Part shown: positions 1 through 64,000 of the stretch, in pieces
How positions within the stretch are numbered: position 1 is the first letter of the stretch
How the letters are laid out: each line of letters opens with the position of its first letter
Assembly: GCF_000016605.1 (NCBI RefSeq)
Contig: NC_009440.1
Location: 682,001-746,000 of the forward strand
Direction: 5' to 3'
From: Metallosphaera sedula DSM 5348
GTDB lineage: Archaea; Thermoproteota; Thermoprotei_A; Sulfolobales; Sulfolobaceae
DNA length: 64,000 bases
The notes under the pieces: model-generated
What the model was told of the DNA's origin: nothing
What the model saw: the letters and a program-made list of their open reading frames with translations, nothing else
The model's database searches: none
Made by a program: the position numbers and the translations under genes

Positions 1-839
1 TAGTGCTTTTCTGCGGGGAGAACTTCGACACAGGGGGGTTCAAGTGCTACATGTTCTCTCCTCCAGAGAAGGTCACAGTCTACTTCTACCGAACAGACAA
101 GCAGTTCCACACGGAGTTCCTCGAGGATATGGTAGAAGTATCGGAGGTATACGGCCTACTGATCGTGGAGAGGGATCAGGGAACCATAGGAGTCTTAAGG
201 GGTTCAAGGATTGAGGTTCTAGAGGAGATGGAAGGTTATGTTCCAGGAAAACATATGATGGGTGGACAAAGCCAAAGAAGAATTGACAGGATTATTGAGG
301 AGCTCTATCATGATTTCTTGAAGAGCTTTGGCGAAAAGGTAAACAACTATCTCCTGCCCTATCTCGAAAGCGGTAAATTAAAGGGAATTCTCCTGGGAGG
401 TCCAGGATACGCGAAGAAGGACTTCTACGACTCTGACTACATTGACTACAGATTGAAGAAACTGATCTTGCTCCCCTTGATCGATATCGGATACCAAGGA
501 GAGGCAGGGCTTAGGGAAATGGTAATGAAGTCTAAGGACGTTCTTAAGAACCAGAAATACATAGAGGTGGAGGACCTAATAGAGGAATTGAAGTATCATC
601 TAGCCAAGGATGATGGGCTAGTGGTTTATGGGAAGGAGGAAATAAACAAGGCCTTGCAGATGGGTGCCATAGACAAGTTAATTATATTTGATGACGGGAC
701 CGAGGAGAACGAGAAAATGGTTCAGGAAGCCGAGAAGTACGGAACTAAGGTTTACCTAGTAGGAGATGAGATACCTGAGGCTGAGTGGGTAAGGAAAACC
801 TTCAGTGGCATGGTGGGGAAGCTTAGGTTTAGGATCTGA
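1..839 (+). CDS. prf1: Peptide chain release factor aRF1, C-terminal part (truncated by window edge)
   Basis: This is the 3' part of archaeal class-1 release factor aRF1, which reads all three stop codons and triggers peptidyl-tRNA hydrolysis on the ribosome. The open frame runs in from the window edge, so the N-terminal stop-codon recognition domain is not visible. The decisive motif is GGQ, at about residues 87-89 of the visible part, in the context [12 protein letters not shown]; its Gln enters the peptidyl transferase centre. The remaining ~190 residues match the family's domain 3, which contacts the ABCE1 and aPelota-type partners. The next gene is convergent. Identification is firm; the true start lies outside. 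Confidence 0.93.
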
Positions 840-907
840 ATTGCTGATGGGTCAATCATCTCTTCGTAACTCGGGAAAAACTCAACAAGTATGAAAGTTA
901 ATTTTGC

Positions 908-1531
908 TTAATCTATCATTTTTCTTCTCTTCATCTCGGATAGTATTCTTTGTAATGGTATGGGTGGCGTGATGCCGTAGTTCTCCTTAAACCCGGACTC
1001 TATAACTTTACCGTCCACTGAACGCCTCTCATCTATTAGTTTCTTAACCAGGTTGATCTCATCCTCCCAGTAATTCCACGGATACATAAACCATGCCCAA
1101 TCTGTAACAAGCTGAGCATAGAAATCAGGTTTGAACTTGGATGAGGTCTCGATGTGTTGAAGTGTAGCAGTTTTCATTTCTCTTGGCGAGAAGTTCTCGC
1201 TAACGTATTTACTTGTTAGGATAAGACTATCGCCTGTGTCCGTTATGTCGTCCACTATGAGTACCTTCTTGTCACTCAGATCAACCTTGTAGGGATACTT
1301 AATTCTGGCCTCAGGCGTGTGGGAAGCAGTCACGACCCAGTGCTCCACCTTAAGCGATAGTACATCGACCACGCCCAATGAATCTGCTAGCAGTCGAGCA
1401 GGGACTAGACCTCCCCTGGCCACGGCAATGATGACATCAGGAGAAAATTCGCCCTTAATCTTTTCACTAAGTATTTCGGAAAGCTTAACTATCTCCTCCC
1501 AAGTTACCACTTTTACTGGGATTTTAGGCAA
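908..1531 (-). CDS. Purine-type phosphoribosyltransferase
   Basis: This 207-residue protein belongs to the type I phosphoribosyltransferase family, which transfers the phosphoribosyl group of PRPP to a base. The PRPP-binding signature [14 protein letters not shown] lies at about residues 90-103, and an upstream [13 protein letters not shown] segment (about 38-50) forms the usual PPi-binding loop. Length and motif order fit the archaeal hypoxanthine/xanthine/guanine group, but the base specificity cannot be read from sequence. It is a single gene convergent with aRF1. The first ATG fits the family start. Confidence 0.85.
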
Positions 1532-1661
1532 GGTTTCAGGAACCCCCTACCCTTTTTGCTCAACTCCTTAATCAAGTTTACTACGCGGAACGGTAAGGTC
1601 TTTCATGCTGTGACTCATAGGTGTTGTATAACTTCACTCCACTCAACACAAATGCAACATC

Positions 1662-2384
1662 CTATAAAAGAGGTTTAAAATACTCAAAAGACGTTGTAGT
1701 TAGGAGAACGTTTACGTGTTGCCTTAAATCGTGAAGCACTTCCATTATCTCCTTCAAATATTCCTCAGGAATCGAAAACTCCATGAGGAACGTTGTTCCC
1801 TGTTCTAGGCCTAACCATGCGGTGTAACGAATAAAAGGGATAGTTTGCAAGTTTTCCTTTATATCTTTGTAGGGCGTTTTAACTAAGAGTACAAAGTCCC
1901 TCCTTCCATAGTCCACTATGAAGCCCTGTATCGTTCCTAGATTTAAAGACACCATCATCATGTCATTCAAGGTTTTGTAGCTTCTAAATCGAGAGAAGGG
2001 AAGAGGCTCTGCCTCTCCTTCATACTGAAACTCATAGACTAAGGGCTCCCATGTGGCATCAACAGTCATGTCCCATTGATCTTTCTCGTGGTTGTAAGCA
2101 TAGGGGTTTCCAGAAAAGTTCTCGATCTTGGTGACTGGTACTCCCTCTCCACTGAGGGAAAGATAGGATTTCCCCTTCAGGCTCAGTCTAATGTGTCTGT
2201 CTATCTCTTGGTCAAAGGAAATTCTCATGAATCTGTTTGCTAAAACTGGAGTGAAATACAACTCCTTAACTGACTCCAGGTAGCTCAGGATAACCTCCTT
2301 TCTCTCCTTCAGTAGACTTTCAAGTAAATCAAGATTGGGGCCAAATCTCCTCATTGCCTTCACTAGTTCTGGAAACTTAAGCAT
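1662..2384 (-). CDS. Conserved hypothetical protein, 240 aa
   Basis: I do not recognise this family. The protein is soluble and mixed alpha/beta, with an N-terminal Lys/Glu-rich helical region (about residues 1-45), a middle rich in aromatic residues (WDMTVDATWEPLVYEF, about 105-120) and no membrane segment or signal peptide. Base composition and codon use match neighbouring genes, so it is likely a real gene. It is transcribed alone, with an A/T-rich promoter-like stretch ahead of it (about 2400-2430). No function is assigned. Confidence 0.6.
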   Translation of the reverse strand: MLKFPELVKAMRRFGPNLDLLESLLKERKEVILSYLESVKELYFTPVLANRFMRISFDQEIDRHIRLSLKGKSYLSLSGEGVPVTKIENFSGNPYAYNHEKDQWDMTVDATWEPLVYEFQYEGEAEPLPFSRFRSYKTLNDMMMVSLNLGTIQGFIVDYGRRDFVLLVKTPYKDIKENLQTIPFIRYTAWLGLEQGTTFLMEFSIPEEYLKEIMEVLHDLRQHVNVLLTTTSFEYFKPLL

Positions 2385-2540
2385 CTCTGAATTTTACTCA
2401 GAAAGAGATTAAAACCTTATCATTGACTTAAACCTAGGCAGGGACATTTTGGTTTACAGATCATTGGATGACCGAATACGCCTTCGTGACTCGTTAAATA
2501 CGAAAACGTTATTATTTGATTTCCAAGGATTAATCAGTAA

Positions 2541-2627
<87 letters not shown>

Positions 2628-2828
2628 TTCCTTAAAATAGATTTATGGCTAACCTGGAGGGCTCATGTATGAAATTGGGCGTAGGTGACAAGGAGTACGA
2701 AGCCTTCCTTGACATCACGTTTCATAACTGTCTAAAGGTTTTCTAAATGAGACTTACCATGGGAAAAACAAAGAATGTTGAAAAGGTGTAAATTCTCAAG
2801 ATCCCCAGGTAGATAAAACGTATAAAAA

Positions 2829-3527
2829 TCATTTACTTTGTTGCGTACTTCCTTGTCCAGACTGGGGTTGAGAAGGGGTTTGTTTTGGATACAGATATAC
2901 CTTGTTTCCGAAAACTACGTTATTGGGAATGATCGCAATTGTATTGTCGTTCTTTGTTATATAAGTGAAAAGAGTTGTGATCTCCTCCACAACTCCTTCA
3001 TCTCCTGTTACGCTGATATGATCCTTTATTTTGAAGGGCCTCGACAAAAGGAGGAACAGTCCTGCTACCGCTTGTCCCAAAACCTGTTGGGATGCAAAGC
3101 CCACAACTATTCCTATGAATCCGCCCAGCGCTACACCGCTGGCTCCACCAGCGACCGCCCCAGCTATTGCAGCCACAAGCGCACCAATTCCCACAAGTCT
3201 GAAAACGCTTCGCATAGATGCCGAGGTGGAATGGTCGTACTTTAGTCTCAAATTCCAGTAAACAACTGATATAAATCCCTGGATAATTAAGTATCCAAAA
3301 GCTAGCGATAACAAAATGTTAACGTAGGGCTGATAGCTGGAAATAGACTGGTTTGAGACAGTAATGTAGGGCAACTGAAGTTTTATAGACTCCAGGAATG
3401 GAAAAAGAATGTTGTTTACTATAGCTTCCACAATCACAAAAAGTATGATATAGAGAACCAGTTTCCCCGTGCTCTCGGCGATCTTCTTCCTTATTTCATT
3501 CACGGATGTAATGTTTTCCTCTTTCAT
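2829..3527 (-). CDS. Small-conductance mechanosensitive channel, MscS family
   Basis: This membrane protein would release solutes on osmotic downshift. It has hydrophobic segments near residues 20-45, 65-90 and 105-130. These are followed by the glycine/alanine-rich pore helix typical of MscS (AGAVAGGASGVALGGFIG and on to GFASQQVLGQAVAGL) and then the beta domain with RPFKIKDHISV. The C-terminal tail is Gln/Ser-rich and short, so this is a compact MscS. I place the start at the ATG at 3527 because a good Shine-Dalgarno GGAGGG lies 8 nt before it. The longer frame to 3542 would need a TTG start. Confidence 0.9.
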   Translation of the reverse strand: MKEENITSVNEIRKKIAESTGKLVLYIILFVIVEAIVNNILFPFLESIKLQLPYITVSNQSISSYQPYVNILLSLAFGYLIIQGFISVVYWNLRLKYDHSTSASMRSVFRLVGIGALVAAIAGAVAGGASGVALGGFIGIVVGFASQQVLGQAVAGLFLLLSRPFKIKDHISVTGDEGVVEEITTLFTYITKNDNTIAIIPNNVVFGNKVYLYPKQTPSQPQSGQGSTQQSK

Positions 3528-3580
3528 TGTACAACCCTCCAAATCTATTACTTAATCTGAGAGAAAATAACAGAGGACTC

Positions 3581-3606
3581 TTATAAATCTACATTATAAA
3601 TCTACA
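3581..3606. repeat. Tandem 13-bp duplication carrying TATA-like elements
   Basis: The 13-mer TTATAAATCTACA occurs twice head to tail. On the minus strand each copy contains a TTTATAA element, 55-80 bp upstream of the MscS start codon at 3527. This looks like a duplicated core promoter for the MscS gene. Without transcript ends the role is inference. Confidence 0.4.
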
Positions 3607-3771
3607 TATGATCGTGATGTTAAGAATCCATGGACTCAGCGGTCTTGACAACGTGATGAATTATCCTTAAATAAAATACACAAATACTAATAATCATTCC
3701 TCTTGTTCTTCGTTGCTCATCAGTTGGAAACCCCGAGAATTTATAATTACTGAAAATGAAGTTTACTCGAA

Positions 3772-4314
3772 ATGAGAAATCCTGTCCTTGGAGGTCTTCT
3801 CCTTGCTTTAGGGGTAATGCAGTTCTGGATTTTGATGTTAATCGCGGAGGAGTTGTACCCTGGATATAACCTAAACAATAATTACATTAGTGATCTAGGT
3901 GTTGGGAAAACCGCATTAATCTTCAATTCTTCAATTATTTTGCTAGGAATAATGGTTATAGCTAGCGGAATTCTCATGTCAAGGAGATCGTTCACCCCTC
4001 TCCTAGTGGTAGGAGGACTAGGAATGATGGGGGTAGGTCTATTCCCCGAAACCACAGGAACACCACATCTAGTGTCCGCTTTAATAGCCTTCCTCTTCTC
4101 AGGTTTAGCCTCTTTCCCAGCCTTCCGTCTTACCAAAACCCCTGTGAGATATTCCTACCCTGTGTTGGGTCTCATTTCCCTGGCCAGCCTATTCCTCTTT
4201 ATCTCGCATAACTATCTAGGTTTAGGACCAGGTGGAATGGAGAGAATGATTGTACTCCCTGATATAATATGGTCTATTTCATTTGGTTCTTCGGTGGTGA
4301 AGAATGAGGCTTAG
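3772..4314 (+). CDS. DUF998-family membrane protein
   Basis: This 180-residue integral membrane protein has about six hydrophobic segments. It shows hallmarks of the DUF998 family: an N-terminal helix, then NYISDLGVGKTALIFNSS (about residues 37-54), GVGLFPE (about 86-92) and a following His before the next helix (TPHLVSALIAFLFSG). The function of the family is unknown. A TATA-like AATTTATAATT at about 3739-3749 puts the transcription start close to the ATG, so the mRNA is likely leaderless. The 3' end overlaps the next gene by 11 nt, suggesting co-expression. Confidence 0.75.
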   Translation: MRNPVLGGLLLALGVMQFWILMLIAEELYPGYNLNNNYISDLGVGKTALIFNSSIILLGIMVIASGILMSRRSFTPLLVVGGLGMMGVGLFPETTGTPHLVSALIAFLFSGLASFPAFRLTKTPVRYSYPVLGLISLASLFLFISHNYLGLGPGGMERMIVLPDIIWSISFGSSVVKNEA

Positions 4315-4735
4315 GCAACCCCCGAGGATAAAGGTCCTTGAGGCATTGGGAGCTATAGCTGATCAGAGGGTTAGGAAGGTAGACAATCACTACGAAGTTA
4401 TCTCATCTGAAGGGGACAGAAAATATACCGTTTCCGTCGAGGGGAACAACGTTTCAAGTGATGACAATGGGACAAGGTTCAGGAACTACGTGGGTTACCC
4501 CATCATCGCAGTATTAATGTTAGAGGGAAGACTTCCCTATGACGAGGAACTGGCAAAGGCGTTAGCGGGTATACCGTGGAGGAAGCTCAATGAGGAGATG
4601 AAGGATTACTCTAAGGTAGAAGAGATAGTGTTGAAGAGGGCAGAGGAGAAAGGAGTAAAAAGGGAGAGAATAGAAGATTTCGTGAACAGGGTGATGGAGA
4701 ACGTTAGAAGACTTGGACTCAACAAAGTTACCTGA
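4304..4735 (+). CDS. Conserved hypothetical protein, 143 aa
   Basis: I do not recognise the family. The N-terminal half is beta-rich and basic (about residues 1-60); the C-terminal half is predicted helical and charged (AKALAGIPWRKLNEEMKDY, then KRAEEKGVKRERIEDF). There are no membrane segments or cysteines. It starts inside the end of the DUF998 gene and is followed 17 nt later by an amidase gene on the same strand, so the three genes probably form one transcript. Confidence 0.65.
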   Translation: MRLRQPPRIKVLEALGAIADQRVRKVDNHYEVISSEGDRKYTVSVEGNNVSSDDNGTRFRNYVGYPIIAVLMLEGRLPYDEELAKALAGIPWRKLNEEMKDYSKVEEIVLKRAEEKGVKRERIEDFVNRVMENVRRLGLNKVT

Positions 4736-4752
4736 ACCCCTACAGAGGATAG

Positions 4753-5919
4753 ATGAAGATGTCATTAGAGAGATTGAATTCTCAATATAACGCCTTCATT
4801 ACCCTGCATGAGATGAGGGGCAGGGACGGACCACTCACCGGCTTAACCTTTGGAGTAAAGGACGTGATTGAGACCTCAGGAGTTAGGACCACGGCAGGTT
4901 CAAGGATACTCTTGGACAACGTTCCCAAGAGGAATGCCCTCATCGTGGATAGGATCCTGAGTATGGGTGGGACAATCCTGGGAAAGACCAATACCCACGA
5001 GTTTGCTGTCGGGGCCACCAACACCTCATCCGTGGCCGGTCCGGCTAGGAATCCCAGGGACAGGGATAGGATAAGTGGCGGTTCAAGCGGAGGTTCCGCG
5101 GTAGCGGTTGCACTTAACATGGTGGATGTGGGAGTAGGGACTGACACGGGTGGTTCAGTTAGGATTCCTGCCTCTCTCTGCGGAGTTATAGGTTTCAAGC
5201 CGTCATATGGTCTTTTCCCCATGAGTGGTGTCATTCCCTTCAGTTGGTCCCTGGACACCCTGGGCTTCCTGACAAGGGACCATGAGACCCTGTGGAGGGT
5301 TCTAGTGGCCCTGACCCCAGCGGAAGGAAAGAAGGCTTATGTTCGTTCTCCTAGAACCAGACCTAGGGTGGGAGTTTTCCTCTTCGACGACTCCACCAAA
5401 GATCTCCTAGAGAAAGCGATGGAATATTTCCCCCAGGCTAGACCTGTCAACCTTCCAAACATGATAAGGTACGGAAGGTGGGCTAGGAGGGTAATAGCTA
5501 CCAGTGAAGGGGCGTCATATCACCTGACTTGGCTCAGGAGCAAGGAGGAGATGTACTTCCCTGATGTGAGGGATATCCTGAAATCTGGTCTGAGCATTAG
5601 TGCAGTGGACTACGTGAACGCATTAAGACTAAGGAAACTTATTCTAGAGGAATACATGAGCGTCTTCAAGGACGTGGACGTCATACTCTCCCCGACAACG
5701 AGGATTCCTGCTCCCAAGATATCAGAGGTACAGGGAAGGGAGAAGGAATTTAGGGAGGACTTAGTGGCCAATACGGAGCTATTTAACTTGGTCGGTGCCC
5801 CTTCCATCAGCATTCCCTTTTTTGAGAGAGATGGGTTACCCCTTGGTCTCATGATAAGTGGTGAGCCATACAAAGATGGTGTTGTTTTAGAGGTAGCGAG
5901 GCAGATTTTACCCAATTGA
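4753..5919 (+). CDS. Amidase signature (GatA-like) family hydrolase
   Basis: A 388-residue member of the amidase signature superfamily. It has the Ser-cisSer-Lys catalytic triad context: Lys in [10 protein letters not shown] (about residue 36), and the Gly/Ser-rich stretch [16 protein letters not shown] with the downstream [15 protein letters not shown] segment holding the nucleophilic Ser (about 112-150). It is shorter than typical GatA (about 480 residues) and has no gatB or gatC beside it, so a stand-alone amidase is more likely than the tRNA amidotransferase subunit. The ATG at 4753 has GAGG four bases upstream. The stop overlaps the convergent PEP carboxylase gene by 12 bp. Confidence 0.85.
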
Positions 5920-7458
5920 CTTCCTGATGACTGCCATTTCCCTCGCATATTGTTTGACTTCGTTATATTTCTTCTCCTTGAGTGATAGCATAAGAAGTTG
6001 TGATAGTAGAGCGTGCTTCTTGGTCTCATAACTTCTAGGTCCTATCTTTACCCCCATGCTCTCCAGGTATTTGATGTCCTCCTCTAGCTTCTTTGAGATT
6101 TCCGCGTCTAGATACCCGTACGACACAAGGGTTGAGAGCCCTTCAGGGTTAATGAACTCTGAGGCCTTCTGCAGGTCATTCTTTAGGAACTTGTAGTTCT
6201 CCTCCAGTATATTCCACTGCATCTCGTTTAGTTTGCCGAGTGAAGAGATGCCAATGACCTCTGGGGGGAGGCCAACGCTGTACAGGGAGCCCACAAAGGT
6301 GATCGCTCTTGGCAACATCACCTTTCCTGTACTCCTTGCGTATCCAAACAGACTAATGTGGAGTTTCCTTGCCCTTCTCCTAGGCAGATGAAGGGCTACC
6401 GTGTTGATCAGGTTGGCCAAGCTCTCTATCACGGGTTGATAGGATAGTGTGTAGGTTTCTATGATGTCCCTGGTAACCTTCTTTTCCTCCTCACCTAGGA
6501 TCCTTGGTTCCTTGACCTCCTCCCTGTTTATGTGGGAAATTGCCCCCTTCACCTGTTCCTCGCTGTAGTCATACTTGAAGGCAGACTGAATGGTAAACGT
6601 GTAAACCCCCTCGTACTCTTCCATTACTCTCTGATAGTTCTCGGGGCTTAGGTGGCCTCTAAAGGGTAAAGAACCTACTCCTATGATGGGAAAGATTGGA
6701 ATTCCCAACTCCTCAGCAAGCTTCCCAGCCTCGCTTAAGGCGTACTTTGCCAGAAGTACCGCTGTCAGCATGCCGTAATTCATGGCAGGATCCGATCTGG
6801 CAATGAACAGCCTCATGTATGACGGCTTAATTGCACGATAGTACCCCTCAATAATGTTCCTTGTGTTAAGGAGTGAGTCCTTATCCTCTATGAGAGGTAT
6901 AACCTCTATCCTCTTGGGATAGATCTCCCCCACTAGATCCCTCACGTAAACTCCGTCCTGAAGTTCGATGTTTTCTTCCATGGCCACTGCACGTTCGTAA
7001 TACCTGGCCACAGATATGATGTCACTTGCGTTAGTGGTGAAGGGAAGAATAACCTCAAACACCGGGACTACTTTCCTGCCGTAAAATCTCTCGGCAACGT
7101 CAAAGGTAATGGGTATGCTCTCCATGGTCTCTGCGAAAACCTTCCTCTCTGCCCCCTCTATTTTGGGGTTAGGTAACCTATACGTGAGGAAAATGTCCTC
7201 ACCCAGGATGTTGTTTTTAAAGTACTCGTCAAATGAGGAAAACAACTTCCTAACCACGTGGGTGTCTACATCCTTGCCCTCAGCGTCCCACATGACCTCG
7301 TGCACGTTGAGCCTGGAGAACGCGTAATATGCCTCTATTACTTCTGCCTCTCCCTCAATAACATCGCCTTTAGCCCATTCTGGGACGGTTGCGTTATCTG
7401 GATGCTGGGTAGACATGGTTCTAGGTATGGGTCGCATTTCTTGAGAAATACTTACCAA
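5908..7458 (-). CDS. ppcA: Archaeal-type phosphoenolpyruvate carboxylase
   Basis: This 516-residue protein is the archaeal-type (PepcA) PEP carboxylase, which forms oxaloacetate from PEP and bicarbonate as an anaplerotic step. It begins with the characteristic [13 protein letters not shown] segment (about residues 12-24) and carries the family's [22 protein letters not shown] region (about 220-240) and a [18 protein letters not shown] motif near residue 260. The length agrees with archaeal PEPC and is about half that of the bacterial enzyme. In Sulfolobales it connects the autotrophic 3-hydroxypropionate/4-hydroxybutyrate cycle to C4 acids. The start may be Met1 or Met8. Confidence 0.93.
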
Positions 7459-7491
7459 CGCTTTTAAGGTTTTACAGTGAAGACTGAATAC

Positions 7492-7935
7492 ATGGTGGAT
7501 GTAGGTCAGCCCGCACCCGATTTTGAGGCTGAGGGTTCAACGGGAAAGGTTAGTCTATCCAGTCTAAGAGGAAAGAAGGTAGTACTCTACTTCTATCCCA
7601 AGTCATTTACGCCTGGATGTACAAGGGAGATACAAAGGTTCGTGGAACTCTACGACGAGTTTATAAAGGCTGGAGCTGAGGTCATAGGAGTCAGTGTCGA
7701 CTCTGTGAGTACTCAGAAAAGGTTTAGCGAGAAGTATGGTGCAAAGTTCCCAGTCGTTTCCGATCACGAGAAAAAGATTTCATCGTCCTATGGTGTCCTC
7801 AACGAAAAGGGCACGAGCGCACAAAGGGTCACCTTTGTGATAGACGCCCAAGGCGTGATTAGGGCGGTTCTCAGGAATTTGAAAAAAGCGGAGGATCACG
7901 CTGATAGGGCACTTGAAGAAGTAAAGAAAATATGA
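7492..7935 (+). CDS. Peroxiredoxin, Bcp/PrxQ type
   Basis: This thiol peroxidase of the Bcp/PrxQ group reduces hydroperoxides. The peroxidatic cysteine is in [18 protein letters not shown] (about residue 43 from the chosen start), with the Thr and Arg of the active site also present. The usual resolving Cys five residues later is replaced (C-TREI-Q), so this is a one-Cys-type variant. A TATA-like CTTTTAAGG at 7461-7469 lies about 25 nt before the ATG at 7492, which favours that leaderless start over the upstream GTG at 7477. Its promoter abuts the divergent ppcA gene. Confidence 0.9.
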
Positions 7936-8040
7936 GTTCTTGACAAGTTAGAACGCGGCGCCCACACTGACTCTTTTTGTGATTTCCAAGACAGGGGTCC
8001 TGCTAAACTGTGGACTCTTCCCTCAAGTTTTTTTGGGCAT

Positions 8041-9537
8041 TCAACTAGAAATAACCCTTCTGTACGGCCTCTCCTTAAAGGCTGTAATCGGGTCATTTAG
8101 TACCTTGGGAATTCTAGATACTACGTCAGACGCTGTCAGGTGTGCCCCTAGTTCCCTATAGGCTAGGGTGCCAGAGAGACTATTCACAAGCGCTCCTAAT
8201 CCAGCTGAAATGTAGGGTGAATACCCCTGTGCCATAAAGGTCGCAATGATCCCCGTAAGTGTGTCCCCTGTTCCTCCTGCAGTCATTCCAGGATTTCCAG
8301 CCTTGTTAAGCCTAAAGGAATACCCATCACTTATGATGTCTAGATAACCCTTCAGGAGCACAACGCAGTTACAGGTTCTAGCCTTCTCCACGACCTGGTT
8401 AATCCTTTCTCTTTCGTTCTCCTTCTGTTCCTCGCCAAAGAAGATCTTAAATTCCCCTGGATGAGGGGTAATGACCACGTTCTTTGAAAGCTTTGAACCC
8501 TTCATTATCTTCAGGCCATCAGCGTCTAGCACGAGGGGTTTCCCAAGTCTCATTACCATTTCCACGAATGTTGGGGTTGCCTTGACAGTCTCCTCCTCTA
8601 GGCCCAGGCCAGGCCCGAAAACCACAGCGTTGGCCTTCTCCACCCACGGTCCTAGCTCCTTGATGTTACTCTCGTTAAAGTTCCTCCCAGAGAGCTTAAC
8701 CGCAATTAGATCCGGAGAGTAGCTGGAGATAGCCTCCGCCGTTCTCTCGGGAGAGGCCACGTATACCAGGTCTGCCCCAGTCCTCAAGCTAGCTAACGCC
8801 GATAGGGCTGGCGCACCCGAAAAGGTTGAGCTTCCCCCCACAATTAGAACCCTCCCTCCTACACCTTTTCTGCTTCTCATGTCTCTTTGCTTAAGCGTCA
8901 GAAGATCTCCCGGTCCCATGTAAATTGATGCCTCTGGAGGAATGCCTATCTTCTTAACCACGTACTTAAAGTTGTACTTCAAAAGTCCTGGTTTCACGTC
9001 GTGGAATGTAACCACGAGATCTGGCGAGACAAACTCTCCTAGGGCCTCTCCAGTATCTGGATCTATCCCCGAGGGAACATCTATTGCCACCTTGAAGCCC
9101 TTGGACGCATTGAAAAGCGAGATGGCATGATTAAATGGATATCTCACCTTTCCCCTCACTCCCGTCCCCAGCATGGCATCTACGAGCACATCCGCCTTTA
9201 GTGGGGAATCTAGGTCGTCTATCCTTAATACCCTCACAGAGAAGTCCATTTCTTCCAGAGCCCCATAGTTCACTAGAGCGTCCCTGTGCTTGATTTCGCC
9301 CATGGTAATCACTGTCACGTTGGCTCCCCTATCGGCCAGATGTCTCGCCGTAACCAGCCCATCACCACCCTTCCCACCGTGGCCCACAAACACAATGACG
9401 CTCAGGGAACTTGTCCCCATCTCCCTCTCTATCTCGTCTGCGACCGATCTGCCAGCGTTTTCCATGAGTTGTAGTGTGGAAACGCCAAACGCCTCGGAGT
9501 TAATCTCCAGGACTCTCATCTGAGAAGAGGTGATCAT
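8041..9537 (-). CDS. nnr: Bifunctional NAD(P)HX epimerase / ADP-dependent NAD(P)HX dehydratase
   Basis: This repair enzyme restores hydrated NADH and NADPH. The N-terminal YjeF_N epimerase domain (about residues 1-210) has FVGHGGKGGDGLVTARHLADRG for nucleotide binding and AIDVPSGIDPDTGE. The C-terminal carbohydrate-kinase-like dehydratase domain (about 225-498) has the catalytic Asp in NPGMTAGGTGDTLTG. The total length, 498 aa, is standard for the fused protein. The 31 nt before the start separate it from a C/D-box RNA candidate on the same strand, so the two may be transcribed together. Confidence 0.93.
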   Translation of the reverse strand: MITSSQMRVLEINSEAFGVSTLQLMENAGRSVADEIEREMGTSSLSVIVFVGHGGKGGDGLVTARHLADRGANVTVITMGEIKHRDALVNYGALEEMDFSVRVLRIDDLDSPLKADVLVDAMLGTGVRGKVRYPFNHAISLFNASKGFKVAIDVPSGIDPDTGEALGEFVSPDLVVTFHDVKPGLLKYNFKYVVKKIGIPPEASIYMGPGDLLTLKQRDMRSRKGVGGRVLIVGGSSTFSGAPALSALASLRTGADLVYVASPERTAEAISSYSPDLIAVKLSGRNFNESNIKELGPWVEKANAVVFGPGLGLEEETVKATPTFVEMVMRLGKPLVLDADGLKIMKGSKLSKNVVITPHPGEFKIFFGEEQKENERERINQVVEKARTCNCVVLLKGYLDIISDGYSFRLNKAGNPGMTAGGTGDTLTGIIATFMAQGYSPYISAGLGALVNSLSGTLAYRELGAHLTASDVVSRIPKVLNDPITAFKERPYRRVISS

Positions 9538-9567
9538 GTGAGCATGACTCCCTTAAGGATAATATTT

Positions 9568-9620
9568 TTTCAGGTTCGAGTTACTTCATCATGAATCAAA
9601 ATTGGAGTCACTCATCATCT
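9568..9620 (-). ncRNA. C/D-box guide sRNA candidate
   Basis: Read on the minus strand, the elements of an archaeal C/D sRNA follow in order with the usual spacings. C box ATGATGA is at 9618-9612, then a 12-nt guide GTGACTCCAATT, D' box TTGA, a 3-nt linker, C' box ATGATGA (9592-9586), a 12-nt guide AGTAACTCGAAC, and D box CTGA (9573-9570). Such RNAs direct ribose 2'-O-methylation by fibrillarin at the nucleotide paired five bases upstream of D or D'. An A/T-rich element at about 9640-9650 could be its promoter. Targets were not identified. Confidence 0.7.
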
Positions 9621-9778
9621 AAGTTTAAATAGTTCAACATCAAATTAAGTCAGCTTGTTAAAATCTTTATCTTTCCTGTGGATTTTTAACCTTATTACTG
9701 ATTTTATGGGATATGTATTATAATGGTCAATAATCAAAGTTTATTAGCTTGTGCGAATCCGTGTATATAGTGATCCAT

Positions 9779-10489
9779 ATGACTCTGGGAAAGGAAACCG
9801 AAATGGGTCTAAAGGAACTTTTCAAGGCAAATGCTGAGGATTATATGCTCCTCAGCTTCCTAGCTGACAAGTTGGAGGCTGCAGGCAAGAAGGAGGAGGC
9901 TAAGGTTCTCAGGGAAAAGGCGAGGGTAGAGTTTGGACACGCTAGAGGGATATTCGAGAAGCTCTACATGCATGCCGGCAATTCCATGCTCAACGAGTTC
10001 ACCAGGGAAGAGGCAGAGGAACACGTCAGCGAGTACAACAACGTAGCCATGAAGGCTAAGGCAGAGGGCCACATGGACGTAGAGGCCATGCTGTGCGCCT
10101 ACGCTGAGCAAGAGAAGGACATCGCAGAGGCAACAAAGAGAGTCTCGGCCATGCTCAACGAGTTCACCAGGGAAGAGGCAGAGGAACACGTCAGCGAGTA
10201 CAACAACGTAGCCATGAAGGCTAAGGCAGAGGGCCACATGGACGTAGAGGCCATGCTGTGCGCCTACGCTGAGCAAGAGAAGGACATCGCAGAGGCAACA
10301 AAGAGAGTCTCGGCCATGCTCAACGAGTTCACCAGGGAAGAGGCAGAGGAACACGTCAGCGAGTACAACAACGTAGCCATGAAGGCTAAGGCAGAGGGCC
10401 ACATGGACGTAGAGGCCATGCTGTGCGCCTACGCTGAGCAAGAGAAGGACATCGCAGAGGCAACAAAGAGAGTCTCCAAGGCACTTTAA
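9779..10489 (+). CDS. Rubrerythrin/ferritin-like four-helix protein with a triplicated C-terminal hairpin
   Basis: The protein resembles short rubrerythrin-like ferritin-fold proteins. Helix A is KELFKANAEDYMLLSFLADK and helix B contains ExxH in VEFGHARGIFEKL. Then comes a helix C-helix D hairpin (TREEAEEHVSEYNNVAMKAK and DVEAMLCAYAEQEKDIAEAT). In this gene that 55-residue hairpin occurs three times, giving 236 aa against about 126 for one copy. Helix D has EQEK where a ferritin-like protein would have ExxH, so di-iron binding is not certain. A peroxide or metal role is a family inference. The ATG at 9779 is favoured because a TATA-like AGTTTATTAG lies about 35 nt upstream. No rubredoxin domain is present. 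Confidence 0.75.
   Translation: MTLGKETEMGLKELFKANAEDYMLLSFLADKLEAAGKKEEAKVLREKARVEFGHARGIFEKLYMHAGNSMLNEFTREEAEEHVSEYNNVAMKAKAEGHMDVEAMLCAYAEQEKDIAEATKRVSAMLNEFTREEAEEHVSEYNNVAMKAKAEGHMDVEAMLCAYAEQEKDIAEATKRVSAMLNEFTREEAEEHVSEYNNVAMKAKAEGHMDVEAMLCAYAEQEKDIAEATKRVSKAL
9984..10476 (+). repeat. Exact 165-bp coding repeat, about three copies
   Basis: Copies begin at the ATG-containing positions 9986, 10151 and 10316, exactly 165 bp apart. I could find no base difference between copies over the 493 bp. The period is a multiple of three (55 codons), so the frame is kept. Identity at all synonymous positions implies very recent amplification or ongoing gene conversion; an assembly artefact is the alternative. 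Confidence 0.95.
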
Positions 10490-10566
10490 ATCTATTTTAT
10501 TTTTCCTTCTGTATTACCCTTTAGTTGCCGAAATCGTTTTTATCCTTCCGAGTTCTTTATCTAGTA

Positions 10567-12045
10567 ATGGTTATTGGCTACGTTATAGGTGAGGCCACTC
10601 CTCAGGAAGCCCTAATGCTTGCTGAAAAGCCCGTGAGAGCGGGTAGATATGTGGTCTTGGAGTACGACGGGGTGAAGGTCCTAGGTCTGGTCACCTCTGT
10701 GACCAGGGGAAGCCCCCTCCTCGATCTAACCCTAAACGATATCAAGATTGTTCAGAAATTGAAGAACTTGGATACATCTATTCCTCAGTTCGTTAAGGCG
10801 AAGATAAAGCTCCTTCACGACATGATGTCAGGTACCATACCAGACCTTCCGCCAGGTCCTGGAACTCCAGTCCGTTTCGCCGAGGAAGATGAGCTCAGGG
10901 ATATCTTCTCCGATGGTGATGTAATGATAGGTTCTGTTATAGGAATGAATATTCCCGTGAAGATAAGAGTTAACTCCCTTTCGAGGCACTTGGCTATCCT
11001 CGCTGCCACAGGTAGCGGAAAGTCGAATACTGTCGCGGTTCTTTCCCAGTCCCTTGCGTCCATTGGTGGCTCAGTTGTCATTTTTGATTACCATGGTGAG
11101 TATTACGGCTCCGATATAAAGCCTCTAAATAATATTGAGCCTAAGCTAAATCCTTTACATCTAAAACCCAAGGAGTTTGCAACACTTTTAGAAATTAGAC
11201 CCAATGCCACTATACAGTATAGATTTTTAAGGAATGCTTTCGTGTCCTACATTGACGGGTTGAGGGAGAGACTGAAGGAAGGGAATGTGGACTACAACAT
11301 GCTTAACTCGGAGTTTGTAAGTGAGCTCGAGAGAGAGATAGACGAACAACTTAAGGACGAGAAGCAAAGGTCTCAAAGAGAAGCCGCGGACGAGGTGAAG
11401 AACAAGCTTGAGGAGTTCGTTGATAGGTACGGGGACGTGATTGACCTGACAGTTCCTGACATCACCACTAGGATAAGGCCCTCTTCAGTTAACGTGGTGG
11501 ACATAAGTCACATGGATGAGGACGCGATGGATGCCGTTGTGTCCCACTACTTGAGAAGACTCCTCGATTCAAGGAAGGAGTTTAGACATAAGGGGACGGG
11601 TCTAGGTTTTCCAGTTGTTGCGGTAATAGAAGAGGCACATGTTTTCCTGTCAAAGAACCAGGACACCCTCACGAAATATCACGCCTCAAAGATCGCCAGG
11701 GAGGGCAGGAAGTTCGGGGTCAGTATGGTTATAGTGAGCCAGAGACCTAAGGGGCTAGATGAGACCATTCTAAGTCAAATGACTAACAAGATCATTCTGA
11801 GGATGGTAGAGCCCACGGATAAGAAGTACGTGCTTGAGGCCAGCGACAACCTTACAGAGGATCTCGTTGAACAGTTATCCTCGCTAGGTGTTGGGGAGGC
11901 CATAATGATAGGCAACTTGGTTAAGTTGCCTGCATTTGTAAGGATTTCAAGGTTCACAGGTAGGCTAGGTGGATCGGACCCCGACATTAGGGGTGAGTGG
12001 AGCCACTTCCTTAACGCTAGGAATGTTGACGCCGAGTTTGGGTGA
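10567..12045 (+). CDS. herA: HerA bipolar DNA translocase
   Basis: HerA is a hexameric FtsK-like ATPase that pumps DNA and works with the nuclease NurA and with Mre11-Rad50 in 5'-end resection of double-strand breaks. The N-terminal HAS-barrel (about residues 1-100) is followed by Walker A in LAATGSGKSNT (about 140), Walker B in VVAVIEEAHVF (about 355) and an Arg-rich sensor region (IVSQRPKGLDETILSQ). I chose the ATG at 10567, matching the family N-terminus MVIGYVIGEATPQ; the longer frame adds 14 unlike residues. The stop overlaps the mre11 GTG by 3 nt in GTGA, indicating translational coupling. Confidence 0.96.
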   Translation: MVIGYVIGEATPQEALMLAEKPVRAGRYVVLEYDGVKVLGLVTSVTRGSPLLDLTLNDIKIVQKLKNLDTSIPQFVKAKIKLLHDMMSGTIPDLPPGPGTPVRFAEEDELRDIFSDGDVMIGSVIGMNIPVKIRVNSLSRHLAILAATGSGKSNTVAVLSQSLASIGGSVVIFDYHGEYYGSDIKPLNNIEPKLNPLHLKPKEFATLLEIRPNATIQYRFLRNAFVSYIDGLRERLKEGNVDYNMLNSEFVSELEREIDEQLKDEKQRSQREAADEVKNKLEEFVDRYGDVIDLTVPDITTRIRPSSVNVVDISHMDEDAMDAVVSHYLRRLLDSRKEFRHKGTGLGFPVVAVIEEAHVFLSKNQDTLTKYHASKIAREGRKFGVSMVIVSQRPKGLDETILSQMTNKIILRMVEPTDKKYVLEASDNLTEDLVEQLSSLGVGEAIMIGNLVKLPAFVRISRFTGRLGGSDPDIRGEWSHFLNARNVDAEFG

Positions 12046-13190
12046 GATCTTTGATTCTCCATATCTCCGACACTCACTTGGGTAGTAGAAGATATAACAG
12101 GGACTCAAGGGAGCAGGACGTTTATGACGTCTTCTCCCAGTTAATTGACCTCGCAATAAGGGAGCACGTGAGAGCTATTGTTCATTCTGGAGACCTCTTC
12201 GATGTGTACAAGCCCGGGAATAAATCCCTCAAGTTCTTTGTGGATAAGGTGAAACTCCTAAGGGATAAGGGCATAGATTTCATTAACATACCGGGAGACC
12301 ACGATACGCCTAAGGTGAGAGACGAAATATACACCCAAAGATTGCTGGGCGAGTCCCTAGGCTTGATCGAGATGTTAATGGGGGATCAGGATCCAAGGTT
12401 CGTGGAAATAGATGACGGTGGGATAAGGATAAGAGTGTATGGAATTAGGAGCATGAGCACCGTCTTCAGGGACAACCTTCTGAATCTCCTTGGCTCGCTT
12501 AAGCCGGAGGGAGAGAGAAATGTCCTCATGCTCCATCAGGGCTTCAGGGAAATGTTGCCCTATGACAATGCCTGGCAACTGGAGATAGGTTCCCTTCCCA
12601 AGGGTTTTCAATACTACGCTTGTGGCCACCTCCATTCGAGAGACGTAAGGGTGCTACCTTGGGGTGGGATACTTGCGGTAGCCGGTTCCCCTGAGATAAT
12701 AAGGGAGGAGGAAATTGAGGGCTGGAGGAAAAACGGTAAGGGAGGATATCTGGTAGACCTGAGCAAAAGGGAAGCTGAAATACATCCACTTAACGTTGAT
12801 GTGAGGCCCCAGGAGGTAGTTAGGATAGACACTGCGAGCGTGGACCAGGACATAGATAACATAAGGAAAAAACTGAGTGGGGGTAGGAAGCCAATCCTTC
12901 ACGTTATTTTGGAGGGTGACTCCTCCAAGAGGAGTTACGCCATGAAGAGGTTGAGCCAACTCTCTGAGATTGCAGAATTTTACAGGATTTACAAGGACGA
13001 GACAACAGATTCGCAGTTAAGGGAAGTGAAGGCCAGTAACAATGGCACAATCTCGGAGCTAATAGCGGAGTACCTGAGAAAACAGGGTTACAATGACGAG
13101 GAAGTTAAGCTCATCCTTGAGGTCATAGGCAAGTATGATTCAGATGAGGCTGATGAAATCCTCAAGAAGTTCGCGGAGATGGAAAGATGA
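12042..13190 (+). CDS. mre11: Mre11 DNA repair nuclease
   Basis: This manganese-dependent exo/endonuclease subunit of the Mre11-Rad50 complex has phosphoesterase motifs in order: ISDTHLG (about residues 8-14), SGDLFD (about 49-54), IPGDHDTP (about 87), and CGHLHSRD (about 196-203). The third motif is normally GNHD; here the metal-binding Asn position reads Asp (GDHD). The protein is 382 aa, usual for archaea, and ends in a helical Rad50-binding tail. The start is GTG inside the herA stop, and the end overlaps rad50 in ATGA. Confidence 0.95.
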   Translation: MRSLILHISDTHLGSRRYNRDSREQDVYDVFSQLIDLAIREHVRAIVHSGDLFDVYKPGNKSLKFFVDKVKLLRDKGIDFINIPGDHDTPKVRDEIYTQRLLGESLGLIEMLMGDQDPRFVEIDDGGIRIRVYGIRSMSTVFRDNLLNLLGSLKPEGERNVLMLHQGFREMLPYDNAWQLEIGSLPKGFQYYACGHLHSRDVRVLPWGGILAVAGSPEIIREEEIEGWRKNGKGGYLVDLSKREAEIHPLNVDVRPQEVVRIDTASVDQDIDNIRKKLSGGRKPILHVILEGDSSKRSYAMKRLSQLSEIAEFYRIYKDETTDSQLREVKASNNGTISELIAEYLRKQGYNDEEVKLILEVIGKYDSDEADEILKKFAEMER

Positions 13191-15763
13191 GACTTGACAG
13201 GGTCTACTTGAAAGATTTCCTCAGCCACGAAAAAACCACCGTTTCCTTTAAGGGAGACATTAACGTCATAGTGGGACAGAACGGTGCCGGAAAAAGCTCA
13301 ATCATTGAGGCAATTACCTTTGCCCTCTTTAGGGAAGGGAAGGGTAAACAGGAGGAGATGATAAAGAAGGGAAAGACTAATGCTGAGTTGGAGCTCGTTC
13401 TCAGGGACAACAACCTTGAGGTAAGGGTTCTCAGGAAAATACCTCCTGGTGATCAGCTCTATGTCAACGGTAAGCTTACGGCCAGGGGCACCAAGGAGGT
13501 GACAAAGAAGATCGAGGAACTGGGTCTCAACAGCAAGGTGGTCACCTCGACCATGATAGTTAGACAGGGCGAGATAGAGACGATCTTTGACACGTTGACG
13601 GATGTGCTCAAGAGGGTAATGATGATAGACAACCTGGAGAAACTCACCGAATCTGGAGGAAAGATCAAGCAACTCATGGACAAATATGACCAGGAGGTCA
13701 GATCCCACGAGATTTACCTTGAGAATCTCAGGAGGCTTCAGGAGGAAAAGTCAAGCCTCGAAAGGGAAATCTCCTCCCTGACCGAGAGGATGGAAAAGAC
13801 GAGGGAGGAACTGCAGAAACTGGAGAGCGAGGAAGCCAAACTAAAGGACAAGATAAAGGATCTAGAGGAGAAACAGAGGGAATATGACGTCCTACTCTCA
13901 GAGAAGAGGCTGGCAGAGGACGAATTGCAAAGGGTAATGGCGGAGCTCAGGAATTTAGAGGGACTTGAGCGTAGGATCTCCAATCTCGAGGAGAAGGAGA
14001 AGGAGTTAGAGAAAATAGTTTCTCTGAGTGATACCATCCTTGACCTTGAGGGCAAGAGGGCCAGGTTAACGGATAGGAAGAATGAGTTTGAAAGGGTAAA
14101 GAGACAGTTCGAGAAAAAGAGCAAGGAGTTTGAGCAGAAGAGAAAGCTAGAGCCTAGACACGAAGAGTATCAGAGGGTTGTATCAAGGCTTAAGGAACTA
14201 GAGGAATACCATGAGAGATTCACCAGTCTGTACTCAACTCTCAGGAACTTAATGGAACGTAAAAATAAAATCGAACAGGAGGTGAGGATGCTTCCAAGGA
14301 TTGCGGTGGAGGAGATTCAGACGAGGCTTGACTCGGTCTCTAAGGAGCTAGACGAAGCGGCCTCACTTCAAAAGGAAAGAAAGGTGGAGTATGATCAGAT
14401 AAGGAAAAGCCTAGACGCTCTCCTTTCAGCTACAGAGGGGAAGTGTCCAGTATGCGGTGGCCCATTGGACGAACCCCATAGACAGGAGCTTACTCAGAAA
14501 TACAGGCAACGTCTGACGGAGTTGAGCAAGGAGCTCAAGGACCTGGAGGGTAAGTTGGAAAGTCTCAAAAGGGACAAGTCACGTCTGGAGGATGAACATA
14601 AGAGGGCCATAAGGGTGGACGCGGAGAGAAGGGGTAAGGAGAATGATCTGGAGGGCCTATCTAGCGATATAGCACGGCTGGAATCAGAGCTCAAGCAATT
14701 GAAGGAACTCGAGGAGGAATTCAGGGCCATGCAAAGGAGGAAGGACGAACTTGAGAACGACGAAAGGAGTTACCTCCAGGTACAGGGGGTCAGCGAGGCT
14801 GAAGTGATGGAGCTAGAGGATCAGATGGCTACCTATTCCCACGACATTTCCACACTGGAGGAGGAGATTGATCAGCTAGAGGGGAGAGTGGGAAACCTCA
14901 CGAAGCAGGACGTGGAAAGCGCTAAGGGTCAGCTGGAAAAAGTGCGCAGGGAACTATCTGAGCTACAGAGGAAAAGGGGGGAGAAGACGAACCTTGAATC
15001 CAGAATGGTGGAACTGAAGAGGAGCGTTGACGAGCTTTCCAGGAGGATTCAGCTCCTTGGGTTCAGGAGACAAGATCTAGAACAGATGAGGCGAGACCTC
15101 GAGGTGTTAAGTAAACAGCTCAGGGAAGTTCACGGAGATCTTGGAAACCTCGAGGGTAAACTTAACCAGGTTAAGGGGAGGCATCAGGAGGTTGAGAACG
15201 AGATTGCTCAACTCCAGGAGAAGGTCAAGGAGGTGGAGAAGAGTAGGAGGGCTAAGGAGCGCCTTGAGAAGTTAAGAAAGGTACTTTCCGAGGGAATGCT
15301 TCAGTCATACCTAATTTCTACGCTCAAGGGAAGGATAGAGAATAATCTCAACGACATAGTTTCCATGTTTGATATCTCATATACGAGGATACTCGTAAAC
15401 ATGACCCAGACCAAGACCCTCAGTGGAAAGGTTGAGCTCACGGCCCTGAATCAGTCCGGCCAGCAACTCTCCATAGGGATGTTGAGCGGAGGCGAGAAGA
15501 TCGCAGTTGCCCTAGCCCTTAGACTAGCCATAGCTAGAGCCCTTACGGGGGAGATAGGTTTCATGATATTGGACGAGCCCACGGTTCATCTAGATTCCAT
15601 GAGAAGGGCCGAACTGCTCTCGGTGATAAGGGAGTCCATGAACGTTGTACCCCAGATTATAGTTGTAACCCACGACGATGAGGTGTTAAGGATAGCGGAT
15701 TACGTAATAAGGGTGGAGAAAGTGGGGGAGAGTAGCAGGGTGAAGGAGGAGATCGCACAGTGA
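13187..15763 (+). CDS. rad50: Rad50 ATPase
   Basis: The SMC-like ATPase partner of Mre11. Walker A is GQNGAGKSSIIEAITFALF (about residues 32-50). Long antiparallel coiled coils (about 170-415 and 440-700) flank a zinc hook CPVCGG at about residues 420-425 that pairs two Rad50 molecules. The C-terminal lobe has the ABC signature LSGGEKIAVALALRLAIA and Walker B FMILDEPTVHLD. The length of 858 aa is typical. The ATGA and GTGA overlaps with mre11 and nurA make a single tightly coupled operon. Confidence 0.97.
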   Translation: MRLDRVYLKDFLSHEKTTVSFKGDINVIVGQNGAGKSSIIEAITFALFREGKGKQEEMIKKGKTNAELELVLRDNNLEVRVLRKIPPGDQLYVNGKLTARGTKEVTKKIEELGLNSKVVTSTMIVRQGEIETIFDTLTDVLKRVMMIDNLEKLTESGGKIKQLMDKYDQEVRSHEIYLENLRRLQEEKSSLEREISSLTERMEKTREELQKLESEEAKLKDKIKDLEEKQREYDVLLSEKRLAEDELQRVMAELRNLEGLERRISNLEEKEKELEKIVSLSDTILDLEGKRARLTDRKNEFERVKRQFEKKSKEFEQKRKLEPRHEEYQRVVSRLKELEEYHERFTSLYSTLRNLMERKNKIEQEVRMLPRIAVEEIQTRLDSVSKELDEAASLQKERKVEYDQIRKSLDALLSATEGKCPVCGGPLDEPHRQELTQKYRQRLTELSKELKDLEGKLESLKRDKSRLEDEHKRAIRVDAERRGKENDLEGLSSDIARLESELKQLKELEEEFRAMQRRKDELENDERSYLQVQGVSEAEVMELEDQMATYSHDISTLEEEIDQLEGRVGNLTKQDVESAKGQLEKVRRELSELQRKRGEKTNLESRMVELKRSVDELSRRIQLLGFRRQDLEQMRRDLEVLSKQLREVHGDLGNLEGKLNQVKGRHQEVENEIAQLQEKVKEVEKSRRAKERLEKLRKVLSEGMLQSYLISTLKGRIENNLNDIVSMFDISYTRILVNMTQTKTLSGKVELTALNQSGQQLSIGMLSGGEKIAVALALRLAIARALTGEIGFMILDEPTVHLDSMRRAELLSVIRESMNVVPQIIVVTHDDEVLRIADYVIRVEKVGESSRVKEEIAQ

Positions 15764-16755
15764 TAGAGCTCGTCTATCAGGAACTGATAACTAAACGTTC
15801 AGAACTCGTGAGTAAGCTGAATATTGTTCAAGGAGATCTCGATAAAAAACTGGAATCTTTAGTTAAAAACAACTGGGAAGAGTTCACCCCCTCCTCTACG
15901 ATAAAGAAGAGAATAGTTGCAGTAGATGGTGGAGAATTTGTAAAAGAGCTGAGAACTGGGATAGTGTTTGTGTTAAATGCCGAGGCATTGATAACGGAGG
16001 GAGTTCAAATACTGGACACAGATCAGGAGGTCAAGGCTGGGGTCTTTAGACCCGGGAATAGGGCGAAGGAGAGGGTTGGTGAGCTCATGGCGATAATGGA
16101 GCTGAAGCTGGCACTTCAAAATGGGAGTAGGGGAGATTGGATCTTGATGGACGGTAGCCTAAAGAAGAAGCTCGGAGAGGTGAGGGCACAGGATAGCAAC
16201 TTTGATTTCAGGGAAGGCGAGATCACTTCCTTGAGTCAGGAGGACGAGGACATAATGTTACTTCACATGATATATGAAAAACAGGTTTACCTTTCTGAAT
16301 TGCTCAAGAGGTACGGTTCCAGAACAGTGTGGATCTCAAAGGTAAGCAGGACTAGGGATCTCTTTCACCATGAGCTATCAGATATCACCCTTCTGGAGAC
16401 CTTCACTAGTTCTCCTGGTTTCTCCACCGTCAGGTGTAGGTCCCTGTTAAGGGAGGAGATCCAGGAAAGCGATCTGAGAAGGCCTCTAGATGGAATTGAG
16501 ATGTGCAGTTTCTACGCTAGGCTCGATTACAATGAGAATGTACTGAGGATAGATGTGATTGGAAGGCCCACTACCGAGTTTATCAAGGGCCTACTTAACG
16601 ATCTGTACTCGGTTTCGGTGAAGGGTTATCCTTATCCCCTGGTCAGGGTCCATTATGACGTTAAGGTTTCAGGGAATGATAGGAGGAGGATCATTGAGAT
16701 GTTAAACCTTAGGAAGAGAAGGAGCGTTGGATGGTGGCCCGGCCAATTTTATTGA
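15760..16755 (+). CDS. nurA: NurA 5'-3' nuclease
   Basis: NurA is the RNase H-like nuclease that binds the HerA hexamer and digests DNA fed through it. The N-terminal catalytic motif IVAVDGGEF (about residues 49-57) supplies the first metal-binding Asp, and DWILMDGSL (about 126-134) supplies another acidic site. The length of 331 aa is normal. It begins with GTG overlapping the rad50 stop. About 200 bp of non-coding, convergent sequence follows (16756-16962), in which I see nothing definite. Confidence 0.94.
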   Translation: MIELVYQELITKRSELVSKLNIVQGDLDKKLESLVKNNWEEFTPSSTIKKRIVAVDGGEFVKELRTGIVFVLNAEALITEGVQILDTDQEVKAGVFRPGNRAKERVGELMAIMELKLALQNGSRGDWILMDGSLKKKLGEVRAQDSNFDFREGEITSLSQEDEDIMLLHMIYEKQVYLSELLKRYGSRTVWISKVSRTRDLFHHELSDITLLETFTSSPGFSTVRCRSLLREEIQESDLRRPLDGIEMCSFYARLDYNENVLRIDVIGRPTTEFIKGLLNDLYSVSVKGYPYPLVRVHYDVKVSGNDRRRIIEMLNLRKRRSVGWWPGQFY

Positions 16756-16962
16756 GCCTGGCCCTAGGGATTGCTAGGCAGGTCCTCTCCCTTAACGTTA
16801 AAAAGAGGCTAGTTAAAATATGTGCAGGTAGGATCACTCCTGTGAGGGTGCCTATCAAGGCAACCGTGAGCAGGAGGCCGACACTCCACGTTTACCGTTT
16901 TTATCGAGGACCTTAGAACTAGAGACTGGACTCTAAATATTTCTCCAATCGCGTTTTTACTG

Positions 16963-17562
16963 CTATTCCTTTATGCCTTCAACGCACATGAAAGCGCCTT
17001 CACCATCATCGGTGGGAAGCTCTGGAACCTCCTTGTCGGTAGGTCCATATCTTAGTACCGAGACTGTACGTCTTACCTTGAAATACTTACCCACCAAGTT
17101 CAAGAAGTCACGTCCTGAGATGAATCGGGCCTTGGAATAATATTTATGGCCCCTTTTTCCCAGATTGGAGTAGAACTCGCCCCAACTGGAATCAGCCCTT
17201 ACAATGCAACCCACGAACCTATTCCTCGAAACCCTCCTGGCCTCAGCCATGAACTCATCTAATCTTTCAATGAAACAGATAGTAACTGAAGAGAAAACGC
17301 ATGGAAATGCATTATCCCTGAATGGAAGATAGTGGGCATCTCCTTGTACCCTATCGCCCTCCACTGACTGAAGCATGAATTCAGAGATATCCAGTGACAC
17401 TGTGTCCCCTTGAATCACCTCATGAAATATGGACGGCCCTGAACCTATGTCTAAGCAATTCTGGAGTTTCAGTTCCTCCACGGCTCTCCGTTCGTTCTCG
17501 TATATGATGTGATGCGTGTGATACCAACCCACGTAACCCTTGGGATCATCAAATATGGTCAA
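16963..17562 (-). CDS. Class I SAM-dependent methyltransferase
   Basis: A 199-residue Rossmann-fold methyltransferase. Motif I LDIGSGPSIFHEV (about residues 37-50) binds S-adenosylmethionine, acidic VSLDISEFML (about 54-63) follows, and DAHYLPFRDNAFPCVFSS (about 76-93) is the usual post-II segment. The substrate is unknown. It overlaps the upstream gene by 14 nt, so the two are probably co-translated. Similar small enzymes methylate lipids, quinones or small molecules, but nothing here decides between them. Confidence 0.8.
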   Translation of the reverse strand: MTIFDDPKGYVGWYHTHHIIYENERRAVEELKLQNCLDIGSGPSIFHEVIQGDTVSLDISEFMLQSVEGDRVQGDAHYLPFRDNAFPCVFSSVTICFIERLDEFMAEARRVSRNRFVGCIVRADSSWGEFYSNLGKRGHKYYSKARFISGRDFLNLVGKYFKVRRTVSVLRYGPTDKEVPELPTDDGEGAFMCVEGIKE

Positions 17563-18016
17563 GGCTATCTTGATATCTAATAAGTGCCTTTATTATATTA
17601 ATCTTGGACTCAATTTCGTCAAGGGTACTCAAAAGCTCCTGCCTCCTTCTTCTCAGAACTAGGGAGGAATAGAGCATCTCTCCAATCTTGCTCTCAAGGT
17701 TCGAGATTTCGCGTTCAATTCCATTTTTGATAGAGATGTACTCCCTTAACAGTTGCAGAAGTGAGGTATTGACTGAGCCCTCGATGTTGGATCCATAGTA
17801 GGGACAAAGATAACACAGAATTGGGTGGGGCGAAACGTTATCGCCCACACTCCAGACTTGTAATACCCAGTCCTTTGTTTTAACCAGCTTACAGTATTTA
17901 CCGTCAAACTGATTACATCTGTTTCTTTTTATTTCGCCATCTCGTACTGTCCTTTCATAGTTGGGTATTTTCGAGGAAAGGTAAATGTCTATTATGAGTC
18001 CTCTGAAATTATCCAT
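17549..18016 (-). CDS. Hypothetical Cys-containing coiled-coil protein, 155 aa
   Basis: I do not recognise the family. The N-terminal half contains four cysteines in two loose pairs (CNQFDGKYC, about residues 34-42, and CYLC, about 68-71) that could bind zinc or an Fe-S cluster. The C-terminal half (about 85-150) is a Leu/Glu/Lys-rich coiled coil. It is the first gene of a two-gene unit with the methyltransferase. A TATA-like GTTTATATAG (minus strand) lies just ahead of the start. Confidence 0.65.
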   Translation of the reverse strand: MDNFRGLIIDIYLSSKIPNYERTVRDGEIKRNRCNQFDGKYCKLVKTKDWVLQVWSVGDNVSPHPILCYLCPYYGSNIEGSVNTSLLQLLREYISIKNGIEREISNLESKIGEMLYSSLVLRRRRQELLSTLDEIESKINIIKALIRYQDSLDHI

Positions 18017-18045
18017 GACTATATAAACATTAACCCGGAACTAAA

Positions 18046-18189
18046 TTAATCTTCACTAATTCCTAAAAGGCCGGTTAAGTGGTTCGTGACGTCCCTGAAA
18101 ACCAGTGGATTCTCTACATCCACCATTAGCAGATTAGGCGTTAGGCGATCAAGTACCGCATATTCAGCCAGAGAGTTAGATCCTCGAGT
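18046..18189 (-). pseudogene. Orphan 3' gene remnant (47 codons, no start)
   Basis: On the minus strand a clean frame of 47 codons ends in TAA and opens just after an in-frame TAG, with no usable start codon. It has protein-like composition (segments SLAEYAVLDRL, NLLMVDVENPLVFRDV and NHLTGLLGISED), with a hydrophobic strand followed by acidic residues as in the core of alpha/beta enzymes. Only about 60 bp separate it from the next gene, so the rest of the gene is gone. I read it as the tail of a decayed gene; a chance frame remains possible. Confidence 0.4.
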
Positions 18190-18210
18190 CTACCAGTAGT
18201 TTGGCAAGAA

Positions 18211-18226
18211 TGAGCTGACCAGCTCA
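18211..18226. promoter_or_regulatory. Palindrome upstream of the four-CBS gene
   Basis: TGAGCTGACCAGCTCA has 7-bp perfect arms and a 2-bp centre. It lies just upstream of a TATA-like TTTTAAG (18234-18240) and about 40 bp before the ATG of the CBS gene, where an archaeal activator or repressor could bind. It could instead be a relic of the decayed gene beside it. Confidence 0.35.
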
Positions 18227-18263
18227 GACAGGATTTTAAGCTAGAGACAAACCATCATATATT

Positions 18264-19073
18264 ATGGGAATAGTACGTGAATTCGCGGTTCTGAGGCCTT
18301 TCGATACGCTCCTCTATGCCTCAAAGCTCATGGTATTAGAGCATGTCCCAAAGTCAATAGTTATAGACGAAAGAGGAGTCCCTGTGGGCACCATAACCCA
18401 AAAGGACATAGTGAAGTTCGTATATCAAATGGGCGAGGATAGGCCCATGGAAAACGTTATGTTGTCAGAGGTAATGCGGAAAGATGTTATCTGTGTCAGT
18501 CCTAACATAGACCCCTTTGATGCTGCTCAAATAATGATTGATAAGAAACAGCCCCTCCTCGCAGTTTGCGATGATCATGAAAAGGCCCTGGGAATTATTA
18601 TAAAGAGTGACCTTAGCAACTTCTACGCCTCTCAGGTTAGGGGCCTACAAAAGGTTAAGGATTACATGAGCTCACCTGTGGTGACCATAGACCCCCTAGC
18701 AAAGTTGTCGGAGGCAGTAGAGAAGATGGTGGAGAGCAATCTTAGCAGACTGGTGGTCTTTACCCCAGGCAAGGTATTGGGAGTGGTAACTACCACAGAT
18801 CTTCTCTACATGGCTGCGGCGTTAAAATATAGGGATCTTAAGATAGAGGTGAGGGATGTTATGAGCCCTAACGTAATAGTAGTTAACGGTAATGAGGACA
18901 TGGCCAACGCAGCTAAGTTAATGGCCTCAAGGAAAATAAAGGGTATTCCTGTCATGGATAAGGACGGTAAATTGGGAGGTATAGTTACCACTACTGACGT
19001 TGTTAGAGCCATGATGGATCAGAGCGTTAAAAAGTACTTATACGAGGTGAAAATGTATACGTCATCCTTCTGA
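18264..19073 (+). CDS. Four-CBS-domain protein
   Basis: This soluble 269-residue protein consists of two Bateman modules, four CBS motifs at roughly residues 10-60, 75-125, 135-185 and 200-255. Repeated signatures such as VPVGTITQKDIVKFV, ALGIIIKSDL, VLGVVTTTDLL and LGGIVTTTDVVRAMM are visible. CBS pairs bind adenine nucleotides, SAM or similar and act as energy or metabolite sensors. No catalytic domain is fused, so it must act on a partner, which the neighbours do not reveal. A TATA-like element lies about 25 nt upstream, giving a leaderless start. Confidence 0.88.
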   Translation: MGIVREFAVLRPFDTLLYASKLMVLEHVPKSIVIDERGVPVGTITQKDIVKFVYQMGEDRPMENVMLSEVMRKDVICVSPNIDPFDAAQIMIDKKQPLLAVCDDHEKALGIIIKSDLSNFYASQVRGLQKVKDYMSSPVVTIDPLAKLSEAVEKMVESNLSRLVVFTPGKVLGVVTTTDLLYMAAALKYRDLKIEVRDVMSPNVIVVNGNEDMANAAKLMASRKIKGIPVMDKDGKLGGIVTTTDVVRAMMDQSVKKYLYEVKMYTSSF

Positions 19074-19301
19074 CTCTTGGGAGAGCATAGGCGTTTACGT
19101 CCTTCCCGTGTTAATGGTACAATACCTCTTTTAGATACTTTTCTGTATTTTCGCTCAATTGTATTTAGCTTGAAATAATTTTGCATCGTCAAGTGAATGT
19201 TATGTGTGCATGGAATAGCCGGAAGTTAAACCACTAACTATAAAACTTCGTTCATAGCTACGCTTACGACCGCTTTAGTCCTCTTCCTCTCCTGGATAAG
19301 C

Positions 19302-19329
19302 TTAATTTTAATTACTCCGACTTAGTAAT
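19302..19329 (+). promoter_or_regulatory. Promoter and probable self-operator of the Fur-family gene
   Basis: A TATA-like TTAATTTTA (19302-19310) lies about 30 nt before the ATG at 19339. Directly after it comes a 19-bp inverted repeat ATTACTccgacttAGTAAT (19311-19329) with perfect 6-bp arms. Its place, between TATA box and transcription start, is the usual one for an archaeal repressor, and Fur proteins use 19-bp palindromes. Autoregulation is inferred. Confidence 0.5.
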
Positions 19330-19338
19330 GACTATATA

Positions 19339-19743
19339 ATGGAAATCGATATAGCTGAAATGCTGAGGAAAAGGGGTTTAAAGGTAACCCCCCAAAGGAT
19401 AGCTGTCATAAAGACAATGATAAGGGGTGGGCATTTTAGTGGGGAACAGATTTTCAGCGAACTGAAAAAGACTGAACCCAGTATTAGCCTTTCCACCGTC
19501 TATAATGCCCTTGAGACTTTGGAGAAAGCTGGAATCATAAGATCCTTTGAGGCTGGAGGGAAAACATGGTACGAAATGCGAATGGAACCTCACGTTAACG
19601 TGTTCTGCGAGGATCTGGGCGACATAGTGGACGTGGATTTAGATCTAGGATCACTCGAGAAGAACCTTGAAGAAAAGGGCATTCAACCGAAAAATTTGAG
19701 CGTGATAGTCTATGCTGAGTGCTCTAAAATGAAGAAAGTATAG
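19339..19743 (+). CDS. Fur/PerR-family metal-dependent regulator
   Basis: A 134-residue Fur-family repressor. The N-terminal winged helix has the family's start ([19 protein letters not shown]) and recognition helix ([21 protein letters not shown], about residues 53-73). The dimerisation domain keeps the [19 protein letters not shown] segment, where canonical members have HxHxxCxxCG. Here the second Cys of the structural zinc site is missing (C-ED-L) and only one other Cys is seen near the end (ECSK). Which metal or peroxide it senses is unclear. It overlaps the convergent nucleoside hydrolase gene by 20 bp. Confidence 0.85.
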
Positions 19744-20641
19744 AGATTAGTTCGTTGTAAAACTTTTTCGAGTCCGCCTTCAGTACCACACTAGCGTTTT
19801 CTCGGCCTTTGGTGTACCAGTCTACAAGCATCGCTCCTCTGGAGATAGAGCACAGTTCCACGTCCACCTTGAACTTCCTCTCCTCAAGGATGGCCGAACT
19901 ATCGTACGCTAGATATGTGGTCAAGGAGTCAGGATGAACGCTACCCTTGTTTCCCTGCTTCATGGAAAACTCCAGGAGCGTTTTATTCACGTTTACGAAA
20001 AACTCTGAGAGCTTGGTATTCATGGACTTAATTCTGCTCCAATGACTAGTGTCGAGGGTTCCATACTCCTCAGTTGTCTCCCACGGCACTATTGTGATAT
20101 CAAACCCTGCATCTAACACTATCTTAGCTGCCTCTGGATCTACCCAGAAGTTGAACTCTGCAATCGGCGTTGTGTTTCCCCTGGTGAATGCTCCACCCAT
20201 TATCCAGACCTTTTTTATCCATTTCACTATCGAGGGTTCCCTCAAGTAGGCCAAGGCCAGGTTCGTCAAGGGGGATATCGCAAGCATCTCTAGCTCCCCT
20301 TGATTTTCTCTGGACAATCTGACAATTGCGTCAACTGCCTTCTCCTTCTCTGGCCTCTTCTTAGGCTCAGGAATTTTCCAACCTCCCATGCCATTTTCCC
20401 CGTGGACCTCTTCAACGGTTCTCCACTTGTTTAGTATTGGTCTATCCTGCCCTAAGTAAACCGGGACATCCTCCTTGCCAATATACTCCAGCGTGTATAA
20501 CGCATTCCTAACCTGATGATCGTACTTAACGTTCCCAGCTACTATTGTTACCCCAAGGAGATCAAATAGTCGCGATGCTAATAAAATGGCGATAGTGTCA
20601 TCTGATGCCGTGTCCGAATCAACTATTACCTTACGTGCCAT
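19724..20641 (-). CDS. Inosine/uridine-preferring nucleoside hydrolase family protein
   Basis: A 305-residue nucleoside N-ribohydrolase. The N-terminal calcium-binding signature is [18 protein letters not shown] (about residues 5-22; canonical DTDPGxDDA). Other landmarks are [13 protein letters not shown] (about 120) and [28 protein letters not shown] (about 143-170), the second metal/ribose site. It would split ribonucleosides for purine or pyrimidine salvage. The Thr-Ala replacement of Pro-Gly in the first motif is a minor deviation. It is divergent from the SMC-like gene. Confidence 0.9.
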
Positions 20642-20791
20642 GACATAAATAACGTCACCAGGTTAAAATAGATGTACATCAAGTCATGATCCTTGAGGAA
20701 TCCAATTTTAACCTTCAGAATTCTTCAATGTCATATTAAACTGGATGAAAACTTTGAGATAATTTTTTTAAAGTATGAAAACAGCTTTCGT

Positions 20792-22552
20792 ATGATGAGA
20801 GTTAGAATTAGCAATATAGGTGGGATAACTAGCCCTCTCGATATAGACCTGAGCAAAGGAGTCAACGTTTACACGGCTCCTAACGCTTACGGGAAGACCT
20901 CACTATCTAGGGCCTTAGTCTCGATGTTAACCACAGAGGTCAAGCCAGAGGATCTTCTTAACGTCTTCGCAGACTCAGGTTATATTGAGGTTAGGTACAA
21001 CGACAAGGAATATTATAGGAGAATTAAGAGGGTAAAAAACAAGCTCGCTGAAAACGCCAAACTGATTATGGATGATAAGAGGGCTCTTCTTCTGTCTTAC
21101 TTCTCCCCAGAGAACAAATTGCTTAATCAGATCCTTGGGGGACAGGAGCAGATTGAATGGTTCATCTCTTCCACATCTGAGATAGAGAAGGTGAAGCAAC
21201 TTAAGATGAACGTGGATGAGAGGCTGAAGATCCTTAAGGAGGAACATGAGGAGCTAAAGAGCAAGTACAAGGACGCCGTTACAATCCAGGCTGAGATAAG
21301 GAGCATTGAAAATGAGATAGAGACCCTAAAGAAGGAGACCGAGAGCGATAGGCTCATTAACAGCACAACGCAATCTATCTCAGTCACGAGGCAGAATAAG
21401 TTAGCTGAACTAAACTCGAAGATAGAGCAGAAAAAGAAGGAGCTTCTAGATCTTCAAACTAAACATACTAGGCTAGAGTTGGATATCCAACAAAAGGAGA
21501 GCATGATAACCCCTGAGATAAAGAAGATCTTTGAAGATCAGTTGAACGAGATAAACCAAGAGCTACAGAGAAAATCTGCCCTAAGAAACGAGACTGAAAT
21601 AGGTATAAGGGTTCTCGAAAGGGTGATGGACGAAATCAAGGACGCTGAGAAGAACCACCTCGACACATGTTATGTCTGCGGTAGCCACGTGGATCCCGAG
21701 ATATGGAGGACCAGGATTGACGTAATTTCAGAACAGTTGAGGATGAGACAAAATTCCTTCGAAAGCGTAAAGAAAGAAATAGACGAGTTAACCAGGAAGA
21801 AGGATGAAATAACGAGGAAGTTGGCAGAGTTTGAGAACATAAGGAATGAGGTTGTGAAGCTCAAGACAAAGAAACAGGAGCTACTCAATAGGATGGAGAT
21901 GGTGAAGGAGCAGATTGGAGAATTGGAGAGGCAAAAGAGGGAAATGGAGGATAGATTTAACAAGAACTCAGAAGTTATCAGAGTTACAGGTCCAGAGAAT
22001 GCAGTCACCAAGAGAATAAACGAGCTAATGAACAAGAAGAGTCAGCTAGAGTATGAACTAGCAAACCTCGGAATTCCAGCCTCTACTCTAAACAAGATCA
22101 AGGAAAAGGAGAAGGAGATAGAGGAACTAGAGGCGCAATCGCAAGAACTACAACGTGAATATATCAGGAGGTTGTCAGTGGCGAAGGAGGAGTTTACGAA
22201 GATTGCTAACTCTTTAATGAGGGAACTAGAGTTCAACCTAGAGGCAGAGATTACGCCAGACTTCCAGTTAGTCGTGAAGAGGAATGGGACTCTGATGGAT
22301 CTTAGAAAGCTCTCGTCATCAGAGAGAACATCCTTAGCCCTTATCCTAGTGGTCACGGCGATAAAGTCGTACTTTAAGACGCCGTTCTTCATAGTAGACG
22401 AATCCTTCATGACCTTCGATCAGAGACGTTTCCAGAAACTGGTGAACTACCTGTCAGGTCTCACGGACTACATCATCATTACCAGAAGCGATGAAAACGT
22501 CTCTCTGGTCAAGGAGGAGAAGGCTGAGACTGAGGTTCCTCCATCTCAGTGA
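20792..22552 (+). CDS. Archaeal Rad50/SMC-like ATPase with zinc hook
   Basis: This 586-residue protein has the layout of a small Rad50/SMC relative. The N-terminal P-loop is APNAYGKTSLSRAL (about residues 27-40), with long coiled coils (about 120-280 and 305-480) around a hook motif CYVCG at about residues 293-297. The C-terminal lobe has Walker B FFIVDESFMTFD. The ABC signature is degenerate (LSSSERTSLALIL rather than LSGGE). It matches what are called archaea-specific SMC-related proteins; the role in chromosome structure or repair is inferred. The ATG pair at 20792/20795 starts the conserved MRVRISNIGG; the frame extension to 20693 looks non-coding. Confidence 0.8.
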   Translation: MMRVRISNIGGITSPLDIDLSKGVNVYTAPNAYGKTSLSRALVSMLTTEVKPEDLLNVFADSGYIEVRYNDKEYYRRIKRVKNKLAENAKLIMDDKRALLLSYFSPENKLLNQILGGQEQIEWFISSTSEIEKVKQLKMNVDERLKILKEEHEELKSKYKDAVTIQAEIRSIENEIETLKKETESDRLINSTTQSISVTRQNKLAELNSKIEQKKKELLDLQTKHTRLELDIQQKESMITPEIKKIFEDQLNEINQELQRKSALRNETEIGIRVLERVMDEIKDAEKNHLDTCYVCGSHVDPEIWRTRIDVISEQLRMRQNSFESVKKEIDELTRKKDEITRKLAEFENIRNEVVKLKTKKQELLNRMEMVKEQIGELERQKREMEDRFNKNSEVIRVTGPENAVTKRINELMNKKSQLEYELANLGIPASTLNKIKEKEKEIEELEAQSQELQREYIRRLSVAKEEFTKIANSLMRELEFNLEAEITPDFQLVVKRNGTLMDLRKLSSSERTSLALILVVTAIKSYFKTPFFIVDESFMTFDQRRFQKLVNYLSGLTDYIIITRSDENVSLVKEEKAETEVPPSQ

Positions 22553-22797
22553 AGCAAAGCCATTTATCGTCCTAGATCTTCTAAGAGCTTTAAGTTTCTC
22601 TATGTCTATTTTAATTCTTATTCTCTGGTGTGTGAAGTATTTGATTACTTAACGCTAGTTCCACGATCAGTTCTGATTAAGAGAATAACGTTAATTTTCG
22701 GATACTCCACGCACTACTTACTCTCTGCTTAAATGGAAAGAAAACTTTTCCAAGGTAGTTCAAGGGAATACGAAAGGGCTAAGTAATATAAAAAGGT

Positions 22798-23145
<348 letters not shown>

Positions 23146-23156
23146 GTCTTAAAAAA

Positions 23157-23651
23157 TTAGCTAGACCCTGTACCGCAATTACAGTATCCGTATTCGTCAA
23201 TTTCCAGACCACAGACCGGGCATACAACTCCGGTCCCTTTAACCTCAGTCCATTCCTTTCCGTATTGTAAAAAATGGGAATCCGCTAACGCCCTAGCTAA
23301 ATCTCTTATGGAGACTATCCCCATTATCTTTCCATCTTTCCCTATGATGGGAAGATGCCTGAAACCGTTTTCAAGCATGATGTTTAAGGCCTCCTCTACC
23401 GTTGTGTCTTCAGTGACTCCCTTAACTGACTCGGTCATGTAGTCCTTAACCTTAGCGTCGAGACGTTTATCAGCCAACGCTCTTACCATGTCTCTCTCGG
23501 TTATGATTCCCACAACTTGATTTTTCTCGTTAACAACCATCATGGACCCCATGTTATGGTTCTTCATTTCCATTGCGGCTGCGGTAATATTATCGGATTC
23601 CTTAACCACATGGACAACCTTTGTAGCTATTTCAGAAACTTTTCTGCTCAT
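23157..23651 (-). CDS. CBS-pair protein with C-terminal zinc ribbon
   Basis: A Bateman module of two CBS domains (about residues 8-60 and 70-125; [15 protein letters not shown] and [16 protein letters not shown]) is followed by a short zinc ribbon, [17 protein letters not shown] (about 145-161), with four Cys in two pairs. The CBS pair likely senses adenylates. The ribbon may contact nucleic acid or a protein; such fusions are common in archaea and mostly uncharacterised. A TTGATATCAA palindrome lies at 23690-23699 upstream. Confidence 0.85.
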
Positions 23652-23828
23652 ACTTTTGATGTGGGTTTAGATTCATAAAAACCTTTTTGTTGATATCAAA
23701 TAATTTAGTCAATACCATGAGGTATTATTCGTTTGAACGTGTGAAAACAAATGATCCTTGAGGCCTTGATTACCACTTGTAAATAACAGGATGCGAAAAG
23801 ACCTTAACTAAGGTTAGGGCTCCATATC

Positions 23829-24809
23829 TCATCCAATAATGAACTGGTGAGCCTTTATTTTACCTTTCTCCAGGATAATGTATGCTGCGTGTAAGATACC
23901 TTCATTGTGCTCACTACCTGGGTTAAGAACCAGCGACCTCCCTAACTTATCGAATCCCCTAGACTCGTGAATGTGGCCATGGAGACCCAGAAGGGGTTGC
24001 TCCTCTTCGATAACCTTCCTCACCGAGACCGAGCCCACGTGTGACATGACCACCTCCCCTCCCTTTATAACAGGCTTCAGGTCAGGGGTCAGCAAGGGAG
24101 CACTATCAAGGTTCGTGTTGTAGGGAGGTGCATGAATGTTGAAAATGGCCTTCTCCATGTCAGATATTTTCTTTGTCTCTTGCTTTAGAACTTCGTAAAT
24201 TTTCTCCTCTGACATCTCCCTCGGTGTGTTCCAGGGAGTTGGGTTCACGTAACCAAAGGAAATCATCTCATGCTCACCAAGGTGAATAACCTCTCCCTCA
24301 CATTTCCTCATAACCTTGCTTTCAGCAATTACATCGAACAAGTAGAGAGGGTCATCGTTACCAAGATTTACATAAAGCGGGATATCCACGTCCTTCAACT
24401 TCTCCTCTGCGATTCTGGACCAATTTCTTACTACCTCTATCATTGATGTTTTGAAAGCCTCATCTACCTTGCGCTTGTCGTCTTTCATCTCTTGAAGATC
24501 TTTCCTGTCCACTATTACGTAATAGTTTCCCTGTTTCCTGATCTCATCTGTTATCTCCTTTAGTCCCTCTCTTCCCACTATCTTGTCATCTATCATGTAT
24601 TTGCCTTCCCCGATGTCGACTATAGGGGTCAGGGACTTCCCTGCTATATCTCCGCCTATGATAAGGTAGTTCACCTTGTAAATTTTACCAGCATTCAAGA
24701 ATTTCTTGAAAATTACATCAGATCCGTGAATGTCAGTGGTGTAAAGGATTTTGATTTGATTGGACGTCTCTTGTGTATTGTTTCTCTTAAACAGGCCCAC
24801 GTACATCAT
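23829..24809 (-). CDS. Calcineurin-like metallophosphoesterase
   Basis: A 326-residue metallophosphoesterase. Metal-binding motifs are [11 protein letters not shown] (about residues 22-32), [10 protein letters not shown] (about 49-58), NLGNDDP (about 148-154), a His-containing [10 protein letters not shown] (about 217-226), and [11 protein letters not shown] (about 272-282). The GNHD box reads GNDD. The substrate could be a nucleotide, protein or nucleic acid; the large insert at about 60-140 is a feature of this subfamily. It is divergent from the histidine phosphatase gene, with about 220 bp of A/T-rich promoter DNA between. Confidence 0.85.
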
Positions 24810-25029
24810 TCCGGTGGACAGGATTTAAAATTATCCTACAATTCACTGAAAATACTGGTCACAAAATTAACTGGGTTTAATATTCCAGAAAATGGTTATA
24901 ATGTCAATATTATTTATAACTCATGTAGTTTATAACCAAAACGAGAGACAAGATATGGTTGATCACAATGATGAGGGACTACTGCATGTTGTTTAATCTT
25001 TTTAATTTCTACGCGATAGTGATCTGCAA

Positions 25030-25647
25030 ATGACGATTATAATATTTATAAGGCATGGACAGAGCACATCCAACGTTGGCAAAATACTGTCCCATGACGT
25101 CAATAACTTTCCTTTGACCGATGAGGGGAGAGAGCAAGCCAAGAAAACAGCCCAGGAGCTTAAACGCGTGAGGATAGACGCCATCTTCACTAGTCCAATT
25201 CTAAGAGCTTATCAGACTGCAAGTATCATAGGCGACGAGCTTGGTATTATCCCAGTCATCGATGAGAGGTTGAGGGAAAGGTGGTTGGGAGAGTTAAATA
25301 ACAAGAGATTCGATCCGAACGATCATTGGAAGCTGAAAATAATCAGGGGACAACTGGAGGTGAAGAACCTAGAGCCCTGGGATTCGCTAAAGAGAAGGAT
25401 GGTCGAGTTCGTGACATCCTTGAAAAACGAGGAGGTCGTGGTGGCAGTGAGTCATTACGACCCAATCAGGGCGGTAATAGGACATATACTGGACCTAGAC
25501 GATATATCAGCTCATGGTATTTCCATACCAAACGCTAGCATGACAGTTATCGAGTTCTCCTCCTCTCCTAAGATCCTATCCATAGGTTCCCCTGTACTTT
25601 CCCCTTCTTTGTTATCTAAGCTCGATAGATATATTATTAGAGCTTAG
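25030..25647 (+). CDS. Histidine phosphatase (phosphoglycerate mutase-like)
   Basis: A 205-residue member of the histidine phosphatase superfamily. The catalytic motif [13 protein letters not shown] (about residues 6-18) carries the nucleophilic His, and the second His lies in [12 protein letters not shown] (about 137-148). The size and the absence of a BPG-mutase loop suggest a small-molecule phosphatase, not glycolytic mutase. A TATA-like TTTTTAATT at 25000-25008 lies about 25 nt before the ATG, giving a leaderless start. It overlaps convergent dtdA by 36 bp. Confidence 0.85.
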
Positions 25648-26325
25648 GATACTGGTTAGAGTTTCCCTCTTACTTCTTGGTATACTATCTAAAACTGCGG
25701 TTCGAGGTCTCGTAATATTACGTTCTATTGACTGTACTATTACGTTCGATGATAATTCTGATATATAATGCTTAGAAATAATATGAGAGATGCAGTCACT
25801 CTGAGCTACAGTTGAAGCAAGCTTAGAATAATGTGGCCCGCCATATATTAGGGTTGTGTTCTGACAGTCCGTTTCCTCCATCCTCTCTATACCCTTTAGA
25901 ACAGCCTCAACTAGCTTCCCAACCAGTTTTTCATTGTTCCACATCTCTGGGTCGCTCCCTATTTCAACGAACGTGATGGGCTTAGGTATTTCAGTTGGGC
26001 CGTGATGCGTGGCCTCAATGATCTTTTCTATGTTGGCATCTATACGGGTCATGGAGCGAAAAATTGAAGTTAATAACCTGGCGTTGGCTATTGCTAAGCT
26101 CTCCGGTTTGCCTCCCATAGCGCTCTTACCGGGATTACCAGGATGATGAATGGTGAAGGCTGGAGTCCTAGTGGAGCTCTCATGTCTGCAGATCATCACG
26201 ATTGAGTCCCCCTTAGAATAGGAGAATTCCGTTACGTCCTCATCAATCTCCTCGAAACTATATCCCAACCTCTTTACCGTTTGGCCCACCGGATCCTTCG
26301 AGGAAATGATCACACTAACATCCAT
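25612..26325 (-). CDS. dtdA: D-aminoacyl-tRNA deacylase, archaeal DtdA (DTD2) type
   Basis: DtdA removes D-amino acids wrongly charged to tRNA. The two family signatures are present: [19 protein letters not shown] (about residues 46-64) and [25 protein letters not shown] (about 105-129), with the conserved His residues and zinc-site context. The length of about 237 aa is typical. I start at Met of [12 protein letters not shown] (26325); three extra codons upstream are also in frame. It forms a unit with the upstream FAD oxidoreductase gene, 43 nt away. Confidence 0.92.
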
Positions 26326-26367
26326 CGAGATCATAACTCCTGCCTTGTAATAACCCTACCGCGGTTA

Positions 26368-27249
26368 CTAGTACCTCTCCACCAGGTTTTTCACCCTTTC
26401 AGCCAAAACAGGAGCTAGAGCCCAGCCAAATCTGTGACCTGTGACTACAATCGCATTATCATAAATTCTCTTGACAAGCGGAGATTCAGGAGTTATTGCC
26501 CTAAATCCCACCCTGATCTCCAATGGTTCTACTGGTTTTCCCGTGTACCTCCTAAATACCTCAATGGTCCTCTCAACCTGTTCTCTATCCACACTAGGGT
26601 TAGAGGAAGAATAAGAGTCACCGTTCAGTAGGGCATACGAGTCCTCTACACCAAGCCTGTCCTCTAGCATGACGATGTTTCTTATTCCCAAAGGTGATGA
26701 TTTCACAAGGTGTCCCTTATAGCTCGAGATGCTAAGCCCCCTTAGAATGCCTTCGGGGTCGTTACCTATGGCGAAAACGTAGAGGTCTCCCTTTACCAAG
26801 CCCTCATCAGTCTTTAGCCCAGTTAGAGTGCTATCCTCAACTAGAAGAGATGTCACTCTAGCTCTTTTTACATTCTTGCTAAGCTTCCTAATCAAGTCCT
26901 CTCCATCTAGGTGAAGTCCCTTTCCCAAAATCTCGCTTTCATAGGGTAAATTAGGCTCCATCTCTGCAGTCTCCCTCCGAGTTAACACCTTATCTCCCTT
27001 TGGTGGAATCCTGATGATCTCCTTCCATTGGGCTTTCACTCCGAGCTCCTCCGCAATCTTTACATATTCCTTGGCTGACTCTTCGCATTCCTTCCTTAAT
27101 TCCCCGCAGAGTGGTGGCATCACGTTCCACAGACTAGCCAGTGAGTTTTTAGACGGGACGTCTCTGTCCAGAAGCGTTACGTCACCCCCTAGGGTACGAG
27201 CCACTAGGAGGCCCGTGATACCCCCTCCTATCACAACTATTCTTTGCAT
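26368..27249 (-). CDS. FAD-dependent oxidoreductase, DAO/GlpO family
   Basis: A 293-residue member of the D-amino-acid oxidase fold. The N-terminal dinucleotide-binding motif is VVIGGGITGLLVARTL (about residues 4-19), and the C-terminal ITPESPLVKRIYDNAIVVTGHRFGWALAPVLA (about 252-284) holds the FAD-contacting Gly and Arg. It is shorter than typical DAO (about 340-390), so the substrate domain is reduced. Co-location with a D-aminoacyl-tRNA deacylase suggests, but does not prove, a D-amino-acid link. The neighbouring divergent gene is thioredoxin. Confidence 0.8.
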   Translation of the reverse strand: MQRIVVIGGGITGLLVARTLGGDVTLLDRDVPSKNSLASLWNVMPPLCGELRKECEESAKEYVKIAEELGVKAQWKEIIRIPPKGDKVLTRRETAEMEPNLPYESEILGKGLHLDGEDLIRKLSKNVKRARVTSLLVEDSTLTGLKTDEGLVKGDLYVFAIGNDPEGILRGLSISSYKGHLVKSSPLGIRNIVMLEDRLGVEDSYALLNGDSYSSSNPSVDREQVERTIEVFRRYTGKPVEPLEIRVGFRAITPESPLVKRIYDNAIVVTGHRFGWALAPVLAERVKNLVERY

Positions 27250-27308
27250 AAGATTTTGTTTCTTTCTTCAATATAAACTTTTTAAACTCGATTTCATTAA
27301 AGTGAATT

Positions 27309-27725
27309 ATGAGCGTAGAAAACGACCCTGAACTTGAAGCGTTAATACGGAAAAAGATTAAACAGATGATGAAGCAAGGAAAGGACATGGAAAAAGAACA
27401 AAGGGAATTAATTGCCCATCTAGACTCAAGGAATTTTGACGAGTTCATAAGGAAAAACAAGGTGGCGGTTGTAGATTTCTGGGCTGAATGGTGCGCCCCC
27501 TGTCTTATACTAGCCCCCATAATAGAGGAACTGGCGATGGATTACCCACAGGTGGGCTTTGGCAAGCTGAACTCCGACGAGAACCAGGACATTGCAGGCA
27601 GGTACGGAGTCATGAGTCTACCCACAGTAATATTCTTTAAGAACGGGGAACCAGTGGACGAAGTGATAGGTGCAGTTCCCAGGGAGGAACTGGAGATCAG
27701 GCTTAAGTCATTGCTAGGCGATTGA
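27309..27725 (+). CDS. Thioredoxin with N-terminal helical extension
   Basis: The C-terminal ~105 residues form a thioredoxin domain with active site FWAEWCAPCLILAP (about residues 57-70; WCAPC replaces WCGPC) and the cis-Pro loop MSLPTVIFF (about 99-107). About 35 highly charged residues precede the domain (KKIKQMMKQGKDMEKEQREL), unlike simple thioredoxins. It would reduce disulfides in the cytosol; there is no signal peptide. The next gene starts 1 nt after the stop, so they are co-transcribed. Confidence 0.92.
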   Translation: MSVENDPELEALIRKKIKQMMKQGKDMEKEQRELIAHLDSRNFDEFIRKNKVAVVDFWAEWCAPCLILAPIIEELAMDYPQVGFGKLNSDENQDIAGRYGVMSLPTVIFFKNGEPVDEVIGAVPREELEIRLKSLLGD

Positions 27726-27726
27726 A

Positions 27727-28359
27727 ATGAAAGCGTTATTGCTGGGCGTGGATGGGCTAAGCTACACTAGCTTCATGAAGTGCAATCCCAGGTTTCTCCT
27801 CACATTGTTTAGCAGTACCTTTAGGGGAGTGATAGTTAATAGGAGGCCACAACATCCTGCCTCCTCGTGGTTATCGGTATTGGAAATGAAGGAGGTGCCT
27901 CTGACCGGTTTCACTTCTGTCTCTGCTAAGCCTTCCCTTGTTCAGGAAACTGGCTCCATCCCAATTAACCTACCAATATCTAATCCAACCTACGGCGAGC
28001 TAAGTCTAAAATACGGGGAATTATCCCTACAAGAAGAAATAAACAAGGTTACAGAGGGGATCCTGAACTCCCTGGATGACGGACCAGTGATAGCTGGCGT
28101 GAGCGGATTGGATGTGCTTCTTCACAGGGGAGGAGAAAAGTGTCAGGCCTATTCGGCGGTGGATTCGATGCTAAGAAAGTTAGTCAATGCTGTGGACGAA
28201 TTCATCCTTTTCTCTCCCTTTGGTGAGCCCAAATCGGGAAACGAAAACGATCATGAGGATTACGGAATATACCTAGGAACAGTTCAGAGACCATCGGAAC
28301 ATGATACCGTGAAGTTACCAGAAATTGGCTACCTATTCCTGAAGCTAGTTAAGGGATAG
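27727..28359 (+). CDS. Small alkaline-phosphatase-fold-like protein
   Basis: The first residues KALLLGVDGLSYTSFMK resemble the first metal-binding strand of type I phosphodiesterase/nucleotide pyrophosphatase proteins (Asp at about 9). The end, FSPFGEPKSGNENDHEDYGIYLG (about 163-185), resembles the region that supplies later metal ligands. At 210 aa it is about half the size of normal members, and the middle metal motifs are not evident, so it may be a reduced or inactive relative. It is co-transcribed with thioredoxin. The assignment is tentative. Confidence 0.45.
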   Translation: MKALLLGVDGLSYTSFMKCNPRFLLTLFSSTFRGVIVNRRPQHPASSWLSVLEMKEVPLTGFTSVSAKPSLVQETGSIPINLPISNPTYGELSLKYGELSLQEEINKVTEGILNSLDDGPVIAGVSGLDVLLHRGGEKCQAYSAVDSMLRKLVNAVDEFILFSPFGEPKSGNENDHEDYGIYLGTVQRPSEHDTVKLPEIGYLFLKLVKG

Positions 28360-28432
28360 GCTAAGAGCGTAGGGCCTTATTTTCTTGTGATTTAGCGTGA
28401 TTACAACAAGAGAACAGGTGCCTCTCCCCGCT

Positions 28433-28942
28433 CTACCTTTCACTCTCCATGTAAAATGGGTATAACGCAAGTATCACGGCATCCTTGTAAAGTCTCTTTC
28501 TGTCCACGATCTTCGTAAGCATACCAACCGCTCCCTCCCCATGCTTGGTGTTGGTCTTCCCATAAACTATGTCCGTGGCTTCACCGAGCTCCTTTCCCCT
28601 TATCACAAGCTTTGCAAGTTCGTTGGATAGGGTGAATGCTGGAGAGTAAGAGAAATTCTCCTTCTCCCTGTTAACAACATATATAGCCGCGAAGGCCACA
28701 ATCCTTTCTCTCTCCCAACAAACACCCCCCTCTATTCCTACTCCCACATCACAGCCCTCCTGAATTAACGCGTTAATGGCCCTATTTCTCGCCCCAACAA
28801 GAGTTTCATTGCACCAAGGCTGTTCACTGACGTTGGAGCTCACCTGAACTCCCTTAATCTCCCACTCCTTCCCTATCTCCTTGATTGCATCCTTTACAGC
28901 CTCAAGTTTAACTGGGTTTGTTGAACCCACGCAAACCAACAT
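28433..28942 (-). CDS. Non-canonical purine NTP phosphatase, YjjX/DUF84 type
   Basis: This enzyme hydrolyses ITP and XTP to keep altered purines out of nucleic acids. The N-terminal VGSTNPVKLEAVKDAI (about residues 5-20) is the substrate-binding start, and DVGVGIEGGVCW (about 68-79) and HGEGAVGMLT (about 138-147) are family landmarks. I chose the Met at 28942, which gives the standard ~170-residue protein. A frame extension to 29032 would overlap the divergent gene and adds residues unlike the family. Confidence 0.9.
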   Translation of the reverse strand: MLVCVGSTNPVKLEAVKDAIKEIGKEWEIKGVQVSSNVSEQPWCNETLVGARNRAINALIQEGCDVGVGIEGGVCWERERIVAFAAIYVVNREKENFSYSPAFTLSNELAKLVIRGKELGEATDIVYGKTNTKHGEGAVGMLTKIVDRKRLYKDAVILALYPFYMESER

Positions 28943-28970
28943 TTTTATCTGCCAGGTGAAATGACTTGGT

Positions 28971-29837
28971 ATGGTAACAATAAAGATTGGTGCCCTGGCG
29001 GATTCTGGGGACCTGTACCCCTTCATTCCCATGATGGAGGGTTGGGTTAAGGAAGACGGGATAAACCTGGAGTTTCAGGTAATACCCACAGTTCAAGACG
29101 TCAATATGAGCGTGCTCACCAAGGTTGTGGACGTTTCGGTCCCCTCAGCTGCAATGTATCCGTATATTCAGGACGACTACTTCATTTTAGGCAACGCAGT
29201 GGCCACGGCTATTGACGGGATCACGGGTATGCCAGTCCTCTCCACTAGCGAAATGAGACTTGATGACCTAAAGAAGTCCACACTCATAGTCCACGGGCCT
29301 AACACCTCTGCCTTTACCCTCTATAGGCTTCTGGTTGGCAAATACGGTAAACTGGTAATAATTCCAAGGGTTCTTGACGAGATCAAGGAGCTGGGGAAAA
29401 GCGGTGATGTGTTGGTAGCGGTCCACGAGATAAAGATGATGTACGCCATGAGGAAACTGGGCATAAAGCCCTACGTCATTACAAGCATGTGGGATATGTG
29501 GTCTAAGATTTCTGGGGGAGCTCCAATGCCCATGGGGACGGTGGTAGTATCAAAGGAGCTGGGTAAGGAAATGGCCCTCAAGTTCAAGGAATTATATGAG
29601 AGGAGCAAGAAGTTCGCGGAGAAGAACCTTGACAAGGTGATTCCTAGGGACGTAGAGATAATGAGTGAGGCTCAGGGAGTAAACATGGACAGAGAGATCG
29701 TGGAGAAGACCATATGGGCCGACATTCAGGAGTACAACGTGCCTCAGGAAAAGGCTATGGAAGGCTTAAACAAGTTCTACAGCCTAACTCACGAGAGAGG
29801 CCTTCTACCCCTGGTCAAGAGCATAGACGTAATCTAA
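28971..29837 (+). CDS. MqnA/MqnD-like (DUF178/SBP-fold) protein
   Basis: A 288-residue cytoplasmic protein with the periplasmic-binding-protein type II fold of the MqnA/MqnD family. Visible matches are IGALADSGDLYPFIPMMEG (about residues 6-24), VSVPSAAMYPYIQDDYFIL (about 56-74) and a C-terminal NVPQEKAMEGLNKFYSLTHERGL. In bacteria MqnD cleaves cyclic dehypoxanthine futalosine in menaquinone synthesis. Sulfolobales make sulfur-containing benzothiophene quinones, so a role in quinone synthesis is possible, but no other mqn gene is visible here. The start is 28 bp from the divergent YjjX gene. Confidence 0.65.
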   Translation: MVTIKIGALADSGDLYPFIPMMEGWVKEDGINLEFQVIPTVQDVNMSVLTKVVDVSVPSAAMYPYIQDDYFILGNAVATAIDGITGMPVLSTSEMRLDDLKKSTLIVHGPNTSAFTLYRLLVGKYGKLVIIPRVLDEIKELGKSGDVLVAVHEIKMMYAMRKLGIKPYVITSMWDMWSKISGGAPMPMGTVVVSKELGKEMALKFKELYERSKKFAEKNLDKVIPRDVEIMSEAQGVNMDREIVEKTIWADIQEYNVPQEKAMEGLNKFYSLTHERGLLPLVKSIDVI

Positions 29838-29871
29838 TCTTTAACTGGATTGTTTGGCCTAAAAACTTCCC

Positions 29872-30273
29872 TCACTTTAACTTTTCGTCCAACCATTGTT
29901 CCCATTTAGTCCCGTTTTCATCCATACCGCTCACTACTTCATAACCCATTGACATCCACCCCACAATACCGCCTATCATGTAAATTGCCTTCTTCTTATA
30001 GAGATGTGGCATCCCGTAAGTAGCGTATCTAGCCCTGTTCCCGTGTTCGCATATCACTGCAACTTCCTTATCACTAAAGTACTCCTGCAGGACTTCGAGG
30101 TAATCCATGGGAATGAGCAGGGATCCTGGAATGTGGTGCTCCACATACTCCTGTGGCGTCCTTATATCCAGCACTAGTATGTTGCTCCTTTTCCACAGCT
30201 TTCTAACCATTGAGGGAGGCATATCAATTATGTTCTTATAGAACGGGGTTGAGTACTGCTCTATTATCTGCAT
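29872..30273 (-). CDS. Rhodanese-like sulfurtransferase
   Basis: A 133-residue single rhodanese domain. It has the CH2A-type strand ILVLDIRTPQEYVEHHIPGS (about residues 33-52) and the catalytic loop VICEHGNRARYATYG (about 77-91) with its active Cys. It would carry a persulfide sulfur (thiosulfate or GlpE/PspE-like transfer). It is divergent from the SelD-like gene with a 165-bp A/T-rich intergenic region, which may reflect a shared sulfur/selenium role. Confidence 0.9.
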   Translation of the reverse strand: MQIIEQYSTPFYKNIIDMPPSMVRKLWKRSNILVLDIRTPQEYVEHHIPGSLLIPMDYLEVLQEYFSDKEVAVICEHGNRARYATYGMPHLYKKKAIYMIGGIVGWMSMGYEVVSGMDENGTKWEQWLDEKLK

Positions 30274-30438
30274 AGGTTAACTTCGTTAAAAGAGGTTTAA
30301 ATATTTACTTTCTACTCAATTCTAAAATGGAGCTTTTAAAAAATACTCGAAATTATATTAAATGTTTTTATTTAAAGAATTCATATTAAAGGCAACTTTT
30401 TAAAACGTGGAAACCACACTACAATTTAGTGTTGAAGT

Positions 30439-31839
30439 TTGGCTGATCTATTTGAAAGGTTCAGGAACAATTTGAACAAGTACAAAAGGATGGGTTTGAA
30501 TCCCTTGTCCTTGGCTACAGGATGTGCAGTTAAGGTTGACTTGATCGATACCGTGTATCCCGCTCTCGAGAAACTCAAGGATAAACTCAGGGAGAACAAC
30601 ATTGAGGTAATGCCAAGGGAGGATACGGACATTTTCGTTAGCAGGGAATCTGAGGTAATAAAGAGGGTAATAAATGGAGGGGAGTTTGACGCTGACAGGG
30701 CTGTCAGTCTAATCCAGGTAAACCAGGAGACGGCAGGAAATCCCGAGAAATTTGCGAACTTCCTCCTCAAGATCTACACTAGCGTGAAGACAAGAAGGAG
30801 ACTCGTGGTAGGAAAGGGTCATTCCATCGTGACCACCAACCCAAAGGCCGAGGTTGGGGTTCTGGACCTCATAAAACTGGATGGAAAGGCACTTAACTCG
30901 TACACGTTGGCTAATAACGACACCATTCAGATAGTAGATCCCCTCGACGATCCAGGTTCACAGATGCAGGTAGATGTGGGAATCTCAAACTCATTGAACG
31001 ACCTCTTCACTAAGGGAGCCTTCCAGGAACTACGTATGATACCGGTGGCGGATGCCCCTGATCCGGAACTCAAGGAGACCCTGATGAGGAATTTCGAGTC
31101 CTTCAGCAAGAGGTACGGTGTGGAGTTGTTGCAGGACATTCAACCGCAGACAGGGACCTTGATGATAGGGGCAACCGTAATAGGTAAGTCTGACCACGAG
31201 TTACCAGTGTTTTACAGCAGGGTAGATGAAAACATGGAGATCCTAGTTACCAGGCCCGTGGGGGAGTTAACCCCCATCAACGTTCACATGTGGTTACTCA
31301 CGGTGCCAGAGCTCCTTGAAACCCTGGAGGAGAGGGGGATCACGTTGCAAAGGGTGGAGGAGGCCAAGAAGAGGGCCCTGGATTACATGACGAAGCCGAA
31401 TTTCGCCACGGCGAAGGTGATATACGAACATCTTCCAGAATTTGGAAAGGAGTTTGACCCTAAGGCCCACATTGCCATGACCACGGATGTCACAGGTCCA
31501 GGGATCTTCGTGATAAAGGAGTTCGCTGACAAGGCCTCTGTGGACGTGGAGCTATACAACGTGCCAGTTATTGACAGGGAAATTAACGAGTTTGCAACGG
31601 AGAACTTCATCATCCCCAACTCCACGGCAGGGACCAACGGAGCCATTGTCATGTTCGCGTCCAGGAAAGTTATAGACGACGTTGCTCAGTCCCTGAGCAG
31701 GGCCGGACTGGAGCCCAGCGTGATAGGAAGGGTAATTGGGAAGGGAAACGGAACGGTTTACGTGAAGAGGGAAGTGTGCAAGTTAATACACAGGGAAAAC
31801 ATTCTCAAGTACTTTAAGGTAAAAGATCCTCAGGCCTGA
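30439..31839 (+). CDS. SelD-like (AIR synthase superfamily) protein
   Basis: A 466-residue protein with an N-terminal [12 protein letters not shown] motif (about residues 26-37) that corresponds to the Cys-x-x-Lys active site of selenophosphate synthetase, followed by AIR-synthase-like domains ([12 protein letters not shown] and [16 protein letters not shown]). Selenophosphate synthetase makes selenium donors, but Sulfolobales are not known to use selenocysteine, so another phosphoryl-activated chalcogen substrate is possible. It starts with TTG (30439). A TATA-like TTTTTAAAAC lies about 30 nt upstream. It overlaps convergent cox-type gene DNA by 26 bp. Confidence 0.75.
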
Positions 31840-34006
31840 CAGGGAGTCTCGTCAGTTTTTTGCCTGTAGCCTTCTCTATGGCTCTAAGCAACGCAGGCGG
31901 AGTGCCTATTGTGGCTCCCTCTCCAATTCCCTTGGAGGGCAGGAGTGCCTCAGATTTACCTGTCTCCAAGTACTCCCATTTCACATTGAAGCTCTCCACG
32001 GCGGTGGGAATCGCGTAATCGGAGAAATTGCCTGTGAGCAGTGAACCATTCTCGCTGTAGACTATTTCCTCCAGGACAGTTTCCCCGAAACCTTGAATTA
32101 CCCCTCCCCTTACCTGACCCTCGGCTAGCATGGGGTTGACCACTTTTCCTATGTCGTCGAGTGCATAGTAATCTAGAACACGCGGTCTCCCGTCCACTAT
32201 CTCCACCATGACCACATGGCTACCGTAAGGGTACGTGTAATTATTTAGCCCGAAATAGGCAGTGGCCTCCAACCCCGGTTCCTCCCTGTACCTCCAAACA
32301 CCACCCAGGCTTGACATGGACTTGGACGCTATCTCCTTCAGGGTCATGAACTTGCCCGTCTTCACGTTGGTAACCTTACCCTGCTCATACCTAAGCTCCT
32401 CCACGTCGCTCTTCATGAACTGGGCGGCTAGTCTCACTGCCTTCTCCTTCAACTTCCTAGAGGCCATTATTGCAGCGTTTCCAGCCAGCGTCAAGCTCCT
32501 GCTACCGTAAGTGCCGTAGGCCTCCCCTATCATGGAAGTGTCTCCCCACCTCACGTCTACGTCCTCCAGGTTAACTCCTAGTTCATCTGCAACTATCTGC
32601 GCTATGCCTGTGGCGGTTCCCTGACCGTGTGGTGCAGCCCCTATTATTACGATGATTTTCCCATCTCCCCTTACCCTTATGGAGGCGCTCTCCCAGGGAC
32701 CAAAGTTGTTCTGCTCCAGGTAGAAGTCGAATCCTACCCCAACTCTCCTCCCCGTCCTCTGAAGATCCCTTGCCCTGCTCTCCATTTCTCTGAATACCTT
32801 TTCAGCCCTCTCCAGGAGCTGTAGATAATCACCCGAGTCGTACTGGAGACCGAACGGGTTCTTATAGGGAAGTTCCCTAAGGAGGTTCCTTTTCCTCATC
32901 TCGATGGGATCCATGCCGATCTCGTCGGCTAGGGCATCCATTATTCTCTCTATTACAAATGATGCTTCAGGTCTACCTGCACCCCTATACTGATCCAAGG
33001 GAGTCTTGTTCGTCCTAACCCCGTAAACGTTGACGAGCACATCCCTCACGGAGTAAGGTCCAGGAAGCATGGTAGCAGCTATGTCAGCGAGATATGTTCC
33101 ATGACTAGCTGCGCCAAGGTCTATATAGAGGTCGTCCACGATTCCCGTCAATGTGCCATCCTTTCTGGCTCCAGCCTTCACCCTGTGAATTTGACCTCTT
33201 CCGTGGTAAGTGGATCTGATGTCTTCGCTTCTAGTCGATATCCATTTAACTGACCTTCTGGTTCTGAGGGAAGCGTAGACCGTTATGTAATCTTCAGGGT
33301 AAGGGAATAGCTTAGATCCAAAGGCACCGCCGACATCGGGCTGAATAACCCTTATGTCCTGTACGTCCTTGCCGAAGGCCTCTAGCAGGTACCTTCTCAT
33401 GAAGTGGGGTGACTGGGTGGGGGCATAGACCGTGAGCAGGTTTGGGGTGTAGGTAACCAGGAGACCCCTGGTCTCCATGGCAGCTGGGTAAATCCTTGAT
33501 ATTTCCAGCTGAAGTTCCACAACCCTATCAGATCCATCAAGGGCTCTTTGGGGATTGCCTGAGGAGTAGGTCTTGGTATAAACAAGGTTCTTCTCCCCTT
33601 CCACCGCCGATACGCTCTCCTTGACAGCCTCCAGCGGGTCCGTCACTGCAGGTATTTCCTCGAAATCAACCTGAACTCTCTCTAGCGCGTCATACGCCGT
33701 GTACCTATCCGTGGCGAGGACACATGCAAGGGGTTGCCCCTCATAAAGGATTTCAGTGGAGGCCATAGGAAAGTTTCTAGGTCTGTTCTCGACTTTTATG
33801 TTAAGACCGGAAAAGGCATCAACCACGCCTGGCATCTTGAGGGCGTCCGAAACGTCAACCCTTTTCAGTTTCGCGTGTGCTACATTGCTCCTCAGTATGG
33901 CGAGAAATAGTGTATCAGGCAGATCCAAATCATCTATGTATTGACCCTTTCCAGTGATTAACCTTGGATCCTCAATCCTTCTTATCCTAGATCCCACAAG
34001 TGTCAT
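31814..34006 (-). CDS. Molybdenum hydroxylase large subunit (xanthine/aldehyde/CO dehydrogenase family)
   Basis: A 730-residue molybdopterin-cytosine-dinucleotide-type catalytic subunit. The N-terminal [22 protein letters not shown] start is typical of CoxL/CutA. Later come [19 protein letters not shown] (about residues 337-355), the [20 protein letters not shown] region (about 453), and [17 protein letters not shown] (about 695) with the catalytic Glu. It lacks the CO-dehydrogenase Cys loop as far as I see, so an aldehyde-type enzyme such as Sulfolobales glyceraldehyde dehydrogenase is likelier. The FAD and [2Fe-2S] subunit genes are not adjacent. Confidence 0.88.
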
Positions 34007-34121
34007 GGGTTAGTCATGAGCAGAGATCGTATTTAACCTTAGTAGATCCCCACCGTATAAGATGAGGATATGTAAGCTATAATGAGACTAGGTTTCCATG
34101 CATACTTGAACAGAGAAATTC

Positions 34122-34487
34122 TCACTGATAACTTAGAATCTGGTCCCTTGGGGAAATCCTCTTCCTCCCCCTAAACCCCTCTTCCACGTAATGCCAGTAC
34201 ATGATATCCTCCTCGTCGGCCTTCCAGCAAAGGTACGCAGGCCTGTCGTTAATCACCGCAGGAAAGTCCACCAGTCCCATCTCCACGTCCCTAACGATTA
34301 TTCCCTTCTCGGTGAGTTCCTTCAAAATGGACTCAACCTCAATGGAGTAAAGTCTGATATACTCCTTCTTTCCATTGATTAGAGCGTCCTGTGCGTTGAT
34401 CTCAGCGGTTTTCAGTTTCTTTAGCTTTTCCTTGACCCATGGAAGTAGTTCCCTAGCCGTCTGAAGGTCAAAATAGGAGTAACTCAT
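34122..34487 (-). CDS. DUF2203-family protein
   Basis: A 121-residue protein matching DUF2203: N-terminal SYFDLQTARELLPWVKEKLKKL, a central acidic helix, then the family's KGIIVRDVEMGLVDFPAVINDRPAYLCWKADEEDIMYWHYVEEGFRGRK (described in parts: DFPA at about 79, CW at 92, the YWHYVEEGF tail at about 101-109). Function is unknown. It is transcribed toward the molybdenum hydroxylase gene about 115 bp away, and about 70 bp downstream of a C/D-box RNA candidate on the same strand. Confidence 0.82.
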   Translation of the reverse strand: MSYSYFDLQTARELLPWVKEKLKKLKTAEINAQDALINGKKEYIRLYSIEVESILKELTEKGIIVRDVEMGLVDFPAVINDRPAYLCWKADEEDIMYWHYVEEGFRGRKRISPRDQILSYQ

Positions 34488-34560
34488 AGGTTTAGGTGGT
34501 AGTTCGAAATTAAAAGGATGTAGAAACCTACCGCGAAATAGTTACATTCACTTCAATACG

Positions 34561-34614
34561 GGATCAGCTTGCCTGAGTCTTCATCCCTTCTGCCCTTGTA
34601 AGGTTCATCATTCC
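34561..34614 (-). ncRNA. C/D-box guide sRNA candidate
   Basis: On the minus strand: GGA, C box ATGATGA (34611-34605), guide ACCTTACAAGGG (12 nt), degenerate D' CAGA, short linker, C' box ending GATGA (34585-34581), guide of 13 nt AGACTCAGGCAAG, D box CTGA (34567-34564), then TCC pairing with the 5' GGA as a short terminal stem. A TATA-like CTTTTATC at about 34639-34632 is the right distance (about 25 nt) upstream of the 5' end. D' and C' are imperfect, so confidence is moderate. Targets unknown. Confidence 0.6.
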
Positions 34615-34653
34615 TCTCTTCTCTGCTACGCAGAAGATAAAAGGTTTAAAGAG

Positions 34654-35970
34654 ATGACAGGATCTGAATTGAAGAAACTGGCAAGGGAACTCTCATCACT
34701 CTATCGTGGGGGTAAGGCACTCTTTGTAGTCCCGGGTTACGATAGGGCGTTTCTAGACTATCTCGAGCAGGAGATAGACTCCTCCAAGATAGTCTCAAGC
34801 TATTCCCCGGGAATTAAGGTGGGGATAACTACCTATCCGTTTCCTGCAGACCTGCATAAAATGGAGAATCTGGTCATTGTGTCCAATTTCGCCACTCCTA
34901 GCCTGATTAGGTCAGTGGACAAGGTGATTGTAAGAAAATCAGAGGAGTTAATGAGGGAGGGATACCTCTCCACCTTCAGGTATCTAAACTATGCCCTGGA
35001 CTGCCCACCTCATAGGGTGTGTAGGGCGAGATTGAATTTTATTCTCTCCCTAGGAGACGTTGCGGTGATTCCAGCGAACTTGGAGGAGGCAAAGGTTCTC
35101 TCCCCTAGCGTGACCGTAGTTTCAGACTTGTTCCAAGTAAAGTCTACCCGGAAACTGGTGATAGCTAGACGGATGGGGGAACTGGAGTACCTACAGGTTA
35201 GGAGTGCCGTCCTTCACGGTGGAGAGCTTGTAGATTTGGGAGGAAATGGGGATAGGGAGAACTGGACTCAGGTGGCTTTGGGAGAGCTTGGCTATTACAC
35301 CCCAAGGGTCACAGAGACCTTTGTGGGATCCGGCCACGACGATAGAGATATCCAGGTAAAACTCGTGGAACAGAGAACCGTTAAGCCCAGGGAGCAAGGT
35401 GTTAACGTAGAGATGGTGAATGGAAATTTTCTGTTTAACGGTAATCCAGTGGGGCGGTACTGGGTAAGAGGGGGTAGGTTTCACATGCAATTAAACTGTG
35501 GATCCCCTAGGGAAATATCGGAGGAATTCCCCTCCTTTACCGATTTTATTTCTCCTATGTCCACAGGGAAGTGCTCCCTCTTCTTTTCCTGCGTGAAACT
35601 CATTAAAGACTTGGAAAGGTGCAAGGAAATGTCCATGGAGGCCTACCTACTAGCCAGAAACTATGTTAATGACATCTCGAGGGTTAACTTTTCCCACACT
35701 GTTCAGGCCGAACTGAGGAAAGTTAACATGAAGTCCCTGATGAAGGGAGTGACCCTTGAGCTCAAGGTACTGGATCAGCGTATACAGGTGGAGGTGAGAG
35801 GTGAAGGTGATAAGCTTCTCGTTAGATGTCTCTCTTGCGAAAAGTTCAGGGAGACGTCGATCAGGATACGGTCAATCAGGGATAATTATAGGAAGCTAGA
35901 GAATGCGTTGAGGGATCTTCTCCTTAAGGAGATGGTGACAATCAGGCGTCGTGAGTATGTTCAAGAGTGA
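34654..35970 (+). CDS. Conserved hypothetical protein, 438 aa
   Basis: I do not recognise the family. The N-terminal part (about residues 1-170) is alpha/beta, with hydrophobic strands (ALFVVPGYDRAFLDYL, NLVIVSNFATPSLIRSVDKVIV, DVAVIPANLEEAKVL), and a Cys pair CPPHRVC (about 117-123). The middle is beta-rich with a Cys-containing FISPMSTGKCSLFFSC region (about 295-313), and the C-terminal domain (about 350-438) has a CLSC pair. Four or more paired Cys could bind a metal. A TATA-like GGTTTAAAG lies about 10-20 nt upstream. It appears monocistronic. Confidence 0.6.
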   Translation: MTGSELKKLARELSSLYRGGKALFVVPGYDRAFLDYLEQEIDSSKIVSSYSPGIKVGITTYPFPADLHKMENLVIVSNFATPSLIRSVDKVIVRKSEELMREGYLSTFRYLNYALDCPPHRVCRARLNFILSLGDVAVIPANLEEAKVLSPSVTVVSDLFQVKSTRKLVIARRMGELEYLQVRSAVLHGGELVDLGGNGDRENWTQVALGELGYYTPRVTETFVGSGHDDRDIQVKLVEQRTVKPREQGVNVEMVNGNFLFNGNPVGRYWVRGGRFHMQLNCGSPREISEEFPSFTDFISPMSTGKCSLFFSCVKLIKDLERCKEMSMEAYLLARNYVNDISRVNFSHTVQAELRKVNMKSLMKGVTLELKVLDQRIQVEVRGEGDKLLVRCLSCEKFRETSIRIRSIRDNYRKLENALRDLLLKEMVTIRRREYVQE

Positions 35971-36030
35971 AGACCTTGTACAGTTGAGGTTAAAAGGGGT
36001 TATGGTAAAGTATTCACGCTTTAACCCACG

Positions 36031-36879
36031 TTAAAATCTTATTTCCTCCACTCCGAGCAGGTTAGACCTAGACACGAAAACGACACCACCCTTAAATCTG
36101 CTGAACCAACCCTTTACCTCCTCAATCGCCTCCGAGGAAAGATGGGCCTCTGGGTCCTCCACGATCAGGAGAGATCCTTCTGGAGCCATGTCAAGGGATA
36201 GCCTTAGGCTGAGTAGGCTGAGCAGTTCTGGGTCCACGTTGTAGAGAGGCTCACCATCGAGGAAGAGGCCCTCCTTCTCGTCGGTGGACAAAACTTTACC
36301 TCTCAATGAGGTGGAATATCCCTGCGGGAGAACTATGGAGTTGATGAACTCTGAAACCATTCCTAGCGTCTTGGGCACTCCAGATGCACTCTCGGTCTGA
36401 AGCACTAGAAACCTGTGGAAACCAGCTAAGATGCCATCCTTAGAGCCGGGCACGAAGAAGGGCTTAGGTCTCTCCAAATCGGAGAAGTAAAACGAATCTA
36501 CCTCCACCATTCCCCTGATTCCAGGAGAAACATTTTCGGGTCTCTGAGCAAGGTTCACAGTCACCTTCATCTGCCCCCTGCTCAGCTTCCCGGAAACCGA
36601 GAACTTTCCCAGGTTCAGTTCAAAGTCCCCCTCAAGCCTTATCTTTCCGGGGTCGAGATGGGAGGTCATGATCGAGGCGAACTTGTTCTCAAAGTTTCTC
36701 CTCCAACCAGAAATCGGGTCAGACTCAGCAACTCCATACAACCTGGGCATCTGATTCAGGGTCTTCAGGACAAAATATAGGAGCCTTCCAACCATGTACA
36801 TTCCGTTACCGGTGATAAGTATCCTTCTGTCAAGGGGAATTTCCCTTCCGTTTATCGTTACTTTAGTCTTCACGGGCAC
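36031..36879 (-). CDS. ABC/SMC-like ATPase homologue with degenerate P-loop
   Basis: The end of the protein looks like an AAA_21/RecF-type ATPase: GSLLIVEDPEAHLSSEAIEEV (about residues 238-258) is a Walker B with acidic catalytic residue and a His-switch-like VVFVSRSNLL follows. The start has a P-loop-like ILITGNGMYMVGRLLY (about 20-35), where GxxGxGKS should be; Lys and Ser are absent, so ATP hydrolysis is doubtful. At 282 aa it is short for the family. It lies 40 nt downstream of a C/D-box RNA candidate. Function unknown. Confidence 0.55.
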   Translation of the reverse strand: MPVKTKVTINGREIPLDRRILITGNGMYMVGRLLYFVLKTLNQMPRLYGVAESDPISGWRRNFENKFASIMTSHLDPGKIRLEGDFELNLGKFSVSGKLSRGQMKVTVNLAQRPENVSPGIRGMVEVDSFYFSDLERPKPFFVPGSKDGILAGFHRFLVLQTESASGVPKTLGMVSEFINSIVLPQGYSTSLRGKVLSTDEKEGLFLDGEPLYNVDPELLSLLSLRLSLDMAPEGSLLIVEDPEAHLSSEAIEEVKGWFSRFKGGVVFVSRSNLLGVEEIRF

Positions 36880-36918
36880 TCTTTTGGAGTATTGATTTTA
36901 ACTTTTTTTAATAAAGAG

Positions 36919-36976
36919 GATCAGGTGAAACAACCCCTCATCACGGTTCAGGTAAGGTTGGGCTCCTCATCGAAGA
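36919..36976 (-). ncRNA. C/D-box guide sRNA candidate
   Basis: On the minus strand: C-box-like TCGATGA (36973-36967; canonical RTGATGA), 15-nt guide GGAGCCCAACCTTAC, perfect D' CTGA (36951-36948), 3-nt linker, perfect C' GTGATGA (36944-36938), 13-nt guide GGGGTTGTTTCAC, perfect D CTGA (36924-36921), then a T/A-rich tail. A strong symmetrical TATA box ATTATAAT at 36995-37002 lies about 22-28 nt upstream of the 5' end. Three of four boxes are perfect and the spacing fits. Targets were not found by eye. Confidence 0.62.
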
Positions 36977-36992
36977 TGGATACTCGTCGTGC

Positions 36993-37002
36993 ATTATAAT
37001 GT
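36993..37002. promoter_or_regulatory. Symmetrical TATA box serving both strands
   Basis: CATTATAATG is a perfect palindrome. It sits about 25 nt upstream of the C/D-box RNA candidate on the minus strand and about 50 nt upstream of the surface-protein gene on the plus strand, so it may drive both directions. Confidence 0.45.
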
Positions 37003-37052
37003 TTTGGATAGTGACGCCCTCCTCTCCCTCGATTTTTGGGCCTCCTCTTGAT

Positions 37053-37676
37053 GTGTACAGGATCTCCCTGTTGATTCCTCTCCTGTTGGTTCAGGTCGTG
37101 CACGGTGTCACCGTACACGTTTACATATATGGCGGTCAGGCCGACGCTCTGCTTTACACCAACGGTAGCATTATCTACGTTAACGGGAATCAAACGTTAA
37201 ACGTACCCAATTCCACCCTAGAGGTGTACGTTGAGTCTCCCTTGCCCTACACGGTGTTCATTAATGGGGTTCAGACAGATAACCTCTCCCTATCTCCCTG
37301 GAGGCATGATGTGATCAATATCACGGTTAGACCGGTAATTTTCCAGTTTAATATCACGGTGAAGGGCCCAGGCACAGTGGTCGTGAAGTTTCCCAACTCA
37401 AGCCAGGTCAAGGTTAATGAATCCACCTCTCTCCAGGTTCAGGAAGGAACTCTCCTAACCATCACGGTCAATCCTAGGCCAGGTTACACGGTGGGGAACT
37501 GGAGTAACGGGTTTGTGGGAAATCAGGTATGGTACATGGTCTACAACAATACCAACATTACCGTGTACTTTGTGAAATCACCACCCACGGTTAGAAATTC
37601 TCCTGCGATTAGTTACTCTGGACTCGGTCTCCTCGCAGTTCTAGGTGGGGTCTACTGGTTTACTAGAAGAAAATAG
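37053..37676 (+). CDS. Extracytoplasmic anchored protein with signal peptide
   Basis: The protein begins with a signal-peptide-like segment (YRISLLIPLLLVQVVHG), continues as a Thr/Asn/Val-rich beta-strand ectodomain with many N-glycosylation sequons (NGT, NST, NIT and similar), and ends in a transmembrane helix and RRK stop-transfer (GLGLLAVLGGVYWFTRRK). A VKFPNSS...PGYTVGNWSNG segment resembles bacterial repeat domains of surface proteins. I prefer the GTG at 37053 over the ATG at 36999, because the latter lies within the putative TATA box. Likely a cell-surface protein; function unknown. Confidence 0.6.
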   Translation: MYRISLLIPLLLVQVVHGVTVHVYIYGGQADALLYTNGSIIYVNGNQTLNVPNSTLEVYVESPLPYTVFINGVQTDNLSLSPWRHDVINITVRPVIFQFNITVKGPGTVVVKFPNSSQVKVNESTSLQVQEGTLLTITVNPRPGYTVGNWSNGFVGNQVWYMVYNNTNITVYFVKSPPTVRNSPAISYSGLGLLAVLGGVYWFTRRK

Positions 37677-37776
37677 TTCAGAGCTGAAGACTCTCCTCAC
37701 CTATCCGGAGCCCGAATTCTCAACATCAGCAGTTTTTTGGAAACCCTCTTTAAAAGCTCAGAGTTTCATTAAGCCT

Positions 37777-39729
37777 ATGAACAGGTTAAATGATAGTACC
37801 AGTGCCTTTCTGAGGGAATCGGCTGAACAAGAGATTGATTGGTTCCCATGGTCAGATGAGGCCTTTCAGAGGGCAAGGCAGGAGGATAAACCCGTTCTAG
37901 TTGACGTTGGAGCGGTTTGGTGCCACTGGTGTCACGTGATGGACAGGGAGACTTACTCCAGACATGATGTGGCTGAGATAGTGAACAAGCATTTCGTTGC
38001 AGTCAAGGTTGATCGAGATGAGATGCCTGAACTTGACAGGAAGTTACAGAGGGCCGTATCAAGTATCACGGGTGAATCCGGTTGGCCCCTCACGGTGTTC
38101 ATGACCCCTGAGGGAGAGGTTTTCTTTGGAGGAACCTTCTTTCCGCCTGAGGACTCGTATGGTAGGGTTGGAATGAAGAGGCTTCTCCTGGAGATTGTGA
38201 GGCTGTGGACCCAGGATAGGGAGAGACTCAAGAGGTCTGCTCTCTCCCTGACAGACTACGTACCCTCAACCTCCTCTCCCCTGGAATTTGAGGTAGTAGA
38301 CACTGCCTTCTCGTCTATCGTATCAACCTTTGATATTGAGCAGGGTGGTCTATCTGGGAACATGAAGTTTCCCCACCCCATGGTGGACCAGTTCCTTACC
38401 GCGTACTCCTTCTGGACAGGGGATCACGTGGGGATCAAGCTCTCCACCTTTACCTTGAAAAGGATGTTTCAGGGAGGTATCTTCGACCAGTTGGGAGGAG
38501 GGTTTCACAGGTACGCCGTGGATAGGGAATGGAACGTTCCCCACTTCGAGAAATTGCTAATAGATAACGCCGAGCTACTGGAGGACTATTTCGTGAATTA
38601 CCTGGCCAGCAGGGATCCTCAACTTCGTGAGGCCCTGGACATGACCTCTGAGTTCGCACTCAGGGACATGTGGATAGGGGAAGGTTTCGCTTCCTCACTA
38701 GACGCTGACGTCGAGGGAAAGGAGGGCGGATTCTACACGTGGGACTGGGACGAGCTTCTCTCCCACTCCGGCGAGTGGAAGTCCTTGGTTGAGAAAACCT
38801 TCACCCTTGTTGGTGAGGGAGCTCTCGAGGGAGGGGTTATCAGAGCTAGGGATGACCTAGGTGAGATAGCCAAGATGATGGGGATGGAGATCGGGACTTT
38901 CCTAGGGAATCTACGCAAGGCGAGGGAAACCCTCAGGATCCACCGAGACTCCACCAGGAAGAGGCCCTTCAGGGACGAGAACCTCTACACCTATCCCAAC
39001 TGTAGAATGGCTGACTCTCTCCTGGCTTCCTCTCTGCTTACCGGGAGGGGAAGAGATGAGGCCCTTAAGGTCTCATCCAAGCTCTCCGGGAGGGTGACCA
39101 GAAGGCTTCAAGGAGGAGGGGAGGGCCTCCTCGAGGATTACTCCTCCGCTCTTCTCCTGGCCTTGAGGGCATATGAGGTAACGGGGAACCTCAAGTTCAG
39201 GGACTTGAGCCTGGAGCTGGGGAGGGAGGTCCTAGGATTCATGACTCCGAGTGGCTTTGTGGAGAAAAAGGGGTCATCCGAGGTTCCCAACATGGACACC
39301 CCGAACGAGTCTCCAAACTCCCTGGCGTTGAGAGGACTTCTTTCTCTCTCCCTTGTGGACGATCAGATCAAGGTTCCAGAGAGCGTGATCTCCTCCATTC
39401 TCGGGGATTACATGCAAGGTCCCCCCTTCTACGCGGGCTCTATCCTCAGTGCGGGGGCCATTCTAAAGGGGATGGCACACATCGTCGTGGTCGACGCCGA
39501 CGAAAGGGCTAAACTTCTGCACAGGGAGTCGATGCTGGTATATCACCCCTTTAAGGTCGTGGAACTCGTTAAGGAAGAGGATAGGGACTTAGTCGTTCCC
39601 CTCATAAGGTCCATGATAAATCAGGGGGAAGGAAGCAGGGCCTTTGTCTGTGTTGGTAACACCTGCAGTATGCCAGTGAAGGAGCCTGAAAAGATTAAAT
39701 TGTTACTTAAATCCAAGCTTCCGCAATAA
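37777..39729 (+). CDS. DUF255/YyaL-type protein: thioredoxin domain plus alpha/alpha-barrel
   Basis: About 650 residues from the chosen ATG. The N-terminal thioredoxin-like domain (about residues 1-170) has DVGAVWCHWCHVMDRETY with a CHWC active site, and GESGWPLTVFMTPEGEVFFGGTFFPPED. The remainder resembles the six-hairpin glycosidase-like barrel of the spermatogenesis-associated protein 20/YyaL family (GGIFDQLGGGFHRYAVDREWNVPHFEK). Cellular function of the family is not established. The ATG at 37777 begins the conserved region; the 44-codon extension to 37645 overlaps the previous gene. It is followed 6 nt later by an SDR gene. Confidence 0.9.
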   Translation: MNRLNDSTSAFLRESAEQEIDWFPWSDEAFQRARQEDKPVLVDVGAVWCHWCHVMDRETYSRHDVAEIVNKHFVAVKVDRDEMPELDRKLQRAVSSITGESGWPLTVFMTPEGEVFFGGTFFPPEDSYGRVGMKRLLLEIVRLWTQDRERLKRSALSLTDYVPSTSSPLEFEVVDTAFSSIVSTFDIEQGGLSGNMKFPHPMVDQFLTAYSFWTGDHVGIKLSTFTLKRMFQGGIFDQLGGGFHRYAVDREWNVPHFEKLLIDNAELLEDYFVNYLASRDPQLREALDMTSEFALRDMWIGEGFASSLDADVEGKEGGFYTWDWDELLSHSGEWKSLVEKTFTLVGEGALEGGVIRARDDLGEIAKMMGMEIGTFLGNLRKARETLRIHRDSTRKRPFRDENLYTYPNCRMADSLLASSLLTGRGRDEALKVSSKLSGRVTRRLQGGGEGLLEDYSSALLLALRAYEVTGNLKFRDLSLELGREVLGFMTPSGFVEKKGSSEVPNMDTPNESPNSLALRGLLSLSLVDDQIKVPESVISSILGDYMQGPPFYAGSILSAGAILKGMAHIVVVDADERAKLLHRESMLVYHPFKVVELVKEEDRDLVVPLIRSMINQGEGSRAFVCVGNTCSMPVKEPEKIKLLLKSKLPQ

Positions 39730-39735
39730 TATACC

Positions 39736-40458
39736 ATGAAATTCAAGGGAAAGACCTTTCTTCTTCTTGGGGTGAGCAAGGGATTAGGGTATGCCCTGGC
39801 CTACTTTCTAGCTAGGGAAGGGGCGACCGTGATTGTGTCATCTAGGAGTTCAGACAAGTTAAAGGAGATTGAGGGAACTCTCAGGAAGTATGGTAACGTG
39901 ATCGCAATACCCGGTGAGGTCAAGTCCAGGGAATCTGTAGAGGAACTTAAATCCAAGGTGAAGAAGGTCACTGGGGCTCTGGACGGGCTAGCAGTAATGA
40001 TTGGAGGTTATGAAGAGGACACAGTTGAAGACCTGAAGGGATTGGACACTATGATAAACAATCACCTCAGGTATCCCCTACTCGCGGTCTCCGTGCTACT
40101 GGATATGATGAGGAAGGGGAGTACTATCCTCCTGGTTTCAGCCCTGAGGGGCATTGACAGGCCGGCCTCGACTCAACTCTCCTACGCTTCAGCTAAGGCT
40201 GGACTTGCCAAGGCGGTCGAGGTCCTGGCACTGGAACTCCTGGATAGGGGTATAAGGGTAGTGGGGATAGCCCCTAGCTGGATCGATGGTGATTTTGTGC
40301 CCGAAAGGGATTGGAAAAAGCTAAGGAAATTGGGGGATGAGAAGGCACCACCAGAGGATTTTGCCCTAGTCGCTTCCTGGCTCATGAGTGATGACGCGGA
40401 GTGGGTTAACGGCGTTGTCATCCCCGTGGATGGGGGGACTAGGCTGAAGTGGGGATAG
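39736..40458 (+). CDS. Short-chain dehydrogenase/reductase
   Basis: A 240-residue SDR. The cofactor motif is LLLGVSKGLGYALAYFLA (about residues 9-26; TGxxxGxG-like), the catalytic Tyr-Lys lies in LSYASAKAGLAKAVE (about 151-165), and the C-terminus ASWLMSDDAEWVNGVVIPVDGGTRL is typical of the classical type. SSRS after the second strand suggests NADP preference. The substrate is not evident. It is in a run of four same-strand genes (DUF255, SDR, hypothetical, glycosyltransferase) spaced by 3-40 nt. Confidence 0.9.
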   Translation: MKFKGKTFLLLGVSKGLGYALAYFLAREGATVIVSSRSSDKLKEIEGTLRKYGNVIAIPGEVKSRESVEELKSKVKKVTGALDGLAVMIGGYEEDTVEDLKGLDTMINNHLRYPLLAVSVLLDMMRKGSTILLVSALRGIDRPASTQLSYASAKAGLAKAVEVLALELLDRGIRVVGIAPSWIDGDFVPERDWKKLRKLGDEKAPPEDFALVASWLMSDDAEWVNGVVIPVDGGTRLKWG

Positions 40459-40461
40459 GAT

Positions 40462-41115
40462 ATGGGGGAGTGGATCAAGGAGACAAGCTTCAAGCTAGTC
40501 GCTTCTCAAGGTAACCTAGTACTCCAGTGTAACTGTCGTGGAAAGATCCTCGAGGTCCAGAAGGTCTCGACCAGGTTCAACATAAAGTACTTCACCAATG
40601 AGAGGAGAATCAGCTATGAGAATGGGAAACTGTTCGACTTTCACGGTCTCACCGTGTTAAAGGGGGAACAGGCCTCCTCACAGATTACGGAGATGTTAAG
40701 CTCCATGATCTCTGAAGTTGGGGAAGATTTATCCTCCGTTTCCAGGGAGGCAGGGATACCGGTGACCGTAGCCATTACCTCCATCGAGGATGTGGGCAAA
40801 CTCTACCTCGATGAGAGGCGATATCTGGATTTCTCCACCACATACCTTGAGTATGACCTGGGCCGTGAATATCTTAAGGATAGGCCTGGTTTTGCCAGCG
40901 AGAGAAGGTTTAAGCTTACTATCCACGTCCAGGGTAGGGGTTTGAAAACCGTACACTGGCTTGAAAGCGGTAGAGGGGAGGTATACGCTAGCCCTGACAG
41001 CGTGAACTGGGGACAGGACATTGGGGAGTTCCGCAGGATCTTGGGGGAATTCAGGCCAACTTCTCGGGCTTTCCAGGAAATCAGGGAGTATATGAACGCC
41101 TTTGTCTCTCCCTGA
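40462..41115 (+). CDS. Conserved hypothetical protein, 217 aa
   Basis: I do not recognise the family. It starts 3 nt after the SDR stop and is translated in the same unit. The sequence is soluble and beta-rich, with CNC near residue 24, a LYLDERRYLDFSTTYLEYDLG stretch (described as acidic/aromatic, about 115-135) and a conserved-looking VHWLESGRGEVYASPDSVNWG segment (about 162-182). No signal peptide, membrane helix or known catalytic motif is visible. Confidence 0.6.
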   Translation: MGEWIKETSFKLVASQGNLVLQCNCRGKILEVQKVSTRFNIKYFTNERRISYENGKLFDFHGLTVLKGEQASSQITEMLSSMISEVGEDLSSVSREAGIPVTVAITSIEDVGKLYLDERRYLDFSTTYLEYDLGREYLKDRPGFASERRFKLTIHVQGRGLKTVHWLESGRGEVYASPDSVNWGQDIGEFRRILGEFRPTSRAFQEIREYMNAFVSP

Positions 41116-41152
41116 CCACAGGATTTTTACACCTCCCGGGAGTCTACAACAA

Positions 41153-42181
41153 GTGTTACTCCAGTTCCTCCTGGTGTTGCCTGCACTGGCAGATCTAGTC
41201 CTCCTTTTACAGATCTGGAGGGAAAACTCAATCTTCAAATTTGACGGTAAGTTCTGCGCTCCTGCATCCATCATTGTTCCCGTGAGGGGTCTCGACCCCG
41301 AACTAGAGAGGAACGTGGAATCGCTCAGGAACCAGGACTTTCCCTGTCCCTTCGAGATAATATACGTGGTGGATCCTGATCAACCATGGTTGGCTGAACG
41401 TCTGAGACGGCTTGGAGTGAAGGTCGTGATCACCAGTTTTACCTGTTCATGTAGCGGTAAAATAAGGGCACAACTCTCAGGGCTAAGGGAGTCCGCGAAT
41501 GAAGTGGTGGTCTTCGCCGACTCCGACACGCTCTATCCTAGGAACTGGTTGAGGGAGATGGTGGGGAACCTTGACAGGCACATGGCTGTAACCACGTTTT
41601 CATGGCCCGCCCCCCTCAAAATAACGTGGAGAAACCTGATCAGGGCTGGCTTCTGGACATTGGGATTCGAGTCTCAGGCCTCTGGTGGGACCTTCCTCTG
41701 GGGAGGCTCCATGGCCTTCAGAAGAGATTTCTTTGATAGTGAGGTCCTGGAAGAGCTTTCGCGTGAATGGTGTGACGACTGCACCCTCACTAGGATAGTG
41801 AAAAAGCGAGGAGTAAGTATCGCCTTCGACGGTAAAGCCATCCCACTCAACATTTATGACGAGAGAGACCTATGGAAATGGTCCACAAGGCAGGTCGTCA
41901 CGATCATCAAGTACTCTAGCAGAGGAGCCAAGGCCTTCCTGGTGATAGGTGCTCTCATGCTTGCCTTTCCAATCCTTTTCCTTGTCTTCTTGAACCCATT
42001 CTACCTGTCTCCTCTGCTTCTATGGATTCTGAAAAATTTCTCCAGAAGTAGAAATCTGGGGAAATATTCATATACCCCATCTGTCATGTCAATTTTAGGT
42101 GTATATTACGGGTGGATCAAGCTAATCCTTGACTACAGGAAAAGGACAGTCGTTTGGAGAGACAGGGTCTATAATCTTTAA
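41153..42181 (+). CDS. Membrane glycosyltransferase, family 2 (ceramide-glucosyltransferase-like)
   Basis: A GT2 enzyme of the membrane-bound type. N-terminal hydrophobic helix (LLQFLLVLPALADLVLLLQ), the GT-A domain with PASIIVPVRGLDPELE (about residues 36-51), DSD in VVFADSDTLYP (about 120-130), the acceptor Asp region EWCDDCTLTRIV (about 203), and the WSTRQ motif (about 245). Two or three C-terminal membrane helices follow. It would transfer a sugar from a nucleotide sugar to a lipid or lipid-linked acceptor. I prefer GTG at 41153, with TATA-like ATTTTTAC about 25-30 nt upstream, over TTG at 41102. Confidence 0.85.
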   Translation: MLLQFLLVLPALADLVLLLQIWRENSIFKFDGKFCAPASIIVPVRGLDPELERNVESLRNQDFPCPFEIIYVVDPDQPWLAERLRRLGVKVVITSFTCSCSGKIRAQLSGLRESANEVVVFADSDTLYPRNWLREMVGNLDRHMAVTTFSWPAPLKITWRNLIRAGFWTLGFESQASGGTFLWGGSMAFRRDFFDSEVLEELSREWCDDCTLTRIVKKRGVSIAFDGKAIPLNIYDERDLWKWSTRQVVTIIKYSSRGAKAFLVIGALMLAFPILFLVFLNPFYLSPLLLWILKNFSRSRNLGKYSYTPSVMSILGVYYGWIKLILDYRKRTVVWRDRVYNL

Positions 42182-42204
42182 CAGGGTTTTACAATAGTTA
42201 GTAT

Positions 42205-42241
42205 AATCTAAGACCGAGAGTTTTTTATACTTTCTTAGATT
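42205..42241 (+). promoter_or_regulatory. Perfect 9-bp inverted repeat flanking a TATA box
   Basis: AATCTAAGA (42205-42213) and its exact reverse complement TCTTAGATT (42233-42241) enclose the TATA-like TTTTTTATAC (42221-42230). The ATG of the helix-turn-helix gene follows at 42255, so the right arm covers the expected transcription start. Centre-to-centre spacing is 28 bp, under three helical turns. This arrangement fits an autorepressed promoter. Confidence 0.55.
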
Positions 42242-42254
42242 TAGAAGGCAAGTT

Positions 42255-42605
42255 ATGAAACTAGCATGTGAGCTAGGATCTCAGGTAGTGGTTCCAGCGA
42301 TAAGGACTGTAGTTGCACAGGAGATGTTATCTATGGGGATGCCTTACTCTAAAATTGCTGAGATTTTAGGCATCTCCACCACAACGATTTCAAAGTATAG
42401 GGCAAGAAACAACGACAGGTTAGTGGAGATGATAAGGAAAGATCCAGATTTGATGGAAGACATGAGAACGTTGTCCAGGATGGCTAGGGACGGAAGTGCA
42501 TCATATCATCACGTTTGCGAGATGTGTCACCTTATTAGGAAGAGGTTTTTTATGTCCTCAGGGAAATGTCCCATGGATGATGAAGTTCTACCCCGTGATG
42601 GATAA
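42255..42605 (+). CDS. Small helix-turn-helix regulator with Cys-rich tail
   Basis: A 116-residue protein with a helix-turn-helix at MGMPYSKIAEILGISTTTISKYRARN (helices at about residues 33-58, shown here in two parts MGMPYSKIAEILG and ISTTTISKYRARN), of the type found in archaeal predicted regulators of COG2522. The C-terminal tail has three Cys and two His (HHVCEMCHL, about 91-99, and GKCPMDDE), which could bind a metal or Fe-S cluster and make the protein a redox or metal sensor. The inverted repeat around its own TATA box suggests autoregulation. The next gene lies 6 nt downstream. Confidence 0.75.
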   Translation: MKLACELGSQVVVPAIRTVVAQEMLSMGMPYSKIAEILGISTTTISKYRARNNDRLVEMIRKDPDLMEDMRTLSRMARDGSASYHHVCEMCHLIRKRFFMSSGKCPMDDEVLPRDG

Positions 42606-42611
42606 GGTGAC

Positions 42612-43262
42612 ATGAGGACTAAACTGATAAAATCCACGTTTACACCATCTAGTTTGAATGATGAGGTCGAGCACTGCATGAATCGTGATGAACGGACCAC
42701 CTCTGAGGTAAGACTCGAGCTTCACCTTAACCCCTTCTCGTTTCACGAGACCACATCTAGGTACAGGGTTGAGGAGGAGGACAACTGGTTGAGGCTAACA
42801 GGAAAAGAGGGTGAGTATCTAGCTCGAGAATTTGAGACCTACGCTGTTCTTCTTTACCCTATCTCTTGGATTCCCAGAGAGCTCATTCTATCCCTAGATC
42901 ATAGGTTAACCTCGGTGGATAAGTTAAGGGACGTCCTGATGAAGCCGATGGATTGGAAGGACTTTGTCACATTCAGGATCAGGGAAGGTCAGATCACCTC
43001 CTCAGATCTTAAGCTAGAGAACTTCTTGGGAAGAGACCTTGTCAACAATGTCCTTGAGTCGGAGGGTCTAGAGTTCGTGGAATTCGACGAAGGCATTGAG
43101 TTAGCCTGTAAACTTGAGAGTTTCAGCTGGCCAAGCCTTAACTTAGCGTTCTGGAAGATTTCAATGGGGCTCAGCCTCTACTTTGAGCTTAAACGTTACC
43201 ACGAAGATATCTCCCTCAGGCTAGCTCAGGAATATCTAAGCAGGTTTAATCCTCCTTCCTAG
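42612..43262 (+). CDS. Hypothetical protein, 216 aa
   Basis: I do not recognise the family. It follows the regulator gene by 6 nt and must share its transcript. The N-terminal half is beta-rich (EVRLELHLNPFSFHE, RYRVEEEDNWLRLTG), and the second half helical with repeated acidic residues. Only two Cys are present. Candidate metal ligands or membrane segments are not obvious. Because it is co-transcribed with a putative metal/redox regulator and precedes the Tat operon, it may be that regulator's target or partner; this is inference. Confidence 0.55.
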   Translation: MRTKLIKSTFTPSSLNDEVEHCMNRDERTTSEVRLELHLNPFSFHETTSRYRVEEEDNWLRLTGKEGEYLAREFETYAVLLYPISWIPRELILSLDHRLTSVDKLRDVLMKPMDWKDFVTFRIREGQITSSDLKLENFLGRDLVNNVLESEGLEFVEFDEGIELACKLESFSWPSLNLAFWKISMGLSLYFELKRYHEDISLRLAQEYLSRFNPPS

Positions 43263-43365
43263 TTAGTATGCACGTTAATAGTAGTGTTCTTAACCGAAAT
43301 AGCGAAATAATGAAGTAATCTTTTTTAACTCGTTTTTACCTTAAGTAATTTTAGAGTGTATTAAA

Positions 43366-43656
43366 ATGGTCGCAATAAACCCCTCGGATATCGCCATTAT
43401 AATTATAGTGGCGCTGGTACTGTTTGTGGGGAGCAGTAAGATTCCTGAGCTATTCAGATCCATGGGTAGAGCTCTCGGGGAGTTCAAAAAGGGGAGAATG
43501 GAAGCGGAAATGGAGATAAACCAGATGCAGACTCAGCAGAGCCAGCCTAATGTACAGCAGTCTCAAAAAACTACTTCTGCAGAGGATTTGGAAAAGCAGA
43601 TTAGGGATCTTCAGAATCAGTTGGATCAACTAAAGAAACAGCAAGGTACAAAATAA
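43366..43656 (+). CDS. tatA: Tat translocase subunit TatA
   Basis: A 96-residue TatA/E-type component of the twin-arginine pathway, which exports folded proteins. One N-terminal membrane helix (IAIIIIVALVLFVGSSKIPELFRSMG, described in two parts: IAIIIIVALVLFVG and SSKIPELFRSMG) leads into the amphipathic helix RALGEFKKGRMEAEME and then a Gln-rich charged tail. The FG-type hinge is present as FVGSSKIPEL. It heads a three-gene Tat operon. Tat substrates include the twin-arginine-signal molybdopterin oxidoreductase at the right end of the window. Confidence 0.9.
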   Translation: MVAINPSDIAIIIIVALVLFVGSSKIPELFRSMGRALGEFKKGRMEAEMEINQMQTQQSQPNVQQSQKTTSAEDLEKQIRDLQNQLDQLKKQQGTK

Positions 43657-43695
43657 ATCTTTTTCTTGAATGAAAGTCAAACAGAGGGCCCAGGT

Positions 43696-44055
43696 ATGAT
43701 AGGTAGTATTAGTGATCTTTTGATAATGGTTGTTGTGGCAATCCTTCTTCTGGGAGGGGAGAAGGACTTATCCGGTACCGTAAAAAACCTGGGCCGAACT
43801 CTTTCTGAACTCAGGAAAAGACAGAACGATTTCAAGAATGAACTCATGAGGGAGCTTTCCGAGTCTGGGGACATTACACAGGAGGCAAAGCGGAGCCTAT
43901 CTTTTAACAGCGATGTGACCCCTGCAGTGAGACCGTTGCCCAGAGCTACTCAATCGACGGTTCCAGACGACCCTAGGATAAGACAATTGGAGGAGCAGAT
44001 CAAAAGATTGCAGGCGGAGCTAGAGAGGTTGAAGAAGGGTGACGGAAAGAACTAA
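43696..44055 (+). CDS. Second TatA/B-like subunit
   Basis: A second small TatA-like protein: membrane helix SISDLLIMVVVAILLLGGEKD, then amphipathic LSGTVKNLGRTLSELRKRQNDF and a long coiled-coil tail ending in RQLEEQIKRLQAELERLKKG. The hinge reads LLGGEKDLS instead of the usual FGxxKLP, so it may play the TatB-like role. The ATG at 43696 is favoured over the TTG at 43666 because it begins directly before the helix and has GAGGG about ten bases upstream. It overlaps tatC by 17 nt. Confidence 0.8.
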   Translation: MIGSISDLLIMVVVAILLLGGEKDLSGTVKNLGRTLSELRKRQNDFKNELMRELSESGDITQEAKRSLSFNSDVTPAVRPLPRATQSTVPDDPRIRQLEEQIKRLQAELERLKKGDGKN

Positions 44056-44866
44056 TGAACTTCCAAAGTCTCAGGAAAGACCCTTACTGGAACATCTTAA
44101 TGAGCTTATTGTTAGGGCTAGAAGGGCACTAATATCCCTTGTTATAGCCTTCGTCATTTTCTTCTTTTTCGGGATAACTGAGGTATCCTTCGACGGCTTC
44201 AATTTTCCTATCCTCTATCCAAACCTGTTTAACAGCATCTCGTCACATTTTATTGAACTGTTTATCCACACGGAGCTTCCGCCTCAAATGAAGTTGTTAA
44301 ACCTAAACCCCTTTGATACCCTATTCTCAGCTGCCTATGTTTCGTTCTTCCTCTCCCTCTTTATAGCCCTTCCGATCATTGTCCATGAAATATGGGGTTT
44401 CGTGTCTCCGGGACTTTATGAACATGAGAAGAGAATGGCTAAGATGATAGTACTGCCTGCATTTATCCTCTTTGCAGCCGGTTCCAGCTTCGCATACTTT
44501 GTGATTATTCCAGTTATGATGAAGTTCGTGCTTATATATACAACAACCCTCGGAGTGGAACCCACTCTAAGTTTGAGGGCTTTCATAAATACTGTTATGT
44601 CACTTATGTTAACGGTGGGGGTGGCGTTTGAATACCCCCTTGTCATGAGCATGCTTACTTTGGCTGGAGTAGTGAAGGCACAGAGCTGGAGGAAGAACTG
44701 GAGATATGGTGTGCTAGGCGCATTCATAATAGCGTGGTTTATCTCGCCGGGAACAACAGGAGGAGTGATTGAAACCACAATAGGAGTTACTCTATCCACC
44801 CTTTACTTTGTGGGAGTAGCTACCTCATACTTAGCTGAGAGGAAGAGGAAATCTTGGGGTATATAA
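44039..44866 (+). CDS. tatC: Tat translocase subunit TatC
   Basis: The receptor of the twin-arginine pathway, 275 aa with six membrane helices. N-terminal ERPLLEHLNELIVRARRALI contains the conserved HLxEL motif that contacts signal peptides, and FLSLFIALPIIVHEIWGFVSPGLYEHEKR (about residues 101-129; key residues P at 109, E at 113, P at 120, E at 124) is the signature loop. It starts with GTG at 44039 within the previous gene and closes the operon. Confidence 0.94.
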   Translation: MTERTNELPKSQERPLLEHLNELIVRARRALISLVIAFVIFFFFGITEVSFDGFNFPILYPNLFNSISSHFIELFIHTELPPQMKLLNLNPFDTLFSAAYVSFFLSLFIALPIIVHEIWGFVSPGLYEHEKRMAKMIVLPAFILFAAGSSFAYFVIIPVMMKFVLIYTTTLGVEPTLSLRAFINTVMSLMLTVGVAFEYPLVMSMLTLAGVVKAQSWRKNWRYGVLGAFIIAWFISPGTTGGVIETTIGVTLSTLYFVGVATSYLAERKRKSWGI

Positions 44867-44961
44867 CTGTATACTAAACACGTGAAATATTCTCCTAAAT
44901 TTTTCTCCTGTATATTTTTGAAGTCAAATTGTTTAAATGGTTAGTTTGACGAGTATTATTC

Positions 44962-45078
44962 ATGGAGCTTTGGCTGGAGATCGCTCTAGTAGGAGTTTTC
45001 CTCTCCATGGATCTAATCTTGTTAGGAGATGGAATAAGGGAGAACTTAATCTCCCAAGAGGAACCTAGAAAAACCTAG
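44962..45078 (+). CDS. Small membrane protein candidate, 38 aa
   Basis: An ATG-initiated 38-codon frame with one hydrophobic helix (LWLEIALVGVFLSMDLILLG) and a charged tail (DGIRENLISQEEPRKT). A TATA-like TTGTTTAAATGG at 44929-44940 lies about 25 nt before the ATG, which would make a leaderless mRNA. Both promoter position and helix-tail layout support a real gene; no homologue was recognised, so confidence is limited. Confidence 0.45.
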   Translation: MELWLEIALVGVFLSMDLILLGDGIRENLISQEEPRKT

Positions 45079-45115
45079 GGAAAAAGCTTTATCTAAACTT
45101 GAGAAAGTGTCTTAG

Positions 45116-45763
45116 ATGTCAAAGAAGAGGAGGGACGAGGAAGCCAAGGGACGCATTCTATTGCCTGTTAGCAAACGCCATGAAACCGAACTCAGGGAAT
45201 TGATGAGGGTTCTCAGTGAGAGGGGATTCTTTCCTAAGGATGGAGATTGGAAATCATTTATAGACGAAGCCCTAGAGTCACTCGTTACGCAAATAAAATC
45301 TGCCCCTGACTTTACGTTCAAGGAAAGAACAGACATGTTCAGGGACTTTTACAGCGCTAGGATCATGGGGCTAGTCCCTTTACCTCTTAGTACTCTCCAA
45401 GGGGTTGTAGAGAGAAGTCCAGAGACGGCTGACGAGCTCATATCCATCTACTTCTCCCTCTACAAACACTCATTCATGTTCAATGGTTCAGGCTCGTTGA
45501 GGGATCACCTAGACTCCTTGAGAAGATTCTTCATTATTATAACCCCCCTTTCCACTCAGAACTTGATAGTTAAGGAAGATGGTACCTGTGGTTCCTTCAC
45601 CATTTTCTCGTCCATGCTCGGTAAACAGATGGCGGAGAGAGTGTATTTACCCTTGTTAAAAAGGATACTAGACGAGATTGGAGCGCAGGTAAAGAACTTG
45701 AAAGGTGATAATATCACCATAGAGGCTCAGTTTTGTTTGCCAGGAAAGGGAGTCAAAACGTGA
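45116..45763 (+). CDS. Hypothetical protein, 215 aa
   Basis: I do not recognise the family. It begins with a basic, charged segment (MSKKRRDEEAKGRILLPVSK), continues as a mostly helical soluble domain, and has two Cys (about residues 157 and 207). A TATA-like GCTTTATCTAA lies about 25 nt upstream of the ATG. It may be a DNA-associated protein given the basic N-terminus, but no motif confirms that. Confidence 0.55.
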   Translation: MSKKRRDEEAKGRILLPVSKRHETELRELMRVLSERGFFPKDGDWKSFIDEALESLVTQIKSAPDFTFKERTDMFRDFYSARIMGLVPLPLSTLQGVVERSPETADELISIYFSLYKHSFMFNGSGSLRDHLDSLRRFFIIITPLSTQNLIVKEDGTCGSFTIFSSMLGKQMAERVYLPLLKRILDEIGAQVKNLKGDNITIEAQFCLPGKGVKT

Positions 45764-45838
45764 TATGATATTCTTTCACACGTCTCAACAAATATAGGAG
45801 TTAAAGAAGGAAAGATTTAAAAATTTTGGATCCTATAA

Positions 45839-45853
45839 AATTCTTGTAGAATT
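45839..45853 (+). promoter_or_regulatory. Operator-like 15-bp palindrome before the Lrp-like gene
   Basis: AATTCTTGTAGAATT has perfect 6-bp arms and a 3-bp centre and ends two bases before the ATG. A TATA-like AGATTTAAAAA (45813-45823) lies upstream, so the palindrome covers the expected transcription start, the position of autorepressor sites in Sulfolobales. Lrp-family proteins use palindromes of 13-15 bp. Confidence 0.5.
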
Positions 45854-45855
45854 CC

Positions 45856-46653
45856 ATGGATGAAATTGATAAGAAGATCATGTACCTTCTTTTCAGGGAT
45901 GGAAGGGTAAGTCAAAGAAGTCTAGCTGAGGAGCTAGACGTGACGCCACCTACCCTTAATTATAGGTTCAAAAAGCTGGAAGAGGATGGTATACTCAAGG
46001 GATTCACCCTATTTGTGAATCCCTCCTTCATGTCCAGGTATTATGGCTTTGTTGCCTTCATAAATCAAAGGGATTTCGACTCTGATTGGATTTTCCTTAA
46101 GTTCAAGTGCGTTGAATGGCTCAACGTCTACGGGGTGATGGGAAAGAGTTTGAGAGACTTAGACGAGAAGATTGAAGTAATGAGTAAGACATTGGGAGAG
46201 ACCAGGCTCAAGTATATACCTGAACAGAGCCCCGAGGAGCTAAAGCCCTTAGATGCTTCAGTCCTTTCAGCTCTTTCCAAGAATCCTAGAGCTTCAGAGA
46301 GCGAAATAGCACAGGAACTTGGAATTCCGTCGAAGACAGTTTCCAAGAGGTTAAAAATAATGTCGAAGAAGGGCGTGTTCTCCGTTCTCCCGATCCTGGA
46401 TATTCCCAAATCTGGGCTAATAATGTTTTCAATGTTCTCGAGGAATCTCAAGAAAATTACAGGAGTTCTAGAATCATGCACGATCTACAGGATCACTGAT
46501 GGAAGGGCAGGGATAAACGTGTGTCTAGTGGAGAACATGCTACAGACTAGAAACTACGTAAATGCGGCAAGGTTGCAGGATCCAGACAGCGATGTGATGA
46601 TAATATACGAATATCATGTCAATTCAACGCCATTACGAGTTTTAGATCAATAA
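45856..46653 (+). CDS. Double winged-helix Lrp/AsnC-type regulator
   Basis: A 265-residue protein with two helix-turn-helix modules. The first, DEIDKKIMYLLFRDGRVSQRSLAEELDVTPPTLNYRFKKL (shown by its parts RDGRVSQRSLAEELDVTPP and TLNYRFKKLEEDGIL), is of Lrp/AsnC type at residues 1-50. The second, DASVLSALSKNPRASESEI then AQELGIPSKTVSKRLKIMS, is at about 134-175. The usual ligand-binding RAM domain after an Lrp HTH is not obvious; the linkers may hold degenerate copies. It is probably a transcription regulator acting on its own promoter and perhaps on neighbours. Its ligand is unknown. Confidence 0.75.
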   Translation: MDEIDKKIMYLLFRDGRVSQRSLAEELDVTPPTLNYRFKKLEEDGILKGFTLFVNPSFMSRYYGFVAFINQRDFDSDWIFLKFKCVEWLNVYGVMGKSLRDLDEKIEVMSKTLGETRLKYIPEQSPEELKPLDASVLSALSKNPRASESEIAQELGIPSKTVSKRLKIMSKKGVFSVLPILDIPKSGLIMFSMFSRNLKKITGVLESCTIYRITDGRAGINVCLVENMLQTRNYVNAARLQDPDSDVMIIYEYHVNSTPLRVLDQ

Positions 46654-46754
46654 TTATTTTTGACTATTATAGAGTAAAATGTACTAACCTAAGGTACAAA
46701 TGTTTAGGCTATATTTACAAAAGATATTTAGTGTTCCAAGTCTATTGTTTTATT

Positions 46755-47057
46755 ATGAACTGGACAGAAACAAGTGAACTAAAGGATTTCGCCGAGAAGG
46801 TTCAGAAGGCTATATACATGACTAGCATCGTGGCCCTGAAACTTCAAGGTGAGGATAGGGATGACATGCTTGCCATAAGGAAAATGATGAGAGAGTTGAG
46901 AAGTAAACTAGGTAAAATCCAGAACTTTAGGGATGAAATGGAGGTGACTGAGATATTTGGAGCTATACTCCTGGGACTAGGAATAATGTACTCGCAGATA
47001 CCTGATGAAAGTGTAAGGAATGACATCCTCAAAATCCAAGAATTTCTAGGTGAATGA
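46755..47057 (+). CDS. Hypothetical helical protein, about 100 aa
   Basis: I do not recognise the family. The sequence is all-helical, with amphipathic segments (ELKDFAEKVQKAIYMTSIVAL, RKMMRELRSKLGKIQNF, TEIFGAILLGLGIMY). The Met at 46755 is preferred; eight more codons upstream start with GTG. It overlaps the COQ7-like gene by 4 nt (ATGA), so the two are translated together and may form one complex. It could be an accessory subunit of the di-iron protein, which is inference. Confidence 0.55.
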   Translation: MNWTETSELKDFAEKVQKAIYMTSIVALKLQGEDRDDMLAIRKMMRELRSKLGKIQNFRDEMEVTEIFGAILLGLGIMYSQIPDESVRNDILKIQEFLGE

Positions 47058-47401
47058 ATGAAGTGGACAAGGATTTTCTTGCGTTACTTGGTGAAGCTGG
47101 AGCTACAGGTCTTGCTAAGGGCATTTTTCTTGTGAGAAAGGAGGAAAGATTTAGGCACACGTATAAGGATGAACTATCCCACTGGAGATACTTCGCTTCT
47201 AGGAAAAGATCTTGGCTGGAGTTGCCAGTCTACTACCTTCTTCTCGTGGTAGGAATACTCACCGGAATGCTTGGCCTAGGAGTAACTAAACGTGTGGTGA
47301 ACTACCTAGAAAGGGGAGCAATCAACTTTTACGTTAAAAATTATCCGAACGAGGATATTATTAAGGAAATAGTAGAACAGGAGAAGAGGCACTTTCTCTG
47401 A
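47054..47401 (+). CDS. Miniature COQ7-like di-iron protein
   Basis: Only 115 aa, but with the ligand pattern of demethoxyubiquinone hydroxylase (COQ7): Glu14 in GEAGATGLAKG, Glu40-x-x-His43 in DELSHWRYF, Glu86 in NYLERGAINFY, and Glu110-x-x-His113 in EQEKRH. Helix spacing resembles the family, shortened mainly before the third helix. A hydrophobic stretch LPVYYLLLVVGILTGMLGLG (about 57-76) fits a membrane-surface protein. COQ7 hydroxylates a quinone ring in membranes, so a role in the organism's sulfur-containing quinones is possible. It overlaps the upstream gene in ATGA. Confidence 0.6.
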   Translation: MNEVDKDFLALLGEAGATGLAKGIFLVRKEERFRHTYKDELSHWRYFASRKRSWLELPVYYLLLVVGILTGMLGLGVTKRVVNYLERGAINFYVKNYPNEDIIKEIVEQEKRHFL

Positions 47402-47411
47402 GGTCCTTGAA

Positions 47412-47612
47412 ATGATAGTAAAACAGCTAGATGAGGATAAAGTCGAGGTCGTAGGAACGGTACCAGCAAGATGCTCCATTCGAGGGTTTAAGGCCAAGAT
47501 CATCATCTCAGGTAATCATGTTGTCTCGGGGGAGTGTGAGTGCGGATCCTTTCCATGCTCCCACACTGCTAAACTCTATCTCATGTTTATGGCCAGAAAG
47601 AGGTCTAGATAG
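47412..47612 (+). CDS. SWIM-type zinc-finger protein, 66 aa
   Basis: A stand-alone SWIM domain with [15 protein letters not shown] (about residues 43-57), the CxCx4CxH zinc pattern, preceded by the beta strands [24 protein letters not shown] domains bind DNA, RNA or proteins, and in archaea are often associated with recombination or toxin-antitoxin factors, but nothing here defines a partner. It sits 10 nt after the COQ7-like gene. Its last 105 bp overlap the 3' end of the minus-strand DUF929 gene. Confidence 0.75.
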
Positions 47613-48446
47613 CGGTTGATCGGCATAAAGCATGTTGGATTGTTGCGAGTCGTTTAGGCTTATGTAGCTTGGAAAAGTCGATTTTAATTCATTTTCGTAG
47701 TGAACTATCGCAGGTTGTTCGCATACATGAGATGGCTGATTTCCGTCTGATAGGCAGATTTCGGCAGTAAGTAGATTTGCAGATGAGAAAATTTGGTATG
47801 AGATTAAGTTCTCTGCATGAAGTTGGTCAAGAACGTAAGTCCAATTCTTCATTTGAAGAAGTGCAGGATTATTTGTCGTTCCAACTTGGTAATATATACC
47901 AGCTACATCTATAAATGGTATACTTCCATTACCTAGTTGTTGCCATAATTGGTAAATGTTAGAGGGAACACCTTGAAGGGGTTGATGATTCCTATCTTGG
48001 AATTCATAAGCAAGAACGGAGATGTATTGGCTCTTGTAACTCAAGTTTTCAAGAGTGAAAGTGGGAACATTGGGGTAAATGTCTGTGGAGCTGGATTCCA
48101 TATACCTCAGTCCGGAAACGTTGCCAAATCTATCCAAGGCTATGATGAAAGACCACATCTCCGCACCACAGTAAGGGCACCACTCTGCACCAACGAAAAT
48201 AACAACTGGCTTACCCTGGTAAGTAAGTTCAGCATTCCCTTGCTTTACTGAATATACAAATGTACTATTGAATTGAACGAATCCGCTCTGATTCTGTGCC
48301 AGTTCGTAAAGCTCAAGGTTAACGGGAGCAGAAACATATGTACCAATACCATAGCTTGAAGATTGAACCTGCCGTAGATTGGTGATAGCTAGAACTGCAA
48401 TAATGATAACAATTACAAGAATAAAAACAAGAAATTTCTTATTCAC
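47508..48446 (-). CDS. Secreted thioredoxin-like protein, DUF929 family
   Basis: A membrane-anchored extracytoplasmic protein. An N-terminal hydrophobic helix ([19 protein letters not shown]) precedes a thioredoxin-like domain with [18 protein letters not shown] (about residues 84-101; CPYC active site), matching the Sulfolobales DUF929 family of presumed disulfide proteins. A pair SCxxC-like [12 protein letters not shown] occurs near residue 240. About 35 C-terminal residues overlap the plus-strand SWIM gene and are unlike the family; read-through of a lost stop is possible. It is adjacent to a secreted protein and divergent from VKOR-containing genes. Confidence 0.75.
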
Positions 48447-48477
48447 TATCTCACCCTATTAGAAAGGTAAAAAAGAT

Positions 48478-49470
48478 TTATGATGGATACGGATAGACGT
48501 TCGGATCGCTGAAGTACAGTATCATGTTGCTTGGAACAGATATGACGTCGACTCCAGGCTTCCCCAGAGCTTCCCATATGGGGTTCCCTTGATTTGCTGT
48601 CATTACGGCACTATCATACGTGCCCATTGCCTTCTGAATGTTCTGATATGAGTTAAGGCATAGCCCTGTCGGATCGCTCTGATTTGACGGTACGATTGTC
48701 TGACATTGCCCAGTTAGTGGGTTGGGAAATATGTTGGGATTGAAGTCTAGTACCACTACAATGTACCACGGTATGGAAGAGTTAGTGGAGAACGTTACAA
48801 CATGCTCGTGGGCAGGTGTTGGTAAAACTCCCTCAGGAAGTCCAAATACACCATTATTTATTCCTAGGTATTTCTCAACTACTGTGAATGCTGGTGAATA
48901 TATGTAGGTCATGTGGTCAGCACATGCAGATTCGGTATCCGCAGCTCCGCATTGGGTTAAGATCGTGTAGCTTTGGTTATTGTACGTGAAGACTGGGAAT
49001 CCTTGCGGATTAGCTCCTAGCTTCTGAACTCCGAAAATGGATAGTCCGGCAAAAGCCGGAACTACCACGTAGACTGGAGCTGCTCCTGGCGGTAATTGTG
49101 AGGAGTTAGGTGCTGCACCTACCTCACAACCCATGGCAACTTGATTAGCCTGCGTCTCATTGGGGAAGAACTGGGTCAGTGCAGGACTGCATGAGAACTG
49201 CGCAGTATAGTGGAACGATATTACCTGTCCATTCAAAAATGCTCCTGAAGAAGGTAATGGAGTAGGTACTTGAACCGTCCTGTTTACGTAGACCGTTTTA
49301 TTTACGTAGACCGGTACAGTCTTATTTACATATACTGGTTGGGTCACATTGACGTATTTCGTTACTGGTGGCTTTGTAGCATAGAGTCCGAACCCTATAG
49401 CGGCCACTATAACCAAGATAATGGTTACGGCCGCGAATATCACATTTGAGACTGCTTTTTTGGAACTCAT
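48478..49470 (-). CDS. Secreted/anchored Cys-containing protein of unknown function
   Basis: The 330-residue protein has an N-terminal membrane helix (VIFAAVTIILVIVAAIGFGLYAT), then a repetitive Tyr-Val-Asn linker (YVNVTQ, VYVNKTV and similar, about residues 37-70), and an ectodomain with about eight cysteines in scattered positions and several Asn-X-Ser/Thr sites. The Cys content suggests disulfides, consistent with the thioredoxin-like partner 31 nt downstream and the divergent VKOR gene. It lies across a palindromic region from the membrane polyferredoxin gene. Function unknown; perhaps a sulfur-compound-binding or electron-transfer protein. Confidence 0.6.
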   Translation of the reverse strand: MSSKKAVSNVIFAAVTIILVIVAAIGFGLYATKPPVTKYVNVTQPVYVNKTVPVYVNKTVYVNRTVQVPTPLPSSGAFLNGQVISFHYTAQFSCSPALTQFFPNETQANQVAMGCEVGAAPNSSQLPPGAAPVYVVVPAFAGLSIFGVQKLGANPQGFPVFTYNNQSYTILTQCGAADTESACADHMTYIYSPAFTVVEKYLGINNGVFGLPEGVLPTPAHEHVVTFSTNSSIPWYIVVVLDFNPNIFPNPLTGQCQTIVPSNQSDPTGLCLNSYQNIQKAMGTYDSAVMTANQGNPIWEALGKPGVDVISVPSNMILYFSDPNVYPYPS

Positions 49471-49549
49471 TAAACCACGTGAAAGATTTAGCCTATTAAG
49501 GATGGAGAAGAATTTTTTGAATACAACTGGATTGCCAGATCCATTAAAA

Positions 49550-49568
49550 TGTTAGAAGTTTTCTAACA
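49550..49568. promoter_or_regulatory. Perfect 19-bp palindrome in divergent promoter region
   Basis: TGTTAGAAGTTTTCTAACA has 8-bp perfect arms around GTT. It lies between the minus-strand secreted protein (start 49470) and plus-strand membrane polyferredoxin (start 49614, TATA-like ATTTTTAATC at 49582-49591). It is upstream of both core promoters, the usual place of an archaeal activator site. Confidence 0.55.
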
Positions 49569-49613
49569 AATCTATTATATCATTTTTAATCGGCTCTTTA
49601 ACTTTGAAGTATA

Positions 49614-51083
49614 ATGTTCTCTTCATTTATTTTCAGTTTTTATAATGTGATAGATTTTTATTATTTTGATCTAGCCGTCTCCATTGTTCTGGCTGTACTT
49701 TATACTACTAGATTTAGAGACGGATGGATTCGCGGTGTATTCCCCCTAGTCTTTACCCTGGTTCCCTTTCTTCAAGATTTTCAAATCGAGTTTTGGATCG
49801 CGTTCTATCTATGTTTAGGTTATTACTTTCTGAGGTTATACATGAACGTCAATAAGACAACAGGAATCGATTTGGGAATAACAGGAGGGTTTTTGTTAAC
49901 TGCCATATCTTGGACTCTGTACTCCTTTCTACCATATTGGCAATTGATGCTACCCCTCCTCTATGGGGTTTATTTTGTTACTGGAGGAAGAGTCATGACA
50001 AGGCTCAATTCCTCAGCCAAGGTTTCCTTGATTCTACTTTTGGAGGGCTTTGTATCCATTTTCCTTGCTTCATTGGTGATAATGGGACCAAGCTCTATAT
50101 CTAACGTAGTCATAGGTCCCTGGGTAGGAATTAATATCCTGTGGAACTTGCTTCTTTCATTTGAGGCAATAGCTTCCTCACCATCCTTCATGGTTTTGAT
50201 TGGGTTATGGCTTGGAGTTCCTCTAACCTGGAGAATAATCAAGACGAAAAGGACAGGGAATAAGGTGAGGCTTTCCCTCATGTTCACCTCGTACTGGATA
50301 TATAGTATCTATTTGCCCTTCTTTTCACCCTTTCAGTCAATCTTCCCTAAAATACCCTACTCATGGTTCAATGGTTTTGGGACCTTTGGACCTGTAACAC
50401 CATCTCTCTTCACCGGGATACTCGGCACCTATGCCGTAACTGCATTGCTCTCTTACCTCTTTGGCGGAAGACAGATCTGCTCCGTAACCTGCACTGCACC
50501 TTACATGTTACAGGGTTTTCATGACGGTCTTAAAACCTTCAATAGGACTTCCGCTCTAGGGAGGAAAACCCTCACGTCAAGGCTTTCTCCGGTGTTTAAG
50601 ATTACCTCAATCCTGGTCTGGACGAATTTAATGATATTTGCCATACTCTCCTATCTGAACCAGGTTCATCTTACAAACTTTTACATTCTAGATAATGACC
50701 CTACAGTCTTCCTCACGTCCTTGTACTTCAACTTTACATGGTATATTCAGTTCATCTTAGCCCCGCTCTTAGGAGACTATTCCTGTGTAACCAATGGCCT
50801 GTGTGCTTGGGGAACATTTAACCTGTTTTTTGGATACCTGGGCCCCTTTAAGCTCAAGGTAAGGGATCCGACAACTTGCCTGCAATGTAGAACTGTAGAC
50901 TGTGCCAAGGCCTGTCCCGTGGGACTCACAGACATGAGAGCCTCGTTTATAAAGAAGCAAGAGTTCAAGGCCTTTAAATGCATTGGAGCAGGGGGGTGCA
51001 TTGAAGCCTGCCCTCACGACAATATTTTCATCGAGGATGGAAGGGTATATCTCAAGAAAATAGTGCAATGGTGGAATAAATGA
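49614..51083 (+). CDS. Membrane polyferredoxin (NapH/CcoG-like)
   Basis: A 489-residue protein with about nine hydrophobic helices and a C-terminal cytoplasmic ferredoxin domain. Pairs of Cys in the membrane part ([13 protein letters not shown] and [13 protein letters not shown]) resemble the NapH/NosR type. The first cluster has C422, C425, C430 and C434 ([14 protein letters not shown]). The second has C456, C462 and C466 with Ala459 where the usual second Cys stands ([12 protein letters not shown]), so it may hold a [3Fe-4S] centre. It would pass electrons across the membrane to or from quinones. The ATGA overlap with the VKOR gene indicates co-expression. Confidence 0.75.
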
Positions 51084-51457
51084 GAAGGATAGGTTTAGGG
51101 CTTTCAATAATCGGTTTAATCGACTCTTCCTATCTCCTTTATCTTACAGAGACTGAGAGACCCCCTCCCTTCTGTAACGTGTCTGCCTACATTGACTGTG
51201 GCAGAGTTGAGTTCAGCGCTTTTTCTCACTTCCTGGGAGTTCCAGACCCACTGCTGGGAGTTCTCTTTTTCGCGATGAGCATTACGCTTTGGCTAAAGTT
51301 TGGGTCCGTGTTGAAATATTGGTGGGCACTCGGGGTCATCTTCTCTGGTTACCTAATCTTTACTGAAGTGATTCTGAATTCGATTTGCCTATATTGCATG
51401 CTGGCTCAAGCTTGCTGTATAATTCAAGGGATATTTATCTTGAGGATGAAGGAGTGA
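51080..51457 (+). CDS. VKOR-family disulfide-generating membrane protein
   Basis: A 125-residue, four-helix vitamin K epoxide reductase homologue. The active-site CxxC is in [11 protein letters not shown] (about residues 105-115), and the loop Cys pair is [16 protein letters not shown] (about 31-46). The conserved Ser/Thr and hydrophobic quinone-site residues fit the family. VKOR proteins oxidise a thioredoxin-like partner and pass electrons to quinone. No thioredoxin domain is fused; the CPYC protein encoded divergently is the natural partner. It is translationally coupled to the polyferredoxin gene. Confidence 0.88.
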
Positions 51458-51525
51458 GAGTTTTCTTGCGTCAAATTAACGAGTTGAGTTATAACCAGTG
51501 AACGGACCTAGATAATAGGTGAACA

Positions 51526-51555
51526 GGATGATAATCCTAATAAATACTCTGGTAT
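51526..51555 (+). promoter_or_regulatory. Two short palindromes upstream of tetrathionate hydrolase
   Basis: AGGATGATAATCCT and AATACTCTGGTATT (5-bp arms each, 4-bp centres) follow one another about 85-110 bp before the hydrolase ATG. A TATA-like CTTTTAAATAG (51593-51603) comes next, giving an expected start near 51628 and a short leader with GAGG before the ATG. Regulatory function is inferred from position only. Confidence 0.35.
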
Positions 51556-51638
51556 TAATTTCCTTTAATTCAATGAAAACTAAATTATTCTCTTTTAAAT
51601 AGATAACGAATAAAAAGAGGAAAATTCATTGAGGCTTA

Positions 51639-53249
51639 ATGAATAGAATACTCGTAGCCATAGCGTTAGTTTCCGTGTTTTTAGTTGGTTCCTTCCTAGG
51701 AGCTCCCATGATACAGTTCTTTTCCTCGGTGATAACGCCAATACCTCAACCCATTGTAAGGACTTACGACATGTATAACACAACCTATTTCCCGTATGAG
51801 GTGAAAGTCGTGTATTATCCAGCTAATGCAACGAGTCAGAATCTGGATCTACCAAGTTATTGGGGAGTTACGAACGGTGGCCAGTCCCACAATGCAGCCC
51901 TTACGACCACATGCACCGAGTTAATTCAGGGTGTTGTCTGGCAACAGGATTTTGCCCATATGGCTGGTGCAGCCCTCATTCCCATGACTGCTCCACAGAG
52001 TATGTTACCCGGTGCTAGCGTCATGGGAACAAGGTCCGCACTGGTAATGTTAACTCAAATGGTGGGAGAACCGTTGGGCGTTACATTGGCCGATAATTTA
52101 CTATTTGTGGAAGAGGATAGCGGACCAGGAAGTATCTTCGCAGTGAATCCTCTGAACGGACAGGTAGTGTGGTATGCCACAGGACTAGCCAGTTACGCGA
52201 TGAATAACCCCATCGTTTACAACGGGATAGTGTATGTGACTGTGGGAGATGTTGGTTTCAACTTCGCGAATTTCGTTCACTACGAGAAGGGGCAATTCTC
52301 CTCGATTCACAGGGGGATGGCATATGGAGCCATCTACGCGTTTAATGCCACTGACGGTGAGCTGTTATGGATGAGGTTCACGATGGGAGAGGCAATGCCA
52401 GCACCCGCGGTTTATAACGGAATCCTTGCCTATTCAGACGGTGGTGGGGAGTTCATAGGAGTTAATGCGACCACAGGACAGGTCCTATGGCAGGATATGA
52501 TGCCAGGCCTGTTTGATAGCATGAGTAGTGTAAACTACTACGTTCTGCCTAACGGCACTCCCTTATTCATTGCTGGATTCACAAGTCTGACTGAGCCATA
52601 TGGACTTCTGGTCGCTGTTAATGGAATGACAGGGAAAGAGGTATGGAATGCATCTCTTCCTGCCCCCAATAAGCCATTCAATACAGGGATGGGAGATGTG
52701 CCCCCAGCTGTGGATCAGCAGGCAGGTATCGTTGTGCAGTCAACTGTAGCAAACGCCGAGCCCAATGGAACAGTTGACACCATGGTTCTTGCGGTGAATG
52801 CAACTAACGGCCACGTTCTGTGGGTGACAAATCTGGGCAGAGGTTATACTCCACCAGCATTCAAAGGGGCAATCCCAATGATTTACAATAACACCGTTTA
52901 CGTAGGTTCTCCTTCACTGGGTAAGGAGTTTGCCCTAAATCTCACTAATGGCCAAATACTGTGGCAGACCAGGCTTAACGGGATAGGATTACCACCAAAG
53001 GCTCCTGGTGGACCCAGGGGTGGAGCAACCTATTACGACAACTTGCTGTGGGTAGCTGGAGGTCCTTACGTTTACGTGTTGAACCCCCACAACGGTGAAC
53101 TATTGCAACAGTACTATGTTGGCGGAAGGTTCGGCATAGTTAACCCCGTGATAGTCGGAAGCACAATGTATCTAACTAACAGTTACGGCTGGGTGGTGGC
53201 GATCCCACTCTATCAGATCTACCCCGACTACGTACTTTACGCTAGCTAA
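51639..53249 (+). CDS. tth: Tetrathionate hydrolase, PQQ-type beta-propeller
   Basis: A 536-residue exported protein. The N-terminal signal peptide (NRILVAIALVSVFLVGSFLG) is followed by beta-propeller repeats with WD/Gly-rich PQQ-type blades: SIFAVNPLNGQVVWYATG, GAIYAFNATDGELLWMRF, FIGVNATTGQVLWQDM, and VLAVNATNGHVLWVTN. Length, signal and blade pattern match archaeal tetrathionate hydrolases (Acidianus Tth), which split tetrathionate at acid pH outside the cell. Sulfur-oxidising Metallosphaera carry such a gene. It follows the polyferredoxin and VKOR genes on the same strand with its own promoter. PQQ is not expected to be bound. Confidence 0.85.
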   Translation: MNRILVAIALVSVFLVGSFLGAPMIQFFSSVITPIPQPIVRTYDMYNTTYFPYEVKVVYYPANATSQNLDLPSYWGVTNGGQSHNAALTTTCTELIQGVVWQQDFAHMAGAALIPMTAPQSMLPGASVMGTRSALVMLTQMVGEPLGVTLADNLLFVEEDSGPGSIFAVNPLNGQVVWYATGLASYAMNNPIVYNGIVYVTVGDVGFNFANFVHYEKGQFSSIHRGMAYGAIYAFNATDGELLWMRFTMGEAMPAPAVYNGILAYSDGGGEFIGVNATTGQVLWQDMMPGLFDSMSSVNYYVLPNGTPLFIAGFTSLTEPYGLLVAVNGMTGKEVWNASLPAPNKPFNTGMGDVPPAVDQQAGIVVQSTVANAEPNGTVDTMVLAVNATNGHVLWVTNLGRGYTPPAFKGAIPMIYNNTVYVGSPSLGKEFALNLTNGQILWQTRLNGIGLPPKAPGGPRGGATYYDNLLWVAGGPYVYVLNPHNGELLQQYYVGGRFGIVNPVIVGSTMYLTNSYGWVVAIPLYQIYPDYVLYAS

Positions 53250-53893
53250 AAATCTAAGATAAACATCTTTTTATTGTCTATATTTACTTTTTTCACCCTG
53301 CACTCATACGCTGTTTCCAACACCTGTTCGTTCAGCAAATCCGGAGATGATTGCCATATTATCTTCCCTTTCTTCATGACAATGACTTGATCAGCCCTTT
53401 CAATCCAGTTCAGGTCATGTGTAGCAATTAGAAAGTCCTTCTCGCTCCTCAATCTAGACACTAAGGAAATTACCTTGGCCTGGTTCCTCACATCGAGACC
53501 CGAGGTTGGCTCATCCATTAGGACGAGTTGACCCTCACTTAGGGCCTTAACAACGAGAACTAGTTTCTTCTCACCTGTGCTCAGGGTCGAGAATGTCCTA
53601 TCCAGAAGGTGGGTGATCTCCAGTTCCTTTGAGAATTCGAGATAATTCTCCAGGGGGTTTCTAGTACCTGCCAGCAATACATCCTTAACTGGTATTTCGG
53701 GAGACGAGAACTCCGCGGGCATATAACCCTTATGTACGCTACTCCCGCGCAGACTTTCAATGATCGATCTAAGTAGAGTTGTCTTACCAGCCCCATTCTG
53801 ACCCAGGACTAGATTTACACCCTTAGATAGCTCTATGTCCATGCTGGACAGTTGACTTCTGCCTACTCTCACTCTAACTTCCCGTATTAGCAA
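53246..53893 (-). CDS. ABC transporter ATPase, FecE/BtuD-like
   Basis: A 215-residue nucleotide-binding subunit with Walker A GQNGAGKTTLL (about residues 33-43), signature LSTGEKKLVLVV (about 103-114; LSGGQ variant) and Walker B LVLMDEPTSGLD (about 121-132), followed by the H-loop ATHDLNW. It is shorter than typical FecE (about 250), with a reduced C-terminus. It powers import through the permease encoded upstream, overlapping it by 20 nt. Its stop overlaps the convergent hydrolase stop. Confidence 0.9.
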   Translation of the reverse strand: MLIREVRVRVGRSQLSSMDIELSKGVNLVLGQNGAGKTTLLRSIIESLRGSSVHKGYMPAEFSSPEIPVKDVLLAGTRNPLENYLEFSKELEITHLLDRTFSTLSTGEKKLVLVVKALSEGQLVLMDEPTSGLDVRNQAKVISLVSRLRSEKDFLIATHDLNWIERADQVIVMKKGKIIWQSSPDLLNEQVLETAYECRVKKVNIDNKKMFILDF

Positions 53894-54851
53894 TGCCCTT
53901 CACCAGCACATAGATCATTATGGGCGAAGCCAAGATAGAGGTGATAGCAGTGAAAGGAATCTTGAAACCTAAGGCCCCATTGGAGATTATCTCACTTGAC
54001 ATCATAATCACACTTCCTAATACCAGGGAGTAGGGAACTAGCTGGGACGCGCTTCCAGAGACGATCCTTCTGACCAAGTGTGGAACTATTATTCCCACAA
54101 AGCCAATTATTCCTGCAAAGGATACGATAAACCCTGTAGCCAGGCTAATTAACAATATCCATGCTGTCCTAAATCTATGGGGATCAACGTCCTTCGAGAG
54201 GGCTAGCTCATCGCTTATTGATGCTAAATCAATCATCCTGGAAGTGTAAGTTCCTAAAACTCCTAGGATTAGAACCAGAACTAAGAGAATTATTACATAG
54301 GTCCATCCGACGACCTCTATCTCCCCTAGTAACCAGAAGTTTAATGGAGGAACTTGAGGGAACTTCTCCTGTAGGTACGTCAAAAGTATGGAGATCAATG
54401 ACGAGAACACATATGATACTATTACCCCTCCAATCACTATCCCATACACTCCGGTTTTCCTTCCAATCATCAGGGTGATCGTCGTGGAGACCATGGAGAA
54501 GAGGAAGGCTACTACAGGGGAAATGTACGCAATCCAGGAGAAAGGCAGGTTAAACGCCAGGAGATAATACGCAAGAACTGCCCCAAAGGCACCACCTGAA
54601 GCTGTACCACTAATGTAGGGATCCATGAGAGGGTTTCTCAGAAGTAACTGCATGATTGCCCCGGAAACAGCCAAGGCTGATCCCACGAGTGCAGACGCAA
54701 GAACAGTAGGTATGCGTATCTGAACCAGGATGTAACCGTAAGCTCCAGATGGATGAAAGACGTAGGAAAGGGGTATGTATACCTCACCAAGAACTAAGGC
54801 GAGAAAGAAGATCCCCACGTTCAACGCAAGGAGAGTAATCCCTTTCCACAC
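53874..54851 (-). CDS. ABC transporter permease, FecCD/BtuC family
   Basis: A 325-residue permease with about ten membrane helices. The family signature SAFAGIIGFVGIIVPHLVRRI (visible as IVSFAGIIGFVGIIVPHLVRRI in two parts, about residues 238-260) is where it contacts the ATPase, and NPLMDPYISGTASGGAFGAVLA (about 75-95) is also characteristic. Substrates in this family are iron-siderophores, haem or cobalamin. The operon order binding protein-permease-ATPase is standard. Confidence 0.93.
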   Translation of the reverse strand: MWKGITLLALNVGIFFLALVLGEVYIPLSYVFHPSGAYGYILVQIRIPTVLASALVGSALAVSGAIMQLLLRNPLMDPYISGTASGGAFGAVLAYYLLAFNLPFSWIAYISPVVAFLFSMVSTTITLMIGRKTGVYGIVIGGVIVSYVFSSLISILLTYLQEKFPQVPPLNFWLLGEIEVVGWTYVIILLVLVLILGVLGTYTSRMIDLASISDELALSKDVDPHRFRTAWILLISLATGFIVSFAGIIGFVGIIVPHLVRRIVSGSASQLVPYSLVLGSVIMMSSEIISNGALGFKIPFTAITSILASPIMIYVLVKGIANTGS

Positions 54852-54852
54852 C

Positions 54853-55821
54853 CTAGAACACCGGCAGGGTCACGTTAAACTCCCTCATGACATAGGACGA
54901 GTTAACGTAAGTGGGCGAGTTTCCCTGAATGATCTCCTTCATCATTCCAACTCCATATACCGCGAGGGGACCTGGCTCGTTTAGCAGGTCTGTGGGTAAA
55001 TTCTCGGACAGGATGTATATCCTGTGATCTTGATAGGCCCTAGTCGAGGTGATTCCAGGTATGTGGTTTATCAAGTAGGTTGTATAGCTCACGTTGTAAA
55101 TCTCCTGGACCACAATGACCTGCGGATTGGCTAAGGTCAAGGATGAGGGGCCCAGTAGGGGATATCCGCTCTGGTTAGCGAACACGTTTACGCCCCCAGC
55201 TTCGTCTATTACGTTATTTATGAAAACGTTCCCACCAGCGGTGTAGAACTCGTAGTTGGGACATATCCATATTAGGTAGGCCACACTGGTATTTCCGTGA
55301 GAGACGTATTTCTCCAGGGTTGAGTTCATCCAGGAAACTAACCTTTCACCCTGGCTTCTAGCCCCTAATGAACTCGACAAGTTGAGGATGGAGCTCTCTA
55401 TCTGAGTAAAGTTCTGAGCGTAATCGTTATTGGTTAGGGTTACGTTCAAACTAGCTTCCCTCAACTGGTTCAAGTTACTTCCTAGGAGGCCTTCCTCATC
55501 CACCACAAGGGACGGATGCAACAAAATTAAACCGCTCACATTAATGGACTCCCCCTCATTCAATACGGTGACATTACTTGGTAAGTACCTCGTTGCGTTC
55601 ACAAGTTCTAGGAGGGAAAAGGAGTAGGAGTCAACTCCCACAATCTGTTTCCCAAACCCCAATGAGATTAAGATCTGCGTATCGCTTGGAGCTAGTGACA
55701 CAATTCTTTGTACATGATAGCTAGGTAGGTAAGTAGGTCCTCGGTCTAAGAGATATGCTGTAGAGAAGGCAACTAGAACAACCACGGCAACAGCTATTCC
55801 AACGACAAGCCTTGAGTTCAT
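54853..55821 (-). CDS. ABC transporter substrate-binding protein, FecB/BtuF family
   Basis: An exported class III binding protein. The signal segment LVVGIAVAVVVLVAFSTAYLL comes first, then the lobe with RIVSLAPSDTQILISLGFGKQIVGVDSYS (about residues 36-65; conserved SLAPS and GxG), and a second lobe with VNVFANQSGYPLLGPSSL. It captures a metal chelate or corrinoid outside the cell. The Met at 55821 is favoured over 55842: a TATA-like TTTATATATA at about 55841-55850 lies 25 nt before it and would include the upstream ATG. Confidence 0.85.
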   Translation of the reverse strand: MNSRLVVGIAVAVVVLVAFSTAYLLDRGPTYLPSYHVQRIVSLAPSDTQILISLGFGKQIVGVDSYSFSLLELVNATRYLPSNVTVLNEGESINVSGLILLHPSLVVDEEGLLGSNLNQLREASLNVTLTNNDYAQNFTQIESSILNLSSSLGARSQGERLVSWMNSTLEKYVSHGNTSVAYLIWICPNYEFYTAGGNVFINNVIDEAGGVNVFANQSGYPLLGPSSLTLANPQVIVVQEIYNVSYTTYLINHIPGITSTRAYQDHRIYILSENLPTDLLNEPGPLAVYGVGMMKEIIQGNSPTYVNSSYVMREFNVTLPVF

Positions 55822-56035
55822 GAAGATGGATAGGCTATCCATATATATAAACTTGACGTGAACCTCGATTTGGAGGATTTTGGATAAGGAACCTAAGAGC
55901 GTGGAGTTCGTAAATGTTTAAAATCCTCTAAACTTTGTCATAGTTTATGGCTCTTGAAAGCTCAAGCGACTTCGCCTTGAGAACCGTGGAGGTAACGCTC
56001 ACGACTTCTGGACCCTCGGGTTGATGGGATGAAGT

Positions 56036-57040
56036 ATGACATGGAGATCCGTCCTCCTAGATATCCTTGAGTACATGGTCGCGCCTTATTCGGTCCTCAG
56101 GAAAATTCTTCCCCAAGTCATAATGTTAGCTCTAGTCGTACTTTCCAATGCTGTGATATTCGTGACTTATCAACACCTGGACTGGATCTCTGCGATTTAC
56201 GCTGGAGTAAACGTTGTTACCACGGTGGGACTTTACGCACCCAACATTAATCAAATGCCGTCCATCGAGAAACTTCTACTGGTCGTGACTATAATCATGG
56301 CAGTAGGCCTTTATACTAGCATTATCCAATCTATGGTGAACACGGTAGTTAGAAGGTCTTCGTGGGCAGATGCCAGGGCAAGATGGAGGGGATCTCACTT
56401 GAAGGATCACATCGTTCTCATAGGAACTGGAAGGGTGATAGTGAGCGCGGCCAGAAGGTTGGAAAGACTTGGAAAGGAGTATATAGTACTCACTAGCTCC
56501 AAGGAAGTCTTGGAACAATTGAAGGGAGACAGGGTAATCCTTGGAAACCCCGAGGACGAGAAGGATCTCATGAGCGCCGGAATTCCTTCAGCCTCCTCCG
56601 CTGTCATTGCCATGGAGGACGATACCAAGACACTTCTTGTTACCCTAAAGGTTCAGAAAATTAACCCTCCCCTCAATACTATCTGTGTAGTGAAGCAGGA
56701 CTCTCTCATAGACGTGTTCAGGACTGCTGGAGCGGACGAGGTTATCCCCTACGAGGACATTATCGGGAGGATAACTGCAGCTGCCTCTATTGCCAGGAAT
56801 GTCGGTGGAGTCATCTTCACCATGGACAGGAAGGCAGATATGGTGGTAGGGTTCTTTGACATTAAAAAAGAGGTTAAGATTTCGTCCCTTCCCAGCGATG
56901 TCGTGCCCATCATTATTGTGGACAGTGGGAAGCTTAACCCCTACTTTTCCAAGGATACAGTGTTGAAGCCTGGACAAACGCTGATCCTACTGGGCAATCC
57001 AGATAAGTTCAAGGAAATAACTCAAATGGTTTCACAATAG
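56036..57040 (+). CDS. RCK-type ion channel or regulator with unusual pore motif
   Basis: A 334-residue protein. N-terminal two-helix pore part (VIMLALVVLSNAVIFV and a second helix at about residues 85-105) flanks a pore loop GVNVVTTVGLYAPNINQMP (about 58-75), where potassium channels have TVGYGD. The RCK/TrkA-N domain with HIVLIGTGRVIVSAARRLE (about 124-142) binds a nucleotide, and a TrkA-C-like end follows. The altered filter may change ion selectivity or mean a non-conducting regulator. A 25-codon frame with TATA upstream (55947-56024) precedes it. Confidence 0.8.
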   Translation: MTWRSVLLDILEYMVAPYSVLRKILPQVIMLALVVLSNAVIFVTYQHLDWISAIYAGVNVVTTVGLYAPNINQMPSIEKLLLVVTIIMAVGLYTSIIQSMVNTVVRRSSWADARARWRGSHLKDHIVLIGTGRVIVSAARRLERLGKEYIVLTSSKEVLEQLKGDRVILGNPEDEKDLMSAGIPSASSAVIAMEDDTKTLLVTLKVQKINPPLNTICVVKQDSLIDVFRTAGADEVIPYEDIIGRITAAASIARNVGGVIFTMDRKADMVVGFFDIKKEVKISSLPSDVVPIIIVDSGKLNPYFSKDTVLKPGQTLILLGNPDKFKEITQMVSQ

Positions 57041-57091
57041 GCAAGTGATCATATGAGTTGAATTTAAACCGTTTTCCTCTAGAAGAAGTTT

Positions 57092-57478
57092 ATGGAAATA
57101 ACCATTAATCTCTTTGGAAGCCCAGACTCCCCATCGGTTCAACTGGGAACCACAATAAAGCCCGTGGAGGACTTCTATGGTGACGGTCCACTGATGGCCT
57201 TTCTAGTTTCCATTCCCCATTGCATCTTCAATTCCATCTACTCGGTGGCTGAGAAGGAAGGATTAAAGCTCAAGTGCAGGGTGAGGGCTAGATATGTTCT
57301 AGACGAGAAATTCCTGAAGACAGGCATCTATAGGTTCACTAAGATAATCCTGGAAGTAAGTAGCCAGGACTGTGATGAAGAGGATTTTAAGGACCTAGTG
57401 GCCAAGGTTAAGATGGAATGTCCCATTTACCTTAGTTTCATGGACAGAATGGAGATTCAGGTACTTAAAGGTGAATAA
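57092..57478 (+). CDS. OsmC/Ohr-like protein, 128 aa
   Basis: A small protein with the OsmC/Ohr arrangement: a long hydrophobic helix with Cys44 (PLMAFLVSIPHCIFNSI), a beta region, and Cys110 in MECPIYLSFMD, the CP of the second catalytic motif. OsmC-type enzymes detoxify organic or sulfur-derived peroxides. The N-terminus lacks the usual family start, so the identification is moderate. A TATA-like AATTTAAACC lies about 27 nt before the ATG. Confidence 0.6.
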   Translation: MEITINLFGSPDSPSVQLGTTIKPVEDFYGDGPLMAFLVSIPHCIFNSIYSVAEKEGLKLKCRVRARYVLDEKFLKTGIYRFTKIILEVSSQDCDEEDFKDLVAKVKMECPIYLSFMDRMEIQVLKGE

Positions 57479-57572
57479 TTTAGGAGAAAATATTCTCTAT
57501 AAATATTCTTTTATGTTGATTAATCTTCTTAGGATAAAAACTATATAAGTTAGACCAAAATATTCATTATTA

Positions 57573-58202
57573 ATGTCAGTGTTGTTCCTAGATCCCAAGG
57601 ACATTGAGGTACTGGAGCTTATGGTAGCAATGCTACACATATCCTCTTATAAACTATCCAAGATCTCTGGGATTCCTGCGTCCACAGTGTGGAGAGTTCT
57701 GGTTAAACTGAAGTCCCTAGGGCTGATCACCAAGGATGGCAGAGAGTTTAGCATTACCCCTAGGGGGCTGGTAATGGCCTACTATCTAACTAAGAGGCAA
57801 TCCATACGTGAAACTGCTCTACAAAACCTGAAAGACGCGTGGAAATATGAGGGATCTCTTGAGGAGTTGAGAAGTTTCCTTGGGTCACTTCAAGACTTCT
57901 TGAGAAGGTTTGAAATATCTCCCATGAGCATATGTTTCAATCAGCCCCTTTCAGTCATAAGCCTCATGCTACCCAGAGCTAGGGATCTAGACGAGCCAAG
58001 TCAACACGTTCTAGCAAGGTTTATCCTCCGCACTTTCCCCTCAGTAGTACTACCCTCAGGTTGCAAGGCGGTACTTAGTTTTGATCAGAATGGAGAGCCA
58101 TATGCGTTAGCAGCTGATTGTAAGGAGGATGGGGTTCATCTGTTTCATAAGTGCGCTTTAATTAACTCTGTTGTTAAGGCAGAGGTTAAGGGTAGTAAGT
58201 AG
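57573..58202 (+). CDS. Winged-helix protein with uncharacterised C-terminal domain
   Basis: A 209-residue protein. The N-terminal winged helix (LDPKDIEVLELMVAMLHISSY, then KLSKISGIPASTVWRVLVKLKSLGLITKDG) resembles MarR/ArsR-type regulators. The C-terminal half contains three Cys (ICFN, SGCK, ADCK, HKCA) and may bind a ligand or metal. AAAATATTC occurs at 57486-57494 and 57558-57566 and a related TAAATATTC at 57501-57509 upstream, possibly operator half-sites. It is followed directly (1-nt overlap) by the AIR-synthase-like gene, so the pair is co-transcribed. Confidence 0.6.
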   Translation: MSVLFLDPKDIEVLELMVAMLHISSYKLSKISGIPASTVWRVLVKLKSLGLITKDGREFSITPRGLVMAYYLTKRQSIRETALQNLKDAWKYEGSLEELRSFLGSLQDFLRRFEISPMSICFNQPLSVISLMLPRARDLDEPSQHVLARFILRTFPSVVLPSGCKAVLSFDQNGEPYALAADCKEDGVHLFHKCALINSVVKAEVKGSK

Positions 58203-59107
58203 TGGATATACGGAGGTTTTTATTCAATTCCTCTTCCTTGATGCGTAAGGGTGTACATCCCGTTGTGATCTTGAGTGGGTGTCAGAGAAGGCATCCTTCC
58301 CCTGTTTATTTCCTTTCGCCAGGCGAAGGTGAGATAAGGCTCTGCGTAAAACTTGGAAGTAAGGAGGATTCGGGATGTTCCTTTTTCTATCCTTCCCTTA
58401 AGGATGGCCTTCATGAAAAAGTAATACGAGGGGATCCTGACAGGGTAACGATTGCTGGAGTTGAAGGTCTTCTCTTTGTGGATGTTTTGCGCCCTGAAAG
58501 AAACGTGGATATACTAAGGGCTATCTTAAGTAACGCGGTCACGACTTTTGGGGTTATGGATCCTCGGGTTGAGATAGTGGATGAGTTAGCAGGTTTCTCG
58601 TGGGGCACGGTGGACAGACTTCCCTCAATCAGGGAGGGAATGGTTATTGGCATGATAAATAGGCCTGGCGGTTTAGCTCCCGTTAAGGCATTGTATAGAG
58701 CTATGAATGGTGCCATGGAATATTTCTCTAGAAGGGGTATAAGCATAGAAAATGTTGAGAAACTAGCGGAGGAGTCTCTCGAGAGAGCCACCAAAATCCT
58801 AAGACTGCAAGGGGTCTACCCCGTGAACTTGACTAGAAGTGGTATTCTAAACCTTCCACGAATCCTCGACCTAGGATATTCCATGGAAATTGAGGTACCC
58901 GCTCCCTGGTACACTGACCTGGTCGAGGCCATATCCCCCTTTGTTCAGGATCCCATGCAGTCTGAGTTACTCTTCCTTGTCATAGGGGATAGGAGTGACG
59001 TAGAAACTTCTCTAGATGAGGCGGAAAAAGCGGGTTTTCCAACCTTTCTCGTTGGAAAAGTCTTGGAAAAAGGGAATAATATTAAGATAAAAAAGAATAA
59101 TACTTGA
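58202..59107 (+). CDS. AIR synthase/SelD-related protein (C-terminal domain like)
   Basis: I see the C-terminal AIR-synthase domain layout: GILNLPRILDLGYSMEIEVPA (about residues 215-235), then DPMQSELLFLVIGDRSDVETSL, where SelD and HypE have DPQTSGGLL, and FPTFLVGKVLE as the closing strand. The N-terminal half (CQRRHPSPVYFL and on) is not recognisable as an ATP-binding AIRS domain. The Ser-Gly-Gly is replaced by Ser-Glu, so catalysis is uncertain. Cys-rich N-terminus and coupling to a wHTH protein are notable. It starts with GTG. Confidence 0.45.
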   Translation: MDIRRFLFNSSSLMRKGVHPVVILSGCQRRHPSPVYFLSPGEGEIRLCVKLGSKEDSGCSFFYPSLKDGLHEKVIRGDPDRVTIAGVEGLLFVDVLRPERNVDILRAILSNAVTTFGVMDPRVEIVDELAGFSWGTVDRLPSIREGMVIGMINRPGGLAPVKALYRAMNGAMEYFSRRGISIENVEKLAEESLERATKILRLQGVYPVNLTRSGILNLPRILDLGYSMEIEVPAPWYTDLVEAISPFVQDPMQSELLFLVIGDRSDVETSLDEAEKAGFPTFLVGKVLEKGNNIKIKKNNT

Positions 59108-59113
59108 CTTAAT

Positions 59114-60196
59114 CTATCCTCTCCACCCGAAGCTTCCTATTGGGACTGGTTGGTTGGTTACGATCTGGAACGGAGTCATGGGGGCAAGCTGATAGGCGTA
59201 TTGACCTGCGAAAAGTATATCAGCCCTAGTTAGGTAGCCCGCAACAAGTGCAAATATCGCTGCCACTACTACTAGATACTTCACTGCTGTGGGTAAGTCC
59301 ATGATAGGCATCTGCCCGACTGCCTTAGACGGAGCCTGTGCCTTCATCCCCATCATTGGTAAACCACTAATGCTTAGATAGCCTACTCCAGATATCACTA
59401 ATGTGAGCGCAGTAAGGGCCATGTCTGCGTAGAAAGATGCCTGGGAGACTAGGTAGTTATAGGCAACCTGATCGAAGACGTAAATGAAGTTAACAGATGC
59501 CATGAAGAGGAACCACGTGGCTAATTCAGCAACGCTAGAAAACATAAGTAGCTTGGTTAACGTTACCCTAGCCCTAATCATTTCCTCGCTCTTACCAACT
59601 AAGGCAATAAGGTAAGCTAAACCCGTAGCAGCAAATATTCCATCCGCTAGATACAGTGCAGGAATTCCGCCGTTATTCCAGAAGGGTACTCCGGTGGTCG
59701 CAGCCAATTCAAAGCCGCTATACGTCGTGGAGAAAATACCTGCGAAAACTCCTATAACCGCTATTACTCCCCTAATCAGCCTGCTCTTCATGTTAGCCAG
59801 GCTTACTACCATGTAAAGGAAGGAGAAGAGCAAGAGTCCGCCGACGAAGATTATACCCCTAGCCATCCACGAGTGTCCAAAGTTGGCAAACGCCTCAATT
59901 GGCGAGGTTATCGCAGCGGAAGGTCTCCCTAGATCCATATCGAAGAAACCTAGAGCCAAAATGGCTGCAATAAACGTAACCACCGAAGCCCTCTTAGTGA
60001 AAGATGTGAACCTCCCTGTAACTTCCATGAGACCTATAATTGCCATCAGCATTCCCGCGATTTCCGTAAAATACAACGCGAGAGCTACGTACTCGCTCCA
60101 CAACGGGTACTGATTTATCTGTATTATCGGTGCTTGTATTCCGAAGGAAGTCCCTGGAGAAGGTGCGCTAAATAGACCCATCTTTATCTGATTCAC
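59114..60196 (-). CDS. NrfD/PsrC-type membrane subunit
   Basis: A 360-residue protein with about nine membrane helices, matching NrfD/PsrC/SreC subunits that exchange electrons between quinone and a molybdopterin Fe-S complex. Visible segments are [21 protein letters not shown] (about residues 35-55), [17 protein letters not shown] (about 88-104) and several further helices. A TATA-like TTTAAATA lies about 25 nt before the ATG, giving a leaderless start. It is transcribed away from the molybdopterin oxidoreductase, with a 20-bp palindrome between. Confidence 0.85.
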
Positions 60197-60241
60197 TGGT
60201 TTACATTATTTATTTAAATAAAGTTTCATTTCACGTGTCCG

Positions 60242-60261
60242 ATATGTTCGCTAGAACATAT
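60242..60261. promoter_or_regulatory. Perfect 20-bp palindrome between divergent sulfur-redox genes
   Basis: ATATGTTCGCTAGAACATAT has 8-bp perfect arms with 4 central bases. It is immediately upstream of the TATA region of the NrfD-like gene (60208-60225) and about 40 bp from the TPR gene's GTG start. Its symmetry and position suggest a dimeric regulator controlling both. Confidence 0.6.
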
Positions 60262-60301
60262 TTTCCTTAATCCTTTTTTCTTCCCTTGAGTAGAGTTATG
60301 T

Positions 60302-61162
60302 GTGGAAGATATCCTAGATAGGGCGGAGGAACTCATAGAGGAGAACAGATTGGATGAGGCGCTTTCCATACTGAGAGATGTGGAACTCGTAGAGGCCTTC
60401 GTCTTGAGGGCAGATATTTTACGTAGATTAGGGAAAGTCGATGAGGCCTTGAGAATATTAGACAAGGGAATGGAAAAATTTCCCTTCAGTTACGTGATCT
60501 TGTCGTCGAAGGCAGAAATCCTAGAGAGCTTGGGAAAGCTAGACGAGGCCCTGAACACGATAGATGAAGTCCTAAGCATAATACCCTACTCCTCTGAACA
60601 TCGCTTTGTGAAGGCCAGACTACTCTTTAAACTGGGAAGGTATGAGGAAGCTAACCTTGAACTGGCAGAGGTTCTCAGGGTAAATCCTAGGAATGTGGAT
60701 GCTCGTATCATGAAGGCCTTCTCCTACTACAATATGGGACTCAAGCTAGATGCCCTATCCGAAGTTAACAGGGCACTCGCCTTCAAGAAGGACGATCCAA
60801 AGCTTCATGCGCTCAAGGGAAAGATTTACTTCGAGACCGGTTATCACAAGCTTGCGTTGAGCGAGTACAAGATAGCCTCTCATTACGAACCTGACAACCC
60901 AGATCATTATTACGACATTGCCCTGTGTTACTACACCTTGAAGATGATGGATGATGCCCTCCTCTACGTGGATATGGCGATTGCCAAGGGCAAGAAGGCT
61001 ATCTATCATGCATTGAAGGCGTCAATACTTAAGGAGATGGGCAAGGACCCATCACAGGAGATTAGGACTGCGATAGAGCTGGATCCCTCGATTAGGTCAA
61101 CTCTTGAGAACCTTTTGAACGTGAAAATATCTCCAGATGGAAATATCGATAAAATGAAGTGA
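60302..61162 (+). CDS. TPR-repeat protein
   Basis: A 286-residue protein with about seven tetratricopeptide repeats starting near residue 10 ([60 protein letters not shown], and so on), each with the hydrophobic/Gly/Ala pattern of TPRs. It lacks a signal peptide, so it acts in the cytoplasm. Its place before a Tat-exported molybdoenzyme suggests a maturation or proofreading role, but this is inference. The start is GTG at 60302. Confidence 0.85.
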
Positions 61163-61205
61163 GTTCTTAAATAATCTAGGCAAGTTAATCGACTTTAGAT
61201 AAATA

Positions 61206-64000
61206 ATGAGCCACTTGAAATTGTCCAGAAGGGACTTTCTTAAGGTAAGCGGTGCGGCTGCTCTAGGAACGGCTCTCATCCTAGGCGGAAATTCGGTGGC
61301 TAAGAAAATATTTGATACTTTCTCTGAGACAAATTATACCCTTAATTATCCCAGCGACGAGATAGTCTACTCCAACTGCTTCCAGTGTCTCGGAAGATGC
61401 GCCCTAGAGATAGTGAGAACTCCAACGGGATTCCCGAGGTTCATCACTGGTACCATAGGGTGGCACATAAATGACGGTGGCGTATGCCCTAGAGGGGCAT
61501 CAGACGTCTATTACTATTTCGCTCCAGCTAGGTTAAGGTATCCTCTCCTTAGGGCTGGGGATAGGGGTTCAGGTAAGTGGATGGCCATAGATTACGACAC
61601 TGCTTTCGACATACTGGTTAATGGTGCCTCAGCCAAGAGCTGGAGCAACTTAGGAATTACCCCACAGGAACTAGGGGTTGCTAATTTCCAAGGTCTAATG
61701 CAGATTAGGGAGACAAATCCGCACTCCCTAGTCTTCATGCAGGGAAGGGATCAGTTAATCCCAGGAATTACCGCAGGCTTCTTTGCAGGCAATTATGGTA
61801 CAGCTAACGCCGGGGCACACGGTGGATTCTGCTCCATGAACGTCTACACTGCAGGAGTTTACGTTACTGGTGCTCCAGTGTGGGAGTACGCTGGACCTGA
61901 CGAGGAGAGGGCTCAGTACTTCATTCTAGCAGGTCTAGCTGGAGATCACTTCCCCAACTGGATGAGAAGGATCATTGCGAGGATAAGGGAGAATGGAGGT
62001 AAAGTGGTTACAATTGCCCCTGAAAGGTTCGGTTTCTACTCTGTTTCTGATGAACACCTCTTCATCAATCCAGCCATGGACGGAGCATTGGCCATGGGAT
62101 GGATAAGGGTTTTGGTTGACTTCCACTATTACGTGTATAAGGCTTATCTTGCTTCCACGGGACAAGGTCCAACGGTCCTTAACCCGATCACCTTGACGCC
62201 GGTGCAACCTGCATACGACACCTCCTCTGGCCAACTGGTGATGCAGACGGTTACCCCATCTGGTCAAGTGCAGGCTATACCCAGTTTAGGTGATATTCCC
62301 AGCACCGCCGTATTCCCGCATATTGACGAGGAGTTCTTGAGATACTACACCAACATGTCCTGGCTCGTCATAGTGAACCCTAACCCGCAGAACGGTGACG
62401 CCCTAGATCCCACAGATCCGACTGCAGGGAATAACGTGGGGCTACACCTGAGGATGCCCGTTAACAACTCAGAGTACAGTGGCGCTCATCCATGGCTAGA
62501 GGCCATTATGGGGAATGACGGCAACGTTTACTCCTATGTGGACACTCCATGGCAGAAAAACGTGATGCCAATCCTAACCATGGATGAGCTTCCCTCAAGC
62601 ATGCAGTCAAGCATTGTGCAGGTTCCCTACAAGCTAAAGAATGGAACGTCAGTGAAAGTACCAGCTATCCAGGTCACAGTTCCCAAGGCCTTAGGTTCCT
62701 CTGAGACCATAACGCTCACCGTTACGACTGCGTTCGAGCTATTTAGGGCCGAGCTTCTCAACTACGATCCATATACACCTTCATCTTCCTCACCACAATA
62801 CGGAGCCCTTAACGTTGCTGAGCTCGCTGGTATTCCCCATAACACGATAGTTAGAATTGCCAATGAGCTTGCGACTGTCGCATTCCAGAAGTCGATCTAC
62901 GAACCAGCTCAATGGGTTGACTACCTAGGTAGGTATCACGATCATGTTGTGGGAAGACCTGTCTCGATTTACTTCATGAGAGGTCTAGCTGCTCATGCCA
63001 ATGGGTTCATGAGCTCAGCTGCCTACTATTACCTTGTGCTGGCCCTGGGTGCCTGGGACAACCCTGGTGCCGATCTTTATAAGTATCCTTATCCGCACTA
63101 CTTCCCTGGTCATGCTGTACCTCCGCATCCCTTAGCTAACTCTCCACAGATTGACCCCAACATAGCTTCAGCTATAAGTGGGATGAACGTTACGATACCT
63201 AAGGGTAGATCTGGCTTCCTCAAGACGGAGTACATCTATAATGATGGCACCGTTGACATAAAGAAAGTCACTGTCGTGGGTGCAGGTCCCTACGGATATC
63301 CTGATGGACCAGATGATCTGGTACTATTCAGTACTGGAAGACCCTTACTCATCGACAGAGGTTACAGCTGGGAGATGCCTCTTTCCACGCAGAGGTCCAT
63401 TTCAGCAGTTGCTTACACAACATATTTCGCTAACAAGAATCCCAACCAGGTTATTCCGTATACCGTTAACGCAATGATGTGGTACATTACTGCTCCCTAC
63501 TGGAACAATGCCTACACTTTGACCGACCTATTACAGAAGGTCACAGAGAAGGGTAGCGATGGTAATTATGTAATTCCATTTACCATAAGCTTCGATCTCT
63601 TCATGCAGGAGACTAACAACGTTGTAGACCTGGTGATGCCAGACCTATCCTTCCTCGAGATATATGGTTTCCACAGCACCTTTGATAGACCCACCAGTCT
63701 ACCACAAGGTCCCTCCGATTCCTTGAACTGGCCCGCACTACCATCCATGTATCCGGTCCTATCTACAGGGGACACGTTACTGACCCTTCTATGGTTACTT
63801 AGGGCATATCCAGGGCAGAAATCCATAACACCTACCGATAATCCTCACTACACTACCCAAGATCCAATAACAGGTGGAAATCTGGTAAGCCCGGTCTCCG
63901 TTACGGACCCAATAACAGGAACTCAAATACTGACTCAAGGTCAACCTGGTCTAATCTCTTCTGCAATGTATATTCTGAAGTCCGGAACGTTACTAGCGGG
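61206..64000 (+). CDS. Tat-exported molybdopterin oxidoreductase, PsrA/SreA/TtrA-like (truncated by window edge)
   Basis: The frame runs from ATG 61206 without a stop to the window end (931 codons visible). The twin-arginine signal is [20 protein letters not shown] (residues 6-25). A [4Fe-4S] motif follows with C58, C61, C65 and C94 (CFQCLGRC and GGVCPRG). Cys209 in [13 protein letters not shown] is at the position of the molybdenum ligand, as in PsrA/PhsA-type enzymes. It should reduce or oxidise a sulfur compound outside the membrane with the NrfD-like subunit. The Fe-S subunit gene must lie outside the window. The exact substrate cannot be told. Confidence 0.88.

Follow-up and report, generated by a model that had tools for sequence, protein, structure and literature searches.

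The array gene and its surroundings

The window analysed here is a stretch of 64,000 nucleotides from the genome of Metallosphaera sedula DSM 5348, and all positions given below refer to it unless stated otherwise. On its plus strand, at 9779..10489, lies a gene for a protein of 236 aa that consists of one helix A-B hairpin followed by three helix C-D hairpins. The A-B hairpin (residues 1-67; 9779..9979, plus strand) is present in a single copy and carries an E51xxH54 motif, while the C-D hairpins 1, 2 and 3 are each encoded by one copy of a 165-bp repeat (9984..10148, 10149..10313 and 10314..10478, all plus strand). Exact identity stops at about 10476 and is followed by a unique C-terminus, KAL. 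Tandem Repeats Finder describes 9984-10476 as an array of period 165 with 3.0 copies, 100% matches and no indels, and a repeat search recovered the three units at 100, 100 and 99%, the last value reflecting only the final bases of the third unit, at the end of the array. Over a 150-nt core there is not a single nucleotide difference among the three copies, 17 fourfold sites included, and the units are in frame within the gene. The earlier note on this DNA had described three in-frame, base-identical units of some 165 bp, and both the Tandem Repeats Finder result and the core comparison confirm this.

The length of 236 aa follows from the ATG at 9779, which opens a conserved M-x-LGKETEMGLK that is common to those relatives in which the two parts of the gene are fused; an alternative upstream TTG start, taken from the automatic ORF list, would give 246 aa. 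A one-copy form of the gene would encode about 126 aa, and the natural one-copy relatives L017 and L018 have 127 aa, so that the size contrast previously proposed (236 aa against about 126 for one copy) is upheld by these relatives and by the conserved start. The tandem-repeat background was taken from 780 kb of the 2,191,517-base, single-contig M. sedula genome. In this sample the array at 9984-10476 is the top-scoring one and only one other perfect long tandem array occurs; a chance origin can therefore be set aside.

The gene sits beside HerA-Mre11-Rad50, in a synteny that is conserved across the family. Its conserved neighbours include a peroxiredoxin of the Bcp type (AhpC-TSA; 7477..7935, plus strand), an NAD(P)H-hydrate epimerase/dehydratase-like gene that we call Nnr from a reading of its sequence (8041..9537, minus strand) and, downstream, a HerA-like helicase (10570..12045, plus strand), named from its synteny with SSO2251 and given an upstream TTG start at 10525 in the automatic ORF list. 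PEPC, Bcp, Nnr, HerA, Mre11 and Rad50 flank the locus, wholly or partly, in 18 of the 20 neighbourhoods compared; the remaining two are matches to the A-B part only.

Two further open frames deserve mention. A 193-aa frame runs antisense to the array (9860-10441 of the window, minus strand), and it should not be counted as a gene because repeats with a length divisible by three leave such frames uninterrupted. Elsewhere in the same genome, outside the window, about 11 perfect tandem copies of a 42-bp unit occupy L133:5037-5494 (C1:512037-512494). They encode the 14-residue unit VQGGESGGQRVESR in the frame of a 272-aa ORF that immediately follows a ParA-like gene, and its product may be a partner protein of the segregation type whose linker has been homogenised.

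Predicted fold and ligand residues

The A-B hairpin together with the first C-D hairpin (AB+CD1, 126 aa) is predicted by AlphaFold2 to form a four-helix bundle (pLDDT 93.5, pTM 0.80), from an alignment that held three rubrerythrin/sulerythrin rows and may thus draw the model to that fold. The model matches sulerythrin and the rubrerythrin of B. pseudomallei with Z scores of 12.9-13.5 over 125-126 residues (VIA-align 2); helical matches at Z of about 13 can be generic, and here the next unrelated rows score about 10 while the rubrerythrin/sulerythrin rows cover the full length. The Foldseek TM values against sulerythrin chains are 0.81-0.86. On the basis of these models we are confident in placing the predicted AB+CD module in the ferritin-like superfamily, with a rubrerythrin/sulerythrin fold. 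The model and the fold matches also bear out the earlier proposal that helix C-D hairpins had been added to a rubrerythrin-like four-helix protein. Comparing predicted structures by copy number, as had been suggested, succeeded for the one-copy form and failed for the three-copy one: the full 236-aa AlphaFold2 model is poor (pLDDT 57, pTM 0.39) and was left unused for hairpin packing.

Compared with sulerythrin (Sulfolobus/Sulfurisphaera tokodaii, PDB 1j30) and the PF02915 family, the predicted fold is alike and the ligand set is substantially altered. An alignment with the rubrerythrins L088, L105 and L106 indicates that the first ExxH (E51xxH54) and the helix-D Glu (E112) are kept. The helix-A Glu is replaced by Asn (N18), the second ExxH has become E112xxI115 in 63/63 units, and the helix-C Glu positions correspond to the variable residues 81 (E/Q/A) and 84 (S/D/A). 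The residues invariant in all 63 repeat units, from 29 genomes, are Glu78, His82, Tyr86, Glu96, Glu102, Cys106, Glu112 and Ile115, and it is His82 and Cys106, along with the repetition of the hairpin itself, that further distinguish this protein from sulerythrin and PF02915. A C-terminal rubredoxin-like domain is also absent, the protein stopping just after repeat 3. The label "rubrerythrin-like" that the protein had been given thus holds for the fold and not for the diiron chemistry. Several canonical diiron ligands are missing throughout the family, so the suggestion that an extended bundle could change metal stoichiometry, if taken to mean a standard diiron site, set out from the wrong starting point.

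The PF02915 profile has no match in the protein above its curated cut-off, and genome-wide it finds three other loci and not the array gene. Pfam and NCBIfam scans of the 236-aa protein returned no credible family. The sole Pfam match above the cut-off, DUF3240 (PF11582, E 3.6e-5), was rejected, as it straddles two repeat units, covering part of each, and is out of phase with the hairpin. The same genome encodes, at L106 (C1:252400-253500), a separate sulerythrin-type rubrerythrin of 152 aa with both ExxH motifs; the repeat protein is hence not the standard rubrerythrin of the cell.

Distribution and gene architecture

When 60 related genomes were searched with the protein, the gene turned up in 31 of them, all belonging to one family, and a profile search placed the locus in 31/31 genomes of this family, the Sulfolobaceae, and in 11/11 of its genera. 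Among 398 sampled genomes of the phylum, those outside the family yielded nothing beyond weak rubrerythrin-type matches (E 1e-7 or worse), and no relatives were found on viral contigs or plasmids. Homologues in the Thermoplasmata have been suggested in two papers (PMC1852104, PMC1995220).

Where they can be counted, the C-D hairpins number from 1 to 4 per family genome, and counts from draft assemblies may be too low, as identical repeats collapse in assembly. Fused genes with three copies occur in M. sedula, M. javensis, G001 and G011, and one with four in G003. Two copies are found in G005, M. yellowstonensis, two Aramenus-like genomes and seven genomes of genus g6, and a single copy in two genomes of g9. 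The names M. javensis and M. yellowstonensis and the designations Aramenus-, Saccharolobus- and Sulfolobus-like are putative, some of them being taken from named loci. One-copy loci are represented by L017, L018 and L030. Close species differ in copy number, and the comparison across other Metallosphaera that the earlier note had proposed reveals variation between species, with 2-4 copies in five others. The total number of hairpins in nature is accordingly both even (2, 4) and odd (3, 5).

In six genera (g2, g3, g4, g8, g10 and g11) the gene is split: the C-D array, with 1 to 3 copies, is a gene of its own beside the A-B gene, and the latter carries another, unrelated-looking second hairpin. 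The idea that this hairpin is a decayed C-D hairpin was rejected when a profile comparison found no similarity. In both g3 genomes with a visible pair (L025, L026) the array gene lies on the strand opposite the A-B gene, implying that the two halves were parted by rearrangement. One genome, G023 (71% complete), shows the A-B gene only. A tree of neighbouring genes, whose deep branches are weakly supported, does not resolve the split and the fused forms into two simple clades.

Concerted evolution of the hairpin copies

Within the arrays of Metallosphaera there are no nucleotide differences per 150-nt core in five species and one in the sixth (G005), whereas a comparison between species finds 8-30 nt of difference over this core, with 4-13 of 14-17 fourfold sites changed, a divergence of the same order as that of the single-copy A-B part. 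Each Metallosphaera unit is most closely related to another unit of its own array. The copies are thus more alike within the protein than to their counterparts in the orthologues of other species, which is the mark of a homogenised tandem protein repeat as defined in PMC5120217. The borders of the array agree within about 3 nt across the six species, and this argues for inheritance of the array, followed by homogenisation in each species on its own. Given these shared borders and the presence of the array in most of the family, the multiplicity is old, and what is young is the sequence identity alone. Very probably, then, the array predates the genus Metallosphaera and its copies have repeatedly been made identical within lineages, i.e. 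by concerted evolution; with the same high degree of confidence we regard it as functional and ancestral, a tandem run of half-domains in which each unit is the helix C-D hairpin of a protein with the rubrerythrin/sulerythrin fold. The earlier note had invoked very recent amplification or gene conversion; conversion survives as the cause of the identity, and very recent amplification does not.

The arrays outside Metallosphaera are informative about the process. Identical or near-identical arrays also occur in G011, G007, G016, G022 and G014, and such arrays are found in genera g3, g7 and g10. The Saccharolobus-like genomes have two partly diverged copies in place of the three identical ones of M. 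sedula. There, as in the Sulfolobus-like genomes, the diverged copies mostly resemble the copy at the same position in a sister species best, and the divergence within an array is interrupted by long stretches of identity that begin and end abruptly, a pattern resembling gene conversion. We compared 15 two-copy arrays outside Metallosphaera with codon shuffles, counting only degenerate codons that encode the same residue in both copies. The identical tract was longer than the shuffles give in 12 of the 15 (p ≤ 0.01) and in one more at p 0.016, with the reservation that codons were treated as exchangeable, so that a constrained synonymous stretch could inflate the result, and that the 12 are not 12 independent events because sister species share ancestry. 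The two arrays without a significant tract are those of G020, where the copies show no synonymous difference that the test could use, and of G006, which is diverged throughout. Since only same-residue codons were counted, protein conservation alone cannot explain the tracts, and the divergence of G006 along its whole length argues against synonymous constraint. The tract borders differ, for example between G010 and G019, which suggests more than one conversion. Each copy is under selection, as E78, H82, Y86, C106 and E112 are kept in 63/63 units and the G006 pair differs synonymously at 27 codons and non-synonymously at 7.

Could these patterns have arisen otherwise? A single, very recent triplication in M. 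sedula alone would account for the zero copy-to-copy differences at all sites, but it is hard to reconcile with the five other Metallosphaera species that carry 2-4 copies with the same borders, with the identical or near-identical arrays of three further genera, or with a locus that is universal in the family, and we consider it very improbable. Nor is it credible that the array is an assembly artefact: assemblies are well known to go wrong at exact repeats, yet many independently assembled genomes carry the array, with species-specific sequence, differing copy number and, in some, 2-4 identical copies. Selection on the protein or on codon usage, holding the copies identical without any DNA exchange, would fit the strong conservation of the unit between genera. 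Under such selection it would be difficult to understand why synonymous sites are the same within arrays and different between species, or why one unit uses three Ala codons and two Glu codons placed identically in all copies; 27 of the 42 degenerate same-residue codons differ between the G006 copies, and these data refute the idea.

A more serious contender is that arrays collapse to one copy and re-expand in each lineage, by birth-and-death through unequal crossing-over and not by gene conversion. Copy number does vary between close species, one-copy species do exist, and re-duplication after loss in each species would likewise yield identical copies. The common borders in Metallosphaera make such re-duplication less likely, and the partial identical tracts in diverged two-copy arrays need conversion, so that we regard this alternative as rather unlikely. 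The two mechanisms can act together. Concerted evolution of this old array probably proceeds by intra-gene recombination, as gene conversion in two-copy arrays and as unequal crossing-over or slippage where the copy number changes.

Function and significance

Judging by its position, the orthologue of the array gene in Saccharolobus solfataricus is SSO2253, which occupies the same locus between a Bcp peroxiredoxin and HerA-Mre11-Rad50. According to a single proteomic observation from 2007, nickel raises SSO2253 in S. solfataricus, along with its neighbour Bcp3 and other proteins (PMC1995220). In the accessible text of that paper this "hypothetical protein" is already called ferritin-like, with weak similarity to rubrerythrin, and its description there makes no mention of tandem hairpins. 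The nickel induction together with Bcp3 and the ferritin-like label favour a role of the repeat protein in metal or oxidative stress, which seems to us plausible if not quite probable. As to how it might work, the A-B hairpin would pair with one C-D hairpin to form a four-helix bundle, and the further hairpins would pair mutually or with hairpins of another chain; the existence of odd hairpin totals would fit with hairpins of different chains pairing in those forms. Every extra hairpin would bring an invariant Glu/His/Cys/Glu set and so more sites per chain, although that each hairpin does add a metal or redox site is put forward only tentatively. Equally speculative is the broader view that the whole family has a metal-stress protein with one half of its ferritin-like bundle turned into a modular cassette: its number varies, recombination keeps its identity and the array is separable as a gene of its own, while a His/Cys/Glu site might replace the lost diiron site and chain length might tune the number of metal or redox sites.

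Polyubiquitin genes are an example of homogenised intragenic protein repeats. Such repeats (surveyed in PMC5120217) are likewise tandem in-frame units that are closer within a gene than between species. The present, archaeal case differs in that its unit is half a globular fold of the metalloprotein type, that copy numbers can be odd or even, and that six genera have the array on a separate gene. Our literature search found no paper describing the hairpin repeat and none using the guessed Msed locus tags. Concerted evolution within this protein is real, well supported and undescribed in the literature searched. It provides a clean natural archaeal case of concerted evolution inside a single globular protein, with species that span the homogenised state, partial conversion tracts and complete divergence. 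The rate of intra-gene conversion in thermoacidophilic archaea thereby becomes accessible to test, as does the question of what a fold gains from having an odd or an even number of copies of its second hairpin. For the Sulfolobaceae themselves, the analysis singles out an uncharacterised gene, present in all 31 genomes, whose product may hold a non-standard metal or redox site.
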